Below are positions 1 through 35,835 of a stretch of DNA of 35,835 bases, piece after piece. This DNA is from a virus. The first letter of the stretch is position 1. Each line of letters begins with the position of its first letter. Made by a program: the position numbers and the translations under genes. The stretch spans positions 1-35,835 of IMG/VR virus record IMGVR_UViG_3300050821_005791. One strand, written 5' to 3'. A model generated the notes under the pieces. The model was given only the letters and a program-made list of their open reading frames with translations, did no database searches and was not told where the DNA came from.

Positions 1-744
1 AACAAGAAATCTCATCACTTTAATAGTCTTGCCGACAACTCCCGCAATGATTGTGTTATTCCCGCTGGCACTGAATGAGATCGCGGCCTGACTCCAGGCA
101 GCTAATTGAGGCGCAGCGGGACGCATGTACTCGTTCCCTTGCGTATCAGTTGCGAACGTCCTTATGTCCGTGCCATCGCTACCTCCTACTTGTTGGGTCT
201 TAGTAGGAACTGCGGCTCCGGTAGCAGCAATCGTATTCGCTATGTTTGAATCTTGCGTCGCAAAAGTCCCCCCATTAGCCACATATAGGTTTCCACTGGT
301 GTCTACCTTGACATCGTGTAGGAGCGGAGTTCCGGAATAATCTGATCCACCGATTAGAACAGGATTGATAGGAATCGGGGGTGATGCCCCTCCCGCTGTA
401 TTGACGTTTGTGCCCGGAGCGTATAGCCCTTGTACGAGCGGATCGGCCCAAATTGCGCTCGTGTTTCCCGGCTGAGATATGAGTAACTGCCCGGCATGAG
501 CCGGGGGATTAGAGGCCGAAACGTTGACGCTCGCTCCTGTCGTGACTAGATCAGTGGCACTCCCCCCACTGGGCATATCAGCAACCGTAAGGACACGCCA
601 GATAGGAGCCGTCGAACAAGTACCGTTCCCAGTCTGAACTAAGAACATAGGAGTAGTAGACTGGTTTCCGCCCGCTATGGCATCGTAAGGCGAGGCTTCG
701 CTCCAGAATTGAAGGTTAGTCGAATTGGGAATGTTACAAGCCAT
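1..744 (-). CDS. Distal tail (tip/fibre) protein, C-terminus cut by window edge
   Basis: An open frame reads leftward from the ATG at 744 (start MACNIPNSTNLQFW) to the window edge with no stop, giving about 248 residues of an incomplete protein. Its ATG overlaps the TAA of the upstream tail hub gene as TAATG, so the two are probably translationally coupled. The composition is rich in Gly, Ser, Thr, Asn and Pro with no membrane segment, as in surface-exposed tail proteins. It holds two copies of a short beta unit, around residues 130-155 (PVLIGGSDYSGTPLLHDVKV, then DTSGNLYV) and 188-205 (GGSDGTDIRTFATDTQGN), a pattern I know from phage structural proteins. Position directly downstream of the hub supports a role in the tail tip or fibre, possibly receptor contact. 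The exact family is not recognised. That it is a virion protein is fairly sure; receptor binding is inference. Confidence 0.7.
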   Translation of the reverse strand, partial: MACNIPNSTNLQFWSEASPYDAIAGGNQSTTPMFLVQTGNGTCSTAPIWRVLTVADMPSGGSATDLVTTGASVNVSASNPPAHAGQLLISQPGNTSAIWADPLVQGLYAPGTNVNTAGGASPPIPINPVLIGGSDYSGTPLLHDVKVDTSGNLYVANGGTFATQDSNIANTIAATGAAVPTKTQQVGGSDGTDIRTFATDTQGNEYMRPAAPQLAAWSQAAISFSASGNNTIIAGVVGKTIKVMRFLV

Positions 745-3700
745 TAGATTGTTGCCGCTCCTGGGAACCCAAGACCTACTTGGCCGCTGAATTGATATAC
801 AACAACGGATAGGCTAGCTTGCGTGCTTCCGAAATCCGTTACCTGTAAACTAGCCGGATAGCTCAACATTGGATTGCCGTTAATGTCGTAGGTTCCGGGA
901 ATCCAATTGATACTCCGCTTCACAGTCGTTCCACTCATAATGTTAATTTGATAGGCTTCGTTCGTTTCGTTCAGCGGAACGTAGGCAGTACCATTCGTCC
1001 AGTCTCCGCCGTAGCGAGTCCGACGAGTCCAGCCTATCGTCAGGTTGTGCGAGCCGTCCCGCGCTCCGGTTAGGTGAACGGGAGAAGCGGGCTTCAAGTC
1101 ATTCCCTTCTAGGGTAAAGTCTTGGTCCGTGGCGCTGGTTACGTCCTGCCCTGTGGTTACGCCTCGATAGAATCGCTCCATGCCGATTATGGCCAATGGA
1201 GAGGTAGCGTGCTGCAAGCCTGTTAAGGGTGCTATAGCTGATTCCCCAGCCGAATGTCCGTAGGCCGCATATTCAGTATTCCTACGCCCACGTAGGAGCC
1301 GGGAAACGGTATAGGTGCCATCCATGTTGAGGATCGCGTTGGCGAATTGAATTACTTCTCCACCGACGATCAGCGCATTAGCCCCATTGAGCACCGCAAG
1401 ATCGGTTGTACCTGATAGGGCTCCGAAAAGCGGGGTGATTGTAAGAGTGTTGACCGTATCCCAGGCCCAGAAATAGGGCGGATCACCTAGCGTGGTGGTG
1501 CAGCTTCCGTAGGTCATTTGGAGCGATGAGGAAGCTAGCTGATTGAAGGTTAGGTCATCGCTCGATTTGTAGAGTACTCCGCTAGCCCAGCTTGATTGAG
1601 TCGAGGACATTCCCCAGTAGAATCCTGTTATGCTGCGATCCGCTACGGCATCCGAGTCCTGGAGGTAGGGAAGGTCAAATAAGAATGTCGCAGTAGGGGC
1701 AAACGGTAACCCGGACTGGGGGATGACTCCGCCTGCTGCTGCGGGAGCCGCAATAGAGCGGTAAGCATTGCTACTCTCACTGACCGTTGATAGGGAGACG
1801 GAATACCCAACGCCAAGCCCGGTGGTTACGATCCGCGCCTGATAGGTGTTGCCCTCATACACAAATTGAATAACATCAGTCGGATCAAGGACCGCATAAG
1901 CCATCTTCCACAGATTGAAGTCAAACGGCCTGCGCTCGACGTAAGCAATCATCAATGCTTTCTCAGCAATAGCGCGTGCCTGGGTCGGGGTCAGCAGCAT
2001 GGGAAGGTTCATTGAGACAATTTGTTTTGACTTAGATACACGGCTAGACTTCATTTTCTGAGTCTTGTTTTGCTGGTAGTCGATTGTGGGATCGACGAAG
2101 GTCACATCAACTTCCTTCGGAAGTTCTTGTGCCTGAGCAATGGTCTCCGTGATCTTGGTCTTGTCCGCTTCCAGCCCAAGATCGGACTCCGGTATGGTCA
2201 TCACCGAGGAGTTAACTCCGCGTGGGACGAATTTGAGAACAAAGTCAGATTCTACGGCATCGACAAAATGTGCAGCCAAGGGGGTTTGTAGGGCTGTTTT
2301 AGCATCGGCCTGGGACGTGATAAGGTAGCCGGTGATCGGAATACCTTCAACTTGCGTAACATCAATCTGGGAGGAGGTTAGTCCGGCTCGTGCGCAAAGG
2401 TCAGTTACTACAGCGGCAAGATTCGAGCTAGGGAACGATCCGGCCTGAATCTCGTAAGCGGTCGTGTTACGGCTGCTACCTGAGTTAGTCCCTGTTATCG
2501 TGAAAGTGTTCGGGCCGGCAATGACGTTCTGGCATATCCAAACGTCCAGATCAACACTGGTAGAATGCAGGTGAACTTGTTGGTATTGATTCTGCTGAGA
2601 ATCGGACAACTGAGAGAAGGCGGTCCTGTTCCCGGATAACCCCAGTATTGATTGCACGACAATGATTGTGTTGTTGTCGGTCGTGTTCGAAGTAAACGAA
2701 AATGATTGCGGTGGAGCGAACGGCGCAACCTGGCTTACCTTTTGAATAATCTTCGGGACACTACTCCCAATCAGGCCGAATGAGAACAAAGCACAGCACC
2801 AGTCTCCCGTTCCGGACGTTGAAGCCTTCGCGGTCGTACGGGTAACATCGAGCCCAGTTGTCGGAGGAGGCATCACGAAGCTAGCAATGTCGCCATATCC
2901 GGTTAGAGAATTGTCAAAGGTGTGCCAGTTGTGCGTCGCGTCCGGATGTTCCGCTGTGATTGTTCCGCCACCAGCTACAACCATGAGTAGCCAATCCTCC
3001 GGATCAGTAGGAGCCTGAATGTTTGAGAAGATGTCGCCGCCGTTACCCGTCCCCACGGCGGAGCCAGAATCAACACTCAACACTCCATCAATGATGTTTG
3101 TGTTGTAGGTAGTTGTTGACCCTAGAACGAGCCCCCAAAGCATATTGATATCAACCACACCGCTGTAAGTAGCAGTTGTCGGGGTTGGGATCACGTTGTA
3201 CCAGAGACCTGTTCCTCCTACTTCCGTGAATCCAGCAGGCGCATTGAAGCCGTCTGTAGCACCGAGGAGAACTATTTGATTTGGCTGCGTAGTGGTTAGA
3301 GTGACGCCCAATACCTGGGATGGTGCTGGGCCAAGTCCCTTATAGTAGTCATCATAATCAAGTATCGTGCTCGCCGTCGCAACCTGAACAAGCGGGTTAA
3401 CTAGCGGCGAGCCGGTGAACTCCGCGATTTGTAAGAAGTTGTTCTCGCCGCCGATCTCATTTCCAATGGTCAAGGTAACGGTGTTAGGTCCCGCGTTGAT
3501 ACTGCGAGCTATAAACATCTGAGAATTGTTTCCTTTTTTGCCTCCCGTGAATTCAGGAAAATCAAACGGCCCAAAGAAAGAGCCCCCGAATAGTGTGCCT
3601 CCGCAAGGAGTGTAGGTATTGCCTTGACTATCAGAGACGGAGAATGTGTAGTTTGGATTAGTTGGGGGTACGTCTGTAGGATTACCGGAACCACGTTCGG

Positions 3701-4505
3701 CACTACAAATCACCACTATGAAATTCCCGGCAGTGTTATTCGAGCTAAAGGAAAATGAATGTGTATTAGTGCTGAAATTACTTCCGGTCCCTTGAACAAC
3801 GGTGACGTTAGGCAGGATCGGGCCGGGTTGTTTATATTGGATGAGGGCCTGAATGTTCGGGATACGATTCCCGAAGTTGGCTAAGAGCAGATTGTCGTAG
3901 ACAGCATAAATCAACGGACGGAAAGCACTAGCAGCATTAACGCCAACAGCACCTTGATAAAGTGGGTCGGGCATCTGGGTCTGCGTCCCGTTGTAGATTG
4001 TCGGTGCAGGGTAGAGAGTGGCCCGGTTGCCATTTGTTGGATCTATCCAGGTTGCGGTATTGTGGCCAGACGTAACGTCATAGGCAATCTTGGAATCGAA
4101 CCAAATCTTTACGATGTCGCCAGGACCTTCTCCGAAGGCAACCGCGAACGAGGCGGTGTAGGAAATGTTGGCTTGAGTAGTTCCGCCCTTACCGCCGACA
4201 CTTTCCTGTATCGTAACTTCATGTAAACCGGGGGACCAGATTATGTTCCCAGCCTGACGATAACTACCGTATCCAAATTGAATCGGGACGCCGTTGGTTG
4301 CGCCGCTTGTAACAAGGGGCGGCTGGGTATTCGCGGGTAGGTGCATCGGGAACAAAGCGTTCCCTATAATTCCACCAGCCGCGAAACCAATAGACCCGAA
4401 TAATCCAGCGGCAGGCACGGCAGCCATAAGACCCAGACCCATAGTAAAGAATCCGAGTAGAGCTAAACCTATTCCCATACCAATCGCTATAGCCAGCTTG
4501 GCCAT
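744..4505 (-). CDS. Tail hub / tip attachment protein (GTA gp15-like, lambda J-like role)
   Basis: This 1253-residue protein begins with a Gly/Ala-rich hydrophobic segment (residues 1-50), as in many Phage-tail_3/TipJ-type proteins. A first hub part follows (about 55-225). A second hub part near 695-910 contains AAVVTDLCARAGL and FVDAVESDFVLKFVPRG, very like the hub domain of gene-transfer-agent-type tails. Between them sit about 460 residues of inserted beta-rich modules. Modules at 236-372 and 595-690 share NNTxxNxIVV, SDSQxNxY and AGPNTxTxT; a more diverged one lies between them. The C-terminal part (900-1253) is more beta structure. The likely job is closing the distal end of the tail tube and contacting the host surface. 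The gene follows the NlpC/P60 gene without a gap. The hub call is strong from motif and gene order; the role of the inserted modules (sugar or receptor binding) is inference. Confidence 0.85.
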   Translation of the reverse strand: MAKLAIAIGMGIGLALLGFFTMGLGLMAAVPAAGLFGSIGFAAGGIIGNALFPMHLPANTQPPLVTSGATNGVPIQFGYGSYRQAGNIIWSPGLHEVTIQESVGGKGGTTQANISYTASFAVAFGEGPGDIVKIWFDSKIAYDVTSGHNTATWIDPTNGNRATLYPAPTIYNGTQTQMPDPLYQGAVGVNAASAFRPLIYAVYDNLLLANFGNRIPNIQALIQYKQPGPILPNVTVVQGTGSNFSTNTHSFSFSSNNTAGNFIVVICSAERGSGNPTDVPPTNPNYTFSVSDSQGNTYTPCGGTLFGGSFFGPFDFPEFTGGKKGNNSQMFIARSINAGPNTVTLTIGNEIGGENNFLQIAEFTGSPLVNPLVQVATASTILDYDDYYKGLGPAPSQVLGVTLTTTQPNQIVLLGATDGFNAPAGFTEVGGTGLWYNVIPTPTTATYSGVVDINMLWGLVLGSTTTYNTNIIDGVLSVDSGSAVGTGNGGDIFSNIQAPTDPEDWLLMVVAGGGTITAEHPDATHNWHTFDNSLTGYGDIASFVMPPPTTGLDVTRTTAKASTSGTGDWCCALFSFGLIGSSVPKIIQKVSQVAPFAPPQSFSFTSNTTDNNTIIVVQSILGLSGNRTAFSQLSDSQQNQYQQVHLHSTSVDLDVWICQNVIAGPNTFTITGTNSGSSRNTTAYEIQAGSFPSSNLAAVVTDLCARAGLTSSQIDVTQVEGIPITGYLITSQADAKTALQTPLAAHFVDAVESDFVLKFVPRGVNSSVMTIPESDLGLEADKTKITETIAQAQELPKEVDVTFVDPTIDYQQNKTQKMKSSRVSKSKQIVSMNLPMLLTPTQARAIAEKALMIAYVERRPFDFNLWKMAYAVLDPTDVIQFVYEGNTYQARIVTTGLGVGYSVSLSTVSESSNAYRSIAAPAAAGGVIPQSGLPFAPTATFLFDLPYLQDSDAVADRSITGFYWGMSSTQSSWASGVLYKSSDDLTFNQLASSSLQMTYGSCTTTLGDPPYFWAWDTVNTLTITPLFGALSGTTDLAVLNGANALIVGGEVIQFANAILNMDGTYTVSRLLRGRRNTEYAAYGHSAGESAIAPLTGLQHATSPLAIIGMERFYRGVTTGQDVTSATDQDFTLEGNDLKPASPVHLTGARDGSHNLTIGWTRRTRYGGDWTNGTAYVPLNETNEAYQINIMSGTTVKRSINWIPGTYDINGNPMLSYPASLQVTDFGSTQASLSVVVYQFSGQVGLGFPGAATI

Positions 4506-4955
4506 CTAGTCCTCAACTCCGGGGTAGCTAAACGCACCAGCTATCCGCTTTCTCCATTTATTGTCCATAATATGTTCGACCACTTTGCCTATCCCAGCGT
4601 AGGCATGAATCATTCCCGTAACCCCGTTCACTGTTGTAATAAGGGCAGCGTGGCAAGGGATAGTAGGAACGCGGAGCGTAACAACATCCCCATCCCGAAG
4701 GTCAGAGGGGTCTTTCTCCACTAGCCTCCGCTTTGCTTCCTCATGAACCAATAAGTCGAGCGGTTGGGATGAGTAGTTCTGATTGTCGGAGCCCTTAAAC
4801 GGGACGCCTAGACGATCAATAAGCCCTAGCTCCTCTGCTACGCAGAGAGGTAGGCCCACGCAGTCAATTCCCTTCCCTTTGACTCGGCCCTGATGGCGGA
4901 ATGGGGTATTGAGAAAAGTGCGGGCGCAATCAACGATCATTTTCCTAGTTGGCAT
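4506..4955 (-). CDS. NlpC/P60 family tail peptidase (lambda K-like position)
   Basis: The 149-residue protein carries the NlpC/P60 cysteine peptidase triad: Cys32 in GIDCVGL, His102 in PCHAAL and a third polar residue, probably His117 in IHAYA. This family cuts peptide bonds in cell wall stem peptides. In siphovirus tails it sits between the DUF2163 protein and the hub and is thought to open peptidoglycan locally during DNA entry or to process a tail protein. The start at 4955 overlaps the stop of the preceding gene; a second in-frame ATG five codons on is possible. Length and position match the GTA/lambda-like arrangement. Family call is firm; the target in this host is not visible. Confidence 0.9.
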   Translation of the reverse strand: MPTRKMIVDCARTFLNTPFRHQGRVKGKGIDCVGLPLCVAEELGLIDRLGVPFKGSDNQNYSSQPLDLLVHEEAKRRLVEKDPSDLRDGDVVTLRVPTIPCHAALITTVNGVTGMIHAYAGIGKVVEHIMDNKWRKRIAGAFSYPGVED

Positions 4956-5262
4956 TGTAGAGCCTCGCCTCCATGCTCTTCCCGTCAGCCCAATACAGTG
5001 TTGCGAATACAGGGTGACGATCGCATCCGTACCGAGGAGCCGAAGGTTGCCAAACTAGCGGGACTGGCTCCGTAATAGCGATTTCTAGGGGCGTAGGGGC
5101 TGGCAGGACGTACGATCCGTCTTCGGGTGTGGTTAGTATACCCGCCGTTACTTGACGAGCATCTATACACATGGATGTAGCTAGAGCAACATGGCACTCA
5201 TCGCAGAAGTGCCCCTCACGCGAAGGATTGAGAAGGAACCGCTCTGTTTTTGTCTTAGTCAT
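4945..5262 (-). CDS. Small tail-module protein with paired cysteines, function unknown
   Basis: The 105-residue protein lies between the DUF2163 gene (TAATG overlap at 5262) and the NlpC/P60 gene (11-bp overlap), so it belongs to the tail tip cluster. In tails of this kind a short gene often occupies this slot. It has a cysteine group near the N-terminus (FCDECHVALATSMC, about residues 19-32) and a later Cys in RYGCDRHP, which could bind a metal; this is suggested only by spacing. There is no signal peptide or membrane segment. I do not recognise the family and assign no function beyond membership of the tail tip assembly group. Confidence 0.75.
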   Translation of the reverse strand: MTKTKTERFLLNPSREGHFCDECHVALATSMCIDARQVTAGILTTPEDGSYVLPAPTPLEIAITEPVPLVWQPSAPRYGCDRHPVFATLYWADGKSMEARLYNAN

Positions 5263-6185
5263 TAGGTTGCATTCGGATATAGGAGGATTAAATCCATCCC
5301 AGGAATATCCGGCTCCGCACGGAGGTTCACAATATTGTTGAATTTGTTAAAGCAATCGTTCTTTGTATGGTCGCATCCCGGCTCAATCGTGAAAGTGTCT
5401 CCGGGTAGAGGCTGAAACTGCATCGGTAAGAATGTGGTCAGCGTTGCGCCGTCCCAAGACTTCAGTTCGATGGTTATTCCGTTCATAGGCCCGCTCGTGA
5501 AGGTCAGCGTGCCGTCATTAAACCAACCAGCAGGTGCTAGAGCCGTAGGAGTAGCAGACCCAACCTGAAGAAGTCCCGATGGCGGTGAAAGAGTAGCGAA
5601 CGGAACAATCGTCACGGCGTCTACCGAGGAGGAGACAACCCCAGCCTGTTGGTATTGGGTTATGTCCACCATGCAGAGATAGCGGTTGTTCATATCAATT
5701 CCGTTTAGCCCGCTGTATAGCTCCGCTCGACAAACCGGCCCGTAAAGGGACCCAATCACGGTAGTCAGTTGTTGGGTCAAGCCTCTTATCTCTGCTGTGA
5801 AGACTCCATTTTTCATAACAACTTGCCCAAGTGTCCCGGAGCAGACCTTCATGTCGCCCATTGTTAGATCGGCCCAATTGACGATCCTGATTTCAATCGT
5901 CGCCCAGTCATAGACACCGGCGCGGATGTCGGACTCCTGAATCGAATCTGAATCAAGGAAGGCGGTGACCTCCATGTTGTCTACTGAAAGATCGCTCTTC
6001 TTGGCGTTCGCCGTCTGCGTCATCCCGGTATCGGCCTGGTAGGTGACTCCCCCGTAGATGATGTTCTGATCGTGGGTAGTAAAGCCCATCGTGACATTGT
6101 TGGTTGTGACTAGCTTCCAGAGGATAGATAGCGAGCAGCAATCGAGACCAAAATGGGTAGTCAGAGCGGGAGAGATACTTTTCAT
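5262..6185 (-). CDS. DUF2163 family tail tip protein (BR0599-like)
   Basis: This 307-residue protein starts MKSISPALTTHFGLDCCSLS. The ATG at 6185 overlaps the TAA of the DUF2460 gene as TAATG, which I prefer over an upstream in-frame start that would run further into that gene. The N-terminal half, with LWKLVTTNNVTMGFTTHDQ and DIRAGVYDWATIEIRIVNW, is typical of DUF2163, a distal tail family found beside DUF2460 and NlpC/P60 proteins in GTAs and many siphoviruses. The C-terminal part (CDHTKNDCFNKFNNIVNLR) matches the Cys-containing end usual for the family. It is likely part of the tail tip ring under the hub. Family call strong; molecular role by analogy. Confidence 0.88.
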   Translation of the reverse strand: MKSISPALTTHFGLDCCSLSILWKLVTTNNVTMGFTTHDQNIIYGGVTYQADTGMTQTANAKKSDLSVDNMEVTAFLDSDSIQESDIRAGVYDWATIEIRIVNWADLTMGDMKVCSGTLGQVVMKNGVFTAEIRGLTQQLTTVIGSLYGPVCRAELYSGLNGIDMNNRYLCMVDITQYQQAGVVSSSVDAVTIVPFATLSPPSGLLQVGSATPTALAPAGWFNDGTLTFTSGPMNGITIELKSWDGATLTTFLPMQFQPLPGDTFTIEPGCDHTKNDCFNKFNNIVNLRAEPDIPGMDLILLYPNAT

Positions 6186-6859
6186 TACAGCCGCTCCTCG
6201 ATGAGACCAAGTTGGCTCCACTCGTAAAGGCCGTTGGCGTCGGCCACGTCAGAGTCTAGAATTTGCGCGTTAGCCATATCATCAACATCAAAGCGGGTCG
6301 GGATATGGAACTGAAAGTCAGCGGTGATAAGGTGCCCGACAGTTGGGGTGTAGAGGAAGGTTATCAGTCCAGTTGTAGCGTCCTGAGTGTAATGAGTCCC
6401 ACGAGTCTTCTTCACACCATTGTCATAGATGTTGATCGTGTTCGTGAGCGCGTTGCCCTGGAAATCGCTTATGGTCTCATCAATTGGTTTCTTAATCGTC
6501 CGGGTATAGGTCCGGCTCCCGGTCGTATAGGTCTTGATTAGCTGATAGACCGGATTGGATGGGGGAGACTGGACACCAAGCGAGGTAGCAATCAGTTGCC
6601 CCGTTGCGGAGTTGTCAATGGGCCAAAAGAAACGGAAGGCATCAGCCCTACCCCCAACATTGAGATAGAAATTGTAAACGGCGGCAAAGTAAGCTTGAGG
6701 CTTACCGTTGAGGAGGATTTGGAACTTAGCCTTGGACTGAGCCCAGTTGCGATTACGTTGCTCGAAACCAGAGAAGCCTTCATTGACGATGGTGCTCCAA
6801 GCTGGACCGCCCGTGCTTGTGAAACCGATTTGACGTGGGAACTCAACTTCGAAAAACAT
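6185..6859 (-). CDS. DUF2460 family distal tail protein
   Basis: The 224-residue protein starts MFFEVEFPRQIGFTSTGGPA and has the DUF2460 pattern: an early GGPAW segment, then NYAQ-like NRNWAQSKAKF and a mid part FYLNVGGRADAFRFFWP. In GTA-type and related siphophage tails this family forms the distal tail ring directly after the tape measure protein, which is its position here. Its ATG overlaps the tape measure stop as TAATG, and its own stop overlaps the DUF2163 start the same way. Family usual length is about 200-220 residues, so it looks complete. Confidence 0.88.
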   Translation of the reverse strand: MFFEVEFPRQIGFTSTGGPAWSTIVNEGFSGFEQRNRNWAQSKAKFQILLNGKPQAYFAAVYNFYLNVGGRADAFRFFWPIDNSATGQLIATSLGVQSPPSNPVYQLIKTYTTGSRTYTRTIKKPIDETISDFQGNALTNTINIYDNGVKKTRGTHYTQDATTGLITFLYTPTVGHLITADFQFHIPTRFDVDDMANAQILDSDVADANGLYEWSQLGLIEERL

Positions 6860-9216
6860 TAATTGTTCCTCCGGGCGGCGCGGAAGGCGGCTGCCTGTGA
6901 GGCACCGAGTATCTGATCCTGGGAAGCCATGAAACTGTCTTTATTGGGGGTCGATATGTTGAAGTTCTGATTCACAACCGTGCTACTTCCTCCGGCCTTC
7001 TGACCGGCACTACCCGCGTTCGGGATAATTGTTCCAGCTACGGAGGGCATGAACCATTCCTTGCCTGTTTCTCCAACGGTATAAAGGGAACCTGGGCTTG
7101 CTGAGCCGCCCGTGGCCATGGCTGGCACGCCACCACCCCCGCCAAATATTCCGGAGATAATGCCACCAAGGCCGCCACTACCAGAGGAGCCCATTCCTGG
7201 AATGAGTCCCAATAGGGACTTCAGCATGTTGTTCAGAGCCAACTTTTCGAGGTCCTTTTCAATTGTGTTAACGTAGTCGTGCCAGTTAGCCTTCCCGGAC
7301 GTAATCATGTCGGCTAGGTTGTTGGTCAAGCCGGTCATCGCTTGATTCATGACCTCTGTCGTTTGTTGAGCAGCGGTCTTACCGTCATTGATATATTGAT
7401 TGAAGAAGTTCTTGAAACCATCGGCCATCGTGTTGTTACTCTGTTGGGCGATGACTACTAACTTCTGGTGATACTTCGCATCGGCAAGTAGGTCAGCGTC
7501 TCGCCATTTCTCCAGATCCAACTCTAGCTGGCTGGAATTGTCGAACACCGCTTGATTCTTAGCCTTCTCCTCGGCAAGTTCCTGCGCTGCGTCTTGCTTC
7601 AACATATCTAGGTGCTGCGTTAGGGTAGTGAGCCCCATTTTGTAATTCCAGTCGGCCTGCTCCTTCGCGGAGGCTTCGTTCAACTTAATCATTTCTTCGT
7701 TGAACTTGGTTGACTCTTCGGATAGGTGCCGTTTGTCCTCGATTAGCTTCTTGGCAATCTCAAGTTCAACCGCTGCGTTTTCCTTCTCAGCAGCAGCTTG
7801 AGCATCCAAACCCTTCTTTTGGTTGGCTTCTAGCTCACCCTCTAACTTGATTGCGGAGGCGGCGAGCTCAGCATTGATTTTGGCTATTTCGTCCAGCTTA
7901 GTCGGCCCTTCGGTTTTTAGGATCGCAAGGCGTCCTTGCTGGGCGGTTAACTCGTTGTCGTATTGAGTCCGGAGCGCAGCCTCAGCGTCATCAGTTTCCT
8001 TTTGTATGAGAACTAACTTTTGTTTCTCCAGATCAGCATCTATCTCGCCCTTCGCCTTCGCAGCAGTTTGGGCTGCGTTAATTGAGTTCATGGCGGAAGC
8101 ATTTTCCAATTCGTTCCGCTTCTCTAGGCTGACGGCTAGGGCGTCCTGAATGAGCTTCTGATTATTGATAGCTCCTTCCGCTGTCTTATCTTTCGGACCT
8201 TGAATGTCTTGCTTCGATTCGAGCCCCGCTATTTTTACATTCTTGTTCAGGGCGTCGGCCTGGAGGGACATGTCCTTCATGGCGGAGGCGGCTACGGTGG
8301 CTTCCTGACTCAACTTCCCGATCAGTTCTGTATTTCCAGGAGTAAGCTGCTTGACGAGATTCATCGCGGCTTCCGTGTCGGCCCGGAGGTTTGCGTAGGC
8401 TTTCTGTTGACCTTGGATTGCGGCTAGTTGGGCTTCCTGACCCTTCGCGTCATCCAAAGATCGCCGCGCAGTATCAACCGCCATCATTGCTTCGTTAACA
8501 CTCTCAAGGGCACTTTGAATCCCCTTCACTCCTCCGCCCAGATTACTGATAAGGGGATGCTCGGCGAGTTGGGTCCAAAACATTTTGAGACCACCGAGGA
8601 AGGTTGCAGAAGTTTGAACTTCTTCATCAATTTTGCGGAAGTCCTCACTGAAGGAGGCGGCCAGTTTATCTGCCGCAATGCTAGACTCTAGCAAGGCTTC
8701 AGCGAGACGGTTTTTACCAGGACGGCCTTCTAGCTTCGCAATCTGATCGTCTAGCTTCAGATTGGTTAGCTCCATACTCTTGGTCTGGTCATCTTGCTTG
8801 ATAGTTAGGTTTTCATTTTCCAGGGCGGTCTTGCGGATAGCTTCAGCCAACTTCTCATGATGCTCAATCACCTTGAGGATCAAGCCGACAGCGGCCAGTA
8901 CGCCAACTAGAGGAAGCATGGCAGCGAAGGCAGCGCTTACTCCGGGTATCTGTGCGATGAGAGTCTGAAGATGTCGAGGTATCCGGACGCCTACCTCTTC
9001 ACCGAGGAGCATCATTGAGCCCTTGGCCTCCATCATGTTGACGGTGGTTGACTCCCCAAAATCCTTACCAGCCTTAGCAGCCTGGTTGAAGGATGATTGA
9101 ATGTCCTTGCCTGTGCTCTTAGCGGTTTGACCAGCTTTGGCCATACCACTTTCAAACGCAGCGGTCCCGGCTGTTAAATTGACTGAAAGAGTTCCGACTT
9201 GCACGCCGCCTGCCAT
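6859..9216 (-). CDS. Tail tape measure protein (lambda family C-terminus)
   Basis: A 785-residue protein, long, Ala/Glu/Lys/Gln-rich and strongly predicted by eye to form coiled coil over about residues 120-600, as expected for a tape measure that sets tail length and is ejected ahead of DNA. A hydrophobic stretch near residues 88-112 (PGVSAAFAAMLPLVGVLAAV) could insert in a membrane during DNA entry. The C-terminal part (FKNFFNQYINDGKTAAQQTT, then LEKLALNNMLKSLLGLIPG and a Gly-rich segment ending in GETGKEWFMPS) is the conserved end of lambda-family tape measures. The gene follows the assembly chaperones, the usual place. Its ATG is 3 bp after the chaperone T stop (TAG ATG). High confidence. 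Confidence 0.95.
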   Translation of the reverse strand: MAGGVQVGTLSVNLTAGTAAFESGMAKAGQTAKSTGKDIQSSFNQAAKAGKDFGESTTVNMMEAKGSMMLLGEEVGVRIPRHLQTLIAQIPGVSAAFAAMLPLVGVLAAVGLILKVIEHHEKLAEAIRKTALENENLTIKQDDQTKSMELTNLKLDDQIAKLEGRPGKNRLAEALLESSIAADKLAASFSEDFRKIDEEVQTSATFLGGLKMFWTQLAEHPLISNLGGGVKGIQSALESVNEAMMAVDTARRSLDDAKGQEAQLAAIQGQQKAYANLRADTEAAMNLVKQLTPGNTELIGKLSQEATVAASAMKDMSLQADALNKNVKIAGLESKQDIQGPKDKTAEGAINNQKLIQDALAVSLEKRNELENASAMNSINAAQTAAKAKGEIDADLEKQKLVLIQKETDDAEAALRTQYDNELTAQQGRLAILKTEGPTKLDEIAKINAELAASAIKLEGELEANQKKGLDAQAAAEKENAAVELEIAKKLIEDKRHLSEESTKFNEEMIKLNEASAKEQADWNYKMGLTTLTQHLDMLKQDAAQELAEEKAKNQAVFDNSSQLELDLEKWRDADLLADAKYHQKLVVIAQQSNNTMADGFKNFFNQYINDGKTAAQQTTEVMNQAMTGLTNNLADMITSGKANWHDYVNTIEKDLEKLALNNMLKSLLGLIPGMGSSGSGGLGGIISGIFGGGGGVPAMATGGSASPGSLYTVGETGKEWFMPSVAGTIIPNAGSAGQKAGGSSTVVNQNFNISTPNKDSFMASQDQILGASQAAAFRAARRNN

Positions 9217-9621
9217 CTACTTGATTCCCTTCTTCTCCCACAACGGGAAAATTTCATCGAATACTTCTTCAACATCCTCGTGTCCAGCCTGGGTAAGGCT
9301 GGTAACAATCTTCTCGCGTGCCTTATCCATGCTGTCGGGGGAGGAGTTAAACTCCATCATTGCCCCGAACACCGACATGATCTTGTTCTTCAAACTATCC
9401 CGCTTCTTTGTCCGCTCCGGATCGGGAACGAAATCAAACGGGCTCCAGACCTTCGCTTGCTCGTTCGGCCTGTTCACATTCGCAACCATCGAGGCTGTGA
9501 TACCAGCTAGGTAACAATTCCGCCGGAATCGGCTGCTTTGGCGCTTGATAAGTTCCGCGAACATCCCAGGAGTAGTCCGTCCAAACTCTGCCATCGTGAG
9601 GCCGAAGTCATACCGCGCCAT
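9217..9621 (-). CDS. Tail assembly chaperone, T-like frame (probably made by -1 frameshift from the G frame)
   Basis: From the ATG at 9621 the frame gives 134 residues (MARYDFGLTMAEFGRTTPGM). Conserved-looking sequence begins before that ATG: the same frame upstream reads APPESWRELWA directly into MARYDFG, and LTMAEFGRTTPGMFAELIKR matches the W/F..EF..TP pattern of tail assembly chaperones of the GTA/TAC type. The frame is open from about 9693 and lies in the -1 register relative to the gene before it, so the functional product is probably a G-T fusion of about 294 residues, joined at the CCCAAAC at 9684-9678. Independent starting at 9621 is possible but would remove part of the domain. Such G-T proteins coat the tape measure and recruit tail tube subunits. 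Confidence 0.8.
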   Translation of the reverse strand: MARYDFGLTMAEFGRTTPGMFAELIKRQSSRFRRNCYLAGITASMVANVNRPNEQAKVWSPFDFVPDPERTKKRDSLKNKIMSVFGAMMEFNSSPDSMDKAREKIVTSLTQAGHEDVEEVFDEIFPLWEKKGIK

Positions 9622-9645
9622 TGCCCATAATTCTCGCCAGCTTTC

Positions 9646-9684
9646 CGGTGGCGCGTCTAGCTCGCCACCGCGTCTACGTTTGGG
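9646..9684 (-). promoter_or_regulatory. Programmed -1 ribosomal frameshift signal (slippery heptamer plus hairpin)
   Basis: Read on the minus strand, the heptamer CCCAAAC (9684-9678) lies in the G reading frame as C.CCA.AAC, the canonical X.XXY.YYZ layout. After 7 nt (GTAGACG) comes a perfect 8-bp GC-rich stem, CGGTGGCG (9670-9663) with CGCCACCG (9653-9646), and a 9-nt loop that contains the TAG stop of the G frame. The T frame opens after a TGA at 9696-9694 and stays open through the site. The frame relation (-1), heptamer phase, spacer length and stem all agree with a lambda-style G/GT frameshift. Confidence 0.85.
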
Positions 9685-10100
9685 CTTATCGGCTCACCCT
9701 TGGCTAATTCCGAGGCAGCCTCAACTAGCTTCGCCAGGACGCCCGGATAGGCTGACTCAAATAACATTTCAAACAGTTGGCTGTTTTGAGCCGGAGCTAA
9801 CATCTGTCGTACTTGACGCAAGGTTATTTCAGGATGGAATCGGTCAAACGCGGCCCAGCAGATCACGGATAGATCGGGACCAGTTAATCCGGCCCAATCG
9901 AACCTAACTGAGAGGTCGCGTTTATGCGCAGGCGATAGGACCTTGCCCTTTTCATCTTTGATTTCTGGAGCAATGCTAAGCAAAGGCTCAGCCTTGGCGA
10001 TGGCGTTGTAATCCAGTACAAGTTGATACTCGTTCCCGTCCTCAATTTTGATCTTGGCGACGGGGAGTACATTAAATTCAAGTTGAGAAATTGGTTCCAT
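9657..10100 (-). CDS. Tail assembly chaperone, G-like
   Basis: The 147-residue protein starts MEPISQLEFNVLPVAKIKIE at 10100, chosen because GGAG lies 6 nt upstream; a longer in-frame opening upstream lacks that support. The sequence (LDYNAIAKAEPLLSI, RFDWAGLTGPDLSVICWAAF, ITLRQVRQMLAP) fits tail assembly chaperones of the GTA-TAC/GP13 type, which are small, soluble and helical. It lies between tail tube and tape measure, the standard position. Its TAG stop at 9659-9657 sits in the loop of the frameshift hairpin, so most ribosomes should make this short form and a minority the fusion with the T frame. Confidence 0.88.
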   Translation of the reverse strand: MEPISQLEFNVLPVAKIKIEDGNEYQLVLDYNAIAKAEPLLSIAPEIKDEKGKVLSPAHKRDLSVRFDWAGLTGPDLSVICWAAFDRFHPEITLRQVRQMLAPAQNSQLFEMLFESAYPGVLAKLVEAASELAKGEPISPNVDAVAS

Positions 10101-10199
10101 TGAAACTCCATGTATAAGTGTTTTGAAGCGAGGAGGAGTAGACGCCCCTTGGGGTTTAATACTGGGGCAGGGCGGCATATGGACATTCCCAGAGGCCAC

Positions 10200-10292
10200 C
10201 TGAAAGAAAAGTTGGGCAGTTGTGCTAGCGGGATGCCCAGCCGCTCTATTGAACAAATTGGCGCGGGGTTAAGGCTCTCACCCAGACCCCGC
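10200..10292 (-). terminator. Two hairpins after the tail tube gene, the second terminator-like
   Basis: The 199-bp gap between the tail tube stop and the chaperone start holds two stems. The first is GCGGGGT (10263-10269) with ACCCCGC (10286-10292), a perfect 7-bp stem 8 nt after the tail tube gene. The second is TGGGCA (10213-10218) with TGCCCA (10234-10239), followed on the minus strand by ACTTTTCTTTC, a fair U-rich tract. They may lower expression of tape measure and tip genes relative to the abundant tube protein, or protect the 3' end of that message. Confidence 0.5.
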
Positions 10293-10299
10293 AGAATCT

Positions 10300-10719
10300 T
10301 TAGGCGAAGTTCAGCGGGCCGGTGATCTTGATCTTCACCGTCAGCTTGGCTTCTTTCGAGAAGTCCAAGGAGTGGTCGATGCTGGTCACGATGCCACTAA
10401 AGGAGAATGTCCCTAGTGCGCTAGGTAGTGTGATCGACCAAGGCACAGCTACGCGGGCGTCCATTGTTGCTTGGAGCCCAACCTGGGTTACGTCGCCTGG
10501 GATAAAGTTGGCAGTAAAATCACAAGTTCCGGAGTCAATCAGGGTTGCCAAGTATTCGCGGCGAGCGGAAGGTGACTGTGCGTGCGTGACATCAACGAGG
10601 TCTACCTTAGATCCAGATAGAGTAACCGTCTGGACTTCACTGATGGCAGTGAATACCGGAGGGGATGCAATGGTGCCCTTATTGAGAAATAGGCCGTAGC
10701 CTGAAAATGCTTGTGACAT
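10300..10719 (-). CDS. Major tail (tube) protein
   Basis: The 139-residue protein starts MSQAFSGYGLFLNKGTIASP and is beta-rich throughout (TVTLSGSKVDLVDVTH, WSITLPSALGTFSFSGIVTS, KLTVKIKITGPL), the pattern of siphovirus tail tube subunits, including the conserved early part ending in DVTH and the closing strand after the loop. It polymerises into hexameric rings around the tape measure. The start has AAGGAG 7 nt upstream, one of the best ribosome sites in the late operon, as expected for an abundant virion protein. It lies after DUF3168 and before the chaperones, which is the standard order. Confidence 0.9.
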   Translation of the reverse strand: MSQAFSGYGLFLNKGTIASPPVFTAISEVQTVTLSGSKVDLVDVTHAQSPSARREYLATLIDSGTCDFTANFIPGDVTQVGLQATMDARVAVPWSITLPSALGTFSFSGIVTSIDHSLDFSKEAKLTVKIKITGPLNFA

Positions 10720-10806
10720 TGGTGACGCTCCTTGTATTGCTTTTCCGTCAGCTTTCCCGCTACGGATCGGGTAGTGCCCCTGCTATAAGAGGGTCGGGTA
10801 GTCGCT

Positions 10807-11211
10807 TTATGAATCTTGATACATGATGTCAATCTCCATCATGTGGCGTTGAATGAATCCTGATGTACCCGGCTCATACGGGAAGTCCGCTTCCGATACA
10901 ACAATGCAGCCATTCACAACCGTTCCGTCCGGTAACGTCCCGATGAAAGCTTTCAGGCTGGAACGGATCGCATCGGAGATACTAATCGTGTCCAAATACG
11001 CCTTCGCATAGGAGTCAAACTGAATACGCTTCATACGGAGTCCGCTAGGTCCCTGCGCGTGGTAACCCATGTCCGTTGTAGTCACGGTGTTGTAAACAAT
11101 CGCGGGTAGCGTTGCATCCTTGGGCATACGGCTACCGAAGATGCGCCCGCTAACCAAGCTGGCGACCGTTGTATCTGCCTTGAGACGTTGAAAGATCCCT
11201 ACCTCTAGCAT
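10807..11211 (-). CDS. DUF3168 tail completion / terminator protein
   Basis: The 134-residue protein has the DUF3168 outline: VGIFQRLKADTTVASLVSGRIF at the N-terminus, LPAIVYNTVTT, then RIQFDSYAKAYLDTISISDAIR and a C-terminal strand with RHMMEIDIMY. This family (lambda U-like role) caps the growing tail at the head-proximal end. It starts 4 bp after the stop of the gp10-like gene and lies before the tail tube gene, as usual. An 87-bp gap to the tube gene follows, holding only a repeated TCGGGTAGT motif. Confidence 0.88.
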   Translation of the reverse strand: MLEVGIFQRLKADTTVASLVSGRIFGSRMPKDATLPAIVYNTVTTTDMGYHAQGPSGLRMKRIQFDSYAKAYLDTISISDAIRSSLKAFIGTLPDGTVVNGCIVVSEADFPYEPGTSGFIQRHMMEIDIMYQDS

Positions 11212-11214
11212 TCC

Positions 11215-11598
11215 TTACCCTTTCAGAGCATTTAGCTCATCGTTCAAATCCTCTACAAAGGTGTCCAGCACTAGGTCTTTTGTAGATTCAAACGCGGGCC
11301 GGACGAATGGCTTTGCGCCTTGAAAGCGAGTCCCAAACTCCTGAAAGATTGCGTAGAAGGCTTTCTTTCCTGGCCCAACGACAACCTCAATCCCGGCTGT
11401 GGAGGCGTGTGTGTTTTCGCCAATGTTGGCGCGAAGATAGCCAGTTAGTTCCGGAGCGTTGTCGCTTATGGCGGTGACCCAGATGTCGCCCGCGTCCCGT
11501 GCTGCGCGGCGAAGTACCTTCCTGGCGACCTTCGGAGGTTCAGACTTGAGCCTCTGTTCAAGGACATCGAAGCCCTTCAACTCAACATTTATTTCCAT
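11215..11598 (-). CDS. HK97 gp10 family neck/tail protein
   Basis: The 127-residue protein matches the HK97-gp10-like family: LKGFDVLEQRLKSEPPKVAR, LRRAARDAGDIWVTAISDNAP, LTGYLRANIG, then AIFQEFGTRFQGAKPFVRPA, the conserved E-F/Y-G-T-x-x-x-x-A-x-P-F-x-R-P-A signature. The family belongs to the head-tail neck or tail completion group. Its ATG overlaps the stop of the adaptor gene as TAATG. Length is typical. Confidence 0.92.
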   Translation of the reverse strand: MEINVELKGFDVLEQRLKSEPPKVARKVLRRAARDAGDIWVTAISDNAPELTGYLRANIGENTHASTAGIEVVVGPGKKAFYAIFQEFGTRFQGAKPFVRPAFESTKDLVLDTFVEDLNDELNALKG

Positions 11599-11957
11599 TA
11601 CTGACTCCCGTCATTTGTTTCCGTACACAAAAGCCAAAGCTCAAATTGGTTTTCGTCCGGGTCGGATACCGCGTTGATCTGAAAGAGCCGCGCCCCGAAT
11701 TGAACAAGCATTGATGAAAAAATCCCTGCCTGATATGGGACAACAATCTTGTGTGTGACCGTCGAGACGATCTGTTGGGCTAGGTCAAGGTCCCGGCCCT
11801 GTAAAGCAGTTATCGCGGCCCAGCTAGTCCCGAAGGTAGTAGGCGGCGCAACGGAGCCGTCGGCATTCAACGGAGCATTCTGGAGCAGGGTTATCTGTCG
11901 CTTCATCGCACCTCTCGGTGTATGGGCAATCAGCGTTGATAGTGAGCGGGGTAGCAT
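11598..11957 (-). CDS. Head-tail adaptor (head-tail joining protein, HK97 gp7 / SPP1 gp16 type)
   Basis: The 119-residue frame contains GAMKRQITLLQ, WAAITALQGRDLDLAQQI and FGARLFQINAVSDPDENQFE, the usual head-tail joining family (Phage_H_T_join) outline of a small beta-barrel that sits under the connector. Two starts are possible: the ATG at 11957, which forms TAAATG with the preceding stop and has GAGGGG upstream, or the ATG at 11906 (MKRQ), with GAGAGG 4 nt upstream. I use the longer one because family members usually have the short G-A-hydrophobic segment before the RQITL strand. Confidence 0.85.
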   Translation of the reverse strand: MLPRSLSTLIAHTPRGAMKRQITLLQNAPLNADGSVAPPTTFGTSWAAITALQGRDLDLAQQIVSTVTHKIVVPYQAGIFSSMLVQFGARLFQINAVSDPDENQFELWLLCTETNDGSQ

Positions 11958-12731
11958 TTATCCCCTCGTAGGCGAATAATCGAAGACCATTGACGATGCC
12001 AGCAGTGCATCAATATGGTTAGGGACGGAGCCAACTGTACCCGCCGATACTGGCTCACGGTTCATATACCAATGGCAGGCCAAAATCAGGACGGCTAACT
12101 TTGTGTTGTAAGGAATCCCAACGGCCAGAGTTACACTCGCCTGTTGTTTAGGCGGATCGGGTAGTGTGTTACTGGGCGGAGATACATCTTGGTCCGCTGC
12201 ATTGATGGTGAGGACCTTTGTTGGGTCGGGATCGTAACCAGCAGTGAATAATATCGCTATGCAATTTGGCGCATAGAGAACCACGGGCCAGTAGGCTCCA
12301 GGGATCGGGAAGAGGCGGCAATCTTCGGCAACATAGTCAACGAGGAAGTCCACGCCTGGGAATATGTCGTGGGGATAGCCGTCTACCCCAATGTAAGTGA
12401 TCTTCTTTACTTCGGTCACCGGGGAATAACCCAACTTGAGCATCTGAGAGTAGTTCCAGAGCGTAGAGTATCTTGCGTAGTAGGATGAGATGGCAGCCTG
12501 ACTCACGTTCACGAGTGTTTCGGTGTAGTAAGGGAACATGTCCAAGGTCTGGACATAATCTTTCGAGGCCAGCGAACGGCCCGTAGCGGACTCCGCGTAG
12601 GATCGGGCAGCGGAAATCAACCCCGCAAGCATAGTGTTATCCTGGGTGTGGGGAATCTTCAGGTAGTCTTGAGCCTCGATCACAGAGACCGGCTCGACGG
12701 ACGGGACTGATACTGGTCTGATTGAACTCAT
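11958..12731 (-). CDS. Head-tail connector protein (HK97 gp6-like)
   Basis: The 257-residue protein starts MSSIRPVSVPSVEPVSVIEA; this ATG has GGAG 6 nt upstream, whereas an upstream in-frame opening would run into the terminator stem. The segment SVIEAQDYLKIPHTQDNTML, then LISAARSYAESATGRSLASK, is the hallmark of phage gp6-like connectors, and HWYMNREPVSAGTVGSVPNH near the C-terminus is typical of the family end. A central insertion of about 130 residues makes it longer than the usual 100-190. It forms the ring between portal and tail. It follows the capsid gene across a strong terminator-like stem. Confidence 0.9.
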   Translation of the reverse strand: MSSIRPVSVPSVEPVSVIEAQDYLKIPHTQDNTMLAGLISAARSYAESATGRSLASKDYVQTLDMFPYYTETLVNVSQAAISSYYARYSTLWNYSQMLKLGYSPVTEVKKITYIGVDGYPHDIFPGVDFLVDYVAEDCRLFPIPGAYWPVVLYAPNCIAILFTAGYDPDPTKVLTINAADQDVSPPSNTLPDPPKQQASVTLAVGIPYNTKLAVLILACHWYMNREPVSAGTVGSVPNHIDALLASSMVFDYSPTRG

Positions 12732-12749
12732 TGAATCTCCGGGTAAAAC

Positions 12750-12796
12750 AAAAGCAGGGAGTCGGGAGTCTTTACACTCCAAACTCCCTGCTTTTT
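12750..12796 (-). terminator. Strong bidirectional terminator-like stem after the capsid gene
   Basis: AAAAGCAGGGAGT (12750-12762) and ACTCCCTGCTTTT (12783-12795) form a perfect 13-bp stem. The 20-nt interior holds a further partial stem (GGAGT/ACTCC). On the minus strand it comes 24 bp after the capsid stop and is followed by TTTTGTTTTA, so it should act as a partial Rho-independent terminator inside the late operon; on the plus strand it also ends in a T run. Confidence 0.8.
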
Positions 12797-12819
12797 AATT
12801 TGCCTTCAAGCGTCAGCTA

Positions 12820-14088
12820 TTAGGCTCCGCAAACTAGGTACTTGACTGGTGCAACGGAAGAGTCAGCAGTCAAAAGGTTGCCGTCATAACGAGCCCAGGC
12901 GATAAGGCCAACCTGTCCAAACTCGGCATAGCGTTCAACCAAGCGTTGGATGGTCATTGTCTTGACGCGACGAACCTTGTACCTGCTGAGGTCACCGAAC
13001 AGGACAGCCTTGTTGCCGCCGCCTGTAGTCGGAGGAGAACCGGCTGTGCCGATCTCAGGCATGTAGGTGTTGATGATGTAAGGCTTGTTGAGAATGCGGT
13101 CCGAAGCCTCGCTGGAGAAAGAAGGCTGCCAGAGAGGATGTCCGAACTTGTCCTTCAACTTCTGAAGGGCGAGCAAGGTGTTATCGGTGAACATCCACTT
13201 TGCGCCGGGTTGATTTCTGTAAGCCGGGTCAACTGAGTGCAATAGACCAAGCATGTCGTAGTAACCGATCTGCGTTGTCGGATCGGGCGAGGTAGCGTTG
13301 TCGTCACCCTGACTCGTGATACCGAAGGTTGCAGCGGTAAGAATACCCGTTGGCTCAGTCGTTCCTACGCCGGTTGTGAACTTGTGGCTCAAACCACGGC
13401 CAAACGATAGGGCGAAAGCATCGACCACGATGCCGTCTACGCTGGTGAAGGAGTCCTGAGAAATTTCCAGGCCAACCTTTACGAGGTCTCCGAATTTGAA
13501 AGCGCCAAAAACTGTCTTGGCGGTTGTGATGTCGGCATCCGTTACCGCGCTGCCTTCGGGGACTAATTGGCACTCACGATTAACGGTGGTGGACAACGGC
13601 CAAATCATCGGTGCGCCGTCTGGTGTATCAAATACATCAGCGTACTCGGTGAATGGAGCGTAGTATTTCATTGCGATTTCAAGGTTGCGTTGGAAGGCTG
13701 GAGGGATCAAGTCTCCACCAGAGCCCGCTGTAGTAGATTCAGCAGCACGAATTTCCGCATTCTCTTCCGGGGTGAGCGACTGGCGACCGCGAGTGCAATA
13801 CTTATAGAAAGCGCGGTTCTCAAGTTCAGTCTGCTCTTCAGCGGACCGCTTGCCGTCATTCTTTTTGCCGTCAACAGCAGACTCAGGCTTGAAGTCTACC
13901 TTACGAAGCTCAGCTTCATAAGCATCGGACGTTTTGATGCGCTCGATGTCCTGGGCAATGGAATTCATTTCGACTAGGAGGCCGTCGGCCTTAACCTTGT
14001 CGTCTTTTGTTGCTGTTGCGTTGTCGAGAATAGCGCGCACTTCTTTGTGAAGGGCAAGACGCTTCTCATTCAATTCTTTGATACTCAT
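12820..14088 (-). CDS. Major capsid protein, HK97 fold, with N-terminal delta domain
   Basis: The 422-residue protein starts MSIKELNEKRLALHKEVRAI with GGAG 6 nt before the ATG. Residues 1-65 form a charged coiled coil, the scaffolding delta domain removed by the prohead protease in HK97-type phages; a linker to about residue 120 follows. The mature part begins near STTAGSGGDLIPPAFQRNLE (118-137), a classic HK97-family opening (Phage_capsid), and ends with IQRLVERYAEFGQVGLIAWA. The protease gene lies immediately upstream in transcription. The leader folds into hairpins and part of its ribosome site is inside one of them. Confidence 0.96.
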   Translation of the reverse strand: MSIKELNEKRLALHKEVRAILDNATATKDDKVKADGLLVEMNSIAQDIERIKTSDAYEAELRKVDFKPESAVDGKKNDGKRSAEEQTELENRAFYKYCTRGRQSLTPEENAEIRAAESTTAGSGGDLIPPAFQRNLEIAMKYYAPFTEYADVFDTPDGAPMIWPLSTTVNRECQLVPEGSAVTDADITTAKTVFGAFKFGDLVKVGLEISQDSFTSVDGIVVDAFALSFGRGLSHKFTTGVGTTEPTGILTAATFGITSQGDDNATSPDPTTQIGYYDMLGLLHSVDPAYRNQPGAKWMFTDNTLLALQKLKDKFGHPLWQPSFSSEASDRILNKPYIINTYMPEIGTAGSPPTTGGGNKAVLFGDLSRYKVRRVKTMTIQRLVERYAEFGQVGLIAWARYDGNLLTADSSVAPVKYLVCGA

Positions 14089-14262
14089 GGGAATCTCCGT
14101 ATAGGTTTGTCTACGGAGTCAGGAATCTCACTAGGCGTGAGACCTACTCAGTTCTTTGCGGGGTATCTTCGCCCTACTACGGGCAGCACCATTGTGCGAT
14201 GGCGCAAAGCTAGAGGATCATTGACCCTCTTACCTGAACTGTTTAGTTTGAAAATTCTCTAA
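14089..14262 (-). promoter_or_regulatory. Structured leader of the capsid gene
   Basis: The 174 bp between protease and capsid genes carry several perfect short stems. TCCGTA (14096-14101) pairs with TACGGA (14112-14117); on the minus-strand message the second arm includes GGA of the capsid GGAG ribosome site. TCTCAC (14126-14131) pairs with GTGAGA (14137-14142). Further GCCC/GGGC and AGAGG/CCTCT stems occur near 14171-14240. The dense folding suggests translational control, message stabilisation or processing for the most abundant virion protein. No gene is visible in it. Confidence 0.55.
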
Positions 14263-15309
14263 CTAGCGAATTGCTAGGCGGAGTTCCAATTCGAGGCGTT
14301 CGCGCTCCTCAGAAGTCATTACAGACTTACTCTCGTCAGGCGTGTCCAAACCTTCGGACTTGTAAACAGACTCTAGCTTCTTGATGGCTTCGGCCTTCTT
14401 CGGCCCCTCATACTTGTTTCCACGATACCCTTCATGTAGCGCGGCCCAGGCTGCACCCATAAGATGATGATCTGGACTTCCGCCCGCGTCCGTGTAGGGA
14501 AGGTGTTTCTCATCGCCGATTTCAACGAGGTATTTAACAGCGCGAGGCTCCAGGTGCTCTGTGATGTCGTCTGGGATGCCTTCCGGGAAGAATGAACGGA
14601 TTTCAGCTTGTGTGTAGGATCGGGACGGGCCGACTGAGGTCCCATCATAAGCCGGGTAGGTTACTGCGCTCACATCTCCGAGGTCCACATCATGCAGTTC
14701 GCGGGTAGCAACGGTCTTGCTTGAATCCTCCGGATCAGGCTCATTGACCCAACCCTGTTTCACGGCTCTGAATCCGAATGAGCACTGGCTGATGTCCCCG
14801 CGCTTGATTGATTCCATAACGTCGCGTCCGGTGGTTGTGTTCGGCATCTCACAACGGAATTTGAGACCCTTCTTATCACTCTCAAGCGTTGCGGTCCCAG
14901 CAGTAGTGCGACCGAGGATAGCGGACGGTTCGTGGTTGAACAGCACCCGAACATCATGCTTCTCTTTCAGTGCGCGGTCGAATGCTCCTGGCTTGACTAC
15001 CTCTCGGAAGCCCATCTTGTCAGTGGGCTGGTTATAGACAGAGGCGTATCCGCTGATGAACTGCTTGTCTCCCTCTGTAGACGCGCGGAGTTCTGTAACT
15101 CCAAATGCGAGGTAACTACGTTCGATCTTGCTCATTGATTTTGTCTCCTTGATTACACCAAATGCTTCTTTGAATGCTTTGTCCTCAGCAGCAGCGTCGG
15201 ACAACCCGTCCTTCTTGGCTGCCTTGTAGGCTGAGTTCCAAACTGCCGCCCATTGGGCCGCCTTCCCTGCTGGAACATTACTCGGTACATTAGAGGCGGT
15301 GTAGGGCAT
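14263..15309 (-). CDS. HK97-family prohead protease (peptidase U35) with extra N- and C-terminal modules
   Basis: The 348-residue protein has the U35 prohead protease core at about residues 60-225: SGYASVYNQ, FREVVKPGAFDRAL, His126 in NHEPSAILGRTTAGT, Ser177 in ISQCSFGFRA, then LHDVDLGDVSAVTYPAY. It cleaves the capsid delta domains after prohead assembly. Residues 8-57 form a ChaB-like helical module (AAQWAAVWNSAYKAAKKDGL). The C-terminal 265-325 has a compact His/Trp/Tyr-rich module (DHHLMGAAWAALHEGYRGNK). The start at 15309 overlaps the portal stop (TAATG). An internal ATG at 15135 (MSKIERSY) has AAGGAG 9 nt upstream, so a shorter product lacking the ChaB-like part may also be made. Core call is firm; roles of the flanking modules are unknown. 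Confidence 0.92.
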   Translation of the reverse strand: MPYTASNVPSNVPAGKAAQWAAVWNSAYKAAKKDGLSDAAAEDKAFKEAFGVIKETKSMSKIERSYLAFGVTELRASTEGDKQFISGYASVYNQPTDKMGFREVVKPGAFDRALKEKHDVRVLFNHEPSAILGRTTAGTATLESDKKGLKFRCEMPNTTTGRDVMESIKRGDISQCSFGFRAVKQGWVNEPDPEDSSKTVATRELHDVDLGDVSAVTYPAYDGTSVGPSRSYTQAEIRSFFPEGIPDDITEHLEPRAVKYLVEIGDEKHLPYTDAGGSPDHHLMGAAWAALHEGYRGNKYEGPKKAEAIKKLESVYKSEGLDTPDESKSVMTSEERERLELELRLAIR

Positions 15310-17078
15310 TACTTGACTCTCCGCACGGCCAATTCTTTGTAAACTTCGATTGCGACGGCCCGCGTTGCTCGCTTGACTTCGTCTGCTACTTTGAATTCGG
15401 AAGTTGCGCGTTTATGTAGGCTCGCCGTATACCCGGCTAGGAACCGATCCGTCTCAGGCATCGAGTCGGGCGGAGTGACGCCCATATCGACTGATGCGAT
15501 AGCCTTAACACCATCCCTCAAGCCTGTGAGAATGGGTTCAAATATGGTTTGAAAGTCTTTTAATTCAGGCTTTGACCGCTTCGAATAGCGGGCAAATCCA
15601 TCTGTAAAGAGGGGCAATGTAGCCACAATCGCTGAGCTAAAGTCTGGGGCGGCTTTCTGTTCGCCGGGGACGGGCGTAGGTTCCTCAGGGGTTAATTCTG
15701 TCTTCGGGGCGAGCGGGTTAGGGGTTACGGCTACCGGAGCCGCGCCTACCACGGACATGTTAACCGGGATCCAAAAGTCTTCGCCGCCATCCTCCGGATC
15801 AATGGGGTTGAGCCCCTCATATTCAAGGATCATGTTCGTGTTGAGATAGCCTGAATATTTGCCTTTTTGATAGAAGTTTGACTTCGATGTTGCATCCGGA
15901 TAGATCAATGCATGAGTGTCAAACTTGGGCTCGAATCTTCCAGAGTTCCGTCCGACTTGGTTACGCAGTATAAACAACTTGTATTTGAGTTCTTGTTCCC
16001 ATGAAGGAATCCAGGGACCCAAGGTGTAGGAAATGAACTCTTGCCCCAACTGTTCCGCCGTTGCGCGGGTAACTCCTCCGGCTTCGCCTAACATGTGACC
16101 GGGCACTTGGAAGATTGCGCTGATCTCCTCGCGCTGGTGTTTGCGGGTTTCCAAATATTGGGCGCTATCATTCGGGGTTGCTAGCGGCGTGAATTTCGTT
16201 CCGCCCTTGGTGACGAAGATGCGGTGCATGTTCTCGCCGCCCGTTGCCTCGATGAAACTTTCCCGCGCCTTGGTTACTTGTTCGGTTGAGACCCCGATGC
16301 TACTCTGACTACCTCCGAGCAATTCGAGGATGCCTCCCGGATGGCCGCCGTTGCCGAAAAACTTCGCGCCAAACTTTTCTGTAGCGAGGGCGAGGCCGAA
16401 GGCTTGCCTCATGAGCCAAACCGTATCCTGACCAACGCGGCCATCGAGCGTTAGACCGGGAATGTAGATCATTCGCTCCGGAGCGATGAAACGGGACTCG
16501 CCTTCCTTGATCGAATCGTCTAGGGTGATCTCTTCTTCGCTGAGGCCGATGGTTGTCTTGTAGACGAGTGTGCCTGCATCATATTTTGTCTTCTCGCCGT
16601 CAATCCCCTCCAAGACAGTATCTCGACGCAAACGTACAGCAGCGGTCTTCCACGGAGCGCGAGGGGCTAAGGCTCCAACACGACCCGCGCCGTCGAGTAA
16701 GACTTCGCTGTAAGAATTGCCCCAAAGAAGGGCGTAGCACATCATTACTTTCTTCCAAGTTTGTGCGGACATTTCAGGGTGGGGACGGGTATTCAGAAGG
16801 TCTTGAAGATCGTGATCGTAGGCTAGCTTGCGGCTTATGCGACCAGTCTTGGCCTGAGTGGATAGCTCTACAACATTCAGCGGGAGGCTAGCTAGGCCGT
16901 TGGAAACGATATTGACGCAAGCAAACACAACGGGTAGCTGTAGCGCCGTCATCTGGTTTACCCGGATACCAGAATCGGTTCGAGAACCAGAGAAGAATTC
17001 TGTCATCCACTCAACGGGGAATGCTAGGGGTACGCCTGGATTCTCCAGGCTATTGCGAATCTCTTGGATAAAACTCAT
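15309..17078 (-). CDS. Portal protein, HK97 family
   Basis: The 589-residue protein has the HK97 portal pattern: RVNQMTALQLPVVFACVNIV followed by SNGLASLPLNVVE (about 38-72), DHDLQDLLNTRPHPEMSAQT, ALLWGNSYSEVLLDGAGRVG, and a later AEQLGQEFISYTLGPWIPSW. It forms the dodecameric ring through which DNA is packaged and ejected. After about residue 425 comes a Pro-rich linker (near 445-475) and a helical C-terminal extension, making it longer than the usual 400-450. The start forms TAAATG with the stop of the small membrane protein gene. High confidence. Confidence 0.95.
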   Translation of the reverse strand: MSFIQEIRNSLENPGVPLAFPVEWMTEFFSGSRTDSGIRVNQMTALQLPVVFACVNIVSNGLASLPLNVVELSTQAKTGRISRKLAYDHDLQDLLNTRPHPEMSAQTWKKVMMCYALLWGNSYSEVLLDGAGRVGALAPRAPWKTAAVRLRRDTVLEGIDGEKTKYDAGTLVYKTTIGLSEEEITLDDSIKEGESRFIAPERMIYIPGLTLDGRVGQDTVWLMRQAFGLALATEKFGAKFFGNGGHPGGILELLGGSQSSIGVSTEQVTKARESFIEATGGENMHRIFVTKGGTKFTPLATPNDSAQYLETRKHQREEISAIFQVPGHMLGEAGGVTRATAEQLGQEFISYTLGPWIPSWEQELKYKLFILRNQVGRNSGRFEPKFDTHALIYPDATSKSNFYQKGKYSGYLNTNMILEYEGLNPIDPEDGGEDFWIPVNMSVVGAAPVAVTPNPLAPKTELTPEEPTPVPGEQKAAPDFSSAIVATLPLFTDGFARYSKRSKPELKDFQTIFEPILTGLRDGVKAIASVDMGVTPPDSMPETDRFLAGYTASLHKRATSEFKVADEVKRATRAVAIEVYKELAVRRVK

Positions 17079-17264
17079 TTATTGTTTAAGTCCCCTTATG
17101 AAACCTTGAACAAGGTTCAACACAGGGGCTATCAACAAGAGACACCCCGCTATAACGAGCCCGATAGTCGGGGAACGTAGGGCTGTTCCCGTTACAATCA
17201 GTACCGACCCGCTTATGAAGAGGATGTCTTGTGTGTCTAGTTTAGGCTTCTTTATGATTTGCAT
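17079..17264 (-). CDS. Small two-helix membrane protein between terminase and portal
   Basis: The 61-residue protein (MQIIKKPKLDTQDILFISGS start) has two hydrophobic segments, about residues 14-28 and 33-51, joined by a short turn with Arg/Ser, and a basic C-terminus. Its ATG overlaps the TerL stop (TAATG) and its stop touches the portal start (TAAATG), so it is tightly built into the head operon. Small membrane proteins of unknown role occur in this slot in some phages. A holin-like activity is conceivable from the two-helix form, but nothing else supports it and lysis genes are not normally placed here. Confidence 0.7.
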   Translation of the reverse strand: MQIIKKPKLDTQDILFISGSVLIVTGTALRSPTIGLVIAGCLLLIAPVLNLVQGFIRGLKQ

Positions 17265-18958
17265 TAGATGACTCCAAGTACTTCAAACCCGGATTCTGTT
17301 ACCTGCGACAACGCCCGATTGATTGCCATGAGCAAAGCTACAACTGGGTCTATCTTGTTCTTATCTTGGTTCCTAGCCTTCCTCGGATAGATGTTGTCGT
17401 GGAAGTCCGGCTTGACTTCGATGTTGGATACTGCCCAGGCTAGTACCGGGTCACCGTCGTGGTGGAGCCGTCCGGACATTACCAAGGCTTCCAATTCCTT
17501 CAGCGCGGGCGAGAAGTTGGCGACGTTCTGCGCTACCTTCACCATCAGGGTAGGGACGCCGGACTCAACCATGTCCCCAATAACTAGATCGGCGAGGTAG
17601 GGGTCATGGGCAATCTCGAGGACATTGAAGCGTGTACAGGAATCTTTCAACTCCTCAGTAAAGAGTCGATAGTTGTTAACCGGGCCGGGAGTAGTAGTGA
17701 TGCGGCCTTCCTCGACCCAACCGAGATATTGGGAATTCTCGGATGCCTCGGCTGCTTCCTCCGGTAAGAAGTGTCTACCAAAACAGTAATAGTGACGTTG
17801 GCCTTCAATCTCTTTCCAAAATACCTTGATTATGGAAGCAAGGTCCTTCCGGGAGGCGAGGTCCATTCCCACGATACAATCCCGGAGGGCGAACTGTTCG
17901 ATGTCTAAGGTAGGGTCAGCACAACGGCCCCAGTCCCGCATATTCATCCAACCGTGAGCAGAGCTAACCCAGACATTGAGGTGCTTGGTCTTGAAAGAGG
18001 ATTGAGCGGAGGCTAATTGCATGGCCTTGGTGAGCTTCTGCATACGGTCTGCCGCAGAGAAGCTGACTCCCCAGTTGGGGTTTGCCTTTCGGAGAGAGGC
18101 CTCCGTGGCCCAATCATCATGGGAGTCTATGGTGTAAACAACCCCAAAAACACTTTCATCATGTTTCTTACCAGCGAGGATGTCGAGGACATATGACCTC
18201 ACTTCATAGCAGATACCTGAGACATTTCCGCCCGCCGTTGTAATTGCCCAGAGAAGGTCCTGGTCCCGCTTACCGTGCGCGGTCTCCAGGTTGTCCCAGA
18301 GCGAACGGTTTTGGTGCGCGTGTAGCTCATCCACGACGCAAAGGTGTGGATTGATTCCCTCGATTGAATCAGCATCCGAGCTAACACTCCGAGCGAAGCT
18401 AGCTGTGCGCTCAACAGTTATGTCATGTGCCCCTACGGTGACTCCAAACTTCTCACAAATCTTCGGGCACTTGCGGAGCATCTTCTGCGCGATGCCGAAT
18501 ACGATCTTGGCTTGATCGCGGGTAGTAGCAGCGGAGTAGCATTGAGCTCCACCTTCATTGTCGGCTATCAGCAGGTAGATCAGGACAGCACTGGACAGGA
18601 TTGACTTACCGTTTCCCTTGGGGACTTCAATGTAGACGCGACGAAAGCGACGGGCACCTGTATCTTTACTGACCCAGCCGAACACGGTTGTAAGAATGAA
18701 ACACTGCCAAGGCTCTAGCTTAATAAGCCTCCCAGCCTTCGGCCCTTCGACGTGCTTGAGCATTTCAATGAGGTAACAAACATTCTCCGCCTTCTTCACA
18801 TCGAACCTATACGCGAAGTCTGGATTGGCTAGGTCGGCTGCCTGACGTTCGCAAGCCTGTCGAATGAACTCGCACGCGGATATAGTTCCGGCTAGGACGG
18901 CGGCGATGTACTCGTTAGCGGCGCGGACGTATCCGCACTCTTGATACTCTTTAGGCAT
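17264..18958 (-). CDS. terL: Terminase large subunit, HK97-type
   Basis: The 564-residue protein from the ATG at 18958 shows Walker A VPKGNGKS (112-119), Walker B LCVVDE (206-211) with the following LHAH, the coupling region LLWAITTAGG (235-244), and a nuclease domain with Asp366 in VGMDLASRKD and Asp537 in KIDPVVALL. It is the ATP-driven DNA packaging motor and headful/cos nuclease. I chose 18958, which overlaps the TerS stop (ATGCCTAA), over a TTG 39 nt upstream; family members often begin near this point, with YVRAANEYIAAVLAGTI as the first helix. Very high confidence. Confidence 0.95.
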   Translation of the reverse strand: MPKEYQECGYVRAANEYIAAVLAGTISACEFIRQACERQAADLANPDFAYRFDVKKAENVCYLIEMLKHVEGPKAGRLIKLEPWQCFILTTVFGWVSKDTGARRFRRVYIEVPKGNGKSILSSAVLIYLLIADNEGGAQCYSAATTRDQAKIVFGIAQKMLRKCPKICEKFGVTVGAHDITVERTASFARSVSSDADSIEGINPHLCVVDELHAHQNRSLWDNLETAHGKRDQDLLWAITTAGGNVSGICYEVRSYVLDILAGKKHDESVFGVVYTIDSHDDWATEASLRKANPNWGVSFSAADRMQKLTKAMQLASAQSSFKTKHLNVWVSSAHGWMNMRDWGRCADPTLDIEQFALRDCIVGMDLASRKDLASIIKVFWKEIEGQRHYYCFGRHFLPEEAAEASENSQYLGWVEEGRITTTPGPVNNYRLFTEELKDSCTRFNVLEIAHDPYLADLVIGDMVESGVPTLMVKVAQNVANFSPALKELEALVMSGRLHHDGDPVLAWAVSNIEVKPDFHDNIYPRKARNQDKNKIDPVVALLMAINRALSQVTESGFEVLGVI

Positions 18959-19328
18959 CGAAGCGGTCCAATGGATCTTCGGCCTTCGGTGGGGCAACTG
19001 CTTTGCGATCGGTAGGGATGAAGCCTAGCGCCTTGAGGCAATTTACAAGTTGTGAGAGTTCCGGGGTAGTGATGGTGTGAGTCTCCAATTTTGCTTTCAG
19101 TGTTACTGCTATCTCCATGAGCGTGCGATCATTCTGTCCAAGCTCAGACGGGGCGGACTTTGCAAGGGTGCGCCAAATACTTTTCTCTTCTTTCGACATC
19201 CATCGAGGAGGGTTGCCTAGCTTGCCGATGGGCTTGGTAGCATACTCACCGAGGCGGGCGGCGAGCCTACCCTTGTTGTGCTCCACGGAATCCGGTGACT
19301 GTTGCGATAGTGGCTTAGGAATTCCCAT
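18951..19328 (-). CDS. terS: Terminase small subunit, P27-like
   Basis: The 125-residue protein just before the large subunit has a helical central part (PRWMSKEEKSIWRTLAKSAP, QNDRTLMEIAVTLKAKLETH, LSQLVNCLKALGFIPTDRKA) matching P27-type small terminases, with a basic N-terminus and an acidic Pro-rich end (PPKAEDPLDRFD). It binds phage DNA at the packaging site and regulates the motor. The 8-bp overlap with TerL suggests coupled translation. Confidence 0.85.
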   Translation of the reverse strand: MGIPKPLSQQSPDSVEHNKGRLAARLGEYATKPIGKLGNPPRWMSKEEKSIWRTLAKSAPSELGQNDRTLMEIAVTLKAKLETHTITTPELSQLVNCLKALGFIPTDRKAVAPPKAEDPLDRFDA

Positions 19329-19463
19329 TTATTGTCCAAACGACCCTGTAGAGGGCGTAAAATATTAGCCAGAGCGCGGCTTTCGAACATCGGGATAACG
19401 GGTTTTGACCCCCTATACCCCCTCTATTATCAATTACTTGCGGACATTGCTGGCGAGTGGGTG
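19329..19463 (-). other. Non-coding gap between HNH and small terminase genes (possible cos region)
   Basis: No gene fits these 135 bp. They hold homopyrimidine/purine runs near 19408-19426 (GACCCCCTATACCCCCTC on the plus strand) and a short CCCTGTAGAGGG dyad at 19343-19354. In HK97-like phages with an HNH protein beside the terminase, the cohesive-end site commonly lies in this neighbourhood, so this is a candidate, without a motif that proves it. Confidence 0.3.
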
Positions 19464-19838
19464 TCATTCATTCCGCCTAGCGAACGTGCTGTCCTCGGTT
19501 GCTGTCTTATGATCGTGGCAAGCCTTACATGACCCTTGAAGGTTGTCCGTATCGTAGGCATCTCCCCCGGATCGCATAGACTGAATGTGATCCACAACTT
19601 CAGACGGCGCTGGGTGACCATCGCGCTCAACGCACAACTTCGCAATCTTGCATAGCGGATCACGACCTAATACAAAAATCCTTATGCGACGCCAGATGGC
19701 GGTGTTATAGATTCGCCTCAGCGGATCAGACTGACGCGCCTTATCGTATTGTTGGCGTGTATCTTGTGGGTGCTTGGCGCATCTTGTGTTTGGTGTTAGG
19801 TTCGAGCACCCCGGAGCGGAACATCTGGACAGGATCAT
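19464..19838 (-). CDS. HNH endonuclease, packaging-associated
   Basis: The 124-residue protein has an HNH nuclease core: Cys63 and Cys69, VVDHI with Asp83-His84, Asn99 in DNLQ and CKACHDHK (Cys104, Cys107, His108, Lys111), where the C-x-x-C pairs hold a structural zinc. Upstream is a second cysteine/histidine group (Cys6, Cys11, Cys20, His23). HNH proteins next to the terminase genes are required with the terminase for cos cleavage in HK97 and similar phages. Its ATG overlaps the preceding small gene stop by 4 bp. Family call firm; packaging role from context. Confidence 0.92.
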   Translation of the reverse strand: MILSRCSAPGCSNLTPNTRCAKHPQDTRQQYDKARQSDPLRRIYNTAIWRRIRIFVLGRDPLCKIAKLCVERDGHPAPSEVVDHIQSMRSGGDAYDTDNLQGSCKACHDHKTATEDSTFARRNE

Positions 19839-20020
19839 GACTTCTCCAATGGGGGTGCTACCGCGTGCTCTTGTATTACGATCCTTGCGCTAGCTAGTCC
19901 TAGCCGCTCAAGCAGCGCATTAACTAGACCGAGTAGTTCAGCGTGGTCGAGGCTATCCGGTAGGATGATCGTTGCTCGATCACCGGCGGTTTGTAGTATC
20001 TCAATCGAGAGTTTCTTCAT
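19835..20020 (-). CDS. Small protein of unknown function
   Basis: A 61-residue protein (MKKLSIEILQTAGDRATIIL start) whose ends overlap both neighbours by 4 bp (ATGA-type), so it is part of the late operon leading into HNH and terminase. Predicted mixed alpha/beta, with a central amphipathic helix (DHAELLGLVNALLERLGL). No cysteine, signal peptide or membrane segment. Family not recognised. Confidence 0.65.
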   Translation of the reverse strand: MKKLSIEILQTAGDRATIILPDSLDHAELLGLVNALLERLGLASARIVIQEHAVAPPLEKS

Positions 20021-20187
20021 ACTTTAACTTCCTCGTAATCCGGTCGCGCTCGCTTCACAGCTTCAACGGCGTCGTTTGGAGTTCCGCAAGTGGGGCAAGG
20101 TAGACACAAACGTGCGGGATTGAAATCACTCACCGAGAAATACTGTCGGCAATAGTGTTGGAGACAATGCAGGAGTGCGGAGGCCAT
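20017..20187 (-). CDS. Small Cys-rich protein, possible zinc binder
   Basis: From the ATG at 20187 (TAATG overlap with the gene before) the product is 56 residues, MASALLHCLQHYCRQYFSVS and on. A GTG 18 nt upstream is an alternative start. C-x-x-C-x-x-C in LCLPCPTCGTPN and the earlier Cys/His residues (HCLQHYC) could bind zinc. It lies in the chain of three small overlapping genes before HNH. Function unknown. Confidence 0.6.
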   Translation of the reverse strand: MASALLHCLQHYCRQYFSVSDFNPARLCLPCPTCGTPNDAVEAVKRARPDYEEVKV

Positions 20188-20342
20188 TAGTTCTTCTCCC
20201 CACACTTGCAGGGCAATTTCTTCTTACAGTCGGCGCACCGAATGCCGACGCGCACTTCGTACTGGTCTGAACTGAGGTCGCCCAGAGCCACTAACACGCT
20301 GAATTGTTCTTTTTGGAATTGGTCGCCCTTGCCCATACTCAT
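20187..20342 (-). CDS. Small zinc-ribbon-like protein, first gene of the late operon
   Basis: I place the start at the ATG at 20342 (MSMGKGDQFQKEQFSVLVAL), giving 51 residues; a second ATG two codons on is equally possible, and an in-frame TTG at 20423 would add 27 residues but lacks support. The C-terminus, IRCADCKKKLPCKCGEKN, has a C-x-x-C plus C-x-C arrangement suited to a single zinc. It is the first gene after a 480-bp non-coding region with a leftward promoter candidate. No strong Shine-Dalgarno is visible. Function unknown. Confidence 0.55.
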   Translation of the reverse strand: MSMGKGDQFQKEQFSVLVALGDLSSDQYEVRVGIRCADCKKKLPCKCGEKN

Positions 20343-20423
20343 AGATACGGGAAAACGAAATAATGCTAAGGAATAGCGATTGGCTAACACCAAACATTTT
20401 GGTTCTCTTGAGCTTGTGAGCAA

Positions 20424-20825
20424 TTGTGTTTGATTTGGGTTCTGCTCTTTATCAGGGTCTTATGTGTGTGGATAGGTAGAGAGAATTTGAGGAGTATAGG
20501 AATGATTAAAGTTCTTGTTTAGGATTTGTTATGACAGAATTATTTTTGCTAATCCCAGGCAACCTTGACTAGCGGGGACAACCAAAAGATTCCGCTGACC
20601 TTACCAAAATCCATATAAAAAGCAATTTTGCCATAATGACAATATTTTCATTGGGTTGTACCTGCTGTACCCATCTCAGAATCCAAATACGTCCAAATAC
20701 GTCTAATAGTCAGAAGCGAACACAATCCCTCACACACGAATCGTAGACGACTTGTAAAGGGTGAGGGAGAAGTGTCTAGCTTCAAATGAACGACGGGCCA
20801 AATCTAATCGCGACTGGGGGAATGT
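20424..20825. promoter_or_regulatory. Divergent intergenic region with a leftward promoter candidate
   Basis: No gene is supported here. On the minus strand TTGTCA (20642-20637) and an A/T-rich -10 candidate (TTATAT, 20618-20613) are 18 bp apart, well placed to start the late leftward operon. A tandem 10-bp direct repeat TCCAAATACG lies at 20682-20701, and GTAC is repeated around 20659-20670; these could be binding sites for a late activator or repressor. The remainder, 20424-20600, is A/T-rich with nothing further recognised. Confidence 0.45.
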
Positions 20826-21344
20826 ATGTTCAAGAAAATGCTGATTTGCGGTCTTGCCGTTTCGTTGGGATTGTACGGGGCAGAAGCTGAGGCTTTGCGC
20901 TTCAAAGCATCCAAGGAGGCGATTGATGCTGCTAAGGATGCGCTTAAGAAGGGCGGCGATGCGTTGATAGATCGCTTGATTCCTGGCGGCGATAATGAAG
21001 TGGCGCACGATGTTTTTCATGATGTGGTTGATGTACATCCAGTACGGGCCGTTGCCCGTATTGTGCTTGAACCTTCTAAACTCGAGAAGGAACCCGATAT
21101 TGTTTACGTGGAGCCTGGTCCGCCCGTTGTACCAGCCAGCCCGGCGAACGCGAACGCCATCCCAACTGAGCACCCAGTAGATCGGATGCATGATCTCTTT
21201 CTAGGTCCTGTTACACCTTTTCTGACGCCCGATGTTGGGCGCACAGTCGTCCATGGCGCCGATCACGGCCAGGGTGGTCATGAAGGCGGTCACACGGGAG
21301 GATGGGCGGGACCCGACCACCCAACGGCTGGTAACATAGGGTAA
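20826..21344 (+). CDS. Secreted protein with His/Gly-rich C-terminus, function unknown
   Basis: The 172-residue protein has a clear signal peptide (MFKKMLICGLAVSLGLYGAE, cleavage probably after AEA near residue 23), then a basic helical stretch (KASKEAIDAAKDALKKGGDA), a Pro-rich middle (PGPPVVPASPAN) and a C-terminus rich in Gly and His (HGADHGQGGHEGGHTGG) that could bind metal. A GGGGG tract precedes the ATG. It stands alone on the plus strand with its own terminator, between the late operon and the replication genes, which is the layout of a moron expressed from the prophage. Family not recognised. Confidence 0.75.
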   Translation: MFKKMLICGLAVSLGLYGAEAEALRFKASKEAIDAAKDALKKGGDALIDRLIPGGDNEVAHDVFHDVVDVHPVRAVARIVLEPSKLEKEPDIVYVEPGPPVVPASPANANAIPTEHPVDRMHDLFLGPVTPFLTPDVGRTVVHGADHGQGGHEGGHTGGWAGPDHPTAGNIG

Positions 21345-21372
21345 TCCGCGACTAACTCATTGAGCTACGAGG

Positions 21373-21405
21373 AGCGAGGCAGCTACGGTTGCCTCGCTTT
21401 CTTTA
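21373..21405 (+). terminator. Rho-independent terminator of the secreted-protein gene
   Basis: AGCGAGGCA (21373-21381) pairs perfectly with TGCCTCGCT (21390-21398) around an 8-nt loop and is followed by TTCTTT on the plus strand, 29 bp after the stop at 21344. Confidence 0.85.
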
Positions 21406-21513
21406 ACTTGCGAATGACGTCGGCGAGCGTCTTCTCGCAACCTCTGAGTTCGGGTACGGGCAAGGGTATCAACCGTATCACCGCTCATCTGTGGGATAGG
21501 TGATACTCTTGGT

Positions 21514-21720
21514 TTAGAAAGCATCGGCAGGTACTTCCGCTTCCTGGAAATCTACTCCGGTCATTGTCCACTCCCAGCCATCTACCTTCTTTGCCACGAT
21601 GACATTCCTCATCTGACTCTTCGCCCGCTTGAGGGTTGCGGATGATACCGCAATCTTGAGAGCATTGGTGATGAACTCTTTCGCCGCCGATAGCTGCGGC
21701 CCTTCCGACTGCGTTCGGCC
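21514..21720 (-). pseudogene. Remnant of a replication-type protein C-terminus, in frame after the initiator stop
   Basis: Directly after the TGA of the replication initiator gene (21723-21721), the same frame stays open for 68 codons to a TAA at 21516-21514. The residues look like real protein: LSAAKEFITNALKIAVSSAT, then LKRAKSQMRNVIVAKKVDGWEWTM. This resembles the small winged-helix C-terminus of phage RepA-like or AAA primase/helicase proteins (pattern SAAKEFL..L...TLKRAKK.LGV...K..GW.W), but about 15 residues between the two halves seem to be missing, and there is no start codon with a ribosome site. I read it as the decayed end of a second replication protein; readthrough of the TGA is a less likely alternative. 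Confidence 0.5.
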
Positions 21721-22479
21721 TCACACTGTCTTTAGCGGCTGCCAAACGGATTCACCAATTCCTTCGTCTTGTCTATCTTCTTTATCCCCGTAAATCTCAT
21801 CTTCTTCAATCGGATCTAATCTACCGACCTCTGGTCGGGACGAGCTTCGCTCGTTAGAACCTTCGGAAGCTGCTATGGCACCTCTACGGCAACATCTTAT
21901 CCAAGCAGTTCTTTCATTTTCAGTCATCCCTCCAATATCGGGGAAGTCTTCTTCCTCTGCCGTGAGGATATCGAATGTCTCAAAATCTCTCTCAGGAACT
22001 AAGCTAGGCTCAGCTAAGCTGGGTTTGGTTTGGCTTGATGAGTTCTCTGAAGAGTTCAAATGATGAGTTCTATGATGAGTTCCGTGTAGCTCTGAGCTAC
22101 TGGTGCGAACGCTCTCAGCTACTGGTACTGGTAGCTCTGAGCTACTGGTGGTAACCTCTGAGCTACTGGTAGCTGAGCGGTACTGGTAGCTCTCTGAACC
22201 CAGTTCAGTCAACCGCTGGTATGAAATCTGGTAAATGTTTGTATCCCCGTTCTTACAGGGACGCTTTCCAATCACCTTTAGTATCCCGTTTTTGATAAGA
22301 CCTGGCAGAGTTCTATTGACTGTACTTCTGCTGAATCCGCAATCAGCCGATATGCAAGCGATTGAAGGCCAACACTGACCATTATTATCATTGGTTCTCC
22401 AAGCTAGTGCATAGAGAACAGCCTTTTCCATGCCCGGAAGATGAGCCTTGAAGACTGCATCTGTGTATTTGTTTGCCAT
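21721..22479 (-). CDS. Winged-helix replication initiator (lambda O-like organisation)
   Basis: The 252-residue protein has an N-terminal winged-helix domain (about 5-90): HLPGMEKAVLYALAWRTNDN, then CWPSIACISADCGFSRSTVN with the recognition helix, and LIKNGILKVIGKRPCKNGDT as the wing. This is typical of phage O-type initiators (HTH_36-like). Residues 90-150 are a Ser/Thr/His-rich linker encoded by a set of iterons, followed by an acidic C-terminus. In lambda-like phages O binds iterons inside its own gene and loads the helicase; the same layout is visible here. The start at 22479 follows the HTH gene stop by 2 bp. The last 60 residues are low in recognisable pattern and the in-frame sequence after the stop looks like another replication protein, so the 3' end may have been rearranged. 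Confidence 0.75.
   Translation of the reverse strand: MANKYTDAVFKAHLPGMEKAVLYALAWRTNDNNGQCWPSIACISADCGFSRSTVNRTLPGLIKNGILKVIGKRPCKNGDTNIYQISYQRLTELGSESYQYRSATSSSEVTTSSSELPVPVAESVRTSSSELHGTHHRTHHLNSSENSSSQTKPSLAEPSLVPERDFETFDILTAEEEDFPDIGGMTENERTAWIRCCRRGAIAASEGSNERSSSRPEVGRLDPIEEDEIYGDKEDRQDEGIGESVWQPLKTV
21824..21854. repeat. Two adjacent perfect hairpins inside the replication gene
   Basis: CCGACC-TCT-GGTCGG (21824-21838) and ACGAGC-TTC-GCTCGT (21840-21854) are perfect 6-bp stems with 3-nt loops, one base apart. Side-by-side tight hairpins in a coding region near iterons could be part of an origin or a recombination scar. No more can be said from sequence. Confidence 0.6.
22036..22187. repeat. 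Iteron array, candidate prophage replication origin
   Basis: A 17-bp element AGCTCTGAGCTACTGGT occurs exactly at 22088-22104 and 22133-22149, with one or two changes at 22110-22126 and 22154-22170, and a degenerate copy at 22171-22187. Start-to-start distances are 22, 23, 21 and 17 bp, close to two helical turns. Each unit contains the dyad AGCTC-T-GAGCT. Next to them TGATGAGTTC is repeated at 22036, 22061 and 22073. The array encodes the flexible linker of the initiator, exactly the place of the lambda origin within gene O. Confidence 0.75.
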
Positions 22480-22481
22480 GA

Positions 22482-22676
22482 TTACACGACCTGTTTCTTG
22501 GGGCCGGGTTTGCCAGCTCCGATGGGCCGCTTGATATTCCGAGCCTTGACGATGTCATAGACGGTCCGGTTCGAGATTCCGAACCTCGCGGCGATTACAT
22601 CATAGCTGTCTGTCGTGGTGACTAAGACCGTAGCGACTTCGTTGTGTTGTTGAACCTTGAATTCTTTTCGTGTCAT
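22482..22676 (-). CDS. Small helix-turn-helix regulator
   Basis: The 64-residue protein has a helix-turn-helix at about residues 23-47 (SYDVIAARFGISNRTVYDIV) followed by a basic tail (KPGPKKQVV). A good GGAGG lies 8 nt before the ATG. It is the first leftward gene from the divergent control region and sits directly before the initiator. It may act as a Cro- or CII-like control protein or bind phage DNA in replication. The neighbouring 12-bp dyad is a plausible site, though the link is inference. Confidence 0.75.
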   Translation of the reverse strand: MTRKEFKVQQHNEVATVLVTTTDSYDVIAARFGISNRTVYDIVKARNIKRPIGAGKPGPKKQVV

Positions 22677-22717
22677 TTTTAGTGCCTCCAGTAAAAGAAC
22701 GGGGATTATGTTTTTAG

Positions 22718-22761
22718 TTCATTAGCGAAATACAGTTTTGCTACGCCAATTCGCTAATGAA
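22718..22761. promoter_or_regulatory. Divergent operator: perfect 12-bp inverted repeat
   Basis: TTCATTAGCGAA (22718-22729) and TTCGCTAATGAA (22750-22761) are perfect reverse complements separated by 20 bp. Each half also has TTC...GAA symmetry, so they may be two operators rather than one. They lie between the leftward HTH/initiator genes and the rightward small genes, the position of an immunity or early control operator. A CATAAT (-10-like) for leftward transcription lies next to them, at 22711-22706 on the minus strand. Confidence 0.7.
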
Positions 22762-22868
22762 TGGATCCCTTACTATCCAATCCTCTTTCATAGGGAGTGA
22801 GATGCGCTTGTACACGGTGCTCCTTGGGATTCCAGGACACTCCCGACACACTATCTTTGGAGTTTCAG

Positions 22869-23066
22869 ATGAAATCTAAACGCAATCCTATCGACGAATT
22901 GCTCAAGAATACATTTCCATCTCTCGATGAAGTAGTCGAGATAAACGAAGAGAGGATCGACAATGCTCGTATTATTGAACTTCAAGCAACTGTTGGTCGT
23001 CTTGAAGATGATCTCAAGTTGTTCAAGGCTATTGTGCGGAGGCTATTAAATGAGACTAACATCTAA
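22869..23066 (+). CDS. Small acidic coiled-coil protein, first rightward early gene
   Basis: I start at the ATG at 22869 (MKSKRNPIDELLKNTFPSLD) because GGAG lies 6 nt upstream; 24 more codons are open upstream but without a site. The 65-residue product has a probable coiled coil (ARIIELQATVGRLEDDLKLF). It overlaps the next gene by 17 bp. Position just right of the operator suggests an early regulatory role. Family not recognised. Confidence 0.6.
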   Translation: MKSKRNPIDELLKNTFPSLDEVVEINEERIDNARIIELQATVGRLEDDLKLFKAIVRRLLNETNI

Positions 23067-23268
23067 GCTCTTCCGGATCACTGAGAGCAATCATCGTGCT
23101 GCTAGACACACAATCACACGCGTCTCTACGACTCCTTACGTGGAAGATCTTGAACGCTTCCGGCTCGCATTGGAGTGTAAGCAACAACTAGCGGCTCCTC
23201 GAGGCGAGCAGATATTGCTCCTAGAATTGATGTTGTTGGCTGAAGATGACCATGAAGAAATTCTCTAA
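23050..23268 (+). CDS. Small early protein, function unknown
   Basis: The 72-residue protein (MRLTSKLFRITESNHRAARH start) has GGAGG 7 nt before its ATG and overlaps both neighbours, so the three rightward genes form one operon. The N-terminus is basic and the C-terminus acidic and Leu-rich (EQILLLELMLLAEDDHEEIL). Family not recognised. Confidence 0.6.
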   Translation: MRLTSKLFRITESNHRAARHTITRVSTTPYVEDLERFRLALECKQQLAAPRGEQILLLELMLLAEDDHEEIL

Positions 23269-23509
23269 TTGTGCTCTCTGTAACAGACGATTCAAGGTCA
23301 AGTCGTCCGCTCATAGATTTTGTAGTGTGAGATGTCGCGAGCGCTCTAAGGATTATGAGATGATGAGACACAAAGACCTTAGGATTACGCTTCTTCCCAG
23401 CGCCGATCCAGATCGCGCATATCAAGCTTGGTTGAAGGATGCGAAAACCGACGACGGCCCGTTCGTATCTCGTTGTGCGAAGCAAGGGCCGATTCGGTCT
23501 AAGACATGA
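23246..23509 (+). CDS. Small zinc-finger-like protein
   Basis: The 87-residue protein has CALCNRRFKVKSSAHRFCSVRC (residues 9-30, given here as C9-x-x-C12 and C26-x-x-x-C30 with an intervening basic part), the treble-clef zinc pattern of small nucleic-acid-binding proteins. A basic, weakly structured C-terminus follows. Start either 23246 or the second ATG at 23252. Third gene in the rightward early operon. Confidence 0.65.
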   Translation: MTMKKFSNCALCNRRFKVKSSAHRFCSVRCRERSKDYEMMRHKDLRITLLPSADPDRAYQAWLKDAKTDDGPFVSRCAKQGPIRSKT

Positions 23510-23998
23510 TTTTCTATGCCGGAGCCGAGACACAGTAATGTTCTCGCGGGGGCAGCCACCTCCGACTTCCTCCGGCACCAAAGTTTCGTCTGTGAGTCTC
23601 TGCTAACCGCGAGGCGCACTGGGTGTTAGGGATAGCACCTTCTCCAACTCACGAACGGATGATTTTTGCGGCGGGATAGAGCGACGGAATCGTCGTTGAA
23701 GCCGAAAGCCATAACTCCCGTCCGGTGGCTCGCTCTCAAGAACCGGGTTCCGCAATAAGCTCTCGTATCCTATCTTCTCAGATGCTCACGAGAGCAAAAA
23801 GAAATCGGTCTGACGACCTAAGACATGGGTGAGCCCTCAAGCAACTCCTTCCTAAAACCGTCAGACCGATTTTCCTTTTAAGCTGAAATTAAGAAAACGG
23901 GAGCCTGACCCGCCAACAGGCCCTAACTCTTTAGAAACCTTCCCGTAATATAGCTATTTTGATACCCCCATTCCCGCGCTATTCTAAAAAAATTCGAC
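23510..23998 (+). ncRNA. Highly structured non-coding stretch, candidate RNA gene(s)
   Basis: No ORF fits 490 bp, but perfect stems are dense. TGCCGGAG (23517-23524) pairs with CTCCGGCA (23570-23577), enclosing CGAGA/TCTCG (23526-23530, 23542-23546) and CGGGGG/CCTCCG (23547-23552, 23559-23564, one G-T), a tidy three-way junction. CGACG-GAAT-CGTCG lies at 23682-23695. TGCTC-ACGA-GAGCA (23783-23796) follows, and then a perfect 14-bp pair, AAATCGGTCTGACG (23802-23815) with CGTCAGACCGATTT (23859-23872), followed by TTCCTTTTA. This suggests one or more regulatory RNAs ending near 23880. No known RNA family is recognised, and the strand is a guess from the T-rich end. Confidence 0.4.
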
Positions 23999-24073
23999 GG
24001 GGGTGTAGCGAAACAGTATCGCGGCCCACTCCTAATGGGACGACTGCGGGTGCGAATCCCGTTACCTCCACCA
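23999..24073 (+). tRNA. tRNA-Arg(CCT)-like gene with encoded CCA
   Basis: A full cloverleaf can be drawn. Acceptor GGGGGTG pairs with TACCTCC (two G-T). D-stem is GCGA/TCGC with a 7-nt loop. Anticodon stem GCCCA/TGGGA (outer pair G-A mismatched) closes the loop CTCCTAA, with T33, anticodon CCT at 24031-24033 and A37. Variable loop is 5 nt. T-stem GCGGG/CCCGT surrounds TGCGAAT. Discriminator A and CCA are encoded. Odd points: the D-loop lacks the GG pair and the T-loop has G in place of T55, so tertiary contacts are unusual. It may be a divergent phage tRNA reading AGG, or a decaying one. Confidence 0.6.
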
Positions 24074-24074
24074 C

Positions 24075-24102
24075 GGGACGGCTTGGGTAACCAGGTCGTC
24101 CC
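24075..24102 (+). promoter_or_regulatory. 12-bp hairpin with GNRA loop before the dioxygenase gene
   Basis: GGGACGGCTTGG (24075-24086) pairs along its whole length with CCAGGTCGTCCC (24091-24102), two pairs being G-T, around the stable tetraloop GTAA. It starts 1 nt after the tRNA CCA and ends 10 nt before the dioxygenase ATG, whose leader has no Shine-Dalgarno. It may stabilise or process the message 5' end. Confidence 0.65.
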
Positions 24103-24112
24103 CTAAAAACCT

Positions 24113-25507
24113 ATGGATAGAGCATTAGTAGCCCTCAGAGAAGAACGCGATGTCGTTAAGAAGCAACTTTTCGCTGTGGAAGCTGCTATAGCTGCGCTTT
24201 CGGGCGAGCCTACTAAGAAGAAAAAGTTCGGTCGTAATAAGCGGGTGTCCTCATTGCTGAGGAAGAAGCTATATAAGGCGGCTCAAGAATACCAGGCAGC
24301 AAAGGTTAAAGAGCCGCTCGCGGGAGCCGCCTTTAAGATGACAACGAACAGCTATGACGCGCTCTATAGCCTGTCAACGCCGGGATTTAAGGCTCTAGGG
24401 CACGCGAGAGATATGTTGAAGGACAAACGATTAAAGCCTCTTATCCTGCGCAGCAAAAATAAAATTCTAGACCTTACCGATCCCACGGTAAAAAAGCAAT
24501 ACAAATACACAGACAAGGAGGAGGGCGAAGTTCATCGTTATTACGACGAGGATATTCCTGGAGCGCCACTGAAAGAGAACACCATCTTTTTGTATGAGCC
24601 TGGACGCCACCAACCACCAGGCAGTCTTAAGATGGGAGTAGCTGGCATCTACCTCAAGAACGTGATTCACGAGGATATTTGGCGCACGGCGCTGGGTGAT
24701 CCGGCCAAAGGTCTACCCGGCTTTCGCGCCATGAGTTGGGAACCACCAACGAGGTCTGAGACGAGGCCCGCCAAGGAAAGGCAGCGAGGACAGAAAGTAG
24801 AAGCGGCGGAATTGCAATTTGGGCACACGACGCGAGGTAAGATAAACAAGCATGGTGCGCACAAGGTAGATGAGCACAACCACGCGGCGCTAGGGCCGTT
24901 ATACAAGTTTATGGACCTGATCTTCCTCATCGTATTACCTGGATATTGGCTGCACCAGAGTGTGCCTAAGACCCTTGCCGAGAGGAAACGTATCCGGGCT
25001 TCCCTCAAATCCCCGAAGGATTATGGCGGCGCACTCAGCCGCTGGAAACTATTTGGCACCTCCTTTTCAAGCGGCGCATTATTGCGCAGTTGTCCAGCCG
25101 CCATCCATCAAGACGCCAATGCTGGAAAAGAAATTAGTAACTTCACTTGTCTTACCAGTTGCGGCGAGGACGTTAAGGGCGGGACGTTTTGTCTCATCGA
25201 GTATGGAATCAAGATAGCGGTTCAGCCAGGAGACCTCTTAATTTGTCAGACATCCCGTGAGTGGCACTGTAACCTCGGACCAGTCACAGGCAAGGAAAAG
25301 TATAGCATTGTTGCTTACTATCAACCGGAACTAGGTAATGAAGAGCATTCCATAAATACGGGCGTAGCAGCAGAGACGTGGGAAGACCGCTTAGACGATT
25401 GGCTCTTCACAGCCGAAGAGGGCGAATTCTTTGCGCTAGGTTCGGGCAAGACTGTAGTGCCCTGGGAAGAGGATGAGTTAGTGAAAGATGAAGACGAAGA
25501 TTCGTGA
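24113..25507 (+). CDS. Tet/JBP-type 2-oxoglutarate/Fe(II) dioxygenase with basic coiled-coil N-terminus
   Basis: The 464-residue protein has a C-terminal double-stranded beta-helix. IHQDANAG gives the iron pair His332 and Asp334, GGTFCLIEYGIKIAVQPGDL the central strands, and SREWHCNLGPVTG the distal His385. In KEKYSIVAYY, Lys396 stands where most relatives have the 2-oxoglutarate-binding Arg. The order HxD, N, GG.FC.., PGD, H, G.xYS matches the Tet/JBP thymine or methylcytosine oxygenases and their fungal and phage relatives. Residues 1-64 are a charged helix pair (REERDVVKKQLFAVEAAIAA, then a Lys-rich part) like those of neighbouring small proteins, suited to DNA or protein binding. The middle (75-320) is poorly recognised. 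The likely reaction is oxidation of a modified or normal base in DNA, possibly free in the cell. Substrate is unknown; the fold call is good, the DNA substrate is inference. Confidence 0.75.
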   Translation: MDRALVALREERDVVKKQLFAVEAAIAALSGEPTKKKKFGRNKRVSSLLRKKLYKAAQEYQAAKVKEPLAGAAFKMTTNSYDALYSLSTPGFKALGHARDMLKDKRLKPLILRSKNKILDLTDPTVKKQYKYTDKEEGEVHRYYDEDIPGAPLKENTIFLYEPGRHQPPGSLKMGVAGIYLKNVIHEDIWRTALGDPAKGLPGFRAMSWEPPTRSETRPAKERQRGQKVEAAELQFGHTTRGKINKHGAHKVDEHNHAALGPLYKFMDLIFLIVLPGYWLHQSVPKTLAERKRIRASLKSPKDYGGALSRWKLFGTSFSSGALLRSCPAAIHQDANAGKEISNFTCLTSCGEDVKGGTFCLIEYGIKIAVQPGDLLICQTSREWHCNLGPVTGKEKYSIVAYYQPELGNEEHSINTGVAAETWEDRLDDWLFTAEEGEFFALGSGKTVVPWEEDELVKDEDEDS

Positions 25508-25531
25508 TACAGTACGGCCCGGAGGTAATTC

Positions 25532-25747
25532 ATGGCCGACGTGTTGAATGTGCTGAAAGAAGAGCGCGATACTCTAAAGAAGCGGCTCACAGCGTTGGAA
25601 AAGGCGATAGTCGCCTTGGCGGGAGATGTCAAGAAATCTGTTAAGCGCGTAAAGAAAACCATGAGCGCGTCTGCCAGGAAGAAGATTGCGAGAGCACAAC
25701 GGAAACGGTGGGCGATAATCAAGAAGGCTAAAGAAGTCAAAGGCTGA
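25532..25747 (+). CDS. Small basic coiled-coil protein, paralogue of the dioxygenase N-terminus
   Basis: The 71-residue protein begins MADVLNVLKEERDTLKKRLT and continues with ALEKAIVALAG; residues 6-31 align with residues 6-30 of the dioxygenase (LREERDVVKKQLFAVEAAIA). The C-terminus MSASARKKIARAQRKRWAII is the Lys/Arg/Ala-rich tail I know from many Acidobacteriota proteins. GGAGG lies 6 nt before the ATG. Twenty-five bases separate it from the dioxygenase, so they are probably one operon. It may bind DNA in an H-NS-like way; that is inference. Confidence 0.75.
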   Translation: MADVLNVLKEERDTLKKRLTALEKAIVALAGDVKKSVKRVKKTMSASARKKIARAQRKRWAIIKKAKEVKG

Positions 25748-25755
25748 AGCCTGTT

Positions 25756-26094
25756 ATGCTCTGGTTTAGAATTCGTAAGGCAAAGATTTCGCCAAAGGAC
25801 CGCGAGGAGTTTGAACAGTTTGGCGTGGCAACTATCCAGTTTATGTTGGCGAGTGGAAACTTAGATGAACTAAACGGCGGTCCAATGCTTTGGGGAGGGA
25901 CCAAGACGGGCAAGTCTGCCTTAGATCCAATCCAGATGGATTTGTTATTCCACAAAAGACCTGCGGCCTTGAAGTGGTTGGTCGAACAGTACGACCGACA
26001 AGAGCGGAAAGAAACCTGGTCAATTACAATGGAAGCGTCTATTACGGTGTTTGTTCTCGCCGAATTGGTCCTAGCATTGGTATACCGTAAATAA
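25756..26094 (+). CDS. Tail-anchored membrane protein of unknown function
   Basis: The 112-residue protein (MLWFRIRKAKISPKDREEFE start) has a soluble N-terminal part and one C-terminal hydrophobic segment (SITVFVLAELVLALVY, about 94-109) followed by RK. Eight bases separate it from the previous gene, so it likely belongs to the dioxygenase operon. GGTKTGKS (47-54) resembles a P-loop only superficially, with no partner motif. Function unknown. Confidence 0.65.
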   Translation: MLWFRIRKAKISPKDREEFEQFGVATIQFMLASGNLDELNGGPMLWGGTKTGKSALDPIQMDLLFHKRPAALKWLVEQYDRQERKETWSITMEASITVFVLAELVLALVYRK

Positions 26095-26121
26095 AAAGGC
26101 CGAGTGATTTCTCACCCGGCC
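26093..26121 (-). terminator. Terminator of the leftward secreted-protein gene
   Basis: GGCCGAGTGA (26098-26107) pairs with TCACCCGGCC (26112-26121), 9 of 10 positions, and is followed on the minus strand by TTTTTATTT. It is 18 bp beyond the stop at 26139. Confidence 0.85.
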
Positions 26122-26138
26122 CCTAATTGCCACGATGG

Positions 26139-26759
26139 TTACTTACAGTACTTCGCCTTAGCTTCTTCGGATAGTTTGTCCGAAGCGCACATCGCGGAAA
26201 TATTGTTATCGGCGGCTGGCTTACTCTCTACTTTAAGAGGTTTCGGCAATTTTATAGGGTTGTATGACCCCTCTTTCTTAGCGTCCGCCGGGTCGGGAAT
26301 CATTATGTAGGTTACTCCCATGTGATGCTCGATGCGATACAAGATTTTGCTCGTGGCTTCAAGACCCTTGGCACTATCATGATGTCCCCATGTGTGGTCA
26401 AGAAATACAGGGGTACCATCTTCCTCGGTGAGCATGAGGACATAGGGTTGGTCACATGGGAGTATGACAGCGGCTAAACCTCCTCCGCCTGTGCATGTCT
26501 TGATGGTCAACTCGGTACCGTCGGGCATATCGGCGACCAGCCACCCGCTGTAATCGTCTACAATTCCGCCCGTGCAATGCACTCCCAGCAAGCCCTCGTT
26601 GCAGGTCGTGGTGTCGGTGAATCCTGTTGTCACTTTGCCGCCGACGTGCAGCGGCACCTTTTCGAGTTTGCCCATCTTGTAGTCCCCGCTGTGATCCTTC
26701 GCGGAAGCCATCGTGCTGAGCGCCAGTATTAGGATGATTGCCGCCAATAGTGTCTTCAT
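26139..26759 (-). CDS. Secreted protein, function unknown
   Basis: The start at 26759 (MKTLLAAIILILALSTMASA) has GGAG 9 nt upstream and opens a classical signal peptide cut after ASA; longer in-frame openings upstream overlap a terminator. The mature part (about 186 residues) has Cys pairs (TTTCNEGLLGVHC, KTCTGGGG...LPC, and a C-terminal MCAS...KYC) suggesting disulfides and an exported location, with beta-rich sequence (DGTELTIKTC, VTYIMIPDPADA). The gene is a single transcription unit with its own terminator. Its style fits an Acidobacteriota secreted hypothetical protein, perhaps a lysogenic conversion gene. Family not recognised. Confidence 0.75.
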   Translation of the reverse strand: MKTLLAAIILILALSTMASAKDHSGDYKMGKLEKVPLHVGGKVTTGFTDTTTCNEGLLGVHCTGGIVDDYSGWLVADMPDGTELTIKTCTGGGGLAAVILPCDQPYVLMLTEEDGTPVFLDHTWGHHDSAKGLEATSKILYRIEHHMGVTYIMIPDPADAKKEGSYNPIKLPKPLKVESKPAADNNISAMCASDKLSEEAKAKYCK

Positions 26760-26831
26760 TTCAGTTAACTCCACGCTCAGGATAGCGCGGGGCAGGGTTG
26801 TGGCAGTGTTATCGCTTTTGTTACAGGTGTC

Positions 26832-26870
26832 TAAAAGCAAATGGGCCGAGTAGGTTTCCCCACCCGGCCC
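26832..26870 (-). terminator. Terminator of the small membrane coiled-coil gene
   Basis: GGGCCGAGTAGG (26843-26854) and CCCACCCGGCCC (26859-26870) pair at 10 of 12 positions with a TTTC loop, followed on the minus strand by ATTTGCTTTTAG. It is 23 bp after the stop at 26894 and closely resembles the stem at 26098-26121. Confidence 0.8.
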
Positions 26871-26893
26871 CATGCGGACTTGCGAGGTAGAGA

Positions 26894-27211
26894 CTAGGGG
26901 ACAGCCGGAGTAGGGCAGCTCTTCGACGCTGGTATCTCGAATGATTGACCATCAATCGTCCAGCAAGTTTGTTTCTCCTTCCCGGTCCATTGTGTTCGGT
27001 GTTCCAGACGATGAATCTTGTCGTCAAGTTTCAGGTTGTCGAGTTCCATTTGCGCGGATTGGTCACGTAGTTTGATTTTGAGGTTCAACTCCTCTCGATC
27101 CATCCTCCGCTTCTCGGCGGCTTGTTCGTCCGGTAGGATTTGCGTGACGTAGACTCCGCCAAGAATCAAGAGCAGTATGCCGATTAAGACCAGTTTCGTT
27201 TTCACTTTCAT
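26894..27211 (-). CDS. Single-pass membrane protein with periplasmic coiled coil (possible spanin-like form)
   Basis: From the ATG at 27211 (MKVKTKLVLIGILLLILGGV) the product has 105 residues: a membrane anchor at about 5-24, then a charged coiled coil (EKRRMDREELNLKIKLRDQS and ELDNLKLDDKIHRLEHR), then a C-terminal part with two Cys (KQTCWTIDGQ...SKSCPTP). An ATG three codons earlier is possible; GGAGG is 2 nt before the chosen one. N-terminal anchor plus coiled coil is the outline of an inner-membrane spanin, but no outer partner or endolysin is near, so I only note the resemblance. Confidence 0.6.
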   Translation of the reverse strand: MKVKTKLVLIGILLLILGGVYVTQILPDEQAAEKRRMDREELNLKIKLRDQSAQMELDNLKLDDKIHRLEHRTQWTGKEKQTCWTIDGQSFEIPASKSCPTPAVP

Positions 27212-27281
27212 ATCCTCCATTAGAGTTTCTACTGTGCGATTCTCCGAACGGCTACTAACACTTGTCCAAGGGAAAACGGAA

Positions 27282-27449
27282 TCATTCGCGGTCCTCCAGT
27301 AGTTCCTCAGAGCCGCTAGCGATAAGGGCATCCGCCATTTGCTGAGCCTCAGGATTGAGAATGACGCGCCGTTCCGCTCGTAATAGGGCGCATTCGACAT
27401 CATGTATAAAACGATTCGTCCCCGGCCAGAATTTGTGTTCGTTGTTCAC
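27282..27449 (-). CDS. Small soluble protein with GTG start
   Basis: A 55-residue protein starting at GTG 27449 (first residues MNNEHKFWPGTNRFIHDVEC), chosen because AAAGGAG lies 7 nt upstream. A central helix (ALLRAERRVILNPEAQQMAD) and an acidic end (SEELLEDRE) are visible. It precedes the membrane coiled-coil gene in the same direction. Family not recognised. Confidence 0.55.
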   Translation of the reverse strand: MNNEHKFWPGTNRFIHDVECALLRAERRVILNPEAQQMADALIASGSEELLEDRE

Positions 27450-27516
27450 TGCCCTTCTCCTTTGAGTAAGTCCGCTCAAACCCCCGACCAGATCGGAGGC
27501 TTGGACTGACTCGCCC

Positions 27517-27903
27517 TTAGACGCCAGTGGTTTTCGAGGATTTGGTAGCCGGGGTGGGAGTCCGCTTTTTCCCTGGTGCGGTTACACTAGGGATAGCGGG
27601 AGAAGCCGTCTGAGGCGCTCCTGACGCTGCGGAGGCGGCTTCCTTCCGCTTTGCGTGATAGTTTGCCAGCCCAGCCTTGATCGCGAGTTTCCCTGCCTCT
27701 GACATCGGGCGTGTCGCGCGACCGGGATTCTCAAGATTCTTTATGGTCCTGTCGAGAGTGACGAGTTCAGACTTGAGCGCAGATCCAGACAGGACAGCAA
27801 TTTCCGCCCGGAGTGCCGTGATTCGGGCATTATCCGGTTTGAAATCGGTGAGAGCGGCGGCTAATTTGGTGCGTTCGGCCTTCAAGGTTTCGATGAGTGA
27901 CAT
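27517..27903 (-). CDS. Basic coiled-coil protein with Ala/Lys/Pro-rich tail
   Basis: The 128-residue protein has an N-terminal coiled coil (LKAERTKLAAALTDFK, RITALRAEIAVLSG, then a long helix to residue 60), a GRATRPMSEAGKLAIKAGLA segment related to the Acidobacteriota Ser/Ala/Lys tail, and a low-complexity C-terminus rich in Ala, Pro, Thr and Lys. It resembles the N-terminus of the dioxygenase and the 71-residue protein in layout. Probably binds DNA as a small histone-like protein; that is inference. Confidence 0.65.
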   Translation of the reverse strand: MSLIETLKAERTKLAAALTDFKPDNARITALRAEIAVLSGSALKSELVTLDRTIKNLENPGRATRPMSEAGKLAIKAGLANYHAKRKEAASAASGAPQTASPAIPSVTAPGKKRTPTPATKSSKTTGV

Positions 27904-28064
27904 TTTCTTTGTATCCTCTCTATTTGATTCGGTCTATATGTTGACCGTAGAGTAAACATACGCTTGTTATCTAAGAAGTAAAGGACAAAAAGGCAGGTCA
28001 ACAAACTTTTACACATCTATTGGTCTTAGGAAATTGGGGTCAGCGTTTGGTATTTCTGGCGATG

Positions 28065-28709
28065 TTAATTACGTGCACTCTCTACATCTAGTTCCATCTC
28101 AATTTTTGCGGCGAGGAATATTTCTGCTGCGTTATTTATCCGCGTCTTCAAAATTTCATACGCCACTGAATTCCCAACTTTGCCATACATCTGTTCAAGT
28201 TCTTGTTCGTATGTTGTGCAGGAATGCCTTAGATAATTTTTAATCCATCTCTGACAATAATCTTGTTTCCAATCTCCATTCGCGTATATCGCGTGAGAAA
28301 ATCCTCTGCGTCGATCTCCGGAAGGATAAAATTCAGAAGATTGGTTGCGATTACGAGTTGCTGCGTCTCCTAATTGGTCGAGGCTGATGTCTGCTGGAAC
28401 ATTGAAGACGATGTCGATTGAATTTACATAATCTATGATTTCTTGTAACTTTTTCTCTGCTGCGGCCTTACCAGCTTGACATCGCTTCGGGGATTTTTTG
28501 AGCTTGTCGCCATGGAGCTGTTCAGCAGCTAGCACACGTGCCATAGCATAGAGGCTGCCGATGCCATACGCATATGTACGCGACCCCCGAATCGCAAATG
28601 TCTTATCCGGTTCGCCGAGGATCTCCTTCACTTTTGCTGGTTTCCAGCCCCGATCCTGTGATAGTGCTGTTGGTGTTATGTACTCCTGGTTGTCCGTATG
28701 GGTCCCCAT
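28065..28709 (-). CDS. Hypothetical protein with helix-turn-helix-like N-terminus
   Basis: The 214-residue protein starts MGTHTDNQEYITPTALSQDR. Residues 12-62 (TALSQDRGWKPAKVKEILGE, then KTFAIRGSRTYAYGIGSLYA) look like a MerR/excisionase-type winged helix: a recognition helix then a hairpin and tyrosine-rich end. The rest is helical with a charged middle and no known motif. It starts an isolated leftward unit in the moron region. DNA binding is possible; function not known. Confidence 0.65.
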   Translation of the reverse strand: MGTHTDNQEYITPTALSQDRGWKPAKVKEILGEPDKTFAIRGSRTYAYGIGSLYAMARVLAAEQLHGDKLKKSPKRCQAGKAAAEKKLQEIIDYVNSIDIVFNVPADISLDQLGDAATRNRNQSSEFYPSGDRRRGFSHAIYANGDWKQDYCQRWIKNYLRHSCTTYEQELEQMYGKVGNSVAYEILKTRINNAAEIFLAAKIEMELDVESARN

Positions 28710-28831
28710 TGACTAGCCTCCACCCATATCCTACTGACATCCCCAGTGAAGGGCTATCGAGTCTCAACATATTTTTGCTCCAAGTCAAAATAGTTCCCCC
28801 ATCCTCGGGAGACACGGACTTAGCTCAATGG

Positions 28832-28837
28832 TAGAAT
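28832..28837 (+). promoter_or_regulatory. -10-like TAGAAT box just before a moron gene
   Basis: TAGAATCGG begins at 28832, 12 nt before the ATG at 28844, so a transcript from it would be leaderless or nearly so. The same TAGAATC box precedes the genes at 29691 and 31189. The left flank resembles a tRNA D-arm, which I reject elsewhere. Confidence 0.4.
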
Positions 28838-28843
28838 CGGCGA

Positions 28844-29035
28844 ATGAAGAATGCGAAGCTAACTGTTGCCCAAACCTGTATGACCGCCAATTTCTATGAA
28901 GAGTCGATTGACCACCCCAAAGAGACTTTTGAACAGATCACTCGGCGATGTCTAGGCGCTAAGGGCTTCCGCAAGGGTGCGACTGAATACAAGAAGGAAT
29001 GCCGCAAGGCGTTTGACCTGGGGCGGAAGAAATGA
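28844..29035 (+). CDS. Small basic protein of unknown function
   Basis: A 63-residue protein (MKNAKLTVAQTCMTANFYEE start), ending in a basic region (KGFRKGATEYKKECRKAFDL and GRKK). No Shine-Dalgarno precedes the ATG, and a TAGAAT box lies 12 nt before it, so a leaderless message is possible. Family not recognised. Confidence 0.55.
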   Translation: MKNAKLTVAQTCMTANFYEESIDHPKETFEQITRRCLGAKGFRKGATEYKKECRKAFDLGRKK

Positions 29036-29082
29036 AGTGGAAGGTTGTGGAGAAATTCTTATTGGACTTAGCAGGTAGCTAA

Positions 29083-29598
29083 TTATTTCTTCTCAATCAC
29101 CTGACGAGCTTCTTCTTTCAATTCTTTGAGCTGCTTTCTTGAAAGTGCCCACTCTTTGCCTCCCGCAGCCCACACATATATTTTCTTGGTATTTTCAAGG
29201 TCACTTGCGCGCTTGGCTGAAAATGGTCCCCATTCGGCGTGCGATTCCCCTTCCTGCAACATCTTTGGAAGGTTTCTGCCGAAAACAAAAAATGCATTGC
29301 TATCTTCTTGAGGTTTGTAATACTTGCCGCCCCAACCCTGCCAGACAACGGGCCGCCTTCCGATATTAACCACGCTCATAACCAAATAGAGTTCCTCGGA
29401 TGCTTGCACTTTCATGTCAGGCGCTACAAAGAAGGACTGCCCGGTCGTGGAATATCCCATCCTCCGAATACGTGCTGAGAGTTGCAACTTTGCGCGGTCT
29501 ACAGCGTCTCTGTAAATATTCCAGCCCAAACCGACCGAAGCTACTATCGCGCCCCAAGTCGCCAGGAACCTCGTTAGACCATCAGATGATGTCTGCAT
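29083..29598 (-). CDS. Membrane-anchored protein of unknown function
   Basis: The 171-residue protein has one N-terminal membrane segment (LATWGAIVASVGLGWNIY, about 12-29) and an outside-facing beta-type domain (SEELYLVMSVVNIGRRPVVW, KKIYVWAAGGKEWAL) ending in a helical Lys/Glu tail. This membrane-stub plus small beta domain is common in hypothetical proteins. It reads left against its neighbours, a further isolated moron unit. Confidence 0.65.
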   Translation of the reverse strand: MQTSSDGLTRFLATWGAIVASVGLGWNIYRDAVDRAKLQLSARIRRMGYSTTGQSFFVAPDMKVQASEELYLVMSVVNIGRRPVVWQGWGGKYYKPQEDSNAFFVFGRNLPKMLQEGESHAEWGPFSAKRASDLENTKKIYVWAAGGKEWALSRKQLKELKEEARQVIEKK

Positions 29599-29660
29599 AG
29601 CATCCCGATAATATTATGGAAAGTATACACCCCGGAACGACTCAACTGAGGTCAACATGG

Positions 29661-29680
29661 TAGAATCCGCTGCACGGAGG
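29661..29680 (+). promoter_or_regulatory. Shared promoter/RBS block in front of a moron gene
   Basis: TAGAATCCGC followed by TGCACGGAGG joins a -10-like box and a GGAGG in 20 nt. The block at 31161-31180 differs at a single base (CGC instead of TGC in the middle). The ATG is 10 nt after this block, at 29691. Confidence 0.6.
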
Positions 29681-29690
29681 CGCAGCCACT

Positions 29691-30197
29691 ATGTCCGATG
29701 ACTATGACTCAGAAGACCACGGCTATAGCCTTGATGATGTCTGCAATCGGCTTGACGACGTTGAGGCCGCTGTACGCGCCAATCACACTGACCTCAGTGG
29801 ATTAGTGTGGCTATCATTGATCTGGTTTGCTGTAGTTACTTGGCTTCCCGGCTTATGGCACAACAAGCTGCGATATTCTTTGTGGTACAGCGTAGACTAT
29901 GCCCAAGTGACCGTAGAGAAGAAGCCTAAAGATTGTAATTTCTTCCATGCGCCCATGGGCGACAAGGATTGCGATTACGACCCACACGTAAGTGTTATCA
30001 AAGTTGATAACTCCAACATGTGGGGTGGACAGAGCATTTCTTATGACAATGGTGAGACCTGGACACATACCGCCAAGGGCAAAGATGGAAGCCGGATTGT
30101 CTCTAATGATGGCGGCAAGACTTGGTCTACCGACTTCGTCCCTCCCTTCACCAAGCCAGGAGTCGTTGTCACTTGGGAGAAAAAAGATGACGACTAA
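29691..30197 (+). CDS. Membrane protein with exposed domain, function unknown
   Basis: The 168-residue protein has an acidic N-terminus (MSDDYDSEDHGYSLDDVCNR), one hydrophobic segment (about 38-55, LVWLSLIWFAVVTWLPGL) and then VTVEKKPKDCNFFHAPMGDK with DCDYDPHVSVIK, followed by YDNGETWTHTA and SNDGGKTWSTDF. The Cys/Asp motif and the repeated DxGxTW unit occur in a widespread group of small proteobacterial and phage hypothetical proteins. It follows the shared 20-nt promoter block. Function unknown. Confidence 0.7.
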   Translation: MSDDYDSEDHGYSLDDVCNRLDDVEAAVRANHTDLSGLVWLSLIWFAVVTWLPGLWHNKLRYSLWYSVDYAQVTVEKKPKDCNFFHAPMGDKDCDYDPHVSVIKVDNSNMWGGQSISYDNGETWTHTAKGKDGSRIVSNDGGKTWSTDFVPPFTKPGVVVTWEKKDDD

Positions 30198-30384
30198 AGC
30201 GTGGAAAGTTGTAATCGTGGGATCAACTGGGATCGTGTACAAGGACACCAGTGCGTTCAAAATGCTCTATTCTTTTCCAACGCAACAAGAAGCCGAGGAG
30301 CACGCCAAGATGATTACCGCCGTGGGCATGAAGGTCGCCTTTTGTGATGAGCGGGGGAATCTCTTACAATCTCCTCCCGTCTAG
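30187..30384 (+). CDS. Small protein of unknown function
   Basis: Starting at 30187 (MTTKAWKVVIVGSTGIVYKD), this 65-residue protein overlaps the previous gene by 11 bp and has GGGAG 7 nt before its ATG. The fold looks mixed (KVVIVG strand, helix QQEAEEHAKMITAVG, strand MKVAFCDERG). Probably co-translated with the membrane protein gene. Family not recognised. Confidence 0.6.
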   Translation: MTTKAWKVVIVGSTGIVYKDTSAFKMLYSFPTQQEAEEHAKMITAVGMKVAFCDERGNLLQSPPV

Positions 30385-30839
30385 AAAAGCGAATTCTTTG
30401 TAAGCTTCGGGTCAATGCTAGTGAGCAGATTTTTATTGACCGCTTGCTGCCAATTATCAAGTTCCTGCTGTACTTTGTCCATGTCCCAATCGGGCTTCCA
30501 ATCAGCAAAACCGTTTTTCACAAGTTTATTCGCAAATTTGAGACAATCTTGGTGTACATCTTGGATTATTTGTTCCGGAGTCTGGTCAGGACATAGTTCC
30601 CAGGATACCGCCGTGAACTCTTCTAGTCCCTTCGCTATTTCTGGGGTTTGTGTGAGTGCGGTCGCGTTCACGAACTGCCAGACCAAATCGTTTCGTATGT
30701 GAGTGTAGACTCGCTTACGCTCCAGTTTGATTAGCCGCTTAACCTGTTCTCGGACATCTAGTACCGCTAACACGCTTATTGCGATGCCAACAAGGCCGAC
30801 TGTAAGAGCAGCAATAGCAAGAGCGTGGTCGCTGATCAT
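30381..30839 (-). CDS. Membrane-anchored helical protein of unknown function
   Basis: The 152-residue protein has an N-terminal hydrophobic helix (ALAIAALTVGLVGIAISVLA, residues 6-25) and then a mainly helical cytoplasmic-type domain (VREQVKRLIKLERKRVYTHI; EIAKGLEEFTAVSWELC; DKVQQELDNWQQAVNKNLL). GGAGG lies 7 nt before the ATG. It converges with the plus-strand gene ending at 30384, a 4-bp overlap. Family not recognised. Confidence 0.65.
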   Translation of the reverse strand: MISDHALAIAALTVGLVGIAISVLAVLDVREQVKRLIKLERKRVYTHIRNDLVWQFVNATALTQTPEIAKGLEEFTAVSWELCPDQTPEQIIQDVHQDCLKFANKLVKNGFADWKPDWDMDKVQQELDNWQQAVNKNLLTSIDPKLTKNSLF

Positions 30840-30853
30840 GAATCACACCTCCA

Positions 30854-31078
30854 TCATCTAAGATCTGAACAGTTTGGAAGGTCATTTGCGGCGCGAACAT
30901 CTCTGATCGCATAACAGAGTCTTCCTGTCACGGTGTCCATTGCAACGTCAGGACCGTCGGGGCCGGGTAATGCTTGAAACCTGCCGGGAAACCTTCGTTG
31001 TGGCCCGAGGAACAAACCCCAAATAAGCAGAGCGATCACCCCAACCAGGAGAAGGGTATTGAATCTAGTTAGGTTCAT
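30854..31078 (-). CDS. Small membrane-anchored protein
   Basis: The 74-residue protein has one N-terminal hydrophobic segment (NTLLLVGVIALLIWGLFLGP, residues 7-26), a Pro-rich linker and two Cys (RLCYAIRDV...LPNCSDL) that could form a disulfide outside the membrane. GAGGGA precedes the ATG. It may be co-transcribed with the next leftward gene, 14 bp on. Function unknown. Confidence 0.65.
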   Translation of the reverse strand: MNLTRFNTLLLVGVIALLIWGLFLGPQRRFPGRFQALPGPDGPDVAMDTVTGRLCYAIRDVRAANDLPNCSDLR

Positions 31079-31160
31079 AGTTCCCTCGCATTCAAATTAG
31101 TAGAAACGATAACGTCGTTACATTCGGACGTAAACACAAAAATAAGAGGGCGGAGCGTGC

Positions 31161-31180
31161 TAGAATCCGCCGCACGGAGG
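31161..31180 (+). promoter_or_regulatory. Shared promoter/RBS block, second copy
   Basis: TAGAATCCGC followed by CGCACGGAGG, 19 of 20 identical to the block at 29661-29680, lies 8 nt before the ATG at 31189. The downstream genes are unrelated, so the similarity is in the control segment alone. Confidence 0.6.
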
Positions 31181-31188
31181 GCCATACC

Positions 31189-31620
31189 ATGACCGTCGAT
31201 CGCGAAATCAACTTCATCGCAGCGACTTTGACATTTGGTCTATTTCTATTTCTTGGTCCGACATCCGTCAAATCGCAAGGCGATAAGGCTGTCCTTCATG
31301 TTACGAGTGTTCGTAAGGAAGAAGCCAAAGATTGGTGCGATACCGGGAATTGTGCGGCGACAAGGTTTACCGTGGAGGGTTATCGGGCTGCAAAGAATCC
31401 AAATCAAGTGATCCGCTATGTCTTAGAATGCATCGAAGTAGTTAACCTAGAAACAAACAGAATTTCATTAGATTGCGCTAGGGTTCAAGCTGGTGAGGAC
31501 TATGACGTTAAAGTGTGGCCCGACGCGATTGTCCTTCAGCCTCCTCCCGCGCCGACTGAGGGAACAGCCCATGGTGTCTACAGTATAAAGTCGCAGAGGG
31601 AAGAGGAAAAAGACAAATAG
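31189..31620 (+). CDS. Secreted protein of unknown function
   Basis: The 143-residue protein has a signal peptide-like N-terminus (INFIAATLTFGLFLFLGPTS, about 7-26, cut near KSQ). The mature part has Cys pairs (DWCDTGNC; LECIEV..LDC) and VTSVRKEEAKDW. The GGAGG is 8 nt before the ATG. A weak stem, AGCCGCC/GTGGCT, follows the stop at 31622-31645. This exported type is common in Acidobacteriota. Family not recognised. Confidence 0.7.
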   Translation: MTVDREINFIAATLTFGLFLFLGPTSVKSQGDKAVLHVTSVRKEEAKDWCDTGNCAATRFTVEGYRAAKNPNQVIRYVLECIEVVNLETNRISLDCARVQAGEDYDVKVWPDAIVLQPPPAPTEGTAHGVYSIKSQREEEKDK

Positions 31621-31695
31621 AGCCGCCCGATTAAGAGTGGCTCATGATGAAACTAGCTGCGCCCCATGATAGAGTAAACCGCTCAGGCCTCAGCA

Positions 31696-31887
31696 ATGTC
31701 CAACGAACGCTACGTTGTCATGACGGTGGAATGCTCACGCTGCAAAACCAAACAGAAGGTTCACGTTAATACCAGACCTGGACTCCCAGCAAAGATCGGT
31801 AATCAGATAGTTCCGTGCCTCAAGTGCGACATTCGTTTCAAAGTAGCGGTTCCCGATAGGATTATTCGCGGGCCGTTTCCGGCTTGA
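31696..31887 (+). CDS. Small two-CxxC zinc-ribbon protein
   Basis: The 63-residue protein has CSRC (13-16) and CLKC (41-44), the spacing of a zinc ribbon of the MJ0042 kind, with strands between (KQKVHVNTRPG). No Shine-Dalgarno is evident. A -10-like TAGAGT lies at 31670. It may bind nucleic acid or protein; function unknown. Confidence 0.65.
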   Translation: MSNERYVVMTVECSRCKTKQKVHVNTRPGLPAKIGNQIVPCLKCDIRFKVAVPDRIIRGPFPA

Positions 31888-31907
31888 TATAGTTTTCGTT
31901 CCTGTCA

Positions 31908-32174
31908 TCAATTGAGTTTTTGTCCCACCGTTGGGGGGACTTGCGGCTGTCCCGCAGTGGGCGGCTTCATTAATCCAATCCCTAATAGCAACGCGAAAGT
32001 GTTCTTCGCCGGACCACGCCATCGGAAGCGGCAATTCTCGAAGTTCGTTTCGGCCCACTCGAAATCGCCGCCAGAAAAGAATAGATCGCAATTCTTAAGA
32101 TGGCAGCGAATAAACACGACATCCTCCAGAACGAAACTTTGGTCGCTCAGATTCTTATCTTCGTATACACGCAT
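31908..32174 (-). CDS. Small pentapeptide-like repeat protein
   Basis: The 88-residue protein (MRVYEDKNLSDQSFVLEDVV start) has alternating A(D/N)LxF-type units: DVVFIRCHLKNCDLFFSGGD, then AETNFENCRFRWRG, the pattern of a short right-handed beta helix. AAAGGAG lies 7 nt before its ATG. The C-terminus (KPPTAGQPQVPPTVGQ) is low-complexity. Such small proteins occur widely with no assigned role. Confidence 0.65.
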   Translation of the reverse strand: MRVYEDKNLSDQSFVLEDVVFIRCHLKNCDLFFSGGDFEWAETNFENCRFRWRGPAKNTFALLLGIGLMKPPTAGQPQVPPTVGQKLN

Positions 32175-32547
32175 CGATCGACTCCTTTATTGATACTGAT
32201 TGGCACGCCTCGTGACTTACCTCGCCTCCGGTTCGTTTACTAGTAGTGGAATAGGACGAACGAGTTATTTTGCTCTTGATTTCTTTGGGTGCAAGAGCCA
32301 GAATCACACAGAGATTCCAATTCTGACTTCGCGACATAGTTGGTTGAACGAGGGGACACGCACCTTGACCAGCAGCGCGGGACAGTCCCTCGTGCCTAGG
32401 AAGCACTAACGCCAATGCTTCGATCGGACCCCGGTTATAGCATTGGCTTTCGTGTTTCATTACCTTGTGGACTGTACATCATTTTTGATGTAGTGTCAAG
32501 AGCTTTACTATATTTTATTTGATATATCTCAAAATTGTGGTAACATA
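32175..32547 (+). other. Non-coding region with terminator-like stem and TA-operon promoter
   Basis: No convincing gene. ACGAGGG (32348-32354) pairs with CCCTCGT (32387-32393). GCCAATGC (32411-32418) pairs with GCATTGGC (32440-32447) and is followed by TTTCGTGTTT, a terminator-like end. Further right is the A/T-rich promoter of the toxin gene. Several short open frames here overlap these structures on both strands and lack start sites. Confidence 0.45.
32475..32514 (+). promoter_or_regulatory. Promoter and operator of the toxin-antitoxin pair
   Basis: TACATCA-TTTT-TGATGTA (32475-32492) is a perfect 7-bp dyad. TTGATG within its right arm (32485-32490) serves as a -35 element, with TATATT (32509-32514) as -10 at 18 bp. 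A second dyad, GATATATC (32521-32528), follows. Overlap of operator and -35 suits autorepression by the XRE antitoxin. Confidence 0.6.
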
Positions 32548-32976
32548 ATGGCTGACTTGAAGGTGGTTTGGAACTGGTCATTTCTGGGCTACGAAGCCCC
32601 TAGTGGGAATCGCCCTGTTCAAGAGTGGTTTGATGGGCTTGCAGATGAGGTTAAGGACGAAGCGAGAGACGCAATTGGATACCTGCAACATTCTTCCATC
32701 CAACAGTGGAGTCGTCCGCACTTTGAGAAGTTAGAGGACGGAATATCTGAGGTCAGGTTCCGGGTGAGCAATGTACGATACCGCATATATGGGTATTTTG
32801 CGACCGAAGTTCGGCAGTCCTACACGTTCTTACACGGAACACACAAGAAGGTGAGCAATGATAGAAAAGGCAAAAAGACTGCTAAGGACCGGATGGGGGA
32901 AATTGGGCGAAAAGAAGCCCGCACCCATAAATTTGAATTCGAAAATGGGCCTGATTCGGCGTCTGCGAAGAAGTAG
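32548..32976 (+). CDS. HigB/RelE-family toxin (Gp49-like)
   Basis: The 142-residue protein matches Gp49/HigB toxins: PVQEWFDGLADEVKDEARDA, LEDGISEVRFRVSNVRYRIY and SYTFLHGTHKKVSNDRKGKK followed by TAKDRMGE. The usual action is ribosome-dependent mRNA cleavage; the Arg/Lys-rich catalytic-face residues in RFRVSNVRYRIY and the HGTHKK segment are present. A C-terminal extension of about 25 residues exceeds the usual ~115. It precedes the antitoxin, the HigBA order, and overlaps it by 119 bp. Confidence 0.88.
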   Translation: MADLKVVWNWSFLGYEAPSGNRPVQEWFDGLADEVKDEARDAIGYLQHSSIQQWSRPHFEKLEDGISEVRFRVSNVRYRIYGYFATEVRQSYTFLHGTHKKVSNDRKGKKTAKDRMGEIGRKEARTHKFEFENGPDSASAKK

Positions 32977-33640
32977 AGATGCGCGTGCCCAGTTTGTTTC
33001 TTCTCACGTGGACAAGACGATAGCGTTTCAGCTTCGCGCTATTCGCGACCAACAGAACTTGAGTCAAGAGAAGTTAGCAGACCTGGTGGGCATGAATCAA
33101 AATGCCATTTCTCGCCTTGAATCGGAATGGTATGGGAAACCCACAATTCGAACGCTCAAGAGACTCGCGTCGGCTCTGGATGTAGCCCTGGTGGTTAGAT
33201 TTGTCCCTTTCAGCCAATTGGTTAATTGGGTGAGTGGAACACCGTTTGTTGAGGCTGGGCTTTCAACCGAATCTCTCGCTGTTCCGAGTTTCGACTCCGA
33301 AGTGACCGAAGGAAATTTTGAAGAAGTCACAGTGGCCTACAACCAGATTGTTGGCTCTGCATTTCATGGGATAACTCCAGGAACCTACATGAGAGTAGCA
33401 CCAGTGGAGAACGTGCTCACTTTGTACGGATACGGAGCACCCGCTGAGACTAGACGCAATGAGCCTGAAACGGCTTTGGAGTTTATTTTTCCACCGAGTA
33501 GAACCCTTTATGTGCAACAAACAAGTAGCCCCGTTGACCCAGTTAATAGATTAATTGAAGGTCGTAGTAGATACACAATACCAATTGCTGGCCCTGCGGC
33601 GTCAGCTACCGCAGCTAATGCGGTTTTAGCTAACCCTTGA
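32858..33640 (+). CDS. XRE-family antitoxin with long C-terminal extension
   Basis: The 260-residue frame from the ATG at 32858 has AAGGTG 4 nt upstream. A later ATG (32945, residue 30) is the alternative start, from which the known antitoxin family pattern begins (RSRDARAQFVSSHVDKTIAF). The helix-turn-helix is at about 66-90 (LSQEKLADLVGMNQNAISRL) and ends with LKRLASALDVALVVRFVPF. About 140 residues follow that are unlike standard antitoxins and show mixed strands and Pro. It should neutralise the toxin and repress the operon at the upstream dyad. The long 5' overlap with the toxin is unusual. Confidence 0.85.
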   Translation: MIEKAKRLLRTGWGKLGEKKPAPINLNSKMGLIRRLRRSRDARAQFVSSHVDKTIAFQLRAIRDQQNLSQEKLADLVGMNQNAISRLESEWYGKPTIRTLKRLASALDVALVVRFVPFSQLVNWVSGTPFVEAGLSTESLAVPSFDSEVTEGNFEEVTVAYNQIVGSAFHGITPGTYMRVAPVENVLTLYGYGAPAETRRNEPETALEFIFPPSRTLYVQQTSSPVDPVNRLIEGRSRYTIPIAGPAASATAANAVLANP

Positions 33641-33648
33641 GAGGATTT

Positions 33649-34098
33649 ATGGACGACAATAAGCAAAATAATGTTCCGATGTCGGCAGCTACGACTCCAC
33701 CAATCCAACGCTCTGAGATCCGAAAGGACGTAGGCTTCGTTTCTCGTTACGCCAATAATGTTCAGCTTGAATCGAACGCTTTTGACATAAGACTGCTTTT
33801 CGGCATAATGGATCAGAGTGGCGCTACGAAGGTCCCTCCAGAGCTGACGCCCGCCATAGACCAGCACACGTCTATCAATCTCTCATGGCCCGAAGTCAAG
33901 ATTCTCATATTCTATATGCAGCTTCACCTTGCTGCGCATGAAAGCGAAAACGGCAAGGTCAAAATACCCGCTAGTGCGCTTCCACCCGAAATTCCTCCGA
34001 AGGCTCCAGCCCCATTTGATAATCCTCAAGGCGAACGGGTCTTTGAAACGATGCGGCGCGTGAGAGCAGAATTTATGGCAAAGTTGTCGGAACCCTAG
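33649..34098 (+). CDS. DUF3467-like protein
   Basis: I start at 33649 (MDDNKQNNVPMSAATTPPIQ), with GAGAGG 4 nt upstream. The 149-residue product has RYANNVQLESNAFDIRLLFG, then DQHTSINLSWPEVKILIFYM, which matches DUF3467, a small beta-rich family found in bacteria and phages. It begins 8 bp after the antitoxin stop, so it probably belongs to the same operon. The family has no established role. A third gene after a toxin-antitoxin pair may take part in the module. Confidence 0.75.
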   Translation: MDDNKQNNVPMSAATTPPIQRSEIRKDVGFVSRYANNVQLESNAFDIRLLFGIMDQSGATKVPPELTPAIDQHTSINLSWPEVKILIFYMQLHLAAHESENGKVKIPASALPPEIPPKAPAPFDNPQGERVFETMRRVRAEFMAKLSEP

Positions 34099-34132
34099 AG
34101 CGATGAATACACAACCGTCTTTGCCCCGGTCC

Positions 34133-34166
34133 AAAAAGCAAAGAGCCGCCCGGTTAGGAGCGGCTT
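34133..34166 (-). terminator. Terminator-like stem, minus strand
   Basis: AGCCGC (34144-34149) pairs with GCGGCT (34160-34165), and the minus strand then reads CTTTGCTTTTTGG. Its tail resembles the terminator at 26832-26870. It would end a leftward transcript from the structured region at 34175-34380; it also stands 45 bp after the plus-strand DUF3467 gene. Confidence 0.55.
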
Positions 34167-34174
34167 CCCAAAGT

Positions 34175-34380
34175 CCATTTCTGTGGTAAATTACTCCTTC
34201 GCCCTAATGGGCGAGCGATATAAGTCCAGAGGGGTCGTGAGGACTTCGCGGGACGACAACCCCGCGTCTGCCTTTGTTGGAAACCGCCGACAATGGCACG
34301 ATGTTGGGCTCTGATAAATTCCGTGCTTTGTCGGCCATCAGAGCGCAAAGAGTAGGACTCGACCCCAAGGCTTCCAAAAG
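34175..34380 (-). ncRNA. Hairpin-rich segment between integrase and DUF3467 genes, candidate small RNA
   Basis: Four perfect stems follow one another: TCGCCC-TAAT-GGGCGA (34199-34214), AAGTCC/GGACTT (34222-34227, 34241-34246), CGCGGG/CCCGCG (34247-34252, 34261-34266) and GCCGACAA/TTGTCGGC (34286-34293, 34328-34335) enclosing GCACG/CGTGC (34296-34300, 34322-34326). The segment is bounded by the palindromic integrase terminator on one side and a minus-strand terminator on the other, as expected for an independent RNA. On the minus strand a 44-codon open frame (34335-34204, MADKARNLSEPNIVPLSAVS) also exists but has no ribosome site. No known RNA family recognised. Confidence 0.4.
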
Positions 34381-34415
34381 AAAAAGGCCCACAGTTTGAA
34401 ACTGTGGGCCTTTTT
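34381..34415 (-). terminator. Palindromic bidirectional terminator of the integrase gene
   Basis: AAAAAGGCCCACAGTTT (34381-34397) pairs base for base with AAACTGTGGGCCTTTTT (34399-34415) on either side of a single central G. Both strands end in T runs. On the minus strand it begins 7 bp after the integrase stop. Confidence 0.92.
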
Positions 34416-34421
34416 GCGGTA

Positions 34422-35633
34422 TTACACTTTCACTGCCTGAGCTACCTGATTCGCGTAGTTCCTGTATTTCGGCTGCTTCATCTTGATTTTCGCCGCGTAC
34501 CGCTTCAACTCCGTAAGGTCGTAATGGCCCATCCATTCTTGAACCACATGAATAGGTACTCCGTGTTCCAGGGCGTTGGTTGCGAATGTTCTGCGGAATT
34601 TATGAAGAGACCATTTACCCGGTAGGCCCGCGTCCTTGACGATGTCTTTCAGCTTCCCCAAGAAATGGCCCTCCGGCTTGGCGTCGCGGTTCACGAATAT
34701 TGTCTTCCGACTCGGGTACAACGCCTTATACATTTTCAAAGCTTCCACTAAATCGTCCGAGAGAGGAATATCCCGCGACTTGTGATTTTTAATCGTGAAG
34801 CCCATTTCCGGTTTTTCGGTCACCCGGTAGATTGAAGCGGGCTGTTCCTCGGGGGATTTGTCCGGGTCCGGCTCCGCGAAGTGAATATCCGCCCAAGTCG
34901 CATACATGACTTCCCTCTCGCGACACCCACTGCGCAAGAAGAACTGATACCGGATGCGCTCCTCGTCGTCGCAAGCCGCGAAGAACTTGTCCAATTCATC
35001 TTGGCTGTAGAAATCAACTTCTGGATCTGTGTAGCGCGGAATGTCGCCGCCCTTCCGGTGCCCCACGATCCGGAATTTGAAATCCACAGAATATCCACAA
35101 TTGTTAAAAAACGTACCGAGGGCCTGAAGGCGATTGAACACGGTCCGGGGCTTGGATTTCAGCTTCTTCTGGTAGTGGGTGATGAGCTTGAAGACGTCGG
35201 CCCGGTTCACGTCGGCCAGATACCTCTTCCCACAGACCTCGGCGAATAGCTCCAATTCCCACCGCCACCGCTTTAGGCCCCTGGCATCGGTTTGGGTAGA
35301 ACGCTCTAGAAGGAACGATTCAATGGCTTCGGTAAGGGTGGGCCTATCTCCAAGCGATCGTTCCGCAGAAGGGACGCTCTCTCCCGCGAGGACACGTTCT
35401 TGGCGGGTCTGAGCCAGAAGAGCCTCAGTCGGGTCGGAACCCACAGCCTTCCAGTGCTGTTTCCGGCCCGCGTACCATCGAATGGCATACGGCCCTTTAC
35501 AGCGAACCTCACGGTTCTTGTATTTCCCGACCATAGGATTGAGGCGGGCGTTCCCCGAATAGACGGCAGGAATCATGCGCCGCCTACTATTTTCGTGATA
35601 CGTGATGAAGATACTGACGGTGGTATTCGCCAT
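34422..35633 (-). CDS. int: Tyrosine integrase of the prophage
   Basis: The 403-residue protein has an N-terminal arm-binding/SAM-like part (about 35-170, AIRWYAGRKQHWKAVGSD; LTEAIESFLLERS) and a C-terminal catalytic domain with Arg238 in SGCRERE, Lys285 in KNHKSRDIPL, His344 and Arg347 in LHKFRRTFAT, His370 in WMGHYDL and the nucleophile Tyr379 in LKRYAA. All expected catalytic residues are present, so the enzyme looks functional. It reads away from the tRNA-Gln gene, 105 bp off, the standard arrangement at a tRNA attachment site, and ends at a strong terminator. The N-terminal 34 residues (SIFITYHENSRRRMIPAVYS) are basic and may bind arm sites. Confidence 0.95.
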   Translation of the reverse strand: MANTTVSIFITYHENSRRRMIPAVYSGNARLNPMVGKYKNREVRCKGPYAIRWYAGRKQHWKAVGSDPTEALLAQTRQERVLAGESVPSAERSLGDRPTLTEAIESFLLERSTQTDARGLKRWRWELELFAEVCGKRYLADVNRADVFKLITHYQKKLKSKPRTVFNRLQALGTFFNNCGYSVDFKFRIVGHRKGGDIPRYTDPEVDFYSQDELDKFFAACDDEERIRYQFFLRSGCREREVMYATWADIHFAEPDPDKSPEEQPASIYRVTEKPEMGFTIKNHKSRDIPLSDDLVEALKMYKALYPSRKTIFVNRDAKPEGHFLGKLKDIVKDAGLPGKWSLHKFRRTFATNALEHGVPIHVVQEWMGHYDLTELKRYAAKIKMKQPKYRNYANQVAQAVKV

Positions 35634-35738
35634 TGTTTTCCCTCTTTCGCTTAAGTTTAGGGAAATTAGTAGGCGGGCGTAGTAGGCCGAGCGGCCTAAA
35701 ACGCTAGTACCATCGTTTTTATTGGCTTTTATAAAGAT
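35634..35738. promoter_or_regulatory. Attachment-site arm region with integrase repeat
   Basis: Between integrase and tRNA-Gln, AGTAGGC is repeated at 35668-35674 and 35681-35687 (13 bp apart). TAGGCCG (35683-35689) with CGGCCTA (35692-35698) forms a near-perfect palindrome. These look like arm-type integrase or excisionase sites and may also carry the integrase promoter. No coding sequence is seen. Confidence 0.45.
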
Positions 35739-35813
35739 TGGCTGGGAGGCCTGGACTCGAACCAGGATAGTCAGCTCCAGAGGCTGATGTACTACCGATT
35801 GTACGACCTCCCA
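35739..35813 (-). tRNA. tRNA-Gln(CTG), prophage attachment target
   Basis: On the minus strand: acceptor TGGGAGG/CCTCCCA, the U1-A72 end typical of tRNA-Gln. The anticodon stem TCAGC/GCTGA closes the loop CTCTGGA, with T33 and anticodon CTG. The T-arm is CCTGG-TTCGAGT-CCAGG, the discriminator G, and CCA is encoded. The cloverleaf is complete and the 3' end points towards the integrase, so the attachment core is probably in the T-arm/3' half. The tRNA is intact, as expected when the prophage carries the missing 3' part. Confidence 0.95.
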
Positions 35814-35835
35814 GCCGGGGGAGACGAAAGAAATG

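Follow-up and report, generated by a model that had tools for sequence, protein, structure and literature searches.

A highly divergent TET/JBP-type dioxygenase, with lysine at the predicted 2-oxoglutarate site, in an integrase-carrying siphophage

Phage-encoded Fe(II)/2-oxoglutarate (2OG) dioxygenases of the TET/JBP branch are regarded as the origin of the eukaryotic TETs, and base-resolution sequencing makes use of them as reagents. Those described by Burke et al. 2021 are considered here through the accounts given in two papers that cite that work (PMC12730594, PMC11404850): they are phage-encoded members of the same enzyme superfamily as the protein analysed below and, by these accounts, are 5-methylcytosine (5mC) hydroxylases that lie in cassettes with methyl- and glycosyltransferase genes and that have been tied to cytosine hypermodification. 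Other phage TET-like genes have been tied to thymine hypermodification: in thymidine hypermodification cassettes, such as that of Rhodococcus phage Tonitrus, a tet-like JBP gene occurs together with ParB-like, aGPT-Pplase2 and 5hmU kinase genes (PMC11955845), the TET-like enzyme taking the first step. A further type is represented by the TET/JBP proteins of Caulobacter phage Cr30 and Stenotrophomonas phage DLP6 (PHROG_24024), and relatives of the Cr30 type occur in Stenotrophomonas, cyanobacterial, Pelagibacter, Nonlabens, Methylophilales and Arthrobacter phages. The DNA of DLP6 has been reported to be restriction resistant (PMC8228603); DLP6 carries a relative of the gene described here and lacks a C5-methyltransferase (PF00145), a tie to restriction resistance that is a correlation only. 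In both DLP6 and Cr30 the TET/JBP protein is annotated as 'SNF2 DNA repair protein', which is apparently a mistaken label carried over between annotations.

The window analysed here, that is, an entire IMG/VR virus contig of 35,835 bases, carries at 24113-25507 (plus strand) an open reading frame of 464 aa that begins with ATG and has a coding signal in its own frame only, normal over all segments. The original prediction was that this frame encodes a TET/JBP-like dioxygenase with iron ligands His332, Asp334 and His385; frame and ligands are confirmed, and the iron triad is invariant in 42 aligned proteins. The protein consists of a basic two-helix coiled coil (aa 1-75, 24113-24337), a linker with no detected relatives and low model confidence (aa 76-149, 24338-24559; pLDDT <50), a catalytic domain predicted to combine a double-stranded beta-helix (DSBH) with TET-type preceding helices (aa 150-419, 24560-25369), and an acidic, disordered C-terminal tail (aa 420-464, 25370-25504; pLDDT <50). 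Within the catalytic domain lie a TET-type LPxxxxxQ helix motif (P276..Q282, 24938-24958), followed, at the residue positions originally given, by H332-Q-D334 (iron ligands 1 and 2, 25106-25114), H385 (ligand 3, 25265-25267) and K396 (25298-25300).

The direct match to the Pfam family Tet_JBP (PF12851) is weak (aa 310-403, E=7.4e-4, 19.2 bits, below the curated gathering cut-off of 34.9), and additional support for the assignment was therefore sought. PHROG_24024 matches aa 310-407 with E=3.5e-11; a profile of 41 phage relatives, built without the window sequence, scores the protein at 52.4 bits, whereas the highest-scoring of 200 shuffles reaches 3.8; and hhalign aligns the phage-relative profile to aa 260-405 with a probability of 98.4. 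Moreover, a phage-family profile (38 rows, of which the window protein is one) finds human TET2 in the PDB (E=2e-7) through a match that spans the HxD, LPxxxxxQ and R/K-x-S-x-V-x-Y (2OG Arg strand) segments, and in which P276..Q282 aligns with LAPDAYNNQ of TET2. P276 and Q282 are invariant in the 42 aligned sequences, as are four further positions that the window protein retains: G356, N387, S398 and Y402. Among phages, tblastn returned a single match, the protein of Cr30 (31% over 94 aa), which is itself an unambiguous Tet_JBP member (PF12851, E=8e-21), and a Pfam scan gave no match of the AlkB family profile to the window protein. The best identity is 29%, and the protein lies on by far the longest branch of a tree whose placement of it is uninformative beyond that fact. 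Together with the modelled fold described next, these comparisons support, by sequence and by model, the view that the gene encodes a real, intact and highly divergent Fe(II)/2OG dioxygenase of the TET/JBP branch.

In a full-length AF2 model only a core (aa 250-410) is confidently predicted, with the DSBH strands at aa 320-403; folded alone, aa 150-419 reach moderate confidence (mean pLDDT 67.8, pTM 0.70), from an input alignment that consists of TET-like rows and that pulls the model towards a TET fold. When this core model was searched against the PDB with Foldseek, the top 21 rows were all of the TET family (CcTet, NgTET1, CMD1, TET2), headed by CcTet (E=1.4e-9). The solved eukaryotic TETs NgTET1, TET2 and CcTet resemble the predicted fold over 205-234 residues (VIA-align: NgTET1, Z 15.9, rmsd 3.6, 208 residues; TET2, Z 15.3, 234 residues; CcTet, Z 14.9), whereas they share only 9-16% identity with the window protein, differ from it in the flanking regions and have Arg where it has Lys.

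A highly improbable alternative is that the protein is a protein hydroxylase of the prolyl-4-hydroxylase (P4H) type (2OG-FeII_Oxy_3) and not a nucleic-acid oxygenase. P4H enzymes have a Lys at the 2OG site, one of them, from P. putida, is among the Foldseek matches, and the core slice alone matches PF13640 weakly (E=0.019); yet on that same slice Tet_JBP does better (E=0.0036), the P4H matches extend over about 130 columns with a TM-score of about 0.26 of the query as against 0.5 for TETs, and the helix block upstream of the strands, with P276..Q282, is common to TET2 and the phage TETs.

Apart from the TETs themselves, the closest solved folds belong to nucleic-acid oxygenases as well (ALKBH3, AlkB). 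Because the input alignment was TET-like and because ALKBH3 (Z 15.1) comes within one Z unit of NgTET1, assignment to the class of nucleic-acid 2OG oxygenases of the TET/AlkB kind is firmer, as far as the model goes, than a choice of TET over AlkB by fold alone; for that choice it is sequence that decides. The closeness of ALKBH3/AlkB to the TETs (Z 15.1 versus 15.9) also bears on a second alternative, namely that the fold is of TET type but that the substrate is something other than a DNA pyrimidine--RNA (e.g., tRNA), N6-methyladenine (6mA) or another nucleic acid--with a regulatory or counter-defence role. Such a substrate would fit with the crystals of CcTet, the top Foldseek match, that have been obtained with 6mA DNA in addition to 5mC DNA, with an N-terminal half that is unlike that of every relative, and with a tRNA-Arg (CCT) gene directly upstream (23999-24073, plus strand); against this, the tRNA adjacency is a matter of position only, and the family profile groups the protein with TET/JBP. 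We regard this alternative as unlikely, though less so than the others considered here.

The basic residue that follows the distal His is, at the aligned position, K396 in the window protein; it is Arg in all 155 readable relatives, and in TET2 as well, so that the Lys, which the original prediction had picked out as replacing the usual 2OG-binding Arg, is unique in the sample. When other Lys-type variants were sought by means of a WHCN...K motif, none was found: the four matches obtained were judged to be due to chance. This singular Lys, together with the longest branch in the tree, might indicate a decaying or catalytically dead homologue, or a domain retained as a binding module. Three considerations make that quite improbable: the iron triad and P276, Q282, G356, N387, S398 and Y402 are intact; the frame is open, with a normal coding signal in all segments; and Lys serves the same purpose elsewhere. 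In collagen prolyl 4-hydroxylase, for instance, a Lys occupies the 2OG site. In JMJD7, Lys190 binds the 2OG 5-carboxylate, though from a different strand (PMC9001643). Since other 2OG oxygenases thus use Lys at this site, loss of activity does not follow from the replacement, and by this analogy it is plausible that the Lys-type enzyme is active.

The N-terminal half sets the protein apart further. Residues 1-75 are basic (19 K/R versus 8 D/E) and are modelled as two helices (2-30 and 43-66), in agreement with the basic coiled coil that had been proposed. This region is duplicated: it aligns with 25544-25714 of the next gene at 44% identity over 58 aa (E=1.1e-6). That gene (25532-25747, plus strand), which has an upstream GGAGG, encodes a 71-aa basic coiled-coil protein, that is, a paralogue of the enzyme's N-terminus and possibly its partner subunit. 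No match to aa 1-305 occurs in any relative's locus that was fetched, and scans with the coiled coil alone, whether from the N-terminus or from the 71-aa paralogue, found no relatives; by sequence comparison the N-terminal region is a new module. Likeness to the Cr30/DLP6-type proteins is accordingly confined to the core (approximately aa 260-412), where the iron triad and LPxxxxxQ are shared at about 30% identity, whereas the N-terminal 250 residues are unrelated; the Cr30/DLP6 type, moreover, keeps Arg at the position of K396.

Relatives of the core are numerous, in contrast to the expectation that few phages would carry such enzymes: two single-motif scans of IMG/VR yielded 221 and 258 of them, isolate phages have them too, and phage TETs are described in the literature. 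Phage TET/JBP genes are thus common, and less rare than was initially believed. What is unusual here is the long-branch divergence, the Lys-type 2OG site, the N-terminal module and the setting in an integrase-bearing siphophage. Scans of viral contigs and of genome contigs with the single sequence turned up no close relatives; nor was this kind of TET found by a core-alignment scan, using a narrow pattern, of 85,000 prokaryote genomes, nor any relative by a scan of plasmids, nor a TET gene in terminase-related viral contigs (L004-L009).

As to partner genes, the absence of a methyl- or glycosyltransferase from the window had been pointed out, and none was seen: PF00145 is absent from the record (a fragment, so that the phage may still encode one beyond it), and neither transferase occurs among the approximately 30 window ORFs scanned with Pfam. 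The absence of a C5-methyltransferase is, however, the rule and not the peculiarity that it was first taken to be. In a sample that was picked by similarity to the window core and that is biased to large lytic phages, PF00145 occurs in only one of 51 other TET-carrying records, that of Melnitz-3, where an HhaI-like methylase gene is found a short way upstream of TET; records of the Cr30/DLP6 type likewise usually have no C5-methyltransferase. In the same sample, a ParB-like gene occurs along with the TET gene in 4 of the 26 other records tested, the two being directly adjacent in HTVC112P and Ottawa, and an integrase match occurs in just two of 52 records, the window and Cr30, so that records of the Cr30/DLP6 type, Cr30 excepted, lack the integrase that the window has. 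Some relatives, then, resemble the Tonitrus-type cassettes in adjoining ParB-like genes, whereas the window record has no ParB-like (PF02195) match and its scanned ORFs no kinase family match. With respect to the enzymes of Burke et al. 2021, as the citing papers describe them, the window differs in having no transferase in the record.

From the homology, catalytic residues and predicted fold we infer an activity, a base specificity, a partner and a biological role. The enzyme would probably oxidise the 5-methyl group of a pyrimidine in DNA, its likeliest use being anti-restriction--a role preferred because the phage TETs so far described serve base modification (PMC12730594, PMC11404850). Counted against this reading are the Pfam score below cut-off, the moderate confidence of a model drawn towards the TET fold by its input, the unique Lys, the very long branch, and the lack in the record of a transferase, kinase or ParB-like gene for later steps. 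Mechanistically, H332, D334 and H385 would hold the iron, K396 would replace Arg in holding the 2OG 5-carboxylate, and the enzyme would act on a base flipped out of the DNA, hydroxylating its 5-methyl group. Candidate reactions are thymine to 5-hydroxymethyluracil, for which no methyltransferase would be needed, and host-made 5mC to 5-hydroxymethylcytosine. The coiled-coil N-terminus, probably with its small downstream paralogue, would serve oligomerisation and DNA binding. With no gene for such later steps seen in the record, any hypermodification pathway would stop at the hydroxylated base, which by itself can alter restriction; phage DNA may thereby become less recognisable to the host's restriction systems.

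That the enzyme works during lysogeny, on the DNA of the host or of the prophage, is speculation. The most developed form of this idea, which we consider improbable, would make the protein a free-standing TET lineage of the Lys type, belonging to temperate phages and needing no phage partners. Its own coiled coil, binding DNA, and the small partner that arose by duplication would direct it to 5mC or 6mA placed by the host, and it would erase or convert these marks, in host or prophage DNA, in the lysogen or early in infection; it would be an epigenetic eraser and not part of a hypermodification pathway. A divergent lineage of the Lys type that has a new N-terminal module and lacks modifying partners would widen the family's range of sequence and architecture, and the enzyme could reveal what a phage TET does alone.

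The contig itself derives from an HK97-type siphophage, whose minus strand carries the genes for terminase, portal, protease, capsid and tail. It also has an O-like replication initiator, a tyrosine integrase (34422-35633) and an XRE regulator; it is a fragment, cut at its left end within the tail region and without end repeats. The integrase and regulator bear out the temperate context that had been proposed, as does a tRNA-Gln (CTG) gene at 35739-35813, which adjoins the integrase at the right contig end and is probably the attachment site. Among the minus-strand genes, the TET gene, the coiled-coil gene and a gene for a 112-aa protein (25756-26094; coding signal, no family or relatives) form a plus-strand block that is preceded by the tRNA-Arg and a strong hairpin, and that looks like a moron-type insertion. 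The hairpin (24075-24102, plus strand), a 12-bp perfect stem with a GUAA loop (-23.7 kcal/mol, z -5.7), lies after the tRNA and ahead of the start codon of the TET gene, for which no Shine-Dalgarno sequence is visible. No PADLOC defence family was matched in this cassette.

Several further features of the neighbourhood were observed. In phage C48C1 (L011:2185-3859) the TET gene likewise lies directly downstream of tRNA genes. An intergenic stem at 23797-23879 (z -5.1, -28.3 kcal/mol), which is followed by a T-rich stretch and has no Rfam match, is possibly a small RNA or a terminator. On the other side of the cassette, five minus-strand genes without a Pfam, PHROG or PADLOC match (26139-29598) end at a clear terminator hairpin (26095-26124). 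At 32548-33640 a gene for a Gp49/HigB-like protein is overlapped by an XRE regulator gene, probably forming a toxin-antitoxin pair. Lastly, the O-like initiator gene (21721-22479) contains four iteron-like 25-nt repeats (22086-22176) at a spacing of 21-23 nt, two of them near-identical with the core GTAGCTCTGAGCTAC, as in lambda-type origins.
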